58,050 nt of DNA, taken from assembly GCF_017468685.1 (NCBI RefSeq), contig NZ_JAFUHT010000083.1, positions 1 through 58,050 of the forward strand, given 5' to 3'. Under the pieces are notes generated by a model. That model saw only the letters and a program-made list of their open reading frames with translations. It had not been told where the DNA came from and did no database searches. This document shows, one piece after another, positions 1-58,050 of this stretch. The stretch comes from Methanobrevibacter sp. Its GTDB lineage: Archaea; Methanobacteriota; Methanobacteria; Methanobacteriales; Methanobacteriaceae. Each line of letters begins with the position of its first letter. Position 1 is the stretch's first letter. The translations under genes and the position numbers were made by a program.

Positions 1-2
1 AA

Positions 3-131
3 ATAAAACATCATTATCTAAAATCAAAAGAATTTTTACATGAATTAACTATAAATACTTACTTTGAATCGATTTTAGATACAAAAGTATATGACAAATG
101 GTTTGAAACATATATACCAAAAGTTTGGTAA
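3..131 (+). CDS. Partial unknown protein (C-terminal 42 residues)
   Basis: An open frame runs in from the left edge and ends at TAA (129-131). The visible end is rich in aromatic and charged residues (...KVYDKWFETYIPKVW). It converges on polB1, whose stop lies 20 bp away. No family is recognisable from this fragment, and it could be a chance open frame, although its composition looks coding. Confidence 0.4.
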   Translation: MKHHYLKSKEFLHELTINTYFESILDTKVYDKWFETYIPKVW

Positions 132-151
132 TTAACTATAAAAAAAATTAA

Positions 152-1933
152 TTATTTTTCATATTTCGCATAAAAACCATCAGTATCCGCATAAATTGCG
201 TAAAACCCATATTCTTCTGCTTTTTTTATTGATGATTTAATATACTGCCTTCCCCAGGAAGTAATCGCCTTTGCACAATCAAATGAATACCATCTGAAAC
301 GTGGAAAACCATAAATTCCATACATTGTATTTGCCAATCTTTTAATAGCTTGCTGTTGTACATCCAAAGCTATTTTTTGCTGAGGATCATTTGAGGCTTT
401 CATTTCACGTTTGATTCTAAATCTCTCCTGCAGAATCTTATCAATAACAGATGGAATAAAACCCTGCGGTGATTTTTTAAACTTGACGCCGTGTTCAGGA
501 GAAATATTATAATCCTCCTCGTTTTCAACTTCCCCTAATGTCATAACATCAGGAGATATGTTTTTAGATATAATTATACTAGGATACAGGCTTCTGAAAT
601 CGAACTGCACAAGATTTTCATGAAGGCCCTTTTCAGGTTCCCTTACATACCCACCTTCATTATCCTCAGCAGATGCACGGTCTGCAAAGTTGGAACCCTG
701 TTTGTTCGGCACTACTTCTTCATCAAAATAAGCTTGTTTTACTAAAAACCATTCGGCCTGCTGGCCTGTTGCCATACGGGATACATCAAATAATGGTTGA
801 CCTATAATACGAGTAAGTTCCAAATTAAGAGGCAAAGTCTGCTCTGCAATTTTTAAAGTGGAAACTACATCATCAAGTGAATAATCAAATAAATTATCCA
901 GTTCTTCACCTTCATTGTCCCAGAACTCCCATATGCGGTCTCCCGGAACGTCAATTTTTTCTTCACCGAATAATTCATAATAAACCCGTTCCAACGTGTA
1001 TCTGTCAAGAGTCATGTATCTTCTCATAACAAGATACAAATCAACATGAATCAATCCTTTAAATGAAGCTGCATTGGCATAACCTCTTCTGATAAATTTC
1101 ACTTCAGATCCGTCCATTCCAATATCCAAATCTACATCCAATATTTTGGCCCGGTCTTTTAGATAAGGGAAATCAAAATTATCTGAGTTATATCCGACAA
1201 TAATGTCCACATTATTATCTTTGATAATTTTTACAAACTCTTCAATCATTTCCTTTTCACTGGATACCTGATTTACAAAATCATCCTTGTCTTTAGAATT
1301 TGTTTTTGTTGAAATTACCTGATTTATACCAAAATTGCTTGAAACTCCAATCATGATTATTTCATCTTCTGCAGAATCAGGCATTCCATGAGGATTTCTG
1401 ACTTCTAAATCGAAACTCAATATTCTGAAATTTTGAGGATATTCCTTAACACGTTTAAGAGGTTCTGTTAATTTGATTATTTCAACATCAAGCTTTGCAG
1501 AATCCAAATCTAGAAATGTATCAAGTTCATCTCCAGTGGCAATGACTTCAGTCATTGGAATAATGTCCCTATCCATCAGATATCTTCTGTAAAATGGAAT
1601 ATCAAATTCCCTAATTTGAATTACATGTTCCAAATCCCTTAAAGCATCCCTATTTTTAGCCAATACCTGAGGATGAATGAATGTAACCTTTATAAATTCA
1701 GATTCTATTTGGAAATCCTTTTTGATAACTTTTTCAACTTTAACTACATCAATATTCTCTTTAATTTCAGATATGCACTCTTCAATATTATCAGATACCA
1801 CATACAAGTATGGTTCAAAAGTATCATCAATTAAAATTATGTTTTTATCGCCTTCTTTTGAAAATAATCTTATTACTGGCTTATTTTCATAAGTTACATA
1901 ATCTATATCCAGAATTACAACATTTCTCTGCAT
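152..1933 (-). CDS. polB1: DNA polymerase family B, large part of a split enzyme (PolB1)
   Basis: This is a replicative or repair DNA polymerase of 593 residues. The N-terminal part holds the 3'-5' exonuclease domain (Exo I SFDLEVRNP near residue 174, Exo II region VGYNSDNFDFP near 249, Exo III YSLDDVVSTL near 353). The palm follows, with motif A DFRSLYPSIII near 452, motif B KRLANTMYGIYGFP near 540 and motif C YADTDG near 584. The protein stops 7 residues after motif C, so the rest of the palm and the thumb are missing. Methanothermobacter has the same arrangement, with PolB1 of about 586 aa and a separate small PolB2. This is therefore a natural split rather than a truncation, and polB2 must lie elsewhere. 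The ATG directly follows the TAG of the upstream permease, whose end supplies the GGAGATG ribosome binding site. It is the last gene of the pyrD-pyrK-permease-polB1 run. Confidence 0.93.
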   Translation of the reverse strand: MQRNVVILDIDYVTYENKPVIRLFSKEGDKNIILIDDTFEPYLYVVSDNIEECISEIKENIDVVKVEKVIKKDFQIESEFIKVTFIHPQVLAKNRDALRDLEHVIQIREFDIPFYRRYLMDRDIIPMTEVIATGDELDTFLDLDSAKLDVEIIKLTEPLKRVKEYPQNFRILSFDLEVRNPHGMPDSAEDEIIMIGVSSNFGINQVISTKTNSKDKDDFVNQVSSEKEMIEEFVKIIKDNNVDIIVGYNSDNFDFPYLKDRAKILDVDLDIGMDGSEVKFIRRGYANAASFKGLIHVDLYLVMRRYMTLDRYTLERVYYELFGEEKIDVPGDRIWEFWDNEGEELDNLFDYSLDDVVSTLKIAEQTLPLNLELTRIIGQPLFDVSRMATGQQAEWFLVKQAYFDEEVVPNKQGSNFADRASAEDNEGGYVREPEKGLHENLVQFDFRSLYPSIIISKNISPDVMTLGEVENEEDYNISPEHGVKFKKSPQGFIPSVIDKILQERFRIKREMKASNDPQQKIALDVQQQAIKRLANTMYGIYGFPRFRWYSFDCAKAITSWGRQYIKSSIKKAEEYGFYAIYADTDGFYAKYEK

Positions 1934-2956
1934 CTATTCATCTCCCATGAGAAATTCTTTTCTGTAATTATCTAAAACTGCATAGGTGATTCCTAAAATT
2001 AAAGGTCCCACTATAAATCCCACAATTCCATAAACAAGAGGCCCTGATAAAAAACCTATAAGTAATATTAACGGATGAATATCAGCATAATGGCTTGATA
2101 GGGCAGGTCTTATATACATATCCACAGTACTTAAGAAAAATCCGAATAGTAGAACTATTATTGCCCTCGGATAATTTCCAGAGAGGACGTCTATGAAAAA
2201 TAATGCCCAATAAATTGGCCATGGTCCGAATACTGGAATTAACTGTAAAATTCCTGTTATTACACCTAAAAATATTCCGTAAGGATAACCCAATAATGAA
2301 TACCCAATCGCACCAAATATTCCTATAATCAGTGAGGTTAGGAAGTGTCCATAAAATATGCTTCTTAAAACATCTTTTATTGATACAATTGTCTTTTCAA
2401 AAAATTCCTTAGAATCATCAGGAACAAATGATTTGATAAAATTTAAACAGTCATCCCCATCACGGGCAAAGTAAAACACTGAACAAACAAGTATAAACAA
2501 ATCTAAAGTAATATTCACCAAGCTACTTACAAATTTTACAAGATAATTTAAGATATAACTGCCTATTTCCTGAATTGATGAGTTTATTGATGTGGATATT
2601 GAACTGCTATCAAATTCACCGGGAAGATAAGTAGTTAACATTGAAATTGAGTTTCCAACATCTGTGTATGAATTAGAAGCTAAAATTCCTGAAACCAAAC
2701 CTGTAAGCTCAAATATAATATATCCAATCAACAATATCAAGGGTATTAAAATAATCACCATTGCAATTAAAATTGAAAGGGATTTGAATTTTAATTTTGA
2801 TTGAATTTTAAAGGCTACTGGTCTTACTCCATAAGCTAAAATAGCTCCCAAGATAACCATACTTAGAACCGGAAAAACAAACATCAAAGAAACTATCAAT
2901 AAAAATATTATCATAAGTATTGGCGGAGTCAAGTATTCTTTAATGTTAATTTCCAT
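1934..2956 (-). CDS. AI-2E family (UPF0118/PerM) membrane permease
   Basis: A 340-residue integral membrane protein with two N-terminal membrane helices (about 12-45 and 57-83), a soluble loop with helices (90-190), and a C-terminal bundle containing the Pro/Gly-rich motif GILQLIPVFGPWPIYW (near 235), which is typical of this family. Members export small molecules or act as Na+/H+ antiporters; the substrate here is unknown. It lies 15 bp downstream of pyrK, with a GAGGAATTGATAAT ribosome binding site, and abuts polB1 without a gap. Cotranscription with both is likely. Confidence 0.85.
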   Translation of the reverse strand: MEINIKEYLTPPILMIIFLLIVSLMFVFPVLSMVILGAILAYGVRPVAFKIQSKLKFKSLSILIAMVIILIPLILLIGYIIFELTGLVSGILASNSYTDVGNSISMLTTYLPGEFDSSSISTSINSSIQEIGSYILNYLVKFVSSLVNITLDLFILVCSVFYFARDGDDCLNFIKSFVPDDSKEFFEKTIVSIKDVLRSIFYGHFLTSLIIGIFGAIGYSLLGYPYGIFLGVITGILQLIPVFGPWPIYWALFFIDVLSGNYPRAIIVLLFGFFLSTVDMYIRPALSSHYADIHPLILLIGFLSGPLVYGIVGFIVGPLILGITYAVLDNYRKEFLMGDE

Positions 2957-2971
2957 ATTATCAATTCCTCA

Positions 2972-3769
2972 TTAATATTTTACACCGGAAGCATCTTTTC
3001 TGTATTTTGCAAATTCAGTAATCTTATAAATTTTATTTTCTTCAAAAACAGGCCCTTCAACACAGATTCTCCAACCTTCACTATCAACACAACACTGACC
3101 ACACACACCTAGTGCGCATTTCATATATCTTTCAAGAGAATATTGGCCAAGTATGTTAGAAGCTTCAAGTATATCAAATATTCCTTTCATCATTATCTCA
3201 GGACCGCAGACAAATGCATAATCATAAGTCACATCTTCAAGTAAATGCTCGAGACAATTTGTTGCGAAACCTTCAAATCCGAAACTTCCATCATCAGTAC
3301 ATGGATGAACATTGACACCAAGATTTTCCAATGAATCAATGAATAATAATTCATCTTTAGTTTGAGCAGCAGAAATCACATCAACATCATTATTTTTAGC
3401 TAAATGAGAGGCGATAGCATTAATAGGAGCCATTCCTACTCCACCACCAATAGCGATGATTCTTTTACCTTCAAAGGAGGCGTCAAAGCCATTTCCATAA
3501 CTTCCCCTGACACCAATGACATCCCCCACTTCAAGATCATGTAACTGTGAAGTGAATTTTCCGATGTTTTTTACAGTAATGGCCAATTCATTGTCATTAA
3601 TTTGTGAAATTGACATTGGCTTTTCATCATTAAAATTCCAAATCATTAAAAATTCACCAGGATTCGGTTTGCCCAATGTTTCAAAATCCCAATCAAATTT
3701 AAAAGTCTTAATTGTAGGAGTTTCCACAGCAATTTCTTTAATTTCAACAATTTTTGGTTCCCTAATCAT
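2972..3769 (-). CDS. pyrK: Dihydroorotate dehydrogenase electron-transfer subunit PyrK
   Basis: A flavoprotein that passes electrons from PyrD to NAD+ in pyrimidine synthesis. The N-terminal half is a ferredoxin-reductase-type FAD-binding barrel. The middle holds an NAD-binding motif (IAIGGGVGMAPI). The end holds the 2Fe-2S ligands CALGVCGQC followed by a fourth Cys in GWRICVEGP. I place the start at the ATG of MIREPKIVE (3767-3769), giving 265 aa; this overlaps the pyrD stop by 8 bp, the usual coupled arrangement. A start 8 codons earlier is possible but would overlap pyrD further. Confidence 0.93.
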   Translation of the reverse strand: MIREPKIVEIKEIAVETPTIKTFKFDWDFETLGKPNPGEFLMIWNFNDEKPMSISQINDNELAITVKNIGKFTSQLHDLEVGDVIGVRGSYGNGFDASFEGKRIIAIGGGVGMAPINAIASHLAKNNDVDVISAAQTKDELLFIDSLENLGVNVHPCTDDGSFGFEGFATNCLEHLLEDVTYDYAFVCGPEIMMKGIFDILEASNILGQYSLERYMKCALGVCGQCCVDSEGWRICVEGPVFEENKIYKITEFAKYRKDASGVKY

Positions 3770-4667
3770 GTGCAATACCCACCATTTCATCAATAGAAGA
3801 ATAACCTTTTTTTGACATGAATCTTTCTAAATCCTGATTGATTTTGCCAAACACTTCAACGCCCTCATCCATTATTGCAGTACCAATTTGAACTGCACGA
3901 GCGCCAGCAAATATAAACTCCACAACATCCTCAAAAGTATATATTCCACCAACACCAATCAAGGGAATCTCTACAGATTCGTATACTGAATAGACATTAC
4001 TGATTGCAATCGGTTTAATGGCCTTACCACTCATTCCACCAAACTTATTTGCCAATACCGGCTTTGCAACATCAATGTTAATCTTCATACCTGGTCCTAC
4101 AGTATTAATTAATGATAAAGCATCGGCTCCCGCATCTTCACAGGTCTTTGCAATTTCGGTAATATCAGTTACATTAGGAGTTAATTTAGCAATAATTGGT
4201 ACATTCGCCTCATCAGCAGCTGCTGAAACAATAGTATGGGACAAATCACAACTTTGACCTATGGATGCACCATATCCATCCATTGCATGAGGGCATGAAA
4301 TATTTAACTCAATCATGTCAACAATCCCCTGAACTTCGTTAACCAACTGCGAAAATTCATCAGGTGTTGCACCATAAATTGAAGCGATTAAAACATTATC
4401 TTCACGGTCAATTTTCTTTAATTCTTCTTTAAAATTCTCAACACCAGGATTTGACAATCCAATTGCATTGATAATTCCTCCATCAACTCCAACAGTTGTA
4501 GGGTTAACATAACCTGGATGAGGATTTAGGGAAAAAGATTTAGATACAACTCCTCCTGCACCAGATTTTAAAATCCAATTCATTGATGAAGCACTGCTTC
4601 CCATTATTCCGGCAGCCAACATCAATGGATTTTGAAATTCCACTCCGCAAACATTTGTTTTTAACAT
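3762..4667 (-). CDS. pyrD: Dihydroorotate dehydrogenase catalytic subunit PyrD (class 1B)
   Basis: Oxidises dihydroorotate to orotate, the fourth step of UMP synthesis. It is an FMN TIM barrel of 301 residues, the normal length. Visible class 1B features are NAIGLSNPG near 66, ELNISCPH with the active-site Cys near 125, AKLTPNVTDI near 161, the FMN loop GGMSGKAIKP near 210, and IGVGGIYTFEDVVEFI plus AGARAVQIGTA at the phosphate site. It is the first gene of the pyrD-pyrK-permease-polB1 run, with a GTGATATT ribosome binding site directly before the ATG. PyrK next door confirms the NAD-linked 1B type. Confidence 0.95.
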   Translation of the reverse strand: MLKTNVCGVEFQNPLMLAAGIMGSSASSMNWILKSGAGGVVSKSFSLNPHPGYVNPTTVGVDGGIINAIGLSNPGVENFKEELKKIDREDNVLIASIYGATPDEFSQLVNEVQGIVDMIELNISCPHAMDGYGASIGQSCDLSHTIVSAAADEANVPIIAKLTPNVTDITEIAKTCEDAGADALSLINTVGPGMKINIDVAKPVLANKFGGMSGKAIKPIAISNVYSVYESVEIPLIGVGGIYTFEDVVEFIFAGARAVQIGTAIMDEGVEVFGKINQDLERFMSKKGYSSIDEMVGIAHD

Positions 4668-4917
4668 AATATCACAAAAAATATCTAATACTTACAAATT
4701 TTAAAATAATCTATAATTTAAATTTTAAACTTAGTCATTAATTAAAATTATGGAAAAAAAACAATCAAATAGTAATAATCTAAAAATGTTTATTAAGATA
4801 TAAAAATATATTAAAATATGAAAATAATTTTAAGTAAAATGTGAAAATGCATTAAGCTTTACATAATTTAGACAGGAAAAACTATCATTATAAATTTATT
4901 AAACAAGGAGGAACATC

Positions 4918-5553
4918 TTGGCAAAAAATGATAAGAAAAAGGGAATGAATCTGCCCAATAAACTTACAATTCTTAGACTAGTCATTTCTGCAGTCGTATT
5001 GGTAATTTTATGCATACCTTGGAGCTCATTAGGAATTGAATGGCCTATTTATTCAGTGAAAACTCTCTCCTTAGATTTCAATTTAGAATACATAGTGGTA
5101 GGCATTTTATTTGCTATTGGATCTCTTACTGATGTTTTAGACGGATATCTTGCTAGAAAATACAATTCAGTGACTGATTTCGGTAAAGTTATGGATGCAA
5201 TTGCCGATAAAGTGTTGGTTAATGGAGTGTTAATAATATTAGCAAGCTCCAATTTCATTCCAGTAATAGTGCCAGTGATTGTTATTTCAAGAGACATTGC
5301 AGTGGATTCTTTAAAAATGGTTGTTGGAAAAACAGAAGGTGCAGTTCAAGCATCATGGCATGGAAAAATCAAAACTGTTTGCATGATGATTGGAATAATA
5401 CTGTTATTTATCATTGGAATTCCTTTATCATCCTTTGAAAATAGCCTTTATAGGATAGACCTGTTATTCATTTATGTTGCCACAATACTTAGTATTATCT
5501 CAGGATACATATACTTCGATTCATATAAAGATTACATCTTCTCAGACATATAA
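4918..5553 (+). CDS. CDP-alcohol phosphatidyltransferase (PgsA-like)
   Basis: A membrane enzyme of phospholipid head-group transfer (211 aa). The family signature is complete: DGYLAR, then G, D and D in DFGKVMDAIADK (residues about 73-97). Several hydrophobic helices follow, and the start MNLPNKLTILRL is typical of phosphatidylglycerophosphate synthases. In an archaeon the substrate is probably a CDP-archaeol derivative; which polar alcohol is used cannot be told from the sequence. Translation starts at TTG (4918), supported by AAGGAGG at 4905-4911. It is divergent from pyrD, with a 250-bp intergenic region and a TATA-like TTATAAATTT near 4889. Confidence 0.87.
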   Translation: MAKNDKKKGMNLPNKLTILRLVISAVVLVILCIPWSSLGIEWPIYSVKTLSLDFNLEYIVVGILFAIGSLTDVLDGYLARKYNSVTDFGKVMDAIADKVLVNGVLIILASSNFIPVIVPVIVISRDIAVDSLKMVVGKTEGAVQASWHGKIKTVCMMIGIILLFIIGIPLSSFENSLYRIDLLFIYVATILSIISGYIYFDSYKDYIFSDI

Positions 5554-5556
5554 CGA

Positions 5557-6219
5557 TTATTTAACTTGAGGATATTGTTTTAAAACTTTTTTAACATAAT
5601 ATTCCTTAGCTACTAAAATATTGCTTGTTGCATGACCCATAGATTTACATTGTCTCTTTTTAATTGCTTTTAATATACCGTCGACTGAATCGTCTCCCCC
5701 AGTATCGACTTCTGTATATGCATCACCAATGGATTCGATGAAATGAGAATCACTAGCTCCCAAAGTGGCAAGATTTCTTTTTTTGGCTAATTTCTTACCC
5801 TGATTATTTGAATATCCAACAAAATATCTTGCATTTTTAGTTTCTACACCCTCGATATCCAAGCCAGTATTCTCCTTACAGAACAATCCTTTACGATAAT
5901 ATGAAAAAGGATGAGGCACAATAGCCAATCCTCCTGCATCATGAATTAAATCCACTGTTTCAGCTGCAGACAAACCTTTAGGAATGATTTCATCAACACC
6001 CAACCCAAGTATATGTCCTTTTTCGGAAGATATTTCAATTGACGGCACAACAATTATGTCTTCTGCAAGACTTCTTGTTACCCTTGAGCCTTTTATCTCA
6101 TCATGGTCACTTATAGCAATTGCATCCAAACCTATTCTTTTAGCTTGTTTGAGAATATCTTTAGGGTATGAACGCGCATCTGGAGAATAAACACTGTGGA
6201 TATGGGGATCAAATTTCAT
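5557..6219 (-). CDS. PHP-domain metal-dependent phosphoesterase
   Basis: A 220-residue polymerase and histidinol phosphatase (PHP) domain protein. Metal ligands are visible: HIH near residue 6, ISDHDE near 37, SIEIS near 60, GHILG, IVPHPF near 100, and GASDSH near 154. The family hydrolyses phosphate esters such as nucleoside or histidinol phosphates; the substrate here is unknown. The start is supported by AGGAATGTGATAAT. It lies 16 bp downstream of a coiled-coil gene in the same orientation, so the two are probably cotranscribed. It converges with the phosphatidyltransferase gene, 3 bp apart. Confidence 0.85.
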   Translation of the reverse strand: MKFDPHIHSVYSPDARSYPKDILKQAKRIGLDAIAISDHDEIKGSRVTRSLAEDIIVVPSIEISSEKGHILGLGVDEIIPKGLSAAETVDLIHDAGGLAIVPHPFSYYRKGLFCKENTGLDIEGVETKNARYFVGYSNNQGKKLAKKRNLATLGASDSHFIESIGDAYTEVDTGGDDSVDGILKAIKKRQCKSMGHATSNILVAKEYYVKKVLKQYPQVK

Positions 6220-6235
6220 ATTATCACATTCCTAA

Positions 6236-6769
6236 TTATTTTGAAAATTTATCAATGATTTCCTGATATTTTTCATTTTGTAATTTTAAACTTAAAACAT
6301 TTGTCTTATTGGATTTAACAATTTCATCATTAGCTTTAGTTAGTTTTTCAATAATTTCATCCTGTTTTTCGATAATTAAATCTTTTTGAGAGAGTAAATC
6401 ATCATAGCTTCTAGAGATTTTTCTAATTTGTATTTCCAACTCTTCTGAATTAGATTTGACCTGGGTTTTATAATCATCGATTAAAGACCTGAGATATCTT
6501 ACCTGATCATGCTTGTCCTCGATGATTTTATCTTTTTCAATCAATTTTTCTTGTAAATCATCAAGTTCCTTAATTCTTGCCTTGTCATAATCTATTTTTG
6601 TATCCAATTTATCCTCCAAATTCTTTTTTTCATATTTTAACTTAGTGGAGTATAATTTTAACTTGTTAATTTCTTCGTTTTTTGCATCCAACTCCATTGA
6701 CATTTCGTCAATTTCAGCATTTTTTAATTCAATTTCATTTTTTAAATCTCTGAAACTTTGCTTTGACAT
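6236..6769 (-). CDS. Coiled-coil protein of unknown function
   Basis: A 177-residue protein that is almost entirely charged heptad-rich helix (Glu, Lys, Leu, Ile) with no signal peptide or membrane segment, suggesting a long cytoplasmic coiled coil. There is no catalytic motif. It begins MSKQSFRDLKNEIE with an AGGTT ribosome binding site. It is upstream of and probably cotranscribed with the PHP hydrolase gene and divergent from nop5. Function is unknown; a scaffold or SMC-like accessory role is only a guess. Confidence 0.75.
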   Translation of the reverse strand: MSKQSFRDLKNEIELKNAEIDEMSMELDAKNEEINKLKLYSTKLKYEKKNLEDKLDTKIDYDKARIKELDDLQEKLIEKDKIIEDKHDQVRYLRSLIDDYKTQVKSNSEELEIQIRKISRSYDDLLSQKDLIIEKQDEIIEKLTKANDEIVKSNKTNVLSLKLQNEKYQEIIDKFSK

Positions 6770-6843
6770 AAATATAACCTATTAAAATAATTTAGTTTAG
6801 AATATAATAAATCTTATTAAAAATAAAATGAATAATTTATTTT

Positions 6844-7995
6844 ATGGAATGCTATATTACTTATTGTGTTAAGGGATTTTTTGCTTTTAATGGTGAAAAT
6901 GAATTAATATCTGAAAGATTATTTCCTGAAAATGAAATTATCGATCGGTTAATAGAAATAGATGATAAAAAGATAGTCAAAGAAGAAATAGAACTTATCG
7001 GTGAATTATCAAAAGATTATGATGAAATAATCATTGAATCAAACAAAAGGTTGTCAGATTATAACAATGATAAAATTACCATCAAAACTCCAAATCAAGC
7101 TGGAGAATTCTTAAGAACAAATTATGACAAGTTTGATTTGGACAGTGATGAATTGAATAATATTTATCAAAATTTTGCAATTTATAAAATTAAAAAAGAA
7201 TCTGCAAGCGAAGATAAACACCTGATTCAGGCTGTAAATTCAATCGATGAAATTGATGAAACCATTTCAAAGTTAATTGAAAGAATACGTGAATGGTATG
7301 CATTATACTTCCCTGAAATGGACGTCATTAAAAACAATGAAACCTATATACGATTAATTTCTCAAAACAAAACAAAACAAGAAATTCTTAAAGCAAAACC
7401 TGAAGCATTCCCTAAAGACATAATCGATTTGGAAGAAGACATTAATCCAATTGATTTAGAAATAATGAACAACTATGCAAAATCCATTTTTGAACTTCAA
7501 AAATCAAGAAAAAACATTGAAGAATATATTGATCAGAAAATGGAAAGTATCGCGCCTAATCTCAGATTGCTTGTCGGTTCAACATTAGGTGCAAAGTTAA
7601 TTTCACACTCCGGAGGAATTAAACGTCTTGCAATGTATCCTTCAAGCACTGTTCAAATCATGGGTGCTGAAAAGGCATTGTTTAGACATTTGAAAAGTGG
7701 AGACCGTCCCCCAAAATATGGTTTAATCTACCAACACCCCCAAGTTCGCGGAGCAAAATGGTGGAATAGAGGTAAAATTGCAAGAATGCTTGCAGGAAAA
7801 ATATCTTTAGCAGTAAGACGCGATGTTTTTACAAAAACCATTGATGAAAATGTTGCAGAAGAATTTAAACAAAAAGTTGAAGAAATAGAAAAAAATAATC
7901 CTTTTCCAACTAAAACAACTAAAAAAAGAAAAGAAGAAAAGTCAAAATCAAAAAATAAAAAGAGAAAAGGTAAAAAGAAAAGGAAAAGGAGATAA
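6844..7995 (+). CDS. C/D-box RNP scaffold protein Nop5 (Nop56/58 homologue)
   Basis: The core scaffold of archaeal C/D-box sRNPs, which bridges the kink-turn protein L7Ae and the methyltransferase fibrillarin. The 383 residues comprise an N-terminal fibrillarin-binding domain (1-120), a coiled-coil dimerisation region (about 125-235) and the Nop domain with its signature LLVGSTLGAKLISHSGGIKRL, then SSTVQIMGAEKALFRHLK and PKYGLIYQHP. It ends in a Lys/Arg-rich tail of about 35 residues. The ATG follows an AATATAATAAATC box by about 35 bp with no clear ribosome binding site. flpA starts 3 bp after its stop, so the two RNP partners are translated together. Confidence 0.95.
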   Translation: MECYITYCVKGFFAFNGENELISERLFPENEIIDRLIEIDDKKIVKEEIELIGELSKDYDEIIIESNKRLSDYNNDKITIKTPNQAGEFLRTNYDKFDLDSDELNNIYQNFAIYKIKKESASEDKHLIQAVNSIDEIDETISKLIERIREWYALYFPEMDVIKNNETYIRLISQNKTKQEILKAKPEAFPKDIIDLEEDINPIDLEIMNNYAKSIFELQKSRKNIEEYIDQKMESIAPNLRLLVGSTLGAKLISHSGGIKRLAMYPSSTVQIMGAEKALFRHLKSGDRPPKYGLIYQHPQVRGAKWWNRGKIARMLAGKISLAVRRDVFTKTIDENVAEEFKQKVEEIEKNNPFPTKTTKKRKEEKSKSKNKKRKGKKKRKRR

Positions 7996-7998
7996 AGC

Positions 7999-8640
7999 AT
8001 GAAAGTTTATTTTAAAGATGGGAATGTAGCAACACGAAATTTAATCCCCGGAACATCTGTATATGGTGAAGAATTAATTCAAGAAAATGAGGAATACAGA
8101 ATTTGGAACCCTAGACGTTCCAAATTAGCAGCAGCGCTTTTAAATGGATTGAAAAATTTAGAGCTTACAGACACTTCAAAAGTCCTATACCTTGGTGCTT
8201 CAACTGGAACTACCGTATCACATATTTCAGATATAGTAATCAATGGAAGAATTTATGCCATTGAATTTTCACCTACTACCGCAAAGAAATTAGTTCAACT
8301 TTCACGTCAAAGACATAATATTGCTCCGATTTTAGGTGATGCAACCAAACCCAAATCATATCTGAACATAGTCGGAAAAACAGACTTGGTGTATTGCGAT
8401 GTTGCCCAACCAACACAAACAGAATTGTTCATAAGAAATATGAATTTATTTTCAAATGATAATGGTGTTGGTCTTTTAATGATTAAAGCCAGAAGTATTG
8501 ATGTTGTTCAAAAGCCTAAAAAAGTTTTCAAAGAACAAGAGAAGAAATTGAAGGAAAAAGGTTTTAAGATTATTGAAAAAGTAAAACTGGAACCTTACGA
8601 AAAAGACCATATTGCATTATTAGTTGAGAAAAATTTTTAA
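7999..8640 (+). CDS. flpA: Fibrillarin-like rRNA/tRNA 2'-O-methyltransferase
   Basis: The catalytic subunit of the C/D-box RNP: it transfers methyl from SAM to ribose 2'-OH at guide-selected sites. The 213 aa match the archaeal fibrillarin length. SAM-binding motifs are YLGASTGTTVSHISDI (near 65), YAIEFSP (near 88), ILGDATKP (near 113) and DLVYCDVAQP (near 131), with the catalytic Lys in LMIKARSID (near 156). It has an AAGGAGAT ribosome binding site inside the end of nop5. Its product would act with the guide RNA inside the tRNA-Trp intron found in this window. Confidence 0.96.
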   Translation: MKVYFKDGNVATRNLIPGTSVYGEELIQENEEYRIWNPRRSKLAAALLNGLKNLELTDTSKVLYLGASTGTTVSHISDIVINGRIYAIEFSPTTAKKLVQLSRQRHNIAPILGDATKPKSYLNIVGKTDLVYCDVAQPTQTELFIRNMNLFSNDNGVGLLMIKARSIDVVQKPKKVFKEQEKKLKEKGFKIIEKVKLEPYEKDHIALLVEKNF

Positions 8641-9281
8641 AAAAAAATAGATAATATGCATATGATTTTTTGAAAAAAAATAGCTGTGAGAATTATAAAA
8701 AATTACTACAAAAAACACAAAAAAGTATTACTTAGATAGATATTTATACTATGAAATTAAAAATAATAAATGCTAATGCAAATAAAATAAAAGTTCATTG
8801 AAATGTCCTTTAGGTTAATTCACTCTATTAATCACTCCATTTAACTGACACCTAAAGGCATGAACTTATTTTTGTAAAATACTTATTTTTAAATGACTTT
8901 TTTTAAAAGATTGATTTAGTGTTTTTAATCAAAAAAGTATTACTCAATTAAGCCCATATTTTGCTATAAATTCAAACAAACTACTCCCAAATAAAATCAT
9001 TTAAACTTATTCAAGATAATTAATTTTTCATATTTTTTGAAATTACAATCAAAAATTAAAATTGATTTAGAGAAAATATAAGCAAATGAAACATTACACA
9101 CAATTTTTCAAAAATAATCAAATCAAAAAAATCCTCCGAAAATTAAGTAACAAAATATTAATTTAATGGATAATTAAATCAATAGTTTTATTAAAAAACT
9201 ACCAAATACACGTATAAACTATCAAAATATTTGATTTAAAAAAGTAAACTAATAAGTTAATAATAAGACATATAGATGAAC
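8641..9281. other. 641-bp gene-free region with a structured element
   Basis: No convincing coding frame is seen on either strand between flpA and coaB. It holds a promoter-like TATTTATAC (8741-8749), a two-part inverted repeat at 8791-8867, and two copies of the 15-mer CAAAAAAGTATTACT (8718-8732 and 8930-8944) flanking it. The rest is AT-rich without clear structure. Confidence 0.7.
8770..8875 (+). ncRNA. Candidate small structured RNA
   Basis: A two-segment inverted repeat: AAGTTCAT (8791-8798) pairs with ATGAACTT (8860-8867), and CCTTTAGGT (8807-8815) pairs with ACCTAAAGG (8850-8858). This leaves an 8-nt/1-nt asymmetric internal loop and a 34-nt apical loop. A TATA-like TATTTATAC lies about 25 bp upstream of the proposed 5' end, and ATTTTTG follows the stem. 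The strand is assigned from this layout only. The 5' end is inferred. It could instead be the footprint of a small mobile element. Confidence 0.35.
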
Positions 9282-9959
9282 TTATATCTTTTTGGAAATA
9301 ACATCAAAAATGCTTTTTGCAATATCATTTTTTGATGCTAAAGGTATTGTTAAAACATCATTATCCACAATCAATACCTCATTATTATCAGATCCAAACT
9401 GACAATTATCTTTTGAAATATCATTAGCAACAACCAAGTCAGTTCCTGCATCTTCAATTTGTTTACGAGCACAGTGAATAATTTCCTCCCTTGAAATATT
9501 AAATTCAGCTTTAAACCCAACAAGAAAAATATCTGGATTAATCTTTTTAATTTGACGTATGATTTTAGTTGTAGGCTTTAGATTTAAAAATAATGAACTA
9601 GATGAATCAATCTTTTTATCAGATTTTTGTCTGAATTCAAAATCAGATACTGCAGCTGCAGAAATGAAAATATCATAAAAAGGGATTAACTTCAAGACTT
9701 CTTCATTCATTTCACTACTGGTTTCAACCCTAATAACATCATCAAAAACAGCAGGAATTTCTACACTGACATTAGCAACAATTAATGTCAAATCTGCTCC
9801 ACGAATATATGCTTCACGGGCAAGAGCCAAACCCATTTTTCCAGAGGATTTATTAGTAATTCCCCTAACAGAATCAATAGGTTCATATGTTCCGCCAAAA
9901 CTAATTAAAATTTTTTTACCTTTAATAATATCAATCCTTTTTATGTAAATTAATAGTTC
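9282..9959 (-). pseudogene. coaB: CoaB half of CoaBC (phosphopantothenate-cysteine ligase), in a shifted frame
   Basis: The 3' part of the bifunctional coenzyme A gene coaBC. The open frame begins at 9959, inside the end of coaC, and carries the CTP-binding start of the ligase: FGGTYEPIDSVRG and NKSSGKMGLALA. AAVSDFEFRQKSDKKI, LVGFKAEF and DLVVANDIS follow. No ATG, GTG or TTG exists in this frame before the Met at 9836, which lies beyond those essential motifs, so it cannot be translated alone as a full ligase. The frame is +1 relative to coaC. The most likely cause is an extra base around the A run at 9934-9941 (a sequencing error or a real mutation); programmed frameshifting is less likely. 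Confidence 0.75.
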
Positions 9960-10443
9960 TTAAAGATTCGAGAACAATATCCTCTTTAGATGGAAATTTA
10001 GCTTTTCCTTCATCCATCCTAGGTTTAATGAAATATGCAGATCCCTCTTGCTTGATTTTATCAATATTTTCTTTAATTGCATGATACATTGAATCATGCA
10101 TTGAAGGTACAAAAATAATTGGAGTGTTATGACCTTGAGCAGTTATTAAAAGAGTTGAAATAGGATTATCTGCAATTTTATGAGCAAATTTGGAAATAGT
10201 ATTTGCAGTAGCCGGCGCAACAAGAATCAGATCTTCTTGTGAATATTTCACATGTTCAATTTTTCCAGTTAACTTTGTAACCACTTCCTGACCTGTTGCA
10301 AATTCCATAGCATTAGGATGAATAATTTCACAAGCAGAATCACTCATGAAACATTTCACTTCAACATCATTCCTTCTAAGCTCACGAGCCAATTTGATTG
10401 ATTCAGTAGCAGCAATACTGCCAGTTACACATAAAATTATCAT
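9931..10443 (-). CDS. coaC: CoaC half of CoaBC (phosphopantothenoylcysteine decarboxylase)
   Basis: The flavoprotein half of CoaBC, which decarboxylates phosphopantothenoylcysteine in coenzyme A synthesis. Seen: VTGSIAATESIKLAREL at the N-terminus (FMN site), the active-site region IHPNAMEFATG with its His, PATANTISKFAHKIADN, and the substrate flap PSMHDSMYHAIKENI. The frame ends at TGA (9931-9933) after NLHKKD, just where the linker to CoaB should begin; removing one base joins it to the ligase frame. The start has an AAGGTGTTTTA ribosome binding site. Archaeal CoaBC is normally one fused protein of about 390-400 aa. Confidence 0.85.
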   Translation of the reverse strand: MIILCVTGSIAATESIKLARELRRNDVEVKCFMSDSACEIIHPNAMEFATGQEVVTKLTGKIEHVKYSQEDLILVAPATANTISKFAHKIADNPISTLLITAQGHNTPIIFVPSMHDSMYHAIKENIDKIKQEGSAYFIKPRMDEGKAKFPSKEDIVLESLRTINLHKKD

Positions 10444-10452
10444 TAAAACACC

Positions 10453-10995
10453 TTAAGTTATTTGTATGTCAGACAAGATATAATCAAATACATATAGATT
10501 AGATTCAAATTGATCTAATGGTGCACTGTATAATAAAACATAAGCCTGACCACCTTTTTCAAACCAAACCGCCTTATGTTCTCTTTCTATACCATTATTA
10601 TTAGAAGTATAAACATATTCTAAAGCTTGTCTGTCACCGATAACAGAATTACCTGAAGAAACTAAATTAAATGATGAATCATACTCCATAGACTTATAAG
10701 TAGTATTTACAAATGAATTAAATTCTCCTTCAATTGGTTTTTTCTCAAAATTAATGTTGACCTGCCCAATTCCCGCTGAATCAATTGAATCCAATTTAGA
10801 AATGGACATGATAGAATAATTTGAAGTAGCTTGTGAATAACCCCAATTTGATGGATAATTAATTGTTAATCCACCTTTTGATAATGTTTGAACAGTAGTG
10901 TCGTCATTAGTCTTAGTATCTGCACTAACACTTGAAATTAAAAATACAATAAGAATAATTGCAATTAAACTACCAATTAAAAGCTTATTTTTCAT
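10453..10995 (-). CDS. Secreted PsbP-like protein
   Basis: A 180-residue exported protein. It begins with a signal peptide (MKNKLLIGSLIAIILIVFLISSVSA, cleavage likely after SADT). The mature part resembles the PsbP/DUF1795 fold: GGLTINYPSNWGYSQ, an amphipathic middle, REHKAVWFEKGGQAYVLLYSAP and a final helix FESNLYVFDYILSDIQI. The exact role in archaea is unknown. The ribosome binding site GGTGATTTT precedes the ATG. It lies 21 bp downstream of the Ser-rich membrane protein and 9 bp upstream of coaC, so cotranscription with both is likely. Confidence 0.7.
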   Translation of the reverse strand: MKNKLLIGSLIAIILIVFLISSVSADTKTNDDTTVQTLSKGGLTINYPSNWGYSQATSNYSIMSISKLDSIDSAGIGQVNINFEKKPIEGEFNSFVNTTYKSMEYDSSFNLVSSGNSVIGDRQALEYVYTSNNNGIEREHKAVWFEKGGQAYVLLYSAPLDQFESNLYVFDYILSDIQIT

Positions 10996-11016
10996 AAAAT
11001 CACCTTCACATCAAAA

Positions 11017-11817
11017 TTATTCACTTTCACTGCCCCCACTATCAGATCCTCCTTCACTGGAAGAACCTGAATCGGAAGATCCTCCACTATCCCCAGATTG
11101 TGATGAACCACCATCACTGGAAGAACCTGAGCTAGGAGAACTTGAACTTGATGAACTGGAACTTGAACTTGAACTGGAACTATAACTAGAACTTGAACTT
11201 GATGAACTTGACGGAGTATCAGTTGTGGTTTCTGTTGTAGTTTGAGTAGTTGTTTCAACCTCATCACTATCATCATTATCCGTCGTATCTTCAACCTGAG
11301 TGTTATTTGAGGTGTCTGTAACGTTTGTAGTGGTTGTATTTACCACAGCAACAATTTCAGGGAATGCTGTATCTTCAACTGTAGCAACTACTTCACTACT
11401 GGCAACAGTTTCAGTATCCAAATTAAAAATACCATAAGCCACACCTGCTGTAAACGCTATAATTAAAACCAATACTGCAATTAGCTTAAAAGTACCGCCA
11501 TTCATTGATGATTTTTTCTTTTTATTATATGCCGCATCATCTTTTTTAGGATTTATAATGTATTTTTGAACTAAATCTTGTTGTTCTCTTTTCTTATTCA
11601 TGGCAGGATTATTACTTCTTTTTTTAGTCTTTGGAGAAGTTGATTTACCTTGCATAGACCTTATACGTCTAGTTGCTTCCATTGCATCAATAGAATTTAA
11701 TTTATCTTCATATTTAGAACGAAAATACCTATATTTTCCAGTAGAAATTTTACCAGATTTATAATCAGCTTCCAAACTGTTCATTACCTGAAGAAGTTTA
11801 TCTCTTTCATCTGTCAT
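11017..11817 (-). CDS. Single-pass membrane protein with a Ser-rich extracellular tail
   Basis: A 266-residue protein of unknown function. Residues 1-58 form a helical hairpin (LEADYKSGKISTGKYRYFRSKYE) resembling a SHOCT-like oligomerisation domain. A basic linker follows (59-108), then one membrane helix (about 110-131) and an outside part rich in Thr/Val/Asp. The last 65 residues are nearly pure Ser with Gly, Asp and Glu. By the positive-inside rule the N-terminus is cytoplasmic and the Ser tail faces the wall, perhaps glycosylated. The Ser tract is encoded by short repeats. The ribosome binding site is GGGAGGGTAGGA. Confidence 0.7.
   Translation of the reverse strand: MTDERDKLLQVMNSLEADYKSGKISTGKYRYFRSKYEDKLNSIDAMEATRRIRSMQGKSTSPKTKKRSNNPAMNKKREQQDLVQKYIINPKKDDAAYNKKKKSSMNGGTFKLIAVLVLIIAFTAGVAYGIFNLDTETVASSEVVATVEDTAFPEIVAVVNTTTTNVTDTSNNTQVEDTTDNDDSDEVETTTQTTTETTTDTPSSSSSSSSSYSSSSSSSSSSSSSSSPSSGSSSDGGSSQSGDSGGSSDSGSSSEGGSDSGGSESE
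11137..11215 (-). repeat. Short tandem GAACTT/GATGAACTT repeats in the Ser-tail coding sequence
   Basis: On the plus strand the units GAACTTG, GATGAACTT and GAACTGGAACTT recur through this stretch, encoding the poly-Ser region. Such arrays can change length by slippage; unit changes of 6 or 9 bp would keep the frame. Confidence 0.6.
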
Positions 11818-11878
11818 TCCTACCCTCCCTGAAATTATTATAATGTAAATTATATATAAACATCAATTTAAATGTTAC

Positions 11879-12676
11879 CTAATATTCAGGATAAGAACCT
11901 AAAACTTTTAAAAAATAAGTATTTTCGTCAATTTCACTTATAATATTTTGAATTATTTCATCATCCTTATGACCATTAAAGTCAACAAAAAACAAATATT
12001 TGCCCAAACCTCTTCTAGATGGTCTAGATTCAATTTTAGTTAAGTTAATGTTATTTTTTTGGAAAATACCTAAAATATTATATAATCCTCCTGGTCGGTC
12101 TTCATATATTGAAAAAATTATAGAAGTTTTGTCATTACCAGTGATTTTATGATCATCTTTAGATAAAACAACGAATCTAGTCGCATTATTATCAGTATCT
12201 TGAATATTGGCTTCAAGAATTTCCAAATCATATAATTCAACAGTTTTGGCATTTCCAATAGCTGCTTTAGATTTATCTCCAACAATACTTTTAGCAGCGT
12301 TCGCAGTACTGACCGCATAGTGAGGTTGAAGATTATTTTTATGAATAAATTCCCTACATTGAGCTATTGCCTGTTCATGAGAATAAACATCCTCAATATC
12401 TTCCATTTTACAACCAGGATTAACAATAAAATTTTGATTTATAGGAATAATTATCTCTTTAAATATTTTTAAATCAAATTTATGAGCTAAAGAATCTAAA
12501 GTTATTCCAACAGGCCCTTCAATTGAATTTTCTATAGGAACAACACCAAAATCAGTTTCATCATTTGCAACACTTTCCATTACCGCAGGGATTGTGCAAT
12601 ATGGAATTAACTCATCCCCAAGTATATTGGCCGCTTGATGAGTGAAAGTACCTTTAGGACCTAGAAATGATATCAA
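11879..12676 (-). CDS. pheA: Prephenate dehydratase
   Basis: Converts prephenate to phenylpyruvate in phenylalanine synthesis. The 265 residues comprise a periplasmic-binding-protein-like catalytic domain (FLGPKGTFTHQAA at the start, VVPIENSIEGPVG near 57, DTDNNATRFVVLS near 160 with the TRF catalytic triplet) and a C-terminal ACT domain. The ACT domain carries the phenylalanine-binding ESRPSRRGLGKYLFFVDF (near 217), so feedback inhibition is expected. Translation starts at TTG (12674-12676); AGGGGGT lies about 12 bp upstream. There is no fused chorismate mutase. Confidence 0.93.
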   Translation of the reverse strand: MISFLGPKGTFTHQAANILGDELIPYCTIPAVMESVANDETDFGVVPIENSIEGPVGITLDSLAHKFDLKIFKEIIIPINQNFIVNPGCKMEDIEDVYSHEQAIAQCREFIHKNNLQPHYAVSTANAAKSIVGDKSKAAIGNAKTVELYDLEILEANIQDTDNNATRFVVLSKDDHKITGNDKTSIIFSIYEDRPGGLYNILGIFQKNNINLTKIESRPSRRGLGKYLFFVDFNGHKDDEIIQNIISEIDENTYFLKVLGSYPEY

Positions 12677-12719
12677 AGTAATACTTAGACCCCCTTAAAA
12701 AAAAATAAAAAAAAGATAT

Positions 12720-13520
12720 TTAAGATTCTAATTTTTCAATTAGTCTTAAAATATCAGTTTGTGTTATTATACCAACGACTTTTTCATCGTCAACGACAGG
12801 CAAACCATTAAATCCTGTTTCCATCATGATTTTTGATACTTCAGAAATAGTAGTATCTTTTGAAGTGAAAGTTGGATTAAAAGACATGATATCTTCAACT
12901 AGCACTTCTTTAATTTGAGATTTCTGATATTTTTCAGGAACTTTTTTCCTGAAGTCAATGAATGCTCTCATCAAATCTTTAGAAGTGACCATACCCACCA
13001 ATTTTTCATCTTCTACAACAGGCAATCTGCCTACATGAGATTCTTTCATTAGTCTTCTAGCATGAACAAGCCTTTCAGTTGGTGAAACTACTGTTAAATC
13101 TTTGGACATGATTTCTTTAACAGTAATCTTATCAAAAGCAATTCCTATAGCAAGAGTGACAAAGTCTGCTTTAGAAACTATTCCGACCATTTTATCTTCA
13201 TCCATAACCGGAACAGAACCTATGCCATTTTCTAACATTAATTTTGCCACTTCATCCAATTGCATTGTTTGAGGAACTGTAAATACATCTTTAACCATTA
13301 CAGATGAAATATGAAGTCTTGATGCAGGCATGCTTTCATATTTTGAAGAACCAAGTTTATCGGCAATGTCTCTTTCAGAAATAATACCGACTAATTGTTT
13401 ATTGTTGGTTACAGGCAAACGTGAAACATTATGTTTACGTAATAATTTCAAAGCATCAGAAAGATTTTGATCTTTGTCTATGGTAATAATATCCTCAGAC
13501 ATCAAATTCTTAATTTGCAT
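12720..13520 (-). CDS. Four-CBS-domain protein
   Basis: 266 residues built only of four CBS motifs (two Bateman modules) starting at about residues 1, 68, 133 and 205. Each has the pattern V..IM..D..TV......A..LM.......PV.D...L.GIIT..D. Such proteins bind adenosine nucleotides or SAM and sense energy state. The target is unknown. The ribosome binding site is AGGAGATGATAAT. A poly-T tract follows the stop on the minus strand (12691-12715) and probably ends transcription before pheA. It lies just downstream of a second CBS protein. Confidence 0.88.
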   Translation of the reverse strand: MQIKNLMSEDIITIDKDQNLSDALKLLRKHNVSRLPVTNNKQLVGIISERDIADKLGSSKYESMPASRLHISSVMVKDVFTVPQTMQLDEVAKLMLENGIGSVPVMDEDKMVGIVSKADFVTLAIGIAFDKITVKEIMSKDLTVVSPTERLVHARRLMKESHVGRLPVVEDEKLVGMVTSKDLMRAFIDFRKKVPEKYQKSQIKEVLVEDIMSFNPTFTSKDTTISEVSKIMMETGFNGLPVVDDEKVVGIITQTDILRLIEKLES

Positions 13521-13542
13521 ATTATCATCTCCTAATATATGT

Positions 13543-14478
13543 TTAATATCTTTTAACAGCGTTTAAAATATCTCTTTCAGTAATAATACCAATTACTTCA
13601 TCATCTTTAACAACAGGAACTCCACCTATATTTTTTTCAGCAAAGAGTTCGCACAATTCTCCAATTCCCATAGTTGGCTCAACAGTTACTGGATCTTTAG
13701 CCATTATTTCAGAAATTTGAGTTGCTAATACATCAGTTGCTAAATTAGAGTTCAAGTTATCAAATAATTCTTTAGCATTTAAGAATCTGATTACATCAGT
13801 AGAAGTTAAAATACCTAATAATTTTTTAGCTGCTTTGGATATGTCCGCTTCACCACCAATAATTGGAATTCTTCTCAAACCATTTCTTACCATGATTTTA
13901 CATGCACCTTCCAATGGTGTTCCAGGAGTAGTATTAAACACTTTTGTACTCATATAATCTTGGACAATATCTTTACCTGCAACACCTGCTAAAGATAAAG
14001 CAATATCCCTTTCAGTAACAATACCTGCAAGTTTTTCATTAGCATCTACAATAGGAATAGCCCCTAATTGATTAGATAACATTGCTTCAAGAGTATCTCC
14101 AATTGAAGCTTTGTTAGATACTGTAATTAATTCACGAGACATGATTTCTTTTACTGGCTCATTAATAGCTGCTAAGAAATTATCTTCATATTTTTTCTCA
14201 ATGATATTGAATTTTTTTCCTCCACCAAAGAAATCTAATATATCCATTACAGTTACAATACCTAATAATTTACCAGAACCAGGGTCAGTAATTGGCAATC
14301 TTCTAAATTCATGTTCCATCATTACTTTAGCAGTGTCTTTGATACTTTTTGAAGGAGGAATTGAAACTACATCTCTGGTTGCAATAGCCATAATGTCTCC
14401 TTCTCTGTCATGAACTTTAGTTTCACGTTCAACTGCACCTGTGTTTGATTTTCTGTTAATAGATGTTTTGTCTTTCAT
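13543..14478 (-). CDS. CBS-domain protein with four CBS motifs
   Basis: 311 residues from the chosen ATG (MKDKTSINRK, ribosome binding site GAGGTGTGAAA); an in-frame Met 15 codons earlier lacks a site. CBS motifs begin at about residues 30 (IMAIATRDVVSIPPS), 115 (IMSRELITVSN), 178 (YMSTKVFNTTPG) and 257 (IMAKDPVTVEPT). An N-terminal 28-residue polar stretch is extra. It is a probable nucleotide sensor with no catalytic domain. Its neighbour at 12720-13520 is similar in design, suggesting an old gene duplication. Confidence 0.88.
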   Translation of the reverse strand: MKDKTSINRKSNTGAVERETKVHDREGDIMAIATRDVVSIPPSKSIKDTAKVMMEHEFRRLPITDPGSGKLLGIVTVMDILDFFGGGKKFNIIEKKYEDNFLAAINEPVKEIMSRELITVSNKASIGDTLEAMLSNQLGAIPIVDANEKLAGIVTERDIALSLAGVAGKDIVQDYMSTKVFNTTPGTPLEGACKIMVRNGLRRIPIIGGEADISKAAKKLLGILTSTDVIRFLNAKELFDNLNSNLATDVLATQISEIMAKDPVTVEPTMGIGELCELFAEKNIGGVPVVKDDEVIGIITERDILNAVKRY

Positions 14479-14543
14479 TTTCACACCTCTATTTACAATT
14501 GCTATCTTAAAAAATAAAATCAATAATATTCAAAAACAAAAAT

Positions 14544-15245
14544 TCACTCAATATCCAATATTTTATGGATTTGAGGAATGGTGGAAACTTCAAAATATTG
14601 CCCAACAACTTCGGAAAACTCAAATAATCTAAAATTAATGTCTTTCCATTCTCCTAATGGACTAGAAGGTTGGATAATTATTTTAAGGTCGCTTTTGTTT
14701 GAAATATTTTCTGATAATTTTTCAACTACCTCTTTAAATGACTTTATTTTTGTTGACGGCAATATAACTACTTTACAATATACATTTATGGATTTTGATA
14801 TTAATAAATTTAGTGATTTAATTTCATTTAAAAAAATTGAATTATCAAAATCACCATCAAAATGCTCAGGCAACTTAATATCCAAAGAAACCATATCCAA
14901 TTTTTTAATTAAATCAATTTTCTCCGGTAAAGTTCCATTAGTCTCGAGCATAATATTCAAATCAAAATTATCACTAACTTCTGAAATAAAGTCAGGATAA
15001 AGACTAGGCTCACCTCCAGTAAATGAGATGGTTTTGCAATCAGGAGTGATTAATTTATTAATTTCTGCAGTGACTTCATCAGGAGTCATTAGCTTTCCTG
15101 ATTTTTCTGATTTACTGTCATTGGTGTCGCAATAATTGCAGTTCAAATTACAACCTGCAAATCTCACAAAAATTTGTCTTTCGCCTATTAAAAGACCTTC
15201 ACCTTGAAATGAAGAAAATATTTCAATAATTGGAGCCTTCATCAT
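14544..15245 (-). CDS. queE: 7-carboxy-7-deazaguanine synthase
   Basis: A radical-SAM enzyme that turns carboxytetrahydropterin into 7-carboxy-7-deazaguanine on the way to preQ0 and archaeosine in tRNA. The N-terminus [26 protein letters not shown] and the cluster CNLNCNYC (Cx3Cx2C) are diagnostic, followed by the SAM motif [12 protein letters not shown] (near 74). 233 residues. It starts at ATGATG (15245), overlapping the queD stop by 4 bp, with AGGAAAGATTT as the ribosome binding site. Confidence 0.93.
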
Positions 15246-15757
15246 AAATCTTTCCTAAATTCAGCACCTTGTCCTATGCCTTCATTTACACATACTGCAA
15301 CATATTCAAGATTATCATAAGTTTCAGACAATTTTTTAGCAAGAGTTTCAGCAAAAAACTTAGATAATTCTTCAGCGGATGTATAAGGAAGAGGCAGGAA
15401 TACGCAATCGACACCAGGCAAGGAATATCCCTTACCGTCAATTTTAAAATGAACTGTGTGCTGTTTTTTTAAATTGAAAATTGAATCTTTTTTCTTGTCA
15501 AAGTCTTTAAATTCAATTAAATCATTATAAACAGGAATCAATAATCTGTGATCCAGCTCATCACAAATTGCCTTAGTGAAAGCTTTTACATCTTTAAAGT
15601 CTACAACAAATTCAAAATCCCCTGCTCTTTCGCCTTCAATTTCAACATCGACAAAGTAAGAATGTCCGTGAATATACCCGCAGGATTCGTGGCCTGGAAT
15701 AACATGTGCTGAAGAGAATCTTAAATTTGATTGAATGCCGTTTACTAAAATTTTCAT
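15242..15757 (-). CDS. queD: 6-carboxytetrahydropterin synthase
   Basis: The QueD/PTPS-family enzyme of the deazaguanine pathway, which supplies the substrate of QueE. Zn ligands and catalytic residues are visible: [21 protein letters not shown], with the Cys four residues before HGH, then ELDHRLLIP (near 92) and the C-terminal VCVNEG containing the catalytic Glu. 171 residues, slightly long because of an insertion at 100-120. It is coupled by 4-bp ATGA-type overlaps to the DUF366 gene upstream and queE downstream. Confidence 0.93.
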
Positions 15758-16347
15758 CCTAACACCTTTGTTTTACTTATATCATTTTCAATTGTTTCTA
15801 ACTCATCAATAAAACGAGATACAGTTTTATTGATTAATTCCAATAAATTATTTTCTGTGAAAACTTGTTGATTATTTATTTTAATATCATATAAACCTAT
15901 TGTTTCTATATCATCCGGAGTTCCCTTGTCCTCCAAATTAAGAGCGAAATGTATTTTTGCTGAACTTAATGAGACACTAGCAATTGAAATGGACAGTTTT
16001 CTTCCATCGACAAATAGGTCATCGCCCTCACGAGTAGTTGCCACACCATATTCTGTAAGTATCTCTCTAAAAATCATTACCAATAACCTTTGGCGAAGAT
16101 AAGCGATTCGCATGTTTGTTGGCTGCTGGTCAAAAAATTCACATATGAAATTAACCATATAATTTGATTTGATTTCAAGCCCAACATCAGCAAAATCCTT
16201 TAAATTATCCGGAGTAATGTTGACTGGACCAATCCATGTAATAATTGAAGAACCATAAATTCCAAACTCTTGAAAAGCCCAAGAAGGATTTATCTGACTT
16301 CCATCATATTCAAATATTTCATCAACATGTTTATGAATTATAGACAT
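15754..16347 (-). CDS. DUF366 family protein, linked to deazaguanine synthesis
   Basis: A 197-residue protein of the archaeal DUF366 (COG2029) family. It lacks membrane segments and known catalytic motifs. Notable conserved-looking stretches are [35 protein letters not shown] and [16 protein letters not shown]. It is the first gene of the DUF366-queD-queE set with 4-bp overlaps, so a role in archaeosine or preQ0 metabolism is inferred from context only. The ATG lies about 26 bp from the centre of a palindromic TATA box (16365-16382) and has no ribosome binding site, so the mRNA is probably leaderless. Confidence 0.8.
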
Positions 16348-16364
16348 ACAATAATTTAAGATTA

Positions 16365-16382
16365 AATATTTATATAAATATT
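16365..16382. promoter_or_regulatory. Symmetric TATA box serving two divergent genes
   Basis: The 18-bp perfect palindrome AATATTTATATAAATATT is centred 26-27 bp from the DUF366 start codon and about 45 bp from the start codon of the plus-strand nucleotidyltransferase, whose ribosome binding site GGGAGA begins at about 16404. One symmetric TBP site could fire both ways. Confidence 0.55.
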
Positions 16383-16417
16383 AAGATTGAAATTAACATA
16401 TAAAGGGAGATAATATT

Positions 16418-17491
16418 ATGGAACAAGTAAGAACTAGAGACTTTATTTACACTACTGATGATTTATATTTCGCATCAACCAATTACATACATCCAGAAAA
16501 CAGAGTGATTTCATTTCTAAGATATATTCCAGATCCTGAAGGGGACCGTGAAAAGGACGGCAAACGATACAGAAAAGTAGGGTCTGAAGAGGCTTACAGC
16601 TTTTTAAGAGAAAATTATCCGGATTACCTATATTTTTCTGATGTAACCAATGTTGAAATGATGGGCGTACCATTGGATAAAGTTGAAAGAGTTATAAAGC
16701 CGGAAATGAGATTATTAGGTCTTAAAGAAACTTTTGAAAACGGCGGCGAAGTCAAAAACCCTGAATTGATTGCAAAATTAATGGATGTTGCTGACTTTTT
16801 CCATTTTATGGCTGACATTCCATATGACCATCTGGGAATTTCAGGTTCAATCCTTCCGGGCCTTCAAAAGAGCGACGTTTCAGACTTGGACTTTGTGGTG
16901 TATGGCCTCGACAATCACAGAAGGGCAATTGCCGCATTTAAAGAGCATCGCGGAAAAGAAGTTTACATTGAAGAAGTGGACAAACACATAACAGTTGAAG
17001 GAATCACTGACGATTACTGGGATTTTGTTTATGATAAAAGAATGTTCGATTCCAGCTTAACAAAAGAGGAATTCAGATGGTATGAAAACCGTAAGGCAAA
17101 TAGAGGAACCATCAACGGAACCTTATTCGACATTTTAGCAACCAAAGATTATGATGAAATTGAAGGAGAATGGGGAGATACAGTATATGAACCTCAAGGA
17201 ATCTCACAAATCGAATGCGACATTGTAAGTGCGCTTGGAGCATTTGACAACCCTTCATTATACACAATAGAAAACGTTGAAGTCATTGATGGCGTGGATG
17301 TTCCATTAACCGAAGTGGTTTCATTTACACATACCTATGCAGGGGAAGTTGTTGATGGGGAACATGTGGTGGCTAAAGGAAAAGTTGAAAAGGTTATTGT
17401 TAACGGTGAGTTCAGCCATTACCGCATAGTTGTCGGAACCACCCGTGAAGCAATAGACGAATATTTAAAACTTAAAGAAAGTCCTGCATAA
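16418..17491 (+). CDS. Predicted nucleotidyltransferase (COG1665-like)
   Basis: 357 residues with a polymerase-beta-type nucleotidyltransferase core: GSILPGLQKSDVSDLDFVVYG near residue 143 gives the GS...DxD metal site. The N-terminal domain (MEQVRTRDFIYTTDDLYFASTNY) and the C-terminal half with TREAIDEYLK are family-specific. The substrate is unknown. A strong ribosome binding site GGGAGATAATATT supports the start. It ends at a hairpin terminator (17495-17514). Confidence 0.75.
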   Translation: MEQVRTRDFIYTTDDLYFASTNYIHPENRVISFLRYIPDPEGDREKDGKRYRKVGSEEAYSFLRENYPDYLYFSDVTNVEMMGVPLDKVERVIKPEMRLLGLKETFENGGEVKNPELIAKLMDVADFFHFMADIPYDHLGISGSILPGLQKSDVSDLDFVVYGLDNHRRAIAAFKEHRGKEVYIEEVDKHITVEGITDDYWDFVYDKRMFDSSLTKEEFRWYENRKANRGTINGTLFDILATKDYDEIEGEWGDTVYEPQGISQIECDIVSALGAFDNPSLYTIENVEVIDGVDVPLTEVVSFTHTYAGEVVDGEHVVAKGKVEKVIVNGEFSHYRIVVGTTREAIDEYLKLKESPA

Positions 17492-17494
17492 AAC

Positions 17495-17514
17495 ATGAGA
17501 GTGAAAACTCTCAT
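17495..17514 (+). terminator. Hairpin terminator
   Basis: ATGAGAGT-GAAA-ACTCTCAT forms an 8-bp stem with a GNRA-type tetraloop directly after the nucleotidyltransferase stop; a T7 run follows at about 17524. Confidence 0.7.
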
Positions 17515-17732
17515 AATTTACTATTTTTTTAAATAAACTATCTAAATTTTAATCAACGATTATTAATTTTCAATAATTTTTAAAAAACGAATAATATTCA
17601 AATAAAAAAATAACCGTTATAAATTTCATTCAACTATTTTTAATAAAAAATAACACGGGTTAAGCAAAATTAATACAATAATATATAAACTTCAAACAAC
17701 TAAAATAATAATATTCAAATTAATGTGATAAT

Positions 17733-19211
17733 ATGACAGAGACAAAAAAATCAGAATGGAATAGTAATCTTGCATTTATGATGGCAATGATTGGTTCTGC
17801 TGTAGGTCTTGGAAACATTTGGCGTTTCCCAAATGTATTATACTCAAACGGTGGAGGATCATTCATGATTCCATACATCGTTTCATTATTCTTACTTGGT
17901 ATTTCATTTGTTCTAGTAGAATACGCAGTAGGATTTAAGTTCAAAAAGTCAATTGCAAGAATTCTATTTTCAGTTAGTAAAAAATTAGAGCCAGTAGCAT
18001 GGTTCATATTGTTAATCGTATTTTTAATCACAACATATTATGTTTGTGTTGTTGGATGGGATTTTATATACATTATACTAAGTTTAACAAAAGCATGGGG
18101 AGCTAATCCTGACTTATACTTTGCAAACAACGTATTGCATGCAACTGATTCAATGTCTGGACTGTTCACCATTGTTCCGAATGTTCTTGTATCCGTATTT
18201 ATAATTTGGTTTTTAGCATGGTTCATTATCAAAAGAGACTTGAATGACGGAATCGGTAATGTAAGTAAAATATTACTTCCATTATTATGCGCAATCGTTG
18301 TAATTATCGTTGCATTCTCTTTGACTTTGCCGGGAGCTTCAGTTGGTTATACTCAAATTTTCACACCGGATTGGTCTGCATTAACTAATCTTGATGTATG
18401 GCTGGCCGCATTTGGACAAATTGTATTCTCATTAAGTTTAGGTATGGCAATTGCAATGACATATGCAAGCTACCTGCCTGAAGGTTCAAAACTGGTGGAC
18501 AATGCAATAATCGTTGCATTTTCAAACTCCGGATTTGAAGTATTTAACTCCATTGGAATATTCTCCATTTTAGGATTCATGACAGTGACCAGCGGAATTC
18601 CTTTTAATGAGCTTGTAACTGAAGGAACAGGTTTAGCATTTGTTGTTTTCCCACAAGTATTCAATACAATGGGAGGAGCAGCATACATTATAGGACCGTT
18701 ATTCTTCTTATGTATCCTATTTGCGGGAATCACATCAGTTATTGCACTTCTTGAAGGAGTATGTTACTCAATTTCAGAAAAATTCCTCATTGAACGTAAA
18801 AAGACAGCGACAGTAGTGTGTATTATTGGATTCTTAATTTCATGCATCTTTGCAACAGGTGCTGGAAGTACAATTTTAGGAATATTCGATGTATACTTGA
18901 ATAATTTCGCATTGTTATTCGCAATACTTCTCGAATGTATAATCTTTGGTTGGGTTTACAAATTTGATGACTTGATTGAAACACTAAACAACAACTCATC
19001 AATTAAAGTTGGTAAAACCTGGAAAGCAGTAATCAAATACATATTGCCAATATGTATCTTCGGTCTTTGGGCTCAAGGAGTCTACTCCACAATTTTCACT
19101 GCAGACGGATTAAGCAGAACAGTAATGTTAATATTAACAATACTTCTAATTGTTATTCCGTTCATCTTTGCGAAATTGCCTGCTATCAACAAAGAGTACT
19201 ACAACGTGTAA
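17733..19211 (+). CDS. Sodium-dependent transporter, NSS (SNF) family
   Basis: A 492-residue membrane protein of the neurotransmitter:sodium symporter family. The TM1 signature AMIGSAVGLGNIWRFPNVLYSNGGGSFMIPY is complete, with the unwound Gly-rich segment that binds Na+ and substrate. About 11-12 membrane helices follow (WLAAFGQIVFSLSLGMAIAMTYASYL is TM6-7; GITSVIALLEGVCYSISE is TM8). Prokaryotic members import amino acids; the substrate here is unknown. The ribosome binding site is GTGATAAT and the TATA box is at about 17680-17689. A strong terminator follows. Confidence 0.93.
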   Translation: MTETKKSEWNSNLAFMMAMIGSAVGLGNIWRFPNVLYSNGGGSFMIPYIVSLFLLGISFVLVEYAVGFKFKKSIARILFSVSKKLEPVAWFILLIVFLITTYYVCVVGWDFIYIILSLTKAWGANPDLYFANNVLHATDSMSGLFTIVPNVLVSVFIIWFLAWFIIKRDLNDGIGNVSKILLPLLCAIVVIIVAFSLTLPGASVGYTQIFTPDWSALTNLDVWLAAFGQIVFSLSLGMAIAMTYASYLPEGSKLVDNAIIVAFSNSGFEVFNSIGIFSILGFMTVTSGIPFNELVTEGTGLAFVVFPQVFNTMGGAAYIIGPLFFLCILFAGITSVIALLEGVCYSISEKFLIERKKTATVVCIIGFLISCIFATGAGSTILGIFDVYLNNFALLFAILLECIIFGWVYKFDDLIETLNNNSSIKVGKTWKAVIKYILPICIFGLWAQGVYSTIFTADGLSRTVMLILTILLIVIPFIFAKLPAINKEYYNV

Positions 19212-19221
19212 AATTGCTTTT

Positions 19222-19245
19222 AAATAGCTAAATTATTAGCTATTT
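19222..19245 (+). terminator. Strong hairpin terminator after the NSS transporter
   Basis: AAATAGCTAA-ATTA-TTAGCTATTT is a perfect 10-bp stem, followed by a T8 run at 19248-19255 and further T tracts. Confidence 0.8.
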
Positions 19246-19347
19246 ACTTTTTTTATTTTATTTTAAAAAATTTACATCATTTATAACTTCTTATTTTAAA
19301 TATTATTACGTTAATACTAATAATAAGAATTTTTAAGAGGTTAAAAA

Positions 19348-20145
19348 ATGATAAAAGTTTCTTCTATTAAACAATATATGTACTGTCCCATGAAGCTATA
19401 TCTCCAAACTCATGTGGACAAACATGAAAATAAAGATTACCAACTGGCAGTTGAAATAAAAAAGCTTAAAATTGACATTCAGGATTTGATTAAGAAAAAC
19501 ATGCGCAAAGTCAAAAAGGAAATGGTGCTTAGTGAAATTGAAAGCGTTTTATCAGATAACATTGATCCCTACATTAAAAGCACAACAAACGCAATAAAAT
19601 CCATGAATTTAGGACTTGAAGCATCAAAAATTAATGAGATTATCGATAACGCCTACTTCAGCATAAAAATAACTGCATTAAAAATAAAACAATCCATGAC
19701 CATACTTGACAAAAATGCATTTGAAATCATAGATATGTTCTTCCCAAATTGCATGTACTCCTACTTAATAAAGGATGATAGCTTAGATATAATCGGAACA
19801 TGCGACAAGATTGAAATAATTGATGGAAAATACTACCCCGTACTTCTTAAAAATGGAAATCCTCCACTTAAAGGAGTGTGGAAAACCGATTCCATAGAAT
19901 TAGTTTCAAATGCTATTCTAATCGAAGAAGAATTTGCTACCGATGTATATGTTGGCTTTGTTGATTATGAAAAGATAGGAGACAGAAGACCTGTAGTGAT
20001 GGATGTTGATTTAAGAAAATCCTATTTTGACACCCTTCGTGAAGTAAAAGAAATTATTGAAAATAAAAAAATGCCTGATGTTAAAAAAAGTTCTAAAAAA
20101 TGTGAAAAATGCGAGTATAATGAAATATGTTTTAAAAATGGTTAG
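19348..20145 (+). CDS. Cas4-like (DUF83) Fe-S protein with an altered active site
   Basis: 265 residues of the Dna2/Cas4 RecB-like nuclease family. Four cysteines match the Cas4 Fe-S cluster: one in QYMYCPMKLYL near residue 12 and three in CEKCEYNEIC near the C-terminus. The nuclease motif GTCDKIEIIDGKYYPVLLKNG keeps the Asp and the Lys, but the acid normally two residues before the Lys is Leu (expected PVExK, seen PVLLK). Nuclease activity may therefore be lost. Residues 35-125 form a long Lys-rich helical insertion. No CRISPR array or other cas gene is nearby, so a non-CRISPR role is likely. The ribosome binding site is AAGAGGTTAAAAA. Confidence 0.75.
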   Translation: MIKVSSIKQYMYCPMKLYLQTHVDKHENKDYQLAVEIKKLKIDIQDLIKKNMRKVKKEMVLSEIESVLSDNIDPYIKSTTNAIKSMNLGLEASKINEIIDNAYFSIKITALKIKQSMTILDKNAFEIIDMFFPNCMYSYLIKDDSLDIIGTCDKIEIIDGKYYPVLLKNGNPPLKGVWKTDSIELVSNAILIEEEFATDVYVGFVDYEKIGDRRPVVMDVDLRKSYFDTLREVKEIIENKKMPDVKKSSKKCEKCEYNEICFKNG

Positions 20146-20165
20146 GGAGTTAATTGACAACTCCC
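20145..20165. terminator. Hairpin between convergent genes
   Basis: GGGAGTT-AATTGAC-AACTCCC gives a 7-bp stem between the Cas4-like gene and ehbQ. There is no clear T run, so its role as a terminator is uncertain. Confidence 0.45.
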
Positions 20166-20190
20166 CTTCCTATACGTCCATAAACATGAA

Positions 20191-20850
20191 TTAAAATTTG
20201 ATGTTGTCTCCTAAACGTTCAATATTAAATACTGCAGTATCCGCTATTGACATTACCGCAAGGACACCCGCCTGAATTGGATCAGTTATGATTAAATCGG
20301 CGTACTGAGTTACACTGCCCGGCATATTAAGACAAATCACGATTAATTTACTTTCCTCTTTTACTTTTTTAACGGCTTCTGTGATTTCTCCACCCATAAG
20401 TGAACCCGCCAATACCAATACACTTACACGAGGAAGTCTAGAAATCGCTTCAACAGCTTCAGCAATTGGCTGTTCTCCAACTAATGGAATAGTATCAACA
20501 CTAATGCGTTCACCACGTATATTATGCCTATCAGCTTCAGTAATAGCACCCATTGCCACTTGAGACACCTGTGCACCACCACCAACGATGATTATACGTT
20601 TTCCATAAATATCCAATTGTGAACCATGCAATTCTACGGATTTTACCTCACCGATATTTTCCAAGTCTGAAACCAACTCATCAATATCCTCTACATGCTC
20701 AAGCTCTAAGTTAATAGAACCCATATTGTTTTTTTCAACAAAAAGATGAACATAACTAATATTAGCACCATGAGATGTGATAACATCAGTAATGTCATCC
20801 AAAACTCCTTTTTTCTCGTAAGTTTTTATTGTTAAAGTATAATCACTCAT
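20191..20850 (-). CDS. ehbQ: Ehb operon last gene, ACT-domain protein (EhbQ)
   Basis: 219 residues: an N-terminal ACT domain ([37 protein letters not shown], 1-75) and a C-terminal Rossmann-like part ([27 protein letters not shown], then [21 protein letters not shown]), now called DUF5612. It has no membrane segment, so it is probably a regulatory or assembly factor that binds a small ligand. It overlaps the end of ehbP by 8 bp. Position 17 of 17 in the operon matches EhbQ of Methanothermobacter; the assignment rests on order. Confidence 0.75.
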
Positions 20851-21106
20851 TTTTTGGCCTTACTTTATCAAGTTCTGCATGCGCTCTTTTCCACATGCTT
20901 AAATAATTATCGTCCTTTGTAACTGGAATAACTTCAAGACCCAAGTTCCTATGTTCCTGAATCCATTCCTCATGAAATACAGGTATTTCAATTTTTATTG
21001 GTTCAGAGGTTTTATTTACAATAATAAGATCTCTGTATGGGAAATCCCATTCGACAATATATCCTCCAAGACTTACCATGTGATACGGCCTCATAACAAA
21101 TTTCAT
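20843..21106 (-). CDS. ehbP: Energy-converting hydrogenase B subunit P
   Basis: A small soluble protein of 87 residues with no cofactor motif ([40 protein letters not shown]). Function is unknown. It is assigned by size and position between the NuoH-like EhbO (12-bp gap) and EhbQ (8-bp overlap). Confidence 0.75.
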
Positions 21107-21118
21107 AAATAATTCCTC

Positions 21119-22117
21119 CTATAATAATCCAAGTACAATAGATAAAATTCCAAGTAATGTAGCGCCTAAAATTGTCGGTAACAATTGCCTATTTGTAAAT
21201 ACTGGGCTGAATGCTGAGAAAATTCCCATCATAAAGACAAAAATTAATGCTACAATAATATTTACAATTATTCCCCATGACATGATTGTTGGCGGAACTC
21301 CAATGAATAACACTGAAAATATTGCACCAAGCACAAACATGAAAAATCCACGAGTTAAGAATACAACTGCTCTGTATTTAGCCGCATATTCCATGTATGG
21401 TCCTTCAATTACATCGCTTTTAGCTTTAATAATAGAAAATGGATATTCATTTAATATAATCATGTAACCAATGAAAAATACAATAGCGGCGATTCCACCG
21501 GACACTGTGAATAAGAATGGTCCGTTTGCTTGCTGAAATGCCACAATATCCTGTAGAAATATGCTTCTTGCAGCAGTTACTGGAGCAAATAACGCCAAGT
21601 ATAATGGGAATGAACCGTAAGTAATCATTCTTAAAGATCTTTTTGCACTTATATCCTCAATGAATGAACGAGTTGCATTATTGTGGACCGCACCTTTAAT
21701 TTGGTCAGGGAAAGGCATATTGACTGACATTACAGATTTAGACAATGCCCCCATAAGCACATAGCAGATTTCTTCAACTTTTAAAAATCCGACAATTGCA
21801 ACTAAACTTGCAAGTGCGGGAATTTTATAAGCTTCAGGAGTGAGTGCAATCAATACACATAAAACCACAATGAAACATATAATTGGCAATGCTTTGTATA
21901 ATCCTGAAACTGGAGATGAGACTTCAACATTTTCCTTAAACATGAATTTGATTGGAGCCATTATTCCCGGAGCAATAACTTTTGGCCCAATTCTCTGTTG
22001 AATTCTAGCGTGAATGTATTTTCTTTCAATTCCCGGAAGGAATGTTGATACTATGAAACAAACTAGCACTGTAAGGATTACTGCAAGAACTGAATTAATA
22101 ATAGTATTTGAAAACAT
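21119..22117 (-). CDS. ehbO: Energy-converting hydrogenase B subunit O (NuoH/HycD-like)
   Basis: 332 residues with 8 or more membrane helices. It anchors the hydrogenase arm to the membrane and forms the quinone-site-like channel of complex I relatives. Family marks are ERKYIHARIQQRIGPKVIAPG near 28, then the acidic loop KVEEICYVLMGALSKSVMSVNMP and EYPFSIIKAKSDVIEGPYMEYAAKYRA (near 215). It lies 4 bp downstream of ehbN. Confidence 0.92.
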   Translation of the reverse strand: MFSNTIINSVLAVILTVLVCFIVSTFLPGIERKYIHARIQQRIGPKVIAPGIMAPIKFMFKENVEVSSPVSGLYKALPIICFIVVLCVLIALTPEAYKIPALASLVAIVGFLKVEEICYVLMGALSKSVMSVNMPFPDQIKGAVHNNATRSFIEDISAKRSLRMITYGSFPLYLALFAPVTAARSIFLQDIVAFQQANGPFLFTVSGGIAAIVFFIGYMIILNEYPFSIIKAKSDVIEGPYMEYAAKYRAVVFLTRGFFMFVLGAIFSVLFIGVPPTIMSWGIIVNIIVALIFVFMMGIFSAFSPVFTNRQLLPTILGATLLGILSIVLGLL

Positions 22118-22121
22118 GATT

Positions 22122-23249
22122 CTATCTCCTTATAATCTCTATTGCCCTATCAGTACATGTGAAACATGGGTCACATTGTACAATACATAATTGAGCATCA
22201 GTTATTTGATCACCAATACATGCATATTGCATCGCACCGATATTTGCCATAGAAGGAGTTCTTATAATACAATGTCTTACCCTTCCACTTTCCAAGGAAT
22301 ATGAATGATATAAAGTTCCCCTTGGAACTTCAATATAACTTTCGCTAAGTTCTGTGTCAAACATTTCCCAGTCACGGTTTACTACCTTACCTTCTGGAAT
22401 GTTTGCAATAGCTTGTCTTATGATTTTAATTGATTCGAATGACTCTAATGCCCTCATAATCAAGTTTGATTTAACGTCGCCATCAGGCTGTGTGATAATA
22501 TTGAAATCAAAGTCATCATATTCAAACATTGTTGTTCTCAAATCTCTTGCAACACCAGTCGCCCTGAGAGTTGGTCCTGTAACAGCAAGTTCAATTGCTT
22601 GCTTTTGAGGTAGGACTCCTATTCCAGTGACCCTAGATAACAATATAGAATCTGCCATAAACCTATCAACAAAGCCTGTAAGTCCTTCTTCCAGTGCATT
22701 CATATCATTCTTAAGTCTTAATAGTTTAGCTTCATCCAAATCACATCTTGGCCTTACTCCACCTAAAACAGAGCAACCATACTGTACACGGTTTCCCCCA
22801 ATCATTGCAAGCAATTCCATGACTATTTCTCTCATATAGAATACTCTCATTGAAAATGTTTCATGAGACAATACCTCACAACCGTGTGCCAAATACAAGA
22901 AATGAGAGTGCAAACGTTCAAGTTCACTCATGATTACACGAATATATTTAGCCCTTTCCGGAATTTCAATACCTAAACCTAATTCAGCAGTCCTGCATGA
23001 ATTCCATATATGTGCATTTGAACATATTCCACAAATTTTTTCAGTTAAGGCATTTGCTTTTTCAACCGGAAGTCCTTCCATGATCCTTTCTATTCCCCTA
23101 TGATTAACACCAATAGTTATTTCAGCTTCTTGAACTATCTCATCTTCAACAAAAAGCCTGACCCTATATGGTTCCAATGCAGCAGGGTGAACTGTACCCA
23201 ATGGAATTTCAGTTTCAATTATTTCGCTTCTTGGTACTTTTTCATCCAT
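22122..23249 (-). CDS. ehbN: Energy-converting hydrogenase B large subunit (NiFe)
   Basis: The catalytic [NiFe] subunit of 375 residues. Both metal-binding motifs are present: L1 [10 protein letters not shown] near 71 and L2 [10 protein letters not shown] near the C-terminus, so the Ni-Fe site should be intact. [19 protein letters not shown] and [19 protein letters not shown] (near 113) are typical of the NuoD/HycE family. It ends 14 residues after the first L2 Cys, without the His-terminated peptide of standard hydrogenases, as in other Ech/Ehb types. It lies 11 bp downstream of ehbM. Confidence 0.95.
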
Positions 23250-23260
23250 CTAACTCCTCC

Positions 23261-23707
23261 TTAATCTGCATCCAATAATGTAGGTAAAAGTGATACAACT
23301 CCAGCTAAAACATCTTGTGGCCTTACAGCACAACCTGGAACTTTTGCATCAACAGGTATAATATTTTCGACTGGACCTTCAATTTCCTCTGAAGGAATGT
23401 CACCATAACAATTCTTATAAACACCACCCATCAGCGCACAACTTCCTGCAGCTACAACTAATTTCGGATTAGGAATAGCTTCATATATTGCTTCCAATGG
23501 TTTTCTATTTAAATGTGTAACCGGACCTGTGACAACAAGCACATCCGCTTCACGAGGATTCCAGGTTAAAAACACATTATACTGTTCAGCGTCAAAACGA
23601 GGAGACAATATTGAATTTACAATTTCAATGTCGCAACCATTACATCCACCGGTATACACCAACATGATATGTATTGCCCTTGCTCTTGAAAATGATTTAA
23701 TTCCCAT
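23261..23707 (-). CDS. ehbM: Energy-converting hydrogenase B small subunit (NuoB-like)
   Basis: 148 residues. It binds the proximal [4Fe-4S] cluster: GGCNGCDIE (CxxC) near 27, SCALMGG near 94 and PGCAVRP near 130 supply four Cys. It passes electrons from the Ni-Fe site to EhbL and EhbK. It starts immediately after the ehbL stop codon. Confidence 0.94.
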
Positions 23708-24199
23708 CTAATCACCATCCTCCCTATTTCTTAACACTGAATTATCAGATAAGTACTGTGCAATGAATTTGAGTTTATCGTCAGAAATTTTAAATGGCTT
23801 GTCCAACATTTCAGCAACGTCAACTTCCTGATCTCCAACATTGCTTGGATGAACTGTTCCCTTTTCACCATAAAGTGAAAATACCGGACAGAAATCATGA
23901 CAATAATAACAGACTACACATTTTTCAAGATTAATTTCAGGTACTTCATCTTTAGTCCAATTATCAGTTAATTTAACTGGATTCGCTAATTTTTTCATCT
24001 CAATTGCACCTGTCGGACAGACATTAGCACAACCAGCACATCCAATGCATGCCTTTTCATCAACCCTATCATCGACTTTAACGGATAGTGTTGCTATCTG
24101 GTTACGCATGTCCATATCTGTAACCCTATCAGCTGCAAAAAAGATTCTTTTAAAGTTGGTAAAAGCTCCTTCCAAAGCTATTCTTAGTATACTGCTCAT
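23708..24199 (-). CDS. ehbL: Energy-converting hydrogenase B ferredoxin subunit L
   Basis: 163 residues with two [4Fe-4S] motifs, CIGCAGCANVCP (near 51) and CVVCYYCHDFCP (near 95), like the NuoI/MbhN subunit. It relays electrons from the small subunit to soluble or polyferredoxin acceptors. It lies directly downstream of ehbK with no gap. Confidence 0.93.
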   Translation of the reverse strand: MSSILRIALEGAFTNFKRIFFAADRVTDMDMRNQIATLSVKVDDRVDEKACIGCAGCANVCPTGAIEMKKLANPVKLTDNWTKDEVPEINLEKCVVCYYCHDFCPVFSLYGEKGTVHPSNVGDQEVDVAEMLDKPFKISDDKLKFIAQYLSDNSVLRNREDGD

Positions 24200-25609
24200 T
24201 TAAATACCCTCTATTGAATCTTTAAAATTTCTCTCGAATAAAAATGCCCTTGCAGGACATGCATTCTTACATGCTCCACAATAAGTACAATTTTCATCAT
24301 TAACTACATAATTGCCGTCAACTTTTTCAATTGCATCATATGAACAAATTCCATAGCAAACTCCACAATGCATACATAATTTTTGTTCAATGAAGTTAAA
24401 TCCGTCTTTAATTTCATTTTTATACATTGTTGATTTTGGAATTGCATCAACCGGACAATGCACAGCACAATTTTCACACAAAATACACTTGTCAAGTGCC
24501 ACTGAGATTTTTCCTCTGTTCAATGTGATTGCATCCTCCTGACATACTTCAACACAAATTCCACAGGAGATACAATCCTTGCTGACATTTCCATCCCATG
24601 TTTGTGTCATGAATTGACGTGCATATGCTTCATCACAAACTTGCACACATTTACCACAACTTACACAGAATCCTGCAAGTGTTGGAAGCTCTGCATCATC
24701 ATACTCGTCATAGATGAACATTTCTTCATCTTCACGCAATGTGTGAACTGGACAATGGCTAATTGCCACATCATGAGCAATATTTTCTGTATCACTTGTT
24801 GGATCATATCTTAATTTTCCACCATCCTTTTTAAGTGATCCATTTTCACATAAATCTGCACATAATCCACAGTTAAGACAAGATATGATTTTTCCAGTTG
24901 CCTTCTGATTTAATTTATTAATTATGATTTTGAAATCATCAACAGAAATCGCATTGTGCGGACATGCCTTTAAACAATTAAGACAAAGTGTACATGAGGA
25001 ATGATTTACAATTTGATGCTTGTTCATAGATTCGTTTGGACAAACATCCGCACATAATCTGCATTCTCTACAAATTCCCTCATCCCTGTCTACTTTAACA
25101 TGTATTGCACCTGTAGGACAATACTCTTCACACCTTCCACATAAAATACATTTTTCCGTATCAGTTCCAAAGTAGGACCTTGAAACCTCAGTGACCCTAT
25201 TTTCACTTTTATGAGGCACTTTATCAAGTGGAGGATTCAAAATATTTAATGATTTGATTAAAGTAATCTGCTTGTCTTTTTCAAGTTCAAAACCATCAAT
25301 ACGAGAATCAGGATGTTCTTCTGCACATACTCCGCAACGTGAACAAATTCCATAAACGATTCCGTCTTCAATGGTTATATTGTTTGTTGGACAATTGTAC
25401 ATGCACATTCCACAGCCATTACATTTAGCTCTGTCTACAACATATCCACCATAGCTATTCTTGAATATTGCATGATTAGGACAGTTTTCATAACAGATTC
25501 CACAAGTAAGACAGCTGAATGGAATTCCATTAACCAATCTAATAGATTTTGTAGGACATGTTTTAATACAATCTCCTTTTTCTTCACCTGTATTAAGCGT
25601 TAAAAACAT
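24200..25609 (-). CDS. ehbK: Polyferredoxin EhbK
   Basis: 469 residues made of ferredoxin repeats. I count 12 full CxxCxxC motifs, for example CLTCGICYENCP, CNGCGMCMYNCP, CILCGRCEEYCP, CTLCLNCLKACP, CISCGICVEVC and CTYCGACKNACP, plus a partial CIKTCP at the N-terminus and an isolated SHCP. One motif (CSRCGVCAEEHP) has His in place of the fourth Cys. The number of clusters bound cannot be fixed from sequence. It is an electron wire between the hydrogenase and its low-potential acceptors. Confidence 0.93.
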   Translation of the reverse strand: MFLTLNTGEEKGDCIKTCPTKSIRLVNGIPFSCLTCGICYENCPNHAIFKNSYGGYVVDRAKCNGCGMCMYNCPTNNITIEDGIVYGICSRCGVCAEEHPDSRIDGFELEKDKQITLIKSLNILNPPLDKVPHKSENRVTEVSRSYFGTDTEKCILCGRCEEYCPTGAIHVKVDRDEGICRECRLCADVCPNESMNKHQIVNHSSCTLCLNCLKACPHNAISVDDFKIIINKLNQKATGKIISCLNCGLCADLCENGSLKKDGGKLRYDPTSDTENIAHDVAISHCPVHTLREDEEMFIYDEYDDAELPTLAGFCVSCGKCVQVCDEAYARQFMTQTWDGNVSKDCISCGICVEVCQEDAITLNRGKISVALDKCILCENCAVHCPVDAIPKSTMYKNEIKDGFNFIEQKLCMHCGVCYGICSYDAIEKVDGNYVVNDENCTYCGACKNACPARAFLFERNFKDSIEGI

Positions 25610-25621
25610 TATAAAAACTCC

Positions 25622-25870
25622 TTATTTACTCCTTGCAAATATTAGTTTGCCTACAAAAATTCCTATTAAAGCAGATAAAAATGCAGTGGAAATCGGTAAA
25701 TCTGTATAAAACGGATAGTTACCAGATTGCCATGCCACAATAATTCCTGCAATAATTATTATTAAAAATGACCCAAGAGTGAAATGAGTATCATTAACAT
25801 TAAGTTTAATCTGTGAACCTATAACCAAACCTAATATCAATCCAAATATTATTGGTCCAAGAGATAACAT
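25622..25870 (-). CDS. ehbJ: Energy-converting hydrogenase B membrane subunit J
   Basis: 82 residues with three membrane helices (about 3-20, 34-50, 60-78) and no cofactor site. It is assigned by order between ehbI (1-bp overlap) and ehbK (12-bp gap). Confidence 0.78.
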   Translation of the reverse strand: MLSLGPIIFGLILGLVIGSQIKLNVNDTHFTLGSFLIIIIAGIIVAWQSGNYPFYTDLPISTAFLSALIGIFVGKLIFARSK

Positions 25871-26346
25871 TATTCACCCTCCTCAACAAGTTTCTTAAAA
25901 CCTGCAAATGCAATAACAATTGAAGACAATCCCACGAATACCTTTAAACCTACAAATATGTTAAGGTATGGAATTATTCCTGCATTTGTAACATCAGGAT
26001 AGTGGAATGCAGCTTGAATTGCTTGAGGAACAACATTCAATAAATCAGTTCCCACATTGTATAGGAAAAATCCTCCAACAAACAAACCGATCAAACCGAA
26101 TATGATGAAACCTAATGCTCCAACAGATTCTAAGACTTCAATATATAAATGTGACAATTCCAATGGAGAATTACCTAATCCATAAACAAGAATAGATAAT
26201 ATTATACCACTCGCTATCATTGCACCACCTTGGAAACCTCCACCCGGAGTGATGTGACCTCCAAGAATGGTCATTACACCTAAACAAATCAATATAATTG
26301 ATATTGGCAAGGATATAAGTTTTAAAATCACACTACCTTGACTCAT
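25870..26346 (-). CDS. ehbI: Energy-converting hydrogenase B subunit I (MnhB/MrpB-like)
   Basis: 158 residues with four membrane helices and the MrpB signature [22 protein letters not shown] near 29. Mrp-type subunits belong to the ion-translocating arm. It overlaps ehbH by 4 bp. Confidence 0.85.
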
Positions 26347-26630
26347 CTTTTATCCCCCAATAATCCTCTGCCGAATATTAATAAAACCACTAATCCAGCA
26401 GTTAACAATATAATTGATTCACCTAAAGTATCGTATGCTCTAAAATCAAAGATTACAACAGTAACCATGTTTGGAGCAATTTGAGTTCCTAAAGCATTAT
26501 AAATATTACTTACACCAGGATTAATCATGCTACTTATATTAAATATCGCATCAAGCAAAGTAATAGAAAATACTGCTGTTAAAACTGCTGCAAGCAAATT
26601 GCGAATTGTAGTGTTAGACAAGGTTACCAC
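26343..26630 (-). CDS. ehbH: Energy-converting hydrogenase B subunit H
   Basis: 95 residues with two membrane helices and the segment [30 protein letters not shown], the conserved DTLGE motif of the MbhE/MrpA C-terminal region. It is part of the ion-pumping arm and overlaps ehbG by 17 bp. Confidence 0.83.
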
Positions 26631-26949
26631 CCCAGTACATGAATGTTACAATTAAAGCAAGAGTTACAACTGCATAAAATAACATTTTCTCTAAAGAATC
26701 TTCCTGTTCTATTTTGAATTTAGGAATAAGTGGAATATTTGAAATAAGAACAATTGCGAGTATCAATGTCACCAATCCTGCAAGCAAAACGCTCACATGT
26801 CTTAAAAGTATTGCAGCCAACACCAATGACACTATTAAAAATATTTCAGCTGTAATGCTTCCTGAAACATCTGCATTGGTTACAGGTCCCGGTGAGAATA
26901 ATTTCTTGAATTGTTTTACAACATCAAATATTTGATCATACAATTTCAT
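26614..26949 (-). CDS. ehbG: Energy-converting hydrogenase B membrane subunit G
   Basis: 111 residues with about three membrane helices (32-50, 52-72, 88-106). There is no recognisable motif of its own. Name assigned from order; it overlaps ehbF by 4 bp. Confidence 0.78.
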   Translation of the reverse strand: MKLYDQIFDVVKQFKKLFSPGPVTNADVSGSITAEIFLIVSLVLAAILLRHVSVLLAGLVTLILAIVLISNIPLIPKFKIEQEDSLEKMLFYAVVTLALIVTFMYWGGNLV

Positions 26950-28400
26950 AATATCCCTCCAACAAAGTTAGAAATTCCGTTTGTAACTATATCTGGGAAG
27001 ATACCTAATAATACAACAATTATTAACAATATTCCCATAGCAAAAATCATTGCTCTTGGAACATCTTTATTTTCCAATTCCAACTCATTTGGTTTTGGTT
27101 TTAAAAACATTGCATAATATGTTTTTACAAACACTACAAATGTAGCTATACTGACCATAATAGCTAAAATAGATATTTCTGGGAATCCACAATTAAGTGA
27201 TGCTTGAACAAGCATTAATTTGGATTGGAAACCACTTAAAGGAGGAACTCCTGCCATTGCAAGACCTGCAATTAAAAGCATTATACCAACTTTTGGATGG
27301 TATGCTAAAAGTCCACCTAATTTTCTTGTATCTACCTCATTTGTTGCATTTACTATTGCACCAAATCCTATGAATAATAATGCGGTAATTACGATTTCAT
27401 TCAATGCTTGGAAAAGTCCTGCTGTAATTGAAAAGTTTGTTCCAAGCCCAATACCTAATCCTATGAAACCTAATTCCCCTACTGCTAAAAATCCAATCAT
27501 TCTTCTAAAGTCAGTTTGGGTTAATGCAAGAGAGACACCCAATATCATAGCCAAGATAGAGAAGAATATTATGAGAACTTCGAAGATTGGAAGTGAGGAG
27601 TAAATTCTAAACATTATTAATACGATTGAAATCATTGAAATAACTGTAAATGATTGCAAGAGTGCTGCTCCATGAGGTTCAGCTTTTGAGTAAACTCCAG
27701 ATTTTATAGTATGGAATGGTGGTAAACCAGATGCATATAACCAACCAAAGAATATTAAACCGAGTGATAATAAAAATACTGGAGATGTAGCGTCAACTAA
27801 ACCCATATGCACAGCTGTAGCTATATCTGTAACATTTACACTACCAGTTAATGCAAGTAGGAATCCGATTCCCAAAAGCATCATCGGAGAACCGATTGAT
27901 CCTAAAATCATATATTTCAATGCCATTTCATAACTGTAATCTATTGAAGACGCTGCAACTATTCCCACTTGTGCTAGCGCTAGAATTTCAAAGAACACAA
28001 ACATGTGGAATATATCATCAGTTAAAATCATTGCTGTTACAGCCGCAGTACCCAAGAACAACAGGAACAAATATGGTCCTGAGACTTTTTTGTATTTAGT
28101 TAGGTAAATGAATACAACTAGGAATGTTAAAAGTCCAATTGCCCCTATAAATATTTGTTGCAAGAATGTAAATGAGTAGGTAATTGCCGGATGATACATT
28201 ATTCCTGTTACATTATCCAACATTGGCTCATAACCGCCGAAGTAGTGTAGACCATAATTAGACAATATTGGAATCAACGGCAGGCATATTGCTACAACAA
28301 AAGCAAATATTTTTGTAACCTTATTGAATTTTGAAAAGGCACTAATCAATAATGCTGCCATGAGAGGAACAATAACCATAAGTGGAATTAATTCATTCAT
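26946..28400 (-). CDS. ehbF: Energy-converting hydrogenase B subunit F (NuoM/N, MrpD-like)
   Basis: 484 residues with about 14 membrane helices; the antiporter-like ion pump subunit. The core proton_antipo_M region includes [17 protein letters not shown] (near 131, with the key Glu), [33 protein letters not shown] (near 217, the Lys/His helix), [19 protein letters not shown] and [15 protein letters not shown] (near 385). It overlaps ehbE by 8 bp. Confidence 0.93.
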
Positions 28401-28779
28401 TGTACTCCTCCTGTTTTGATGTATCGGCCAACATTACTTTTGTAGATAATGTGCCATAACGTCTGTATAAAACCATCACTAATGCAAGCATGACTGCCAA
28501 TGTACTTGCCCCGATTACAATACTGGTAAGCACTAAACCGAAAGGTAAAGGATAAGCCGCATTTGATGCAAACCATGAAGTGTCCATTCCAGGCATTAGA
28601 ATAGGTACAACTCCTCCAGCCTTATAACCAATAGCAACAATGAATAAATTGGCTCCCTCTTCAATAAAACTAATACCAATTATCTTTTTGATGATATTAT
28701 CAATAAATATTGCTGAATAAAGTCCTATGATAATTAAAGCAGCAGATGTCAATAATATCGCAAGTTGAGTTTGCGCCAT
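28393..28779 (-). CDS. ehbE: Energy-converting hydrogenase B subunit E (NuoK/MrpC-like)
   Basis: 128 residues with three membrane helices in the NuoK/MrpC pattern: [19 protein letters not shown] (near 34), [33 protein letters not shown] (near 78). It overlaps ehbD by one base. Confidence 0.86.
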
Positions 28780-29030
28780 TAGCTATCACTCCTTTGAGTT
28801 TTTTTAACAGCCAGTGCAATAAATACCGGCACGATTGCAGCTCCCACAATTGCCTGTGTTAATGCCACATCAGGTGCAAGCAATATTTGGAACAGCACTG
28901 CCATTGCCCCGCCTGCAAAACCGGTTAAAATTGCTGCTTTTAGCAAGTCTTTTTGAATAAGAGCGAGAATTGCGCTTAAAATCATGATAATGCATAATAT
29001 AAATTCCAACATCTTATTCACCCTCATCAA
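28779..29030 (-). CDS. ehbD: Energy-converting hydrogenase B subunit D
   Basis: 83 residues with three membrane helices and the motif [28 protein letters not shown], typical of the DUF4040 (MrpA/MbhD) segment. It overlaps ehbC by 17 bp. Confidence 0.85.
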
Positions 29031-29436
29031 TTTCTAATGTAGTTACTGAAAATCTTTCATCCACCTTAAGTTTTTCTGAGTTTTCACTTTCCAAAGCTTG
29101 CATTTTAGCTTTAGGATGTATGAACGGATGATTTTCATCTACTTCTTCTTCAACAGTCATTAAATCCATGTTATTTTCTCTATCTTCTTTTTTCCAATAA
29201 GCATTAGCTATTGCATGTGCTATAAATGGTGCTAGGATCAAGTAAATTCCAGCTAAGAGATATTGGCCAAGCCCAATCATTGCAATTATACAAGCAATAT
29301 CAAATAATCCAACGATATGAATTCTTGCATAGACCAAATTTTTAGTATTTTTATTCACGGTTACAAGACCAACTGCTGCAATAATCATGAAAAATGCCGC
29401 TACGATAAGAAGGATTGATTGAATGTATTCTATCAT
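29014..29436 (-). CDS. ehbC: Energy-converting hydrogenase B subunit C (MrpG-like)
   Basis: 140 residues. Three membrane helices in the first 90 match MrpG/MnhG ([43 protein letters not shown]). An acidic cytoplasmic tail of about 50 residues ([20 protein letters not shown]) is extra relative to Mrp proteins. It overlaps ehbB by 4 bp. Confidence 0.84.
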
Positions 29437-29699
29437 TTATCATCCCCTCCCAAAACTACAGCGAAAGCAACAGTGCCTACAAAACCAAAGAATATTAAAG
29501 CTAATGATATATCTCTATAAAACTGAATATTGTACAATCCGCCAACAATAAGCAATGCTACCGCAAAAGCATTAACAATCACTGAACTTCCTAAAAGGCC
29601 CATTGATGTTGATTTATATGCGCTTGCTCTTAAGGCAGCTAGCATCATTATAATTAATGCAATAAGCACAATATATTTTGAAATAAATAATATATCCAT
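29433..29699 (-). CDS. ehbB: Energy-converting hydrogenase B subunit B (MrpF-like)
   Basis: 88 residues with three membrane helices. ALRASAYKSTSMGLLGSSVIVNAFAVALLIVGG and DISLALIFFGFVGTVAFAVVL match MrpF/MnhF. It lies 30 bp downstream of ehbA. Confidence 0.84.
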   Translation of the reverse strand: MDILFISKYIVLIALIIMMLAALRASAYKSTSMGLLGSSVIVNAFAVALLIVGGLYNIQFYRDISLALIFFGFVGTVAFAVVLGGDDK

Positions 29700-29729
29700 A
29701 CTATCTCACTCGATTTTTTTGAAAATGTA

Positions 29730-30044
29730 TTACTCCAACATTTTCTTAATATAAGGTTCAAAAGGAATAATATCCTCTTTTTTTCTTGGAGAAATAGCAG
29801 CTACTTTGATAATGTTATTTTCACTGTCCAAATCGACAGACAAGGTACCTGGAGTTAATGAAATACTGTTTGCTAAAATTGTTTGTGAAACAGGTCTCTC
29901 TAATACTGTTTCAATGTCAACAATTATAGGATCAATATTTCTCCCCATAATTCCACTAAATGCAACACTAAATGTTGATTTAATGATTTCTATAATAAGG
30001 ACGACGAAATAAGCAATTCCGTATCCAATTCTAGTCAAAAACAT
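29730..30044 (-). CDS. ehbA: Energy-converting hydrogenase B subunit A (MrpE-like)
   Basis: The first gene of the operon. 104 residues with one N-terminal membrane helix (FVVLIIEIIKSTFSVAF) and a soluble domain PVSQTILANSISLTPGTLSVDLDSENN typical of MrpE/MnhE. All 17 genes follow on the minus strand over 9.9 kb with overlaps or small gaps. Ehb couples H2 oxidation to ferredoxin reduction for biosynthetic CO2 fixation at the cost of an ion gradient. GGAG lies 9 bp before the ATG. Confidence 0.86.
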   Translation of the reverse strand: MFLTRIGYGIAYFVVLIIEIIKSTFSVAFSGIMGRNIDPIIVDIETVLERPVSQTILANSISLTPGTLSVDLDSENNIIKVAAISPRKKEDIIPFEPYIKKMLE

Positions 30045-30073
30045 TAAACAAGCTCCATTTCAAATTAATATAA

Positions 30074-30096
30074 AAATGTCGATAAAGTTGACATTT
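30074..30096. promoter_or_regulatory. Inverted repeat at the ehb promoter (candidate operator)
   Basis: AAATGTC (30074-30080) and GACATTT (30090-30096) form a perfect 7-bp dyad with a 9-bp spacer, 30 bp before ehbA. On the minus strand TTTATATT (30074-30067) abuts the dyad. A second TATA-like TTTATAAT lies near 30133, so the dyad sits either on the BRE side of the promoter or just inside the leader. A regulator site is inferred. Confidence 0.5.
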
Positions 30097-30337
30097 AATA
30101 ATAATATTATTTATCATGATTATTCATTATAAAGTTATGCTTTTAAAAAAAAATTATTTAAAAATTAGATTAACATTGTTAAAATTAATTAAAAAATTGT
30201 ACATGAACAAAAATAACAGTTAAATTAATTAAATAATATCAAATTAATAGTTAAAATCAAAATTAAAGTAATTTTTACATATAATAAAATTTTATATATT
30301 TGGACAGACAAATTTAGTCATGCCTAAAAGTGATAAT

Positions 30338-31300
30338 ATGGAATTAATAGAGAAACTTGAACCAATAATAATATTTTCAGCAGTCCTAATAGGATTAATC
30401 TTTTCAAATATAGACATTATAGTTCAAAATACAGATTATTTAATAAATATTTTCTTATGCCTAATGCTTTTTGGATTATTCCTTGAAGTGCCACTTGGAG
30501 ACTTGAAAGACAGCTTCAAAAATGTTAAATTTACTTCCACAAGTTTAATAATAAATTTCATATGGACACCACTGTTCGGTTATTTTTTAGGATCACTATT
30601 TTTAAAAGGCAATATTGATGTATTAATTGGATTTTTCATGTTAATATTAACTCCATGTACTGACTGGTATTTAGTATTTACCAAAATGGCAAAAGGAGAT
30701 TTAACATTAAGCTTATCCATACTTCCAATTAATCTAATCCTGCAAATAATATTGCTGCCAATTTATTTGGTTATTTTCTTTTCAAGCGGAAACACAATGG
30801 ACTACACACAACTCGCATATTCACTTTTAATCGTCATAGTAATACCATTTATTGCGGCCCAAATTGTCAAATTTATTTTGAATAACAGTTTACAGGAAAA
30901 AGCAAGCGAATTATTCAGTTCCCTTCAAATATGGTTTTTGTCCCTTGCAGTATTTTGCATATTCGCAAGCCAAGGAGAACTGCTATTCAATAATCTAAAC
31001 TCCGTTGCCACCATATTTATTCCATTGATTATATTTTTCATCGTTAATGTGATAATTGACTTATTGATATCAGAAAAGATTAATTTCACATACCAAGAAT
31101 ATGCCAGTCTAACCATGACAACACTAGCCAGGAATTCACCATTGGCATTAGCGATAGCAATAAATTCATTTCCGGGACATGAATTAATCTCAATAGCTCT
31201 TGTAATCGGACCATTGATAGAATTGCCAGTGCTTTATATTGTTTCAAAATTCTGCCTATGGATTAAAAACTCAGGATTGTTCTTTACTTGCAAACTTTAG
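30338..31300 (+). CDS. ACR3-like arsenite/BASS-family permease
   Basis: 320 residues with about 10 membrane helices, bile acid:sodium symporter superfamily. TPCTDWYLVFTKMAKGD near residue 110 keeps the conserved Cys of ACR3 arsenite exporters. The matching PCTAMV of bacterial ACR3 is not exact, so the substrate is uncertain. I choose ATG 30338 because AAAGTGATAAT precedes it, and the TATA box (TTTTATATATT, 30290-30300) would place the mRNA start near the ATG 18 bp upstream. The 293 bp before it hold the divergent ehb promoter and otherwise AT-rich sequence. It overlaps the convergent DUF457 gene by 4 bp. Confidence 0.75.
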   Translation: MELIEKLEPIIIFSAVLIGLIFSNIDIIVQNTDYLINIFLCLMLFGLFLEVPLGDLKDSFKNVKFTSTSLIINFIWTPLFGYFLGSLFLKGNIDVLIGFFMLILTPCTDWYLVFTKMAKGDLTLSLSILPINLILQIILLPIYLVIFFSSGNTMDYTQLAYSLLIVIVIPFIAAQIVKFILNNSLQEKASELFSSLQIWFLSLAVFCIFASQGELLFNNLNSVATIFIPLIIFFIVNVIIDLLISEKINFTYQEYASLTMTTLARNSPLALAIAINSFPGHELISIALVIGPLIELPVLYIVSKFCLWIKNSGLFFTCKL

Positions 31301-32004
31301 TTATTCATCACATAATGGCCAAATAAAGGAAATAGAATTGGAATATTATATAATATAGCGAAAAATATTAACAAGAATGTCATGCTTAAGCCAAAGTTTC
31401 TGTAAACCTTCTTAGAGGATACGGGTGCAAAAATCTTGATTCCTGCCGGTGTGAACGAATCAAGAACAACATGCGAAAACAATCCTATAAACAGACTCAG
31501 AACTATTTCAATGCAGGATATTTCAACTGCCGGAAGAACAAATAAACTGATGAAAAACAATGGCAGGAATATCATCATCAATTTCTTATTTAAGAATAAA
31601 AAGCTTAAAAGAGCTATTAAAATAGCCATCAACAAATACTGATTATCCAGAACAGTTACTGCACCAACTAGCTGAGAACCCCATATTAAAATTAAACTAA
31701 CTGCCGAAGTTAAGGTTAAAACGCCAAAAATAGAATGGGTGAAACTCCTGTGCTCTGAAAAGTAAAAAGTGACACCTAAAAAAACAATGATTAAACCTAT
31801 ATAATAAGGCAATTTAAGGATATAAAGTGAAATGAACACTATTAATCCCAAAATTATCATCTTATAGACATTTTCCTTTTTAAATTTATGGTCAAAATCA
31901 GGAATATTTGCACCAATGAATGTTAAAGCAATTGTTAGAGGATTGTGAAAAAACATCAATGCGAGAATGAATGCAAATATCGAATGCCCCTTGTATGAAG
32001 ACAA
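31297..32004 (-). CDS. YdjM/DUF457 family membrane metal-dependent hydrolase
   Basis: 235 residues with about 6-7 membrane helices and the DUF457 metal motifs: KGHSIFAFILALMFFH (His at 7), GANIPDFDHKFKK (near 30), HRSFTHSIFGVLT (near 85), and SHVVLDSFTPAGIKIFAPVSSKKVY (near 190). Catalytic activity of the family is little known; in Escherichia coli the relative ydjM is under LexA control. Translation starts at TTG (32002-32004) after a GGTGAT ribosome binding site. Its promoter carries the same 21-bp element as hjc. Confidence 0.85.
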   Translation of the reverse strand: MSSYKGHSIFAFILALMFFHNPLTIALTFIGANIPDFDHKFKKENVYKMIILGLIVFISLYILKLPYYIGLIIVFLGVTFYFSEHRSFTHSIFGVLTLTSAVSLILIWGSQLVGAVTVLDNQYLLMAILIALLSFLFLNKKLMMIFLPLFFISLFVLPAVEISCIEIVLSLFIGLFSHVVLDSFTPAGIKIFAPVSSKKVYRNFGLSMTFLLIFFAILYNIPILFPLFGHYVMNN

Positions 32005-32053
32005 TTAAATCACCTTAGTTAAAAATTTGATTTATATATTTAAAAGATTAATC

Positions 32054-32074
32054 AGAGAGCATTTGAAAAGTAAT
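32054..32074 (-). promoter_or_regulatory. 21-bp upstream element, copy 1 (DUF457 promoter)
   Basis: Minus-strand sequence begins ATTACTTTTCAAATGCTC and ends TCT. It lies 10 bp before the TATA-like TTAAATATATAA of the DUF457 gene. An identical copy precedes hjc at 57618-57638. Confidence 0.55.
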
Positions 32075-32815
32075 CTAAACACCAAAATAACTTAAAAAGC
32101 TTTCCATTTGAGCAAATGATCTTTCAACAGCCCTGCCTTCAATGGTTGTGAATGGACATAATACTTCGCCAGTTATTGCAGGAACTCCTTTTAAGTTGCA
32201 CACGTCTTCAACTGCTCCTTTATAGGAGGAACCTGCAAAGTCAAATGACAATACTTCAGAACCTACATCCTTTGATATGTAATTTGCAATCAAATAGCTT
32301 TCAGGAGAGGGAGATTTTGATGAAAAAATAGATTCAATGCCTGGATTTGCATTATATGCGGTGGAGTGAAAATCCCCTACAAAGTTAATCCCCAAATTTA
32401 AAATAGTGCGAACTATAAGATTGCTTAATGAATTTTTAATATGTGCAGACCTGTTTAAATCAAGCCCGTTAAATGTCCTCTCATTATACATTGTTGATTT
32501 TGGTGATGCGAATGGAATAAAATATAACGTATTATTCAAATCGGCATTCAATAATTTATTTAATAATCTGACATTCGCAACCTGTGAAGGAAGCTCATTG
32601 CCATGAATTCCAGATAAAATTAGAATTTTATTCCCCTTATTTCCCAATTTGAAAATAGGAGTACCATAAACACATTTTTCAAGGATAAATTGAGTGAACT
32701 TGTTTAACTGCAAGTTTTTCAGGACATGCCTATTTCGTGAAATAAAACCCCCTGAAAAATCAGAAATATACCTCATTTCAAGATTTCCAAATTCATCAAT
32801 TTTTTTAAAATGCAT
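32075..32815 (-). CDS. Succinylglutamate desuccinylase/aspartoacylase family protein
   Basis: 246 residues of the M14 zinc carboxypeptidase-like AstE/AspA group. Zn ligands are GIHGNE (near 70, HxxE) and DFHSTAY (near 148). GLDLNRSA (near 117) binds the substrate carboxylate, and the C-terminal TGEVLCP supplies the catalytic Glu. The acyl amino acid it cleaves is unknown. A convincing ribosome binding site is not seen. Divergent from the UPF1-like helicase. Confidence 0.83.
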   Translation of the reverse strand: MHFKKIDEFGNLEMRYISDFSGGFISRNRHVLKNLQLNKFTQFILEKCVYGTPIFKLGNKGNKILILSGIHGNELPSQVANVRLLNKLLNADLNNTLYFIPFASPKSTMYNERTFNGLDLNRSAHIKNSLSNLIVRTILNLGINFVGDFHSTAYNANPGIESIFSSKSPSPESYLIANYISKDVGSEVLSFDFAGSSYKGAVEDVCNLKGVPAITGEVLCPFTTIEGRAVERSFAQMESFLSYFGV

Positions 32816-32853
32816 AATTAAATATACAGTGAAACTCTTATTTAAAAATAAGC

Positions 32854-34782
32854 ATGAAAATGAACAAATATATTAAAAACTTAATTAGGCTCATTAATTA
32901 TGAAAGAGATGCTGAAATTGACCTAATGACACGTGAAATCAGTACAATGTCTGGTCAAAAAAGAGAGGAACTTGGAAGAGCCATTAATAAAGTTAAAGGA
33001 AAAAGTTTAGGAAAGGAATTGGGCCTTCAGATTGTTCAGTTCGGAAGGTCAGAGGTGATTGATACTGAAATCAGCGTTGGAGACATGGTTTTAGTCAGTA
33101 CTGACAACCCACTCAGAAGCGATTTGACCGGCACAGTTACCGAAAAAGGTGCCCGATTCATAAAGGTTGCCTTTGACAAGCGTGTTCCAAAATGGGCAAT
33201 AAAAAAGAAGGTCAGACTCGACTTATATGCCAATGACATAACATTTAGAAGGATGGAAGACAATCTAAAACATTTAAGCTTAAAAGGTAAAAATGCTTTG
33301 GAATACATTTTAAATGAGAGGGACCCTAAAAAGAACCGACCCACACCTTACATTAACTATATAGATGAAAATCTCAATGACTCTCAAAAATTGGCAATTG
33401 AAAATTCACTGTCTTGTGAAAATTTCTATCTGATTCATGGACCATTCGGAACAGGAAAAACCAGAACTTTAGTTGAGTTAATCTCACAGGAAACACGTCA
33501 AAACCATAAGGTTTTAGCTACAGCCGAGAGTAATGCAGCAGTCGATAACATTTTAGAGAGATTGATGGACAACAAAAAATTAAACCTGACAAGACTTGGA
33601 CATCCCCAAAGAGTATCAAAACATAACATTACACAAACTCTTGCATATAAGGTTGAAAATCATAAGCTAAATAAGAAAATTAAAAAAATCCACAAAAAGA
33701 TCAACAATCTAATTGAAAAACGCAAAGTGCACACAAAGCCAACACCACAGTACCGCCGTGGCCTTGGAGATTATGACATTCTGCATTTTGCATCCAAAGG
33801 CAAAGGCACACGTGGAGTAAGCTCGGAAAAGATTAAATCCATGGCAAAATGGATTGAGATTAACCAAGAGATTGATGAGGCTCATGATGAAATTAAAAGA
33901 ATAGAAAATAGAATGATTAAAGACATTATCGATACAAGCGATGTGATTCTTGCAACAAATTCATCTGCGGCATTGGAGTCAATATCAAGAGTGAAATTTG
34001 ATGTTGCAATAATCGATGAAGCTTCACAGGCCACAATCCCTAGCGTTTTGATACCTATCGCCAAAGCCCACAGGTTCATTCTTGCAGGAGATCATAAACA
34101 GCTGCCTCCAACAATCATCAGTGAAAGAGCTGGAGAATTATCTAAAACTTTATTTGAAGAACTGATTAGAATGTATTCTAACAAATCACAATTGTTGAAT
34201 GTTCAGTATCGTATGAATAGCCTGCTTATGAAGTTTCCAAATGAAGAGTTTTACAACAACGGACTAAAAAGCGATTCCAGTGTTGACGACATAACAATAA
34301 ATGACATTCTTGATGGGGAACATGACGAAGAGGCATTGCTTTTTGTTGACACTTCAGATGTTGATTTGGAAGGCGAAACTCATCTTAAAGATTCAAAATC
34401 CATTGTCAATAATTTGGAAGCGGAAATTAGTGCAAAACTTGTTCAGGATTACCTGAATGATGGTATTGAAGTGGACGATATCGGAATCATCAGCCCTTAT
34501 GCTGACCAGGTGAAAATCATACAGGAAATGACTCCAGTTGAAGTCAAAACCGTTGATGGTTTTCAGGGAAGGGAAAAGGAAATTATTATCATATCTACTG
34601 TCAGAAGCAATGAAAATGAAAATATTGGTTTTTTAAGAGATTTAAGAAGGTTAAACGTAGCAATTACTCGTGCAAAACGTAAACTAATCATTGTTGGCAA
34701 TATCAATACCCTAAAAACCAATCCCACTTATGCCCGGCTGATAAAATTCTGTGAAGATGAAAACCTCCTAGTTAAAATTTAG
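32854..34782 (+). CDS. UPF1/IGHMBP2-like superfamily 1 helicase
   Basis: 642 residues. The N-terminal 140 residues form an oligonucleotide-binding region (SVGDMVLVSTDNPLRSDLTGTV). Helicase motifs follow: I GPFGTGKTRT (near 196), Ia TAESNAAVD, II IDEASQAT (near 388), III AGDHKQLPPT (near 410), IV QYRMN (near 448), V KTVDGFQGREKEIIIISTVRSNE (near 567) and VI RRLNVAITRAKRKL (near 600). A Lys-rich insertion lies between I and II. A likely 5'-3' RNA/DNA helicase in repair or RNA turnover. It ends in a small hairpin. Confidence 0.93.
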   Translation: MKMNKYIKNLIRLINYERDAEIDLMTREISTMSGQKREELGRAINKVKGKSLGKELGLQIVQFGRSEVIDTEISVGDMVLVSTDNPLRSDLTGTVTEKGARFIKVAFDKRVPKWAIKKKVRLDLYANDITFRRMEDNLKHLSLKGKNALEYILNERDPKKNRPTPYINYIDENLNDSQKLAIENSLSCENFYLIHGPFGTGKTRTLVELISQETRQNHKVLATAESNAAVDNILERLMDNKKLNLTRLGHPQRVSKHNITQTLAYKVENHKLNKKIKKIHKKINNLIEKRKVHTKPTPQYRRGLGDYDILHFASKGKGTRGVSSEKIKSMAKWIEINQEIDEAHDEIKRIENRMIKDIIDTSDVILATNSSAALESISRVKFDVAIIDEASQATIPSVLIPIAKAHRFILAGDHKQLPPTIISERAGELSKTLFEELIRMYSNKSQLLNVQYRMNSLLMKFPNEEFYNNGLKSDSSVDDITINDILDGEHDEEALLFVDTSDVDLEGETHLKDSKSIVNNLEAEISAKLVQDYLNDGIEVDDIGIISPYADQVKIIQEMTPVEVKTVDGFQGREKEIIIISTVRSNENENIGFLRDLRRLNVAITRAKRKLIIVGNINTLKTNPTYARLIKFCEDENLLVKI

Positions 34783-34793
34783 GCAAACCTAAA
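34778..34793 (+). terminator. Small hairpin at the helicase stop codon
   Basis: TTTAGG-CAAA-CCTAAA is a 6-bp stem that includes the TAG stop, followed by CTTTTAT. The T tract is also the start of the next TATA box. Confidence 0.5.
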
Positions 34794-34819
34794 CTTTTAT
34801 ATACTATGAAAATCTAAGT

Positions 34820-34945
34820 AGTAAATAGAGATGAAAAGTATAAAAAATACTTTTAACTCATTACTCTTAATTGAGGTTTTTGATTTTTCAAAACCCATAT
34901 AACTTTTCAACCTCAATTATGCCCTCAATTAAGAGTTTTCTTCTG
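34820..34945 (+). ncRNA. Candidate structured RNA or leader upstream of argG
   Basis: After TTTTATATA (34795-34803) comes an 8-bp hairpin AAAAGTAT/ATACTTTT (34834-34854). A 14-bp inverted repeat follows, ACTCTTAATTGAGG (34863-34876) with CCTCAATTAAGAGT (34923-34936). A third copy, CCTCAATTA (34911-34919), could pair with the same left arm, so two folds compete. TTTTGA/TCAAAA forms an inner hairpin (34878-34893), and TTTTCTT follows. argG has its own TATA (TTTTTTATAAATTATAAA, from about 34951), favouring a separate RNA over a riboswitch. Ends are inferred. Confidence 0.4.
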
Positions 34946-35022
34946 TCCAATTTTTTATAAATTATAAATACTATTAAAAACATAACTACTTTTTGATAAT
35001 TCATTTTTATTTAGGTGATTTT

Positions 35023-36201
35023 ATGACTGATAAAGTACTTTTAGCATTCAGCGGAGGGCTTGACACCTCTGTTTGTGTTAAATTATTAGAAGAAAAATAC
35101 GATGTAGAAGTTATTACCGCATGTGTAGATGTGGGACAAGGCGAAGAGGAAATGGAAAAAGCAAAAAATAGTGCAGCTAACATTGGAGGATTAAAACACT
35201 ACAATATTGATGCTAAAGAAGAATTCGCAAATGAATACATCGCACGCGGAATTAAAGCAAATGCAGAATACGAAGGATACCCATTAAGCACCGCTTTTGC
35301 AAGACCATTAATTGCCCAAAAACTTATAGAAGTAGCTGAAAAAGAAGGGGCAACTGCAATTGCACACGGTTGTACCGGAAAAGGAAACGACCAATTCAGA
35401 TTTGAAGCAGTTATTCGCGCAATGTCCGATTTGGACATCATTGCACCAATCAGAGAAATGAACTTGACAAGAACTGAAGAAAAAGCATATGCAGAATCCA
35501 AAGGAATTAAGTTAAGCTACGATAAAATTTACAGTATCGATGAAAACCTCTGGGGAAGAGCAATTGAAGGAGATGTCCTAGAAGACCCTGCTAACGAACC
35601 ACCAGAAGACATATACGAATGGACTGCATCCTGGGAAGATGCTAAAGATGAACCTGAAAAAGTATCTATCGAATTTGAAGAAGGTATTCCAGTAGCCATT
35701 AACGGCGAAATGATGCCATTAATCGACATTATCATAAAAGCAAATGAAATTGCAGGAGCACACGGTATCGGTAGAGTAGACACCATTGAAAACAGAATGA
35801 TCGGTATTAAAAGTAGGGAAATCTACGAAACCCCTGGTGCTAAATTATTGATTGCTGCTCACGAAGCTCTTGAAGAATTAGTTTTAACCACTGACGAGTT
35901 AAGATTTGCGGAATACATGTCCGGACTCTATGCAGACCTCGTCTACAGAGCACTCTGGCAAGAACCTTTAAGAGAAGACCTCGACCAAGCAATCGACAAT
36001 ATGCAAGAAAGAGTAAGTGGAGAAGTTGTAATGAAACTGTTCAAAGGTTCAATCCAACCAATATCAAGAAAATCTCCATTCAGCTTACACAGCATCGAGC
36101 AAATTACATTTGAAGACAAAGAAACTGACCAAAGAGAAGTTGAAGGTATGATTAAGCACCACGGTCTTCAAGCTGCAAATTACCAAAAATTAAACAGATA
36201 G
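35023..36201 (+). CDS. argG: Argininosuccinate synthase
   Basis: Joins citrulline and aspartate using ATP in arginine synthesis. 392 residues from ATG 35023, chosen for its GGTGATTTT ribosome binding site and the standard start [17 protein letters not shown] (PP-loop SGGLDTS). Further marks are [35 protein letters not shown] (near 115), IAPIRE and [14 protein letters not shown] (near 170), and the C-terminal [23 protein letters not shown]. It is monocistronic between two hairpins. Confidence 0.96.
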
Positions 36202-36213
36202 CTTTAAGCTATC
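36197..36213. terminator. Bidirectional hairpin between argG and the DinG-like helicase
   Basis: GATAGCT-TTA-AGCTATC, a perfect 7-bp stem overlapping the argG stop; CATTTTACTTCTTTTTTT follows on the plus strand. Confidence 0.65.
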
Positions 36214-36216
36214 ATT

Positions 36217-37860
36217 TTACTTCTTTTTTTGTACTGCCTCAAGGAAGTACTCATTGAAAAATCCTCGATTATAATCAACCAATTGCTTAAAACTGGAATC
36301 AATTATATACATTACACACCAATCATCCATATCCCTTATTCCACGACCATATGCCTGCATCAGCGCCATTACCGTTTGATAGTAAAACCATTTCGGATCC
36401 AAATCCTTTCTGTATTTTACCTGTTCGTTAAGTTGAGGATACGGAATTTTAAATATGATTTGGAACCTGCACAAATCCCCTTTAAAATCAACACCATCCT
36501 TGATTGACGCACCAATAAGAATTAAATTTTCTTTAGATTCAGTGAATTCCTTTAAAACAATGTTTCTATCCTCTCCACCAACAAACATGAAAGGATATCC
36601 CTTAAGCTGATCCATTATCCAGAATGCCTGTTCATTGCTCGAAGTGTGAATAACACCTTTTTCATTTTTATGTCTGTCAAGCAGTTCCTTAATTTTTGTA
36701 ATTGCCCTTTTGTTTTTCCATTTCGGCTTTTTGCCTTTAAAACCACTCATATTACCAACAAACTCTGTATAGATTGGCCGATTTGAAACATCAAACGGAG
36801 ATTTTTCATAGATATAATAAGTATCATCCGGATTGATATTATTCCATTCACAGAACTTGTCCTTGCTTCCCAAGGTACCTGTCAGAAATATGCGAATATT
36901 CCCCATATTCAATAGGCTTTCAGTATCATCTGCTACGGAAAATGGTTTGAATTCCGCTGAAATATCCATATTGTTGTTCAAAATACTCTCCGCATCAGGC
37001 AAATCAATAATCAATTCATCATGAGACAATCCCATATCGATTTCAGCAAATATTTTGATATCCTGCTCCAAGTTCTGTTTTTCAACATAATCAAAATTGG
37101 AATATTTGGAAGGGTCATTTTCAAATTCATCCAGAGTAACTTGAACCGACTTATTTGCATCCCCCTCAATCTTTTTAATTCTTTTTTTACATTCCTTAAT
37201 CAAATCATTACATAACTCGGACCAGTATTTAGGATTTCTTTTTAAATCATTGATTGATTTGACCCTATGCATAACCGGTTCGAAAATGTCAATTCCAAAT
37301 TTTGTTGAGATATATTCACGATTTAATTCACATGAAGACAGCATCAGCATCTTGCGTTCCAGATTATGAGCCTCATCCAAAATCAGCAGTTCACGAGGAT
37401 CAAGCATCGGGCTTGCCACACCTGCATAGTAAAGGTAATCATAATTGGTGATGACATTTTCGGCATCCACTACCTTTTTAAAAGCGATCTGATACTCACA
37501 ATCGCTGCACCTTCTTAAATTGTATTCCGCCTTAATGCAAAAGTCACAGTTACCTTTATAATTGCATTTATAGTTTCCACGACCCTTTATTTCAACTAAC
37601 ATATCACCAAAATCGTCCAAGTATTGCTCTTGGAGCTGCTTTGTCATTGTTAGAATATATGAGTCATCATACATATTGGCAAGAGTGGTTGCGATTGCTG
37701 ACTTGCCGGTACCAGTTCCTGCCTCGAGAATAATATTTTTATAGCCTTCATTAATGGCCCAATTGATTTCATTTATGAGTCTAACCTGGCTGCTTCTTGG
37801 AACATGTGGCTGAAATGACCAGTAAACCATCCAATCAAGATTTGAACTATTGTTATCCAT
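36217..37860 (-). CDS. DinG/XPD-like superfamily 2 helicase
   Basis: 547 residues. Walker A EAGTGTGKSAIATTLANMY near 43; a cysteine cluster CNYKGNCDFCIKAEYNLRRC plus SDC (near 98) that probably binds [4Fe-4S]; DEAH box LLILDEAHNLE near 162; motif V/VI GASIKDGVDFKGDLC and QAYGRGIRDMDDWC (near 509). It is a 5'-3' DNA helicase of the XPD group, for repair or resolving structures. The start has GGTGAAATGTC. It converges with argG. Confidence 0.9.
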   Translation of the reverse strand: MDNNSSNLDWMVYWSFQPHVPRSSQVRLINEINWAINEGYKNIILEAGTGTGKSAIATTLANMYDDSYILTMTKQLQEQYLDDFGDMLVEIKGRGNYKCNYKGNCDFCIKAEYNLRRCSDCEYQIAFKKVVDAENVITNYDYLYYAGVASPMLDPRELLILDEAHNLERKMLMLSSCELNREYISTKFGIDIFEPVMHRVKSINDLKRNPKYWSELCNDLIKECKKRIKKIEGDANKSVQVTLDEFENDPSKYSNFDYVEKQNLEQDIKIFAEIDMGLSHDELIIDLPDAESILNNNMDISAEFKPFSVADDTESLLNMGNIRIFLTGTLGSKDKFCEWNNINPDDTYYIYEKSPFDVSNRPIYTEFVGNMSGFKGKKPKWKNKRAITKIKELLDRHKNEKGVIHTSSNEQAFWIMDQLKGYPFMFVGGEDRNIVLKEFTESKENLILIGASIKDGVDFKGDLCRFQIIFKIPYPQLNEQVKYRKDLDPKWFYYQTVMALMQAYGRGIRDMDDWCVMYIIDSSFKQLVDYNRGFFNEYFLEAVQKKK

Positions 37861-37907
37861 GACATTTCACCAAGTTGAAAAAAAATAAATGGGATAACAA
37901 TCCCAAA

Positions 37908-38702
37908 TTAAAGTTTTATTCCAGTACATTTAAATATAAACTCTGCAGTAGCTCCCAATTCTTTCATTTTTTGAGCAATTTTTAAGTTATTTTCACGGAT
38001 TAAATTTTTTTCATAATTAGCAATATATGAACTTCCCATTTTAATCACCCCAAGAATTTCTTCTTGTTTATCGCCAACACATAATGCACTAGCAGATAAT
38101 ATCTGAATCAACTTAATTATATATTTAAGCTCTTCAGAAATTTTTATCTTATTAATGAACTGACACATGTCATCCAACATTTCTGCACGATTTTTTTCAT
38201 TGCGAAAAAAAGGAATTAACGCAAGATAATATGCATCCATTTCATCCAATTCCACTTGCTTATTCAATTTCTCTTTTATAGTATTTATAACTTTTTCACC
38301 GCAAATATCGGCAAAGTAAGTAACTTCCGGTTTTGTAAACACCCCTGGAAAGAGTTCAACTTTTGGAACTGGTGTTTTATTTGCATCTAAAGATACAAAA
38401 TGTGGTTTGACAGGAACCCCTACATCCCCCCTTAAGTCAATAGCATACTGATAATTTCGAATAACTATATCCTCCTCAATAGGGCCAGAGTGAAATTCAA
38501 ACTCAATGCATAAACCATCTGATGTTTTAACCGGCAAATCCAAAATTCCCCTTTTCAAACGTGACGTCAACACATCCTGATTGAGAACTTCAACAATACC
38601 AGGTTTTTCACCTGTTATCCTCATCAATGCATTACCAAATGCTCTAGCAGACAACTTAAGGAGTGAATCATATTCCTGATTATTAGCTGGAATAATTACC
38701 AC
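37908..38702 (-). CDS. Rpn/PD-(D/E)XK nuclease-like protein
   Basis: 264 residues. The core RGILDLPVKTSDGLCIEFEFHSGP (near 51) gives the Asp and ExE of a PD-(D/E)XK nuclease of the Rpn/transposase-like group, followed by VIRNYQYAIDLR. The C-terminal half is helical and ends LKIAQKMKELGATAEFIFKCTGI, typical of this group. The GTG start is embedded in AAGAGGTGG, which looks like a ribosome binding site for a later codon; no ATG fits, so the true start is uncertain. Such genes are often mobile or domesticated. A palindrome lies upstream. Confidence 0.65.
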   Translation of the reverse strand: MVIIPANNQEYDSLLKLSARAFGNALMRITGEKPGIVEVLNQDVLTSRLKRGILDLPVKTSDGLCIEFEFHSGPIEEDIVIRNYQYAIDLRGDVGVPVKPHFVSLDANKTPVPKVELFPGVFTKPEVTYFADICGEKVINTIKEKLNKQVELDEMDAYYLALIPFFRNEKNRAEMLDDMCQFINKIKISEELKYIIKLIQILSASALCVGDKQEEILGVIKMGSSYIANYEKNLIRENNLKIAQKMKELGATAEFIFKCTGIKL

Positions 38703-38726
38703 CTCTTAAATTAGTATCAATAGATA

Positions 38727-38736
38727 TCGTCGACGA
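38727..38736. promoter_or_regulatory. 10-bp palindrome upstream of the Rpn-like gene
   Basis: TCGTCGACGA, GC-richer than anything near it, 25 bp before the Rpn-like start. A possible operator or integration scar; no function is proved. Confidence 0.3.
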
Positions 38737-38899
38737 GTACATTGACCCAATTATAGTTTGTTTTAATCAAATATAAAGTAGTTAGTTATTAATTAAGGCA
38801 ATTTAATGAATTAAAATTAATTTTACAAGAAAAAAACAATTTTAAGGCAAGATACAATTTTAAAAAAATTAATTAAAAATAATCAATAAAAATTAAAAT

Positions 38900-39628
38900 A
38901 TGTCTAAAATTAACCAATTACAAGAAATTATCGACACCTCAGACAATATCATATTTTTTGGAGGTGCAGGCGTTTCAACAGAAAGTGGAATACCTGATTT
39001 CAGGTCTGAAAGTGGCATTTTTAAGAGTTTAGAAAAATATGGAGATACTCCCGAAAATCTAATATCTCACAGTTATTATCTTGACCACACTGAAGAATTC
39101 TTTGAATACTATAAGGACACACTTGTCTTTAGCGATGCCCAACCTAATCCCGCTCATTTAAAGCTTGCAGAATTAGAAAAGGAAGGAAAATTAAAAGTAG
39201 TCATTACACAGAATATTGATGGATTGCATCAAAAAGCAGGAAGCAAGGAAGTTTTGGAGCTTCATGGAAGCATCCACAGAAACTATTGTCAAATCTGCAA
39301 TAGAGAATATGGGCTAGATTACATTTTAGAAAGTGATGGCATTCCTAGGTGTGAATGCGGAGGCATTGTGAAACCTGATGTCGTATTATATGAAGAACCA
39401 TTGAACAATGCGGTCTTGAGCTTCGCAATTGATTACATTTCCCATGCAGATACCTTAATAATTGGAGGAACTTCACTTGTAGTTTATCCGGCAGCAGGAT
39501 TAATAAACTACTTTAACGGTAAAAACTTAGTGTTGATTAACAAAAGTGAAACCCCTTATGATGATATTGCCAGTTTAGTCATCAACGATGCCATCGGAGA
39601 GGTTTTCAGTCAAATCAAAGTCGAGTGA
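38900..39628 (+). CDS. cobB: NAD-dependent protein deacylase (sirtuin)
   Basis: 242 residues. NAD motif GAGVSTESGIPDFRS near 20, TQNIDGLHQKAG near 108, catalytic His in ELHGSIHRNYC (near 122). Zn ligands are CQIC and CEC (near 131-153), then GIVKPDVVLYEE and GGTSLVVYPAAGL (near 190). Archaeal sirtuins deacetylate chromatin proteins such as Alba. The ATG has no ribosome binding site. Its last 54 bp overlap the convergent sfsA gene. Confidence 0.93.
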   Translation: MSKINQLQEIIDTSDNIIFFGGAGVSTESGIPDFRSESGIFKSLEKYGDTPENLISHSYYLDHTEEFFEYYKDTLVFSDAQPNPAHLKLAELEKEGKLKVVITQNIDGLHQKAGSKEVLELHGSIHRNYCQICNREYGLDYILESDGIPRCECGGIVKPDVVLYEEPLNNAVLSFAIDYISHADTLIIGGTSLVVYPAAGLINYFNGKNLVLINKSETPYDDIASLVINDAIGEVFSQIKVE

Positions 39629-40288
39629 TTCAGGAACCAGTTCAATTCCAGACAACTGGTTATCGCATCTGTAAACCAGTATTTCAACTCCCGCTTCATA
39701 TGCCTCATTCAATGTTTGGCTGAATTTAGGATCATTTTCCCAGTTTGGCCTGAAGAATTTGCCTGCAGGATGTTGTATTAAGAAAAACACGACACAACGA
39801 TTTCCCTCTTGTTTAAGCTTTATCAATTCTTTTAGGTGTTTTGCTCCACGTTCAGTCGGTGCATCGGGAAATCTTGCCTCACCATCAACTATCAAAGTCA
39901 CACCCTTGACTTCAACATAACATTGTTGGTTTTCACTTTCCAAGTATATATCTATTCGTGAGCTGTCAACTGTCTTTTCCCTTTGATGTATAGAATAGCC
40001 TACAAGTTCCTTTATTTTGCCATTTAGAATTGCATCATATACAATACTGTTGGCTTGCTGCGAGTAAAGTGATACCAAAACATTTTTGTTTTCTACAAAA
40101 TGAAGTGAAAACTTGGTTTTGCGATTAGGATTGTCAGAGGGTTTAAGCCATACAACTGCACCTTCCACCAATAGCTCCTTGCAACGTCCAGTATTCGGTA
40201 CATGGGCGATTTCCAAATTGCCATCAACTTCCACTTCTGCAATGAACCTGTTAGGCCTTGCCTTAAAAATTCCCTTAACATAATCCAT
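39575..40288 (-). CDS. sfsA: SfsA family nuclease
   Basis: 237 residues. N-terminal OB-like part (FKARPNRFIAEVEVDGNLEIAHVPNTGRCKELL, 8-40) and nuclease-like core (IDIYLESENQQCYVEVKGVTLI, then ARFPDAPTERGAKHLKEL, RCVVFFLIQHP). SfsA has been linked to sugar fermentation and to nucleic acid cleavage. The last 20 or so residues (PESLDFDLTENLSDGIVDD) are the part antisense to the sirtuin gene. It overlaps the nnr end by 14 bp. Confidence 0.92.
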   Translation of the reverse strand: MDYVKGIFKARPNRFIAEVEVDGNLEIAHVPNTGRCKELLVEGAVVWLKPSDNPNRKTKFSLHFVENKNVLVSLYSQQANSIVYDAILNGKIKELVGYSIHQREKTVDSSRIDIYLESENQQCYVEVKGVTLIVDGEARFPDAPTERGAKHLKELIKLKQEGNRCVVFFLIQHPAGKFFRPNWENDPKFSQTLNEAYEAGVEILVYRCDNQLSGIELVPESLDFDLTENLSDGIVDD

Positions 40289-41816
40289 TTTTAATCACAT
40301 TACCAATATATGATACCAAATCTGTTGCTGAAAATCCATTTCCTTTAGTTTTATAAGCCCCATCGCCTGCAAGACCATTGATGAATACTCCAAGGCATGC
40401 TGAGTCGAATGAATTCAATCCTTGAGTGAGAAGAGCTGCACAAATTCCTGAAAGCGCATCACCAGTTCCGCCTACAGTCATTCCAGGATTTCCAGATTTG
40501 TTAATTCTAAAACGAGTTCCAGACAATACCAAATCATATTGGCCTTTAACAATCACACTGCCCTTGATTTGGCGAGTTATTTTTTGAAACTCAGTGATGT
40601 TTTCATCGACTTTGGCAAAATCATAGGAATCAATGTCCAATTTCAAATCATTGCCAATATTGAAAAATGACTTGAACTCGAAAATATGAGGTGTCAATAT
40701 TATATCCTCACGATTTTTGATTAATTTTAACTCAACTTGTTTTAATGCGTCTGCATCCAAAACAATCGGTTTTTTGATTTTTGTAACTAAAACATTGAAT
40801 AATTTTGAAGTTTCTTCATCAATTCCAGAGCCAGGACCAATCAATACCGCATCAACTTTGTCAGCCATTTCCAATATCTCACCGGAATGTTTTAAAGACA
40901 ATTTATTGCCTTCAAGAGATTTTACGATTAAATCTGGTGAAGTGGACTTAATGGCTTCAGCGGATTTTTCAGGTGTTGCGACATATACCAGGTCACACCC
41001 TGCACCTATTGCAGCCATACCTGCAATTGCAGGAGCTCCAGAATAATCACTGCTCCCGCCAATAATCAGTAATCTGCCGTTATTGCCCTTATGTGATTTT
41101 AAATCCCTATTTTTCAATCTTAAAAAGTCACCGAAATTGACGAAATATTCAGCTTCGAATGGAATTCCAATATCTGCTGTAATCAGACCGCCAACAATCT
41201 CCTCTTCAGCATTTCTAACTCCGGTTTTGATTTTATGAAAGCTGATGGTGTAATCCGGAACCACAGCCAAGTCATAAACATCCCCTGTCAACGGATCCAT
41301 TCCTGAAGGAACATCAACACTGATTGTGATTCCTTTTGATTCATTGATTATCTCAATTGCCCTTTTAACATTTGTTTGAAGTTTTCCTTTAATTCCGGTT
41401 CCCAAAAGGCCATCAATAATGATAAACTCAGAATCATTGCTTTTTGCAACTTCACAACTGTTGATATCCTCCAATGTCTTCAAATTATAAATTTTTAATC
41501 GTGACAGCCTTGGCTTCATATTTTTTAGTATCTCAAAATTGGTTTTGGCCTCAGCAGAGTGAATATTATCCTTCAGCATGTAAATATCCACATCATACCC
41601 ACGATTCAACAAGTATCTTGCAGCCACAAATCCGTCACCACCATTTCCCCCTGAACCGGTAAAAATAACAACTTTAACTGGCTTTGAGAAAGTGTAAACA
41701 GCAATCTTGCCTGCTTCTTCTGCCAATGATTTTCCGGCAGATTCCATTAAACATAATCTAGATAAACCTAAGTATTCACAATTATAATCAGTAACCATCA
41801 TATCCATGGGATGCAA
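40275..41816 (-). CDS. nnr: Bifunctional NAD(P)H-hydrate epimerase/dehydratase
   Basis: Repairs hydrated NAD(P)H. 513 residues: YjeF_N epimerase (1-210; VIFTGSGGNGGDGFVAARYLLNRG near 50, VDVPSGMDP near 160) fused to an ADP-dependent dehydratase kinase fold (225-513; GRLLIIGGSSDYSGAPAIAGMAA near 244, IGPGSG, VLDADAL, MTVGGTGDALSGICAALL near 455). Starts at TTG (41816) with GGTGATAAT. Forms a two-gene unit with sfsA. Confidence 0.94.
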   Translation of the reverse strand: MHPMDMMVTDYNCEYLGLSRLCLMESAGKSLAEEAGKIAVYTFSKPVKVVIFTGSGGNGGDGFVAARYLLNRGYDVDIYMLKDNIHSAEAKTNFEILKNMKPRLSRLKIYNLKTLEDINSCEVAKSNDSEFIIIDGLLGTGIKGKLQTNVKRAIEIINESKGITISVDVPSGMDPLTGDVYDLAVVPDYTISFHKIKTGVRNAEEEIVGGLITADIGIPFEAEYFVNFGDFLRLKNRDLKSHKGNNGRLLIIGGSSDYSGAPAIAGMAAIGAGCDLVYVATPEKSAEAIKSTSPDLIVKSLEGNKLSLKHSGEILEMADKVDAVLIGPGSGIDEETSKLFNVLVTKIKKPIVLDADALKQVELKLIKNREDIILTPHIFEFKSFFNIGNDLKLDIDSYDFAKVDENITEFQKITRQIKGSVIVKGQYDLVLSGTRFRINKSGNPGMTVGGTGDALSGICAALLTQGLNSFDSACLGVFINGLAGDGAYKTKGNGFSATDLVSYIGNVIKNGLC

Positions 41817-41887
41817 ATTATCACCTTATAAATTAAAATATAAGTACCCGATATAAATATAATTATCTTAACTTTAGGAAAAATTTT

Positions 41888-43018
41888 ATGCGAAAAATAA
41901 CATTTAGAATTTTAACAACAATGCCTGCAAAATACATCAGCAGCGGTTTGATCTTAATAATAGCCCTTTTAATTTATGGAATTGTAGGTTCTATTTTTAT
42001 AATGGATTTGAATTTAGTTGATTCCATTTACTATTCCGTAATTACCATGACAACTGTAGGTTATGGAGATTATATGCCGACTACCGGAATTCAAAAGATA
42101 TTTGCAACAACACTTGCCCTGGGCGGAGTTGCACTGCTTGCTTATGTATTTAATATCATATTAACAAATGTCCAGGAAAAAATGACCGAATATTCAAAAG
42201 GAGCGAGAAAATTGAAAGCTATTGAAGTAATGGAAGATTATTATATCATTTGTGGCTATGGAAGAGTGGGAAAAGTAGTTTTTAATGAGCTAACACAGAG
42301 AAACCAGAATGTAATTGTTATTGATAAAGATAAGGATGCCTGCGATTCAATTGAAGAAAGTGAAAATGTAGTAGTGATAAATGATGATGCAATAGAAGAT
42401 GACCTTGTTGCAAAATTAGCGGGAGACAAATGCAGAAGCGTCATCATATGTACAGGAGATGACGTTAACAACCTATTTATTGTAATGACCATACGTGAAA
42501 CAAATCCTGAGGCATGGATTGTGACAAGAGCAAGCAAGCTTGAAAACGTCAAAAGACTTAGAAAAGCTGGTGCCGACAAGATTGTATCTCCCGAAATTAT
42601 TGGAGGGGAAGGCCTTTATTATGAATCTGCAAGACCTCATCTTTTAAAAATAACCGTGAAACATGCTGCCGATGAAATATATGATGAATTTAAAATCATA
42701 GCCAAACACCAATGCACTTTAGAAAACATCGAGTACCACCTGCCAGGAATTGAAACCCCACTTACTCGTGAAGTAAAAAGCATGAACATATCCGACGGAC
42801 AGAAATTTGTGAATTACCTGAGCACACATGACGATCAAAGAGAAGCTTTGGAAAACCTTTACAAGAATGTCAATAATGTCCATTCCCACTTGATTTCAGG
42901 ACCTGACAAATCATCATTTGATAAAGTATTAAAAGAATTAGAACAGATAGAAGAAATTATTGGCATAAATTTAACCAATAAAGAAATAGCAGAGATTACA
43001 AAAAAAGAAATTGAATAA
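41888..43018 (+). CDS. Two-helix potassium channel with RCK domain
   Basis: 376 residues. TM1 (about 15-40), pore with selectivity filter TMTTVGYGDYMPTTG (near 53) and TM2 (70-95), then a cytosolic RCK/TrkA-N domain with Rossmann motif IICGYGRVGKVVF near 118, and a TrkA-C-like part and helical tail (250-376). It resembles MthK and other Ca2+- or nucleotide-gated archaeal channels; the gating ligand is unknown. The ribosome binding site is AGGAAAAATTTT. Confidence 0.92.
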   Translation: MRKITFRILTTMPAKYISSGLILIIALLIYGIVGSIFIMDLNLVDSIYYSVITMTTVGYGDYMPTTGIQKIFATTLALGGVALLAYVFNIILTNVQEKMTEYSKGARKLKAIEVMEDYYIICGYGRVGKVVFNELTQRNQNVIVIDKDKDACDSIEESENVVVINDDAIEDDLVAKLAGDKCRSVIICTGDDVNNLFIVMTIRETNPEAWIVTRASKLENVKRLRKAGADKIVSPEIIGGEGLYYESARPHLLKITVKHAADEIYDEFKIIAKHQCTLENIEYHLPGIETPLTREVKSMNISDGQKFVNYLSTHDDQREALENLYKNVNNVHSHLISGPDKSSFDKVLKELEQIEEIIGINLTNKEIAEITKKEIE

Positions 43019-43040
43019 GTGCAATTTTATTCAATTGCAC
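43019..43040. terminator. Hairpin between K+ channel and adhesin genes
   Basis: GTGCAATT-TTATTC-AATTGCAC, perfect 8-bp stem between convergent genes; serves either or both. Confidence 0.6.
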
Positions 43041-43049
43041 GTTATATGT

Positions 43050-44471
43050 TTAATTTTGCAAATACCAAACTTGAACTTTAAAAGGAGTATATCCTTTTAT
43101 TGAATTGAGTTTAATTAAATAATCTTTTTTAACAATTTTTGTAGTTATTAGATTATTGTTTTTATTGCTTTTAAAGAAGATTTTAGCCTTAATGACAAAA
43201 TGACTATGTGCTTTCAAATCATTTCCATAATCATCTGTCCTCAAACTGGAAATCTTAATTTTATTTTTGCCCCCACTAGATTTTATAAATGAAACTCTAA
43301 TAAAATCATCATTCTTAAATTCTAAGGATTCATCATTTTCCAAATACTTAAACTTTTTTAATTTACCTATAAAAATCTTGCTTTTATGATAAATATCATA
43401 GTTTTTATTCTTAGATGAAACACTGATTTTATGATAACCCAATTTCAAATTTTTAGTATTAAATTTTATAAAACCTTTTTTATCAGTTTTTAAAATATAA
43501 TTCTTATATTTGCCCCCATTTTCAACTTTAAAATTGACCTTCACATTCTTGACGGGTTTTCCCTTTAATAAAATTTGAAGTTTATATGTTGATTTGTATT
43601 GAACAAGTTTGGATTTTTCTTTAACATCTGTTCTCATCGGAGATTCCAAATACCAAATTTTAGCTTTAACAGGAGAATACCCTTTTATTGGTTTAACATA
43701 ATTATTAGAAGTTTTTGTAATAATTTTACCATTTTTATTATTTTTAAAGTAAAACTTTACTTTATATATGTCAATTATATGTTTATTGTACTCATCACCT
43801 AAGACATGAAACCCCTTATGAAACATTCCGTCATATTTTTTGACATAAAATGTAGACAATCTGTCCCCATTTTTTAATTTAATATTGGAATTAACCTTAA
43901 CAGTTACAGGTTTTTTCAATTTACCAACACTAACCCCAGAAAATCCTTCAACTAAATATTTCGGATCTTTTGATGTGATATCAAAAGCATTATACCCCAT
44001 CTTTAAATTCTTAATATTGAACTCAGCAATTCCATTATTGTTTGTTTTTAAAGTGTAAGTTTTGTATTTATGGAAATTGTTCCTAATTTCAAGGGATATT
44101 TTAAGATTTTTAATCGGTTTATTGGTTTTTTTATTGGTGATTTTGACTTTAAATATTTTACTTTTCTTATATATATTAGAATCAATATCATAAGTTTTTA
44201 CTTTAGTTTTAATGATTTTTGGTTCAGAAGAGGGCTCGCTACTTTGAGAAGATGATTTTGAATAAACAGCATCAGTTTGAGCCTTTTCCAATATGTTCTC
44301 CGGAGTGTTTTGAGCTTCTAAAATTTCATCAAAACTATTTTCATAGGACAATGCATCTTGACTTTTAAGGCCATCATCTATTGAAACAACACCCGTTAGA
44401 TTTTCTGTAGCCGAAACGACACCAATAGTCAAAATTAAAATTAAAAAAGCAAATAATATCTTTTTATACAT
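43050..44471 (-). CDS. Adhesin-like secreted protein with duplicated domains
   Basis: 473 residues from ATG 44471, chosen over two upstream GTG codons because AAGGTG lies 8 bp before it. Signal peptide (MYKKILFAFLILILTIGVVSA), acidic/Ser linker, then two copies of a module: an Ig-like domain (KPIKNLKISLEI...LKTNNNGIAEFN; KPVKNVKVNFKV...LKTDKKGFIKFN) and a second domain ending IKGYSPVKAKIWYLES or IKGYTPFKVQVWYLQN. Very basic. No wall-anchor motif or C-terminal helix. Third gene of a three-adhesin unit. Confidence 0.8.
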   Translation of the reverse strand: MYKKILFAFLILILTIGVVSATENLTGVVSIDDGLKSQDALSYENSFDEILEAQNTPENILEKAQTDAVYSKSSSQSSEPSSEPKIIKTKVKTYDIDSNIYKKSKIFKVKITNKKTNKPIKNLKISLEIRNNFHKYKTYTLKTNNNGIAEFNIKNLKMGYNAFDITSKDPKYLVEGFSGVSVGKLKKPVTVKVNSNIKLKNGDRLSTFYVKKYDGMFHKGFHVLGDEYNKHIIDIYKVKFYFKNNKNGKIITKTSNNYVKPIKGYSPVKAKIWYLESPMRTDVKEKSKLVQYKSTYKLQILLKGKPVKNVKVNFKVENGGKYKNYILKTDKKGFIKFNTKNLKLGYHKISVSSKNKNYDIYHKSKIFIGKLKKFKYLENDESLEFKNDDFIRVSFIKSSGGKNKIKISSLRTDDYGNDLKAHSHFVIKAKIFFKSNKNNNLITTKIVKKDYLIKLNSIKGYTPFKVQVWYLQN

Positions 44472-44531
44472 TTGCACCACACCTTAAAAATACGCTTTTC
44501 AAAAATTCCCATAATAAAATAAATAGTACAA

Positions 44532-46346
44532 TTATTTAATCATAATTGTACTTTTAGCTGAAACCAAATATTTAATATTGTCTGTATAGATTGCCACTTT
44601 ATAACTTCCAGCATTTAATGATTTAGGATTGAAATGCGCAATACCCTTGGAATTTGTTTTTACAGTGAAAACTTTTTTACCAATTTTTAATTTGAGCACA
44701 AGGGCTTTAACCGGTTTTTTAGTTTTCTTATCCTTAACAGTAATGTCAAATGTTTTTGATTCATTAAGGTTTTTAGTTAATTTTGGAGCCTTGACAGTAG
44801 TTTGCGATTTAATCAACTTGTCAATATTTCCCATTTTGACTGTTCCAAGGAATTTTGAGGAAGGAGTTTTTGGCAAACTGTTTTTGGATATGAATTTGCC
44901 TCTGAATCTGACATCATCCTTTAAATGTCCAGTACCTCTTCCAGCCAAACGCCCGTTGTCATTTGCAGCATAAACTTTTACTGTTGAAGTTGTCTTACCC
45001 TCATCAGTTGTAGCTTTCCAATGGAATGCTGTTGCATCTCTTCTGTTGACACCAAAGGAATCAGATGCTGCTATTTTAATTGCTGCTTTTGCAGGATTTT
45101 TACTGAAATGATCATATGTGCCCTGATGGAATAATGATCTTGCATTAGGGGCTTTAAAATATTCACCCGGTTTTAATTTACCATATTTTATTCCACTACC
45201 CCACACAACAGCATATTTGCCATTTGGAGCCTTGATTGAAAAGTGACCTATCCTTAATTGTCTTTCATAACCTTGAATCTTTTTTAAATATGCCTTTTTG
45301 ATTTTGCCGGATTTAGCCATTTTACCTGCAAGATTTTCGATAGCATGATTGATAGTTGGATTGTCCCAACCTCCAGTTCCGGCCATCCATCCGTCAGAAG
45401 TTGTCAAGGAATGGAAGAAATAGCTGTTTTTCTTATATTGCTTTACAGCCCATTTGCCATTCAACTTATACTTGACAATATGTAATGTTTTGGCATTAGT
45501 TGCATCCCTTCTAAATCCTGCAACAGCTTCAGTATTGCTTACCTGAACATATAAAGATGTACAACCCATTTCTGCAGTTTCTTTAATAGTCAAAGTAGCC
45601 TTGGCTTTTTTAGCTTTTAAATACTTGCTCTTTTTAATGGAAGTGATAACCTTATATTTTCCAACGTTAAGATTCTTTTTTAGCTTTGCAATACCGTTAG
45701 CATCAGTAGTTGCCCAATAGGTTTTGTATTTGTTGTTTTTAAAAACTTTAAACGCCACTTTAACGCCTTGAACCGGATTTTTAGTAATTTTATTTATGAC
45801 CTTTGCTTTAAAATAGAATCCAGATTCAAAATAGGTTTTAAAGTCTTTAGTGGTGACTTTCAAGGAAGCCTTATTTACCTTAACGATTGTGTTTATGCTG
45901 CTGGCAGTGTAGTTTTCATCACCTGCAAACTTAACTGAAGCAGTATATGTTCCAGGTTTTAAGTTAAGTTTCAAAACAACCTTGCCTGAATTATCAGTAA
46001 TTTTATCATAGACCTTGTTATTTATTGAAATGGAAACCTTTTTGCCGGAAATTGGCTGATTATTGGTATCTTTCAGATAACCTACCAATTCAGATTTCTC
46101 CTTATAATAAGTTGTTACATCCTTAGCTTCCATTTTTGTATTCACTTGACTTGGAGCATCTTCACTAATCTGTGAAGATTCGCTAGCATTACTTTCAATT
46201 TCAGAAGATATTGGAGTTTCAATGCTTTGAGCGGATGCATCATCTAAAGAAACTTCATCAGTCAAATTATCTGATGCAGAAACCATCCCAATAGTTAGGA
46301 AAATTAAAAGCAACATTGGAATAAAAAAACTTTTCTTATTTAACAT
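44532..46346 (-). CDS. Adhesin-like protein with an Ntn-hydrolase-like middle domain
   Basis: 604 residues: signal peptide (ends GMVSA), acidic linker, two Ig-like domains (about 78-157 and 158-253), a non-repeat domain (about 254-500) and a final Ig-like domain. The middle domain starts GCTSLYVQVSN and has AGFRRDATNAK, TTSDGWMAGTGGWDNP and IGHFSIKAPNGKYAVVW. This spacing recalls the nucleophile Cys, GRxxD, G-rich and GH...DxSG strands of choloylglycine hydrolase/penicillin acylase Ntn enzymes; identity is inferred. RRDAT occurs twice (near 278 and 429). The ribosome binding site is AAGGTTAAAATC; 24 bp below the beta-helix adhesin. Confidence 0.7.
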   Translation of the reverse strand: MLNKKSFFIPMLLLIFLTIGMVSASDNLTDEVSLDDASAQSIETPISSEIESNASESSQISEDAPSQVNTKMEAKDVTTYYKEKSELVGYLKDTNNQPISGKKVSISINNKVYDKITDNSGKVVLKLNLKPGTYTASVKFAGDENYTASSINTIVKVNKASLKVTTKDFKTYFESGFYFKAKVINKITKNPVQGVKVAFKVFKNNKYKTYWATTDANGIAKLKKNLNVGKYKVITSIKKSKYLKAKKAKATLTIKETAEMGCTSLYVQVSNTEAVAGFRRDATNAKTLHIVKYKLNGKWAVKQYKKNSYFFHSLTTSDGWMAGTGGWDNPTINHAIENLAGKMAKSGKIKKAYLKKIQGYERQLRIGHFSIKAPNGKYAVVWGSGIKYGKLKPGEYFKAPNARSLFHQGTYDHFSKNPAKAAIKIAASDSFGVNRRDATAFHWKATTDEGKTTSTVKVYAANDNGRLAGRGTGHLKDDVRFRGKFISKNSLPKTPSSKFLGTVKMGNIDKLIKSQTTVKAPKLTKNLNESKTFDITVKDKKTKKPVKALVLKLKIGKKVFTVKTNSKGIAHFNPKSLNAGSYKVAIYTDNIKYLVSAKSTIMIK

Positions 46347-46370
46347 GATTTTAACCTTAATTTAATTTTA

Positions 46371-48299
46371 TTATTTTATTATTATTTTACTTTTTGCTGA
46401 AATCTTATAATTCTTGTTTCCAGAAGAAATTACAACCTTGTGGTTTCCTTTGGATAATTTTTTGGTATTTAACTTAGCAACACCTTTTTTGTTTGTTTTA
46501 ATTTTATATATTTTTGATTTTTTGCCTGTAAATACTTTAACCTTAACTTTAACATTTTTTAAAGGTTTATTATATGCTTTAACAGTTACCTTGAAGTACT
46601 TGGATTTTTTATACTTATTGGTGACTTTAGGTGCTTTGACTTTGGTTGGTGCCTTATTGATTTTGATTGAAGCAGATTTTTCAGACAAACTCATAACTGC
46701 AGATATTTCATCAGAAGATATTGTAATTTTATAGTTGCCAACATCTAAGTCAGATACTTTAACATTAGCAACTCCATTTAAATCCGTGCCAATACGATAA
46801 TTTTTCAAATACCATCCATTCTTGAATACTGTTACATACAAATCAACATTTCCAGCAGGAGAATTATCCTCATTAAGTAATTTTAAGGAGTATATTTTAC
46901 CTGATTTATATGTTGTGGAAAAACCGTTCAATACCAACTTTGCAGATAATTTTTTAACATTCAAATCATTGCTTGAAACGACAAGTTTGCTATTTCCTGA
47001 ATCGGCAACAAATTGGATGTCCCACACCCCCACATCCACTAAAGTATTGTGGGATGCCAATGCGAATTTAGCTATTCCATTCGAATCAGTGACAACATCA
47101 AATGTTAAAATATCCGATGAATCAACATTAAATGCATCTACATGAATTTTTTTGTTTGAAAGAATTTTATTATCTTTTGTGAATTTTACTTGGACAATAT
47201 CCCCATAAAATGAAGGATTTTTTAAAAATTCAAGTTTTAAGTTTTCATTAATTAGTTCGCTTGATTTAACAATATTATTATCCATTCTTATTTTCGGAGA
47301 CACATAACCTATGCCTGCAATGTCATCATTTGCCTTATTATTTACAAAAATGTTATTTATAAGATCGCCCCCATTACAGATTAAGTATAATGAAGAGCCC
47401 TCATGAGCATTGTTAAGACCAAATGTGGAATCTGAAATATTGATTGTTGCATTATTTGAGTAAAATGAAATCGCACCTGCGTCATGATTAACCTTATTAT
47501 TTTCAAATTTGCAGGAATCTACAATACAATACCCATCATAAATTTTAAAATATAAAGCTCCATCACCATCTTCATCAAAATTATTTGAAAATCTTGAATT
47601 TTTTATGGAAACAGAATAAGATAGATAGGCAGTTGGTTCCATATTAATTGCACTATTCTTGTTATTGGTGAAATTTGAATTTGTTAAAGTCATTTTTTTA
47701 AATTCGTTTGAAATTCCCCCACCATTACTATTAAATATTGAATTTTTAACTGTCAGACTACTTGAATCAGATCCCCAACAGGTAATCCCATATCCTCCGT
47801 TATTTTCAAAAATACAATTTTGAAACGAAGAAGTGGCGCCGCAATGAACCGCATAATTTATTGCATTTTTAAAAATGATGTTTTTAAAGGTCACTTTGGC
47901 ATCAGACCAGATTATACCGGATAATCCTTTTGCATCAAGAGTTGCCTTATTGGTTGATGAGGAACCCTGAATAGTGACACTTTTTGTAATATAAATATAA
48001 GTACCTTCTCCAGCATATAACCCTGTTAATTTGATTGTATCACCTTTATTTGCTCCGTCAATTGCATTTTCAATATCATCAAAAGTATTTCCCGAAACGG
48101 TTACAGTACTTTGAAGAGCATCATCATCCACAATGCCCATAGTTTCATCTATTGAATCATCGTTATTGCTTTTTAAATCAATGTTTTGATTTTCAACTGT
48201 TAAATTATCATCACAAACATCTTCAGATGCACTGACAACACAGGTAGTGCATAATATAATCAATAACAATGATATTAAAAAAATCTTAGTATATTTCAT
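46371..48299 (-). CDS. Adhesin-like protein with parallel beta-helix
   Basis: 642 residues: signal peptide (LLLIILCTTCVVSA), linker, a pectate-lyase-like right-handed beta-helix (about 70-350) with repeats such as FKNIIFKNA, FQNCIFENNGGYGI, VKNSIFNSNGGGI and LTNSNFTNNKNSAI, then Ig-like domains (360-545) and a Lys-rich final domain (KAPKVTNKYKKSKYFKVTV to the end). Predicted to be exported and bind host, microbial or wall glycans. First gene of the three-adhesin unit; shares a promoter block with the neighbouring adhesin. Confidence 0.85.
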   Translation of the reverse strand: MKYTKIFLISLLLIILCTTCVVSASEDVCDDNLTVENQNIDLKSNNDDSIDETMGIVDDDALQSTVTVSGNTFDDIENAIDGANKGDTIKLTGLYAGEGTYIYITKSVTIQGSSSTNKATLDAKGLSGIIWSDAKVTFKNIIFKNAINYAVHCGATSSFQNCIFENNGGYGITCWGSDSSSLTVKNSIFNSNGGGISNEFKKMTLTNSNFTNNKNSAINMEPTAYLSYSVSIKNSRFSNNFDEDGDGALYFKIYDGYCIVDSCKFENNKVNHDAGAISFYSNNATINISDSTFGLNNAHEGSSLYLICNGGDLINNIFVNNKANDDIAGIGYVSPKIRMDNNIVKSSELINENLKLEFLKNPSFYGDIVQVKFTKDNKILSNKKIHVDAFNVDSSDILTFDVVTDSNGIAKFALASHNTLVDVGVWDIQFVADSGNSKLVVSSNDLNVKKLSAKLVLNGFSTTYKSGKIYSLKLLNEDNSPAGNVDLYVTVFKNGWYLKNYRIGTDLNGVANVKVSDLDVGNYKITISSDEISAVMSLSEKSASIKINKAPTKVKAPKVTNKYKKSKYFKVTVKAYNKPLKNVKVKVKVFTGKKSKIYKIKTNKKGVAKLNTKKLSKGNHKVVISSGNKNYKISAKSKIIIK

Positions 48300-48398
48300 T
48301 TAAATCACTTAACTATTATAAAACATTCAATAATTAACGCATTAACATTTGTTAAAATTGAAAATTATTTATTACATTATTATCTTTATAAAAAACTA

Positions 48399-48429
48399 AT
48401 TATAAAGAAATATTATTAAAAAAAGAATA
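48399..48429 (-). promoter_or_regulatory. Adhesin promoter block, copy 1
   Basis: 31 bp that match the block at 50350-50380 with one mismatch. Minus-strand TATA: TTTCTTTATAATTAG. A small dyad TTAAC-ATTT-GTTAA (48342-48355) lies downstream in the leader. It drives the three-gene adhesin unit 48299-43050. Confidence 0.6.
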
Positions 48430-48431
48430 AA

Positions 48432-48447
48432 GGAGTAAAAAAACTCC
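48432..48447 (-). terminator. Terminator of the 609-aa adhesin gene
   Basis: On the minus strand GGAGT-TTTTTT-ACTCC forms a 5-bp stem, 9 bp after the stop, followed by TTTATTCTTTTTTT. Confidence 0.6.
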
Positions 48448-48455
48448 CCAAAAAT

Positions 48456-50285
48456 TTATTTTTTCACTTTAACTGTCTTTTTAACAGTTATTTTGCCATA
48501 ACTTGCTTGGTATTTGACTTTTTTTCCAACTTTAAGTTTTTTCAATACTGGCTTTTTAATTGTAACTTTAGCAACACCTTTTTTGTTGGTTTTAGCCTTA
48601 TAGGTTTTTTTATTGAACTTAAAGGTGATTTTTTTGCCTTTAGCCACTTTACCATTGATTTTTAAAGTCGCTTTTAAAACAAGTTTTTTAGCGGATTTTT
48701 TAACTGTAACCTTAGCGAGTTTTAAGGATATTTTATCTGCCTTTTTGGTTGGTGTTTGTTTGCTAGTCTTTGTAAATGTGATTGTTTTTGAAACACCAGA
48801 ATATTTATAATCCCCAGTGTAAGTTACAGTAGCAGTGTATGTTCCATCGGCAAGTCCTGGAATTGACAATGACCCACTTCCAGTAAAGTAAGAACTGGAA
48901 TATTCTTTTCCATTGATTGTGATGAATATTGCTCCTCCAGCATCTCCTGCAACATTCACTTTAAATACGGGATCCTGGCCAACTTTTGACTCAACTGTTG
49001 CAATCATGTTTGGATTGTTGCCCATGAAAACAGGCCTATAATTATCATAAGAATATTCATTATCTTCATACACTACTTGAATATCTTCATACCCATTACC
49101 TTTAGCCAAAAATTTTACAGAAGCCTTACCATTAACCACACGAGCATTAATACCACTATCATAACCTGGAGCATATACCTTCAAATCTCCAGAATATGTA
49201 TTTGGAAGAGTGAAAGTTAATGTATATTCCTGATTACGAATCATTTCATAATCAACTTCAATTTGTGGAGCAATACTGAAAGAAGTAACCCTGGAATCTA
49301 CATAATAATCACTTCCAGTGTATTTCGCTTCAAGCAGATATTCACGACCCAATTCATTGAATTTATTTAATGAAACACTAGCATAACCATTAACTAATGC
49401 AACATCTGCTACAATTTCATCATCAACCATAACAAATAAATTTCCTTTAGCATTAGAAGGCAACATGAGAGAAACTTCATTATTTTCATTTAATCCAATT
49501 TCCCAATCAGATATTGATATATCCGGATATACATCAAAATTTCCATCAAAAGATCTTGAAACTAACTTTCCAGAATAATCAATGTGAATCGGATACACAC
49601 CAACATTTAAATTTTCTAATTCAATGACAGCAGCACTCCTTACAACAGGAGCAGTATAATGTTTTCCATTAACAATTGCAACCACGTCCCCCGCAGGTTC
49701 ATCCGCTTCAATGAAAATAGTTAAAAGGTTACTTCCATAAATAACTGAACCACAGTCTATATAACAGGATACAATTTCAAATGTGGATGATGTAGAACAT
49801 GGATTATAATTATCATCTCCAGAATAGCGAACCTCTGCAGTATGCTTACCAATTTCTTTAACATTAAAATTGAAATAATGAGTTTTTGCGGTTATTTTCT
49901 TATCACTTACAAATTTACCATCCATATATAATGATAGAGTCCCATTAACTTTTTGTGATAAGGACACCTTTATATACAAATCATCATAAACGTCACGTGG
50001 AGTTAATTCTGTATAATAATCCTGAATTTCATTGTCCCATACACCAACTTTCATATCAATTGTTTGCTTATCTGAGACAAGGTCTTCAGAATCTTGAGAT
50101 TCCGCCAAATCATTTTCTTCATTTTCACTTAATTCAACTTCATCATTTATCTCTTCAATTGAATCAAGTGTGCTTTCCTCAACTGTTAAATCAGCACCAG
50201 AAATATCTTCCGTTGCACTAACAGCACCTAACATAAAAATAGTTAGTATAGCTAAACTAACTAAAAATAATTTTTTATTGTTCAT
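48456..50285 (-). CDS. Adhesin-like protein with Ig-like repeats
   Basis: 609 residues: signal peptide (FLVSLAILTIFMLGAVSA), an acidic linker (Glu/Asp/Ser, 25-75), then about six Ig-like beta domains, for example LSLYMDGKFVSDKKITAKTH, AKGNLFVMVDDEIVADVALVNGYASV, SGDLKVYAPGYD and GAIFITINGKEYSSSYFTGSG with GLADGTYTATVTYTGDYKY, and a Lys-rich last domain ending VKVKK. No LPXTG or membrane anchor; the basic end may hold the wall by charge. Monocistronic, with its own terminator. The ribosome binding site is AAGGGA. Confidence 0.85.
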   Translation of the reverse strand: MNNKKLFLVSLAILTIFMLGAVSATEDISGADLTVEESTLDSIEEINDEVELSENEENDLAESQDSEDLVSDKQTIDMKVGVWDNEIQDYYTELTPRDVYDDLYIKVSLSQKVNGTLSLYMDGKFVSDKKITAKTHYFNFNVKEIGKHTAEVRYSGDDNYNPCSTSSTFEIVSCYIDCGSVIYGSNLLTIFIEADEPAGDVVAIVNGKHYTAPVVRSAAVIELENLNVGVYPIHIDYSGKLVSRSFDGNFDVYPDISISDWEIGLNENNEVSLMLPSNAKGNLFVMVDDEIVADVALVNGYASVSLNKFNELGREYLLEAKYTGSDYYVDSRVTSFSIAPQIEVDYEMIRNQEYTLTFTLPNTYSGDLKVYAPGYDSGINARVVNGKASVKFLAKGNGYEDIQVVYEDNEYSYDNYRPVFMGNNPNMIATVESKVGQDPVFKVNVAGDAGGAIFITINGKEYSSSYFTGSGSLSIPGLADGTYTATVTYTGDYKYSGVSKTITFTKTSKQTPTKKADKISLKLAKVTVKKSAKKLVLKATLKINGKVAKGKKITFKFNKKTYKAKTNKKGVAKVTIKKPVLKKLKVGKKVKYQASYGKITVKKTVKVKK

Positions 50286-50307
50286 TTTATTCCCTTAAAT
50301 TATGTTA

Positions 50308-50329
50308 ATTGTAACATTATTGTTACAAT
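50308..50329. promoter_or_regulatory. Operator-like palindrome at the adhesin start site
   Basis: ATTGTAAC (50308-50315) and GTTACAAT (50322-50329), a perfect 8-bp dyad with a 6-bp spacer. The TATA (50357-50348) would start RNA near 50327, so the dyad covers the start site, as repressor sites do. The nearest regulator gene is PadR-like, 74 bp away. Confidence 0.6.
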
Positions 50330-50349
50330 CAGATTTTTGTTAATGGAAT

Positions 50350-50380
50350 ATTATAAAGAAATATTATTAAAATAAGAATA
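50350..50380 (-). promoter_or_regulatory. Adhesin promoter block, copy 2
   Basis: 31 bp identical but for one base to 48399-48429, holding TTTATAATAT on the minus strand. Drives the 609-aa adhesin gene. Confidence 0.6.
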
Positions 50381-50402
50381 CTTTTAAAATTATTTGCTTA
50401 AA

Positions 50403-50819
50403 TCAGTCCATATCATCAAACAATGACCTCCATTGATGATTAGCATGAATTAAGTCAAATCTTGAGTAAATATAATTAAGCACATATTCTCCATCTTCTG
50501 TGATTTTGAAATATTTCATTTTCCTATTATTCTTGACCTTTAACTCACTAGTTATTAATCCCAAATCTTCCATCTTATTTAGAATAGGATATATGTTACT
50601 TGGATTTGATTTCTTTAAGGATTTTTCATCAATAAAAATTATAAAAAATTTATCCAATTCTTTTAAAATACCATAACCATGAATCAAACCATTATATTTG
50701 ATTATCCACAATATTAAAAAGCGTGACATCCCATTTACATAAGATTTAATCACAAAATTATTGTTTATGATTTTAGAGTAATCTTTTTGAATATCTATTC
50801 GTGAATTTTCGAGTGACAT
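50403..50819 (-). CDS. PadR family transcriptional regulator
   Basis: 138 residues. Winged helix: FLILWIIKYNGLIHGYGILKELDKFFIIF (near 34), recognition helix SNIYPILNKMEDLGLITSELKVKNNRKMKYFKITEDGEYVL (near 74). PadR proteins are usually repressors released by ligand. It lies between the adhesins and ftr, same strand, 117 bp upstream of the adhesin with the palindrome. The regulator-target link is inferred. The N-terminal 30 residues are extra. GGAAAATGTAAG precedes the ATG. Confidence 0.8.
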   Translation of the reverse strand: MSLENSRIDIQKDYSKIINNNFVIKSYVNGMSRFLILWIIKYNGLIHGYGILKELDKFFIIFIDEKSLKKSNPSNIYPILNKMEDLGLITSELKVKNNRKMKYFKITEDGEYVLNYIYSRFDLIHANHQWRSLFDDMD

Positions 50820-50961
50820 CTTACATTTTCCAATTTTTATTAAAAATAAATAATATCAAGATGATACGAGTAATTATACAAATAAATTTTAATTGAAAAA
50901 TGTATATAAAACAATATTATTAAATTAGTAATATATTAATTATTAAAAAAAGTAAAAAAAG

Positions 50962-50983
50962 TAGAGAATATTGAAATTCTCTA
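50962..50983 (-). terminator. Strong terminator of ftr
   Basis: Minus strand TAGAGAAT-TTCAAT-ATTCTCTA, perfect 8-bp stem starting at the ftr stop, followed by CTTTTTTTACTTTTTTT. Confidence 0.8.
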
Positions 50984-51865
50984 GAATAAGTCTTGTAAGT
51001 GGATTTGGTAAGGTCCTAAGTTTCCACCGTAGTTACCCGCACCGATTTCAATAACACCAGGCACTTGACAAGCAGCTTCAATACCTGCTTTCATAGCAGC
51101 TTTAACTGATTCTTCGTCAACACCGTCAATAACGATTTCCATGTTTCCGAATACGTTTTCTGGCAATTCAGTTTCTACTTGGTCTTTTAATGTAACACAT
51201 TCTTTTTCGTTGGTAGATGCACTCATAAATGAGTATTTGGAACCAGTTTTGGAACCGGAAGCAACCATACCACCGGAGAAAGGAGTGATTACACCAGCAA
51301 CAGCGTGAATAGCATCAACAGCAGCTTCAGCTGCAACAATGGAAGCCATTTGACTGTCAGCCATGATGAAGAAGTTTCCACCAGCTACTCCGTCTTTCCA
51401 TCCCATTTCATCTTCCACTAAGAATTCACCGGACATGATAGGAATTACGTGCATTTTTTTGCCGTTTACGTCTTTTTCAGTTTCGTATCCGTCACCGAAG
51501 AACTTGAGTTGTTTTCCGGTTGGGAATGCTTCTTCGCTTTCTAAAGCGTTGAATGCTGCTGCAGTAGGAGCAGTTAAAACACATTGTCCGATTCTGTCCA
51601 TGATTTGTCCGCCTAAAGCTTTTTTAGACATGTGACAGATCATGATTGCATAACCTGGTCTTCCATCTGGAGATTCAGTTGGAGGAACATATTGGTCAAT
51701 ACCTGCTTCTGCAGGACATCCAATAACTGAAGTAGCAAATCCAGTAGCTTCAGTAGCAGCAATTTTAGCTAAATGTTTAGTAGCTGCAGTAATAATAATT
51801 CTAGATACTTTAATTCCAAAACCTTCAGCAAAGGTATCTTGTATTTCTACACCATTAATTTCCAT
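50981..51865 (-). CDS. ftr: Formylmethanofuran:tetrahydromethanopterin formyltransferase
   Basis: Second step of CO2 reduction to methane: moves the formyl group to tetrahydromethanopterin. 294 residues, standard length. Diagnostic: [23 protein letters not shown] at the start, [16 protein letters not shown] (near 43), [39 protein letters not shown] and [14 protein letters not shown] at the end. Codon use is markedly more G+C-rich than the neighbours, as expected of a highly expressed gene. GGTGAAAAT precedes the ATG; monocistronic with a strong terminator. Confidence 0.98.
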
Positions 51866-51974
51866 ATTTTCACCAAAATTTTTTTAAAATAAATTTTTTT
51901 GTGATAATTAAATTTATGATAATATATTAAAATAAAGTTTTCTATTTTAATTGAAATTAGATATTAAAATAAAT

Positions 51975-53042
51975 CTATTTTACACCAATTAACTCATTGA
52001 TAATTGGTATTTTAGCAAAAATAACCATTATTAACCATGATAAGAAAAATCCGACTAAAAACAGCAAAATATAATCGAAAATGAAATTTGATGATAAATG
52101 AAATATTTTTCGGGTAACCATTATTAACTGACTATGAATCAGATACATTCCATAACTGCACATTGCAATGGAAGATACAACATTAGTAGTCTTTCCAGAG
52201 GCATTATTAACAACATTACTTGATTTGACAAAGCAATATACTCCAATTGACAATACTACCATTAAAACAGAATATCTATGAAATACAAATAAGATTTCAG
52301 TGCCAACAATGCTATAAGAATACAACAGCATAATAACAGATGAAACAATAATTAAAATAGCTGAAATAACTGGATTATTAAATATTCTTCTTTCGCTATA
52401 TCTTAAATAGTAACCTAGAACAACCAATGCGATAGGACTTATGAAATCAGAAAGCAGATTCAAATATTGATTGTTTAAAGGGTAGATTATTGAAATGAAT
52501 ATTAACCAAACAATTAATAGATACTCAACATGAATTAATTCTGAATTGTTTAACCATTTATTTACAAAAGGCATCATCATGTAAACATATATCATAATCC
52601 AGAAAAACCAATAAACAACCGATCCCGGTGCTTTAAAAAGTAATGTATCCAAAAACACGTTAATAAAACTTAAAATTCCAAAACTATCAACAAAATTAAT
52701 TCCTGAAATAAAATAAGAAGACATAATAAGAACAATACTGAAAACTAATGACCAGAAAAGGAACGGTTTTGCTATACGAGGAATACGTTTTTCAAAAAAA
52801 CTTTTAACATCCCAATTTTGTCCTAAAAGCAGTGCTCCTGATATCATTAAAAACAGGTCAACACCCATTCTAAAGAAATTATTAGCAAAGGTTTCATAAA
52901 ATCCGCTAATAGAATAAATTGATTGGACATTATAATTCATTATTTCGCCGACATGTCCGGTCACATGCAGTAAAATAACCGATAGAATAGCAATAACCCT
53001 TAAAACATCATAATAAAATATGCGATTAGAACCAGCATTCAT
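51975..53042 (-). CDS. Acyltransferase family 3 membrane protein
   Basis: 355 residues with about 10 membrane helices. FYYDVLRVIAILSVILLHVTGH carries the catalytic His of the acyltransferase-3/WecH family, and NNFFRMGVDLFLMISGALLLGQNW follows. Transfers acyl (often acetyl) groups to surface polysaccharides; substrate unknown. It lies 11 bp downstream of the flippase-like gene, so the pair probably modifies a lipid-linked surface glycan. Confidence 0.87.
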   Translation of the reverse strand: MNAGSNRIFYYDVLRVIAILSVILLHVTGHVGEIMNYNVQSIYSISGFYETFANNFFRMGVDLFLMISGALLLGQNWDVKSFFEKRIPRIAKPFLFWSLVFSIVLIMSSYFISGINFVDSFGILSFINVFLDTLLFKAPGSVVYWFFWIMIYVYMMMPFVNKWLNNSELIHVEYLLIVWLIFISIIYPLNNQYLNLLSDFISPIALVVLGYYLRYSERRIFNNPVISAILIIVSSVIMLLYSYSIVGTEILFVFHRYSVLMVVLSIGVYCFVKSSNVVNNASGKTTNVVSSIAMCSYGMYLIHSQLIMVTRKIFHLSSNFIFDYILLFLVGFFLSWLIMVIFAKIPIINELIGVK

Positions 53043-53053
53043 AAAAAATCAAC

Positions 53054-54097
53054 TCATTCGTCAATATTTTCTTCGGATTCCACTGAAGATAATGATTTTT
53101 TATCTAAAATAGATGAACCATATTTTGGTATAAGTACTAGACCTATTATTGTAGCCATCCAGAAGGATATTAGTCTTTCAATAACTGTTGCGGCTGCACT
53201 GATTGATGAAGTTATACCTGCACTTGAATAAAATAGAATCATGACTCCATCAATTGCTCCAAGTCCTCCCGGAAGCAATGGAATCATACCAACAAGGGAT
53301 GCAACAATAAATACTTCCCCAATGATTATTGGATTGACATTTGCACCGAATGCCAAAAAGACAAGATACACCCTGAAAATCTCAAAAATCCAAATAATAA
53401 ATGACAAAGGAACAGTATAATACAATGCTTTCTTATTTGAAACAAGATTTTTCATTGTATCCTGAAAACCAAATACTGCTTCATGTATTTTATTTTCTAA
53501 TTCAACAGAGTTTTTCTTATAAAACCTTCTAACAAGACCAACAATCCAGCCATCAACTTTATTTCCAAAGTTTGGATTTATACACATGTAAATAATAATC
53601 GCCAGAATAGCTATGATTGCGATTACTGCCACGATCATCACTGCAAGTAACCAAGTTGGCATGTCAAAATATAGCGTCATTAAGATAATTGTGATTGCTG
53701 CTAAAACAACAAAAGGAAAAGTATCCAAAGCCCTATCTGCAACGACAGTGGCGAAAGTTTCTTCAAATAAATAATCTTTTTGTTTGGATAGAATATAAGC
53801 CCTTACAGGTTCTCCCCCTCCACGACCAGAAGGAGTGATGTTATTAACGGCAAGTCCCACCAAGACCATAGGAAACAATTCACGAATACTTACATCCAAA
53901 TCAGCTTGTTTATTTAATATCTGCCAACGCAAAGTATATAAAAAATAAGTTATTATCTGAACAGCTATAGCTAAAGCTATAATATACAAATTAGCTACTT
54001 TTAATGCTGAGATAACTTGGTCAATTCCAACAAACCACAACATTACAACAAGAATAACGATGCTTATTCCTAATAATAATATAGTTTTTCTATCCAT
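53054..54097 (-). CDS. Flippase-like (UPF0104/AglD-type) membrane protein
   Basis: 347 residues with about 8 membrane helices of the lysylphosphatidylglycerol synthase TM superfamily. Marks: LFPMVLVGLAVNNITPSGRGGGEPVRAYIL (near 69), VVADRALDTFPF (near 105), LLPGGLGAIDGVMILFYSSAGI (near 277) and ATVIERLISFW. May move lipid-linked sugars or lipids. First gene of the pair with the acyltransferase; divergent from trkH with 66 bp between. Confidence 0.87.
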   Translation of the reverse strand: MDRKTILLLGISIVILVVMLWFVGIDQVISALKVANLYIIALAIAVQIITYFLYTLRWQILNKQADLDVSIRELFPMVLVGLAVNNITPSGRGGGEPVRAYILSKQKDYLFEETFATVVADRALDTFPFVVLAAITIILMTLYFDMPTWLLAVMIVAVIAIIAILAIIIYMCINPNFGNKVDGWIVGLVRRFYKKNSVELENKIHEAVFGFQDTMKNLVSNKKALYYTVPLSFIIWIFEIFRVYLVFLAFGANVNPIIIGEVFIVASLVGMIPLLPGGLGAIDGVMILFYSSAGITSSISAAATVIERLISFWMATIIGLVLIPKYGSSILDKKSLSSVESEENIDE

Positions 54098-54163
54098 CGT
54101 GATAATATATTATACAATTTAATACTTATAAATTTATATAGAAATTTATACTAATTTTAAGTA

Positions 54164-55597
54164 ATGAGGTATATTACTAAAACAGATTTGGTTATTGTTG
54201 CAACAAATTCCGGATATTTGATGATAGGAATAGGATTAATGTGCTTAATCCCATTAATATTCGATTTAATATACTTCGAATTTGACATACTAAGTTTTGT
54301 AATTCCAGGATTAATATCAATATTATTAGGAATCTTTGCTTTAAAATATTTTGAACAAAAAAGCAATAAAAAAATACGGCTAAAACATGGAATGATGATT
54401 TCATCATTTGCATGGTTATGGGCCAGCCTCATTGGAGGATTTGTCTTTATGCTTGCAACAAACATTTCACCAATTGATGCCGTTTTTGAAAGCATGTCCG
54501 CTTTAACAGGAACCGGAATGACTATGTTTGTGGATGTTGAAGTTTTACCTCACAGTATCTTATTTTTCAGAGCATTGGAACAATGGATTGGTGGTTTGGG
54601 AGTAGTTGTTATGGTGATTGGTGTTTTAACAAAACCCGGATCAGTATCATCAAAATTATACCAATCAGAAGCACGTGAAGAACGTATAAAACCAAGTATA
54701 AAAACCACACTTGAAAAAACAATGGAAATTTATGTCATTTATACAATTGCAGGAATAATATTATACCTGCTTGCGGGAATGCCAGTATTTGACTCAATCT
54801 GCAATACATTCAGCATCATTTCAACCGGAGGAATGAGCATCAAAAATGCGAATATGGGATTCTACCAAGATGATGTAATCTACTTTATTTCAATTGTATT
54901 GATGATTCTTGGTGCTACAAGCTTCATGGTCCATTACAAGGTAATTAAAACAAAAGGAAAATCACTGATTAATGATTTGCAATTTAAAATCATCATAACA
55001 GTTATTGCACTTGTTACATTAATGCTTTATTTTGTATCAAATATTGTTCCAATAGATTTATTGTTCACAGTCGTATCAGCAATCACAACTACCGGAGCAA
55101 GTGTCACAAGCCCATTAGTGATGGGAAGTTGGCCAAGCTTTGTAATAATTTGTTTAATGTGTTTAATGCTAACTGGAGGATCAAACGGTTCAACAGTAGG
55201 TGCGATAAAACTGGTGAGAATGATTACTTATTTTAAGGGAATTTACCGACATGTACGGGAAATCTTATCTCCCGAGGGAAGAGTAGTGCCTGTAAAATTG
55301 CATGGACATAAAATTCCTGAAAAATCAATAGCCCAAGCCGGTAGTTTCATTACACTTTATATGATGTTTATAATGTTTACATGGGCATTATTCTGTTTAT
55401 TTGGATATGATCCATTTAGAAGTTTATTTGCAGCAATGTCTCTGCAGGGTAATAACGGTTTAGAACTTGGTATAATCACCCCAACATTAAATCCGATACT
55501 TAAAATAGTCAGTATGTTTGATATGTGGACTGGAAGGTTAGAAATATATCCTGTACTCATCACATTAAGGGCAGCATTTGAAATTTTCAAAAGATAA
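54164..55597 (+). CDS. trkH: Potassium uptake protein TrkH
   Basis: 477 residues, membrane K+ channel subunit with four pore repeats: SALTGTGMTMF (near 120), FSIISTGGMSI (near 220), SAITTTGASVTSP (near 307), MSLQGNNGLELG (near 425). LTGGSNGSTVGAIKLVRM is also conserved. ATG is about 26 bp after a TTTATATA box (54133-54140) with no ribosome binding site, so probably leaderless. trkA follows 57 bp on. Confidence 0.94.
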   Translation: MRYITKTDLVIVATNSGYLMIGIGLMCLIPLIFDLIYFEFDILSFVIPGLISILLGIFALKYFEQKSNKKIRLKHGMMISSFAWLWASLIGGFVFMLATNISPIDAVFESMSALTGTGMTMFVDVEVLPHSILFFRALEQWIGGLGVVVMVIGVLTKPGSVSSKLYQSEAREERIKPSIKTTLEKTMEIYVIYTIAGIILYLLAGMPVFDSICNTFSIISTGGMSIKNANMGFYQDDVIYFISIVLMILGATSFMVHYKVIKTKGKSLINDLQFKIIITVIALVTLMLYFVSNIVPIDLLFTVVSAITTTGASVTSPLVMGSWPSFVIICLMCLMLTGGSNGSTVGAIKLVRMITYFKGIYRHVREILSPEGRVVPVKLHGHKIPEKSIAQAGSFITLYMMFIMFTWALFCLFGYDPFRSLFAAMSLQGNNGLELGIITPTLNPILKIVSMFDMWTGRLEIYPVLITLRAAFEIFKR

Positions 55598-55654
55598 TAT
55601 TTATATTATCATGAAATAAATATTGATAATTAATTATTATAAAGGGGAGATTTA

Positions 55655-56305
55655 ATGTATGCAATAATAATGGGAGGAGGTCGTGTTGGACTTGCTCTTG
55701 CAAATTTGTTAATCGATAGTGGATTTGACATCACATTAATTGAAAGCGACGAATCATTATGCAATGAAGTTGCAGCAGAACTTGACGCACTTGTAATTTG
55801 TGGAAACGGAACCAGTTCAAAGTTACTTGAAGAAACAAATATCGAAGATGCCGATTTCTTTATAGCAACAACCGGTAATGATGAAGCAAACCTTCTTTCA
55901 TGCATTTTAGTCAGAAAATACGATGTTGAAACAATTATTGCCCGTGTAAGTAATCCTGATCACGAAGAAGCATTTAAAGAAGTGGGAATCGACAGAGTAA
56001 TCAGCCCAGAGATTAGTGCTGCAAGAGACCTGGCCCAATATGTTACAAATCCTAGAGTATCCAAGCTAACCACACTCGGTGAAGGTGATGCTGAAATCAT
56101 TGAAATGACAATTACAAATGATAAAATTGTTGGAAAACGTTTTAAAGAGGTTTCACCATCAAAAGATTATATTATTATCGCTACTTATCAAAATGGTAAA
56201 TTAATTATCCCACAACCGGACAATACAATCAGTCGTGGGGAAAAAGTTTCAATACTTGTTAAAAGAGGAACCCTAAAAAAAGTTTCAAAGAAATTAGAGA
56301 ATTGA
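55655..56305 (+). CDS. trkA: Potassium uptake regulatory subunit TrkA
   Basis: 216 residues: RCK/TrkA-N with NAD-binding MYAIIMGGGRVGLALANLLID and LIESDESLC, and a TrkA-C domain (KIVGKRFKEVSPSKDYIIIATYQNGKLIIPQPD). Gates TrkH in response to nucleotides. Very strong ribosome binding site AAAGGGGAGATTTA. An 18-bp AT palindrome GATAATATTTATATTATC (55593-55610) lies between trkH and trkA. It overlaps the convergent hydrolase gene by 12 bp. Confidence 0.94.
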   Translation: MYAIIMGGGRVGLALANLLIDSGFDITLIESDESLCNEVAAELDALVICGNGTSSKLLEETNIEDADFFIATTGNDEANLLSCILVRKYDVETIIARVSNPDHEEAFKEVGIDRVISPEISAARDLAQYVTNPRVSKLTTLGEGDAEIIEMTITNDKIVGKRFKEVSPSKDYIIIATYQNGKLIIPQPDNTISRGEKVSILVKRGTLKKVSKKLEN

Positions 56306-56899
56306 ATAAGACATTTTAATATGTTCTTTTCCATTCCCTTCAACTATAGGGCCATGACCAGGATAGATGTTTTTAACATCCAACTCTGTTAATCTTTTAA
56401 CACTATTTTTCATATCCTGGTAATCCCCGCCAATATCCATTCTGCCAACGCCGCCGCCAGCAAATATGGTATCACCAGAGATTAAATTTTCACCATCCCA
56501 AAGACAAATCCCACCTTTAGTGTGACCCGGAGTGTGAATAACTTTAAAATCAGCAATTTCATCACCGTCTTCAAGTTCAATATCCACTCTGCAATTGCCC
56601 GGATTGTCAAAAACAGACATGGAAGTTCCCAAAGTATCCTTATTTTTAATTGAAATTGCATCCAGTTTATGAATAGCTACTTTAGCATCAGGAAAGAAAT
56701 GATTACCACCAATATGATCAAAATGACAATGAGTATTTACTATCAATTCTATATCAGTTGGTTCAACATTATTTTCACGAAGTTTAGAGAATAAATAATC
56801 CTTGTTTAAACCCGCACCAGTATCAACCAATATATTATTATCAATCAAAAAATAATTTGAATCATAATTATAACCTAAAATAAAAACAACTGAACTCAT
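56294..56899 (-). CDS. MBL-fold metallo-hydrolase (glyoxalase II-like)
   Basis: 201 residues from ATG 56899; a TTG six codons earlier is less likely. Metal motif THCHFDHIGG near 55, VIHTPGHTKGGICLW near 120, SGDTIFAGGGVGRMD near 140, YPGHGPI near 180. Family hydrolyses thioesters or similar; substrate unknown. No clear ribosome binding site. Between trkA (convergent, 12-bp overlap) and tRNA-Trp. Confidence 0.85.
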   Translation of the reverse strand: MSSVVFILGYNYDSNYFLIDNNILVDTGAGLNKDYLFSKLRENNVEPTDIELIVNTHCHFDHIGGNHFFPDAKVAIHKLDAISIKNKDTLGTSMSVFDNPGNCRVDIELEDGDEIADFKVIHTPGHTKGGICLWDGENLISGDTIFAGGGVGRMDIGGDYQDMKNSVKRLTELDVKNIYPGHGPIVEGNGKEHIKMSYSIL

Positions 56900-56958
56900 G
56901 AATGATAATATAATCAAGAAAGTAATTAAAAGTTTTGAAAAAAAGTTTTGTATAAAAA

Positions 56959-57107
56959 TGGGGTCATAGGGATTTGAACCCCAATCCGGGGATGTCTCTT
57001 GCCTCAGTACTCCAATTGTTCATCACAACAAGTACTGTTCAGTTACGCGTATATTTTCTTCAAAGACAACTGGAGTCCCCGATGCTGCCAGGTTACACCA
57101 TAACCCC
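56959..57107 (-). tRNA. tRNA-Trp (CCA) with intron
   Basis: Acceptor GGGGTTA/TGACCCC, anticodon stem GGGGA/TCCCC, anticodon CCA at 57073-57071, T arm GGGTTCAAATCCC, discriminator A. A 76-nt intron (57069-56994) follows position 37. No encoded CCA end. Confidence 0.93.
56994..57069 (-). ncRNA. C/D-box guide RNA within the tRNA-Trp intron
   Basis: Box C' GTGATGA (57026-57020), box D' CTGA (57042-57039), box D CTGA (57007-57004) and degenerate box C TTGAAGA (57063-57057). The D guide (57019-57009) pairs over 11 bp, with one G-U, to 57066-57076 of the same precursor; the base five upstream of box D (G57012) pairs with C34 (57073), so 2'-O-methylation of C34 is predicted, as known for archaeal tRNA-Trp. 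Confidence 0.8.
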
Positions 57108-57158
57108 ACATAACATACAATAATAATTTTAATTTTAATAATATATAAATATTTGCAA

Positions 57159-57569
57159 TTATTCAAATTTCATTTGCTTATCAATACCAGCTATTTCATC
57201 AATTTCAAAACCTTTCTCCAAAGCATAATCCTTTTCAACACGATAATTACCAGATTTTGTTCTTGGAGTGTTTTGAGGTTCTAAAAATAGCCATTTAGTA
57301 TATTTAAATCTAACTCCAATATATGGTTTGGCACCAAAAATTTTTGAAAATTCACAGAGTGCAGTAATTTGCTCCTCTTCAATGTAAATTTTTTCTTTTG
57401 TTGTTGTTTTAACCTCAATAGCCAAATATAATTTACCATTTCCAGCTAAAACATCAGGTAAAGGCCTTTTAGTGGCTCCTCCAGATGCAGGAGCTCTCAT
57501 AGCCGCAAAATTTCTCTCCCATAATTTATGTACCAAATCCCTTTCTTCAGCAGATCCTTTCTTTGCCAT
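57159..57569 (-). CDS. hjc: Holliday junction resolvase Hjc
   Basis: 136 residues from ATG 57569 (MAKKGSAEERDLVHKLWERNFAAMRAP), chosen over a TTG four codons upstream because Hjc proteins start this way and GAGTG precedes it. Catalytic set: Glu in AEERD, ASGG, Asp in PLPDVLAGN, ExK in AIEVKTTTKEK. Cuts four-way junctions in recombination. Its promoter has TTTATATA (57610-57603) and, 7 bp above that, the 21-bp element shared with the DUF457 gene. Confidence 0.95.
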   Translation of the reverse strand: MAKKGSAEERDLVHKLWERNFAAMRAPASGGATKRPLPDVLAGNGKLYLAIEVKTTTKEKIYIEEEQITALCEFSKIFGAKPYIGVRFKYTKWLFLEPQNTPRTKSGNYRVEKDYALEKGFEIDEIAGIDKQMKFE

Positions 57570-57617
57570 AGTAACACTCAATTAAAAATTTGTTTAAAAC
57601 CATATATAAATAAAATG

Positions 57618-57638
57618 AGAGAGCATTTGAAAAGTAAT
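57618..57638 (-). promoter_or_regulatory. 21-bp upstream element, copy 2 (hjc promoter)
   Basis: Identical to 32054-32074, same orientation relative to its gene, between tRNA-His and hjc. Candidate activator or repressor site. Confidence 0.55.
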
Positions 57639-57662
57639 ATGAAATTAAAAATAGATTTATAA

Positions 57663-57739
<77 letters not shown>

Positions 57740-57773
57740 ATTTATGATAAAAATGAATAAAAAATTGTTAAAA

Positions 57774-57856
57774 TGCGGGAGCAGGGATTCGAACCCTGGA
57801 AGACCTGCGTCAACAGGTCCTAAGCCTGTCCCCTTTGGCCTCTCGGGCACCCCCGA
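57774..57856 (-). tRNA. tRNA-Leu (TAG)
   Basis: Type II tRNA with long variable arm; anticodon TAG at 57822-57820, stem ACAGG/CCTGT, T arm CAGGGTTCGAATCCCTG. The acceptor reads TCGGGGG against CTCCCGC: pair 1:72 is T-C rather than G-C. No encoded CCA. Confidence 0.9.
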
Positions 57857-57911
57857 TTATAAAAACAAAGTATACATAGAAACCATTAAAAATCTTTACA
57901 AATTTTTTAAA

Positions 57912-57986
57912 TGCTCCGGCCGGGAATTGAACCCGAGTCTTCGGCTCGAAAGGCCGAAATGATTGGCCGGACTACACCACCGGAGC
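57912..57986 (-). tRNA. tRNA-Glu (TTC)
   Basis: Acceptor GCTCCGG/CCGGAGC, anticodon TTC at 57949-57947 in stem TCGGC/GCCGA, T arm CGGGTTCAATTCCCG, discriminator A. Confidence 0.94.
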
Positions 57987-58013
57987 ACACGAATGAATAA
58001 AAGTTTAGTAACA

Positions 58014-58050
58014 TGGGCCCAATGGGGTTTGAACCCATGGCCTTCCGGTT
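58014..58050 (-). tRNA. Partial tRNA (3' half, isotype not visible)
   Basis: T arm ATGGG-TTCAAAC-CCCAT, acceptor end TGGGCCC and discriminator A; anticodon lies beyond the window. Residues 37-38 are AA, compatible with Lys, Ile or Met types. Confidence 0.8.

Follow-up and report, generated by a model that had tools for sequence, protein, structure and literature searches.

Two copies of one promoter element

The window, by which we mean the whole 58,050-nucleotide stretch of Methanobrevibacter sp. DNA that was analysed, contains two genes on the minus strand, hjc and a gene for a YdjM/DUF457-like membrane protein, whose promoters carry the same 21-bp element. The features of the two loci are as follows.

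57618..57638, minus strand: 21-bp element ATTACTTTTCAAATGCTCTCT, upstream of hjc (from the sequence; one of 33 genome-wide copies)
57603..57610, minus strand: TATA box of hjc, TTTATATA, with 7 bp between it and the element (sequence and spacing analysis)
57159..57581, minus strand: hjc, Holliday junction resolvase (Pfam PF01870, E 1e-35; ORF)
32054..32074, minus strand: exact second copy of the 21-bp element, in front of the YdjM/DUF457 gene (from the sequence; another of the 33 copies)
32037..32044, minus strand: TATA box of the YdjM gene, TTTAAATA, with 9 bp between it and the element (sequence and spacing analysis)
31297..32004, minus strand: YdjM/DUF457-like membrane protein gene (Pfam PF04307, E 1.5e-16; element-bearing orthologues in genera g1, g8 and g9)

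The original prediction described the two copies as identical over 21 bp, in the same orientation and 7–10 bp upstream of a TATA box. The identity is exact, the observed spacings fall within this range and the Pfam matches agree with the gene products that had been named. The hjc reading frame more probably starts at the internal ATG of MAKKGSAEE. An 18-mer taken from the element matches the window within three mismatches only at these two places, where 0.19 matches would be expected.

Copy number and anatomy of the element

In the genome as a whole (2.28 Mb, 94 contigs) the 21-mer has 33 copies at three mismatches or fewer, 11 of them exact, spread over many contigs and in both orientations. 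The reversed pattern, used as a control at the same threshold in the same genome, gave no match. Nearly all of the copies lie upstream of genes, with a TATA box typically 6–11 bp downstream. When the 33 sites are aligned the 21 bp are near-invariant, the upstream flank is almost without information and a second aligned block corresponds to the TATA box, most commonly starting 7 bp past the element (12 of the 29 sites with a TATA-like 8-mer). An orientation-neutral test found an exact TATA 8-mer downstream at 15 of the 33 sites in this genome and at 73 of 134 related sites; at the mirrored distance upstream the counts were zero of 33 and four of 134.

Scatter inside genes and loss of the element at hjc orthologues had been named in advance as observations that would count against a regulatory site. 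Neither was found: element centres lie within ORFs of at least 150 aa in 3 of 162 cases, compared with 69% of random positions, and the element is kept upstream of hjc in other species. Five of the 33 copies precede TnpB genes, as they would if the 21-mer were a dispersed repeat spread by IS605/TnpB transposons with no regulatory function. However, similarity between copies ends at 21 bp, the copies hold orthologous positions in different species and genera, they avoid ORFs and the TATA box is found on one side only. We rejected the dispersed-repeat reading because positions are conserved and flanking homology is lacking, and consider its probability to be negligible.

The fixed bases of the element, TTA[CG]TT.TCA...GCTC, are asymmetric, and no dyad symmetry of the kind found in a LexA-type palindromic operator is present. 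A position just upstream of the BRE is usual for archaeal activator sites (PMC5817253), and we consider it highly probable that the element is an activator site. Tandem drifted copies of the element, about 20 bp or two helical turns apart, were noted in genus g12 (loci L342, L343 and L360).

Target genes and their conservation

About 30 genes in this genome carry the element before their promoter, and most of these serve to copy or mend DNA. Among the targets are TopVI-B, RPA, MCM, the RFC small subunit, Hjc, Hef, Hel308, UvrA, an HhH-MutS-like protein and a YoaA/DinG/XPD-like helicase. NurA and Mre11 are also targets, followed by ORFs that we read by eye as HerA and Rad50, respectively. A divergent pair of targets encodes a DEAD-box helicase and a UvrD-like helicase, and the ORF after the latter resembles, again by eye, a PD-(D/E)XK nuclease. 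The other targets comprise NrdD (with an ATP-cone domain), YdjM, a tyrosine recombinase, a radical SAM protein, a DUF763 protein, a PfkB kinase, a Panacea protein, five TnpB genes and several unnamed ORFs; two or three sites (the second site of L016, L026 and L032) have no convincing target gene. By our own assignment, genome-maintenance genes follow 16 of the 28 non-TnpB sites, an enrichment with a hypergeometric p of about 4e-15 if some 100 of 2100 genes are taken to serve maintenance. The repair regulon that had been guessed from two promoters is borne out by this proportion and by the marking of the same orthologues in other species. We also note a 114-aa family (NWQEEITKIDPDIKFRAQGGWLKT...; L004:972-1313, minus strand), a conserved target in several genera that adjoins an RNase III-like gene and for which a Pfam search gave no match. 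This family and the DUF763 protein (L031) are candidates for new repair-associated proteins.

The whole-genome and congeneric searches that had been proposed were run. All 60 genomes sampled in the genus contain the element, often in 5–45 copies each, with control counts of 0–1. In one species (G036), 19 of the 20 sites fetched precede homologues of the same gene set, the twentieth being cut by a contig end; the targets there are NrdD, PfkB, YdjM, Hjc, TopVI-B, RPA, MCM, the MutS-like protein, integrases and TnpBs. The commonest targets at 146 related exact sites are RPA, TopVI-B, TnpB, Hef, Hjc, a membrane mini-protein (described below), UvrA and the MutS-like gene. The pairing of Hjc with YdjM is not accidental, as YdjM orthologues in three genera bear the element. 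Comparison of RPA and TopVI-B promoters from 17 genera suggests the fixed bases given above, and the relaxed form TTA[CG]TTnTCAnnnGCTC is conserved across the Methanobacteriales with control counts near zero. The element has drifted in genus g12 to TACTTATCAnnnGCTACC or TACTTATCAAGACCCCCC, with tandem copies in one genome. Nearly all of the matches listed for the exact 19-mer among GTDB contigs are from Methanobrevibacter, and those outside it are one Oceanobacillus contig and one rumen MAG labelled Ureaplasma. At the level of sequence, these comparisons establish many copies, a fixed orientation and TATA spacing, avoidance of genes, and orthologous targets across species and genera. The original prediction was correct in its observation and underestimated it.

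The presence of MCM, RFC-S, RPA, TopVI-B and NrdD among the targets is also what one would expect of a regulon tied to replication, growth rate or the cell cycle, in which DNA-synthesis genes and accessory repair enzymes are co-expressed during replication, and to that extent counts against a damage-type explanation. However, UvrA, Hjc, Hef, Mre11-Rad50, NurA-HerA, the MutS-like protein, the transposases and the viral integrases are not replication genes proper, and none of PolB, PCNA, primase and GINS was seen among the targets listed. We view a replication or cell-cycle regulon as the main rival, though as rather unlikely. Judged by the gene set, the inducing signal is somewhat more likely than not DNA damage or fork stress. 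Taken together, the element is very probably the upstream, activator-type site of a conserved genome-maintenance regulon of the Methanobacteriales.

Mobile DNA also carries the element. Several unrelated TnpB/IS605 genes have it together with a TATA box in their promoters, both in this genome (L011, L015, L019, L022 and L029) and in G036 (L224, L227, L228, L231 and L237). The exact 19-mer occurs in 11 viral contigs (L420–L430), where ORFs read as tyrosine integrases follow four of the copies. This distribution fits a model in which TnpB transposons, integrases and viral integrase genes would use the same site and so be coupled to the stress state of the host genome, as prophages are through SOS. 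The regulon resembles the bacterial LexA/RecA SOS regulon in that repair genes at scattered positions, the gene for a YdjM-type protein and mobile genes stand under one short promoter element. In contrast to LexA-type repression, a non-palindromic element upstream of the TATA box suggests activation. To our knowledge no LexA is expected in an archaeon, and none was seen here.

A further site, with one mismatch, lies before a group comprising an XRE regulator, an ImmA/IrrE-like protease (HELYH) and a PIN-like ORF (L023:3-1369, minus strand, contig C80). This group looks like a toxin–antitoxin or mobile module and is reminiscent of DdrO/IrrE. It speaks for a model in which the whole set is controlled by an XRE repressor that an ImmA/IrrE protease cleaves, but no second such pair was found among the genes behind related sites, and the element is non-palindromic and placed upstream of the TATA box as for an activator. 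Control of the DdrO/IrrE type is, in our view, very improbable.

Cdc6-2 as candidate regulator and comparison with known systems

The most conserved site of the relaxed element lies before the gene for the membrane mini-protein, which is convergent with orc1/cdc6-2. Most genomes of families f2 and f3 contain a single relaxed match, which as a rule falls between archease and a small ORF of about 55–60 aa with one hydrophobic helix; this ORF runs convergently into orc1/cdc6-2. The same layout of archease, element, small ORF and cdc6-2 is found in much of family f1, including this genome (C51:14757). The f3 archease is identical, or nearly so, to MTH1598 (PDB entry 1jw3), a match that marks this family as Methanothermobacter-like. 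The corresponding feature in this genome is

L191:1202-1375, plus strand: single-helix mini-protein gene on contig C51 (orthologues in L302–L305 and L350–L357)

The mini-protein has a basic N-terminus and gave no match in a Pfam search. It is kept in three families, in nearly every case with the element before its gene and with cdc6-2 converging on it from the other side. One could speculate that it is a damage-induced membrane effector, for example a division brake, although we hold this to be doubtful.

This genome encodes two Orc1/Cdc6 proteins, Cdc6-1 and Cdc6-2, which are 27% identical. The cdc6-1 gene stands beside four mini-ORBs (TTTCAAGTGT; L189:2939-3218, contig C3), likely the replication origin, and cdc6-2 is origin-unlinked. 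Cdc6-2 can be aligned from end to end with archaeal Orc1 proteins of solved structure and consists of an AAA+/lid core and a winged helix, the latter barely recognised by the Pfam wH model (E 0.046) and strongly conserved between families. The protein belongs to the NCBIfam subfamily NF001624, scoring 538 bits against a cut-off of 354. Cdc6-1 (191 bits) and Sulfolobus Orc1-1 (207) and Orc1-3 (132) fall below this cut-off, which is passed in two (not specified) of 14 control genomes. We note that throughout the order the Walker B motif of Cdc6-2 ends in DD where DE is usual, a change with a possible effect on ATP hydrolysis.

The best candidate for the regulator is Cdc6-2, at somewhat less than an even chance, on the strength of its neighbourhood, of its joint absence with the element in a genome of another order and of the precedent of Sulfolobus Orc1-2. 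The genome concerned, G151, is a reduced one from the same class and forms one contig of 1,243,342 bp; Cdc6-1 is present and Cdc6-2 is absent. In 800 kb (64%) of it the relaxed element has no match, and one match was found at one mismatch, which equals the reversed-control count. The promoters of top6B, hjc, mcm, hef, nrdD, hel308 and rfcS in G151 hold nothing closer than five mismatches. Joint absence of Cdc6-2 and the element is supportive of Cdc6-2 as the regulator but is not proof, as one genome amounts to one event. Apparent loss of cdc6-2 in the element-bearing genomes G036, G009, G133 and G137 was also considered as evidence on the regulator and was withdrawn; the adjacent archease gene is missing there too, so the absence is read as an assembly gap.

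The alternative that the element is a variant origin recognition box, bound by the initiator Cdc6-1, draws on the Methanobacteriales mini-ORB, TTTCAAGTGTAA, which repeats beside cdc6-1 and has the core T.TCA...G in common with the element. By eye this match was suggestive, but the matrix scores for the four ORBs fall at the 84th–99th background percentile, which is not significant, and the identification of the element as an ORB was rejected. The ORBs are, moreover, clustered at the origin, whereas the elements occur singly at promoters, and G151 keeps Cdc6-1 yet has no element in the 800 kb. Binding by Cdc6-1 is thus quite improbable.

A more serious alternative is a DNA-binding protein unrelated to Cdc6-2, with Cdc6-2 a mere neighbour of the site. 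The promoter of cdc6-2 itself lends weight to this: no element lies upstream of the gene in this genome, and the neighbouring one is beside its 3′ end and drives another gene. Against it stand the order-wide occurrence of the element beside cdc6-2, the joint absence in G151 and the presence of the element upstream of short (about 285 aa) Cdc6-2-like paralogues, apparently without a full winged helix, in G063, G071, G072 and G078 (also loci L307 and L316). We regard the case for an unrelated regulator as evenly balanced.

The precedent for Cdc6-2 is Orc1-2 of Sulfolobus, an Orc1 without initiator function whose binding site, a hexamer, lies upstream of promoters induced by damage (PMC9738581, PMC10470591, PMC5817253); regulatory or repair roles had been proposed earlier, in a review, for origin-unlinked Orc1 copies (PMC5333045). 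As in the Sulfolobus/Saccharolobus Orc1-2 regulon (A(N)TTTC, or DDRE), an asymmetric element lies upstream of the BRE/TATA of many genes, and herA-mre11-rad50-nurA targets are common to both. In Sulfolobus the regulator is known to be an origin-unlinked Orc1 paralogue without initiator function; here such a paralogue is the candidate. The element described here is longer (21 bp) and does not match the hexamer: it carries A[CG]TTnTC, which is one base longer. Its targets add RPA, MCM, TopVI, UvrA, Hef, Hjc and NrdD as well as mobile genes; ups/ced and tfb3 genes did not turn up among them. In contrast to the autoregulation of orc1-2 in Sulfolobus, cdc6-2 lacks a preceding element in this genome. 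As the element differs, autoregulation is not seen and binding by the regulator is only predicted here, we interpret the set as an archaeal damage-type regulon that is not a member of the Sulfolobus system.

In the mechanism that we propose, a protein would bind the asymmetric site at the upstream edge of the BRE/TATA and recruit TFB/TBP, so that expression of repair, recombination and replication genes would be raised together; Cdc6-2 would act much as Sulfolobus Orc1-2 does at the damage-response hexamer. No description of this element or of a methanogen repair regulon was found in a literature search, with subscription papers and preprints outside its scope. In its widest form, which we put forward tentatively and consider unlikely to hold in every part, the proposal would be an SOS-like methanogen regulon: Cdc6-2 would be a damage-responsive activator on the element order-wide, non-initiator Orc1 damage regulators would span two distant archaeal branches, the mini-protein would provide a division checkpoint, and TnpB transposons and proviruses would have tapped in.

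The finding bears on how archaea outside the Sulfolobales coordinate DNA repair. With a defined sequence, some 30 promoters as targets, a candidate regulator and a comparison across the order, it can be tested in culturable species, among them methanogens that dominate in the human gut and rumen. It may also be that, by carrying the host's own promoter box, TnpB transposons and viruses with integrase genes sense host DNA stress.
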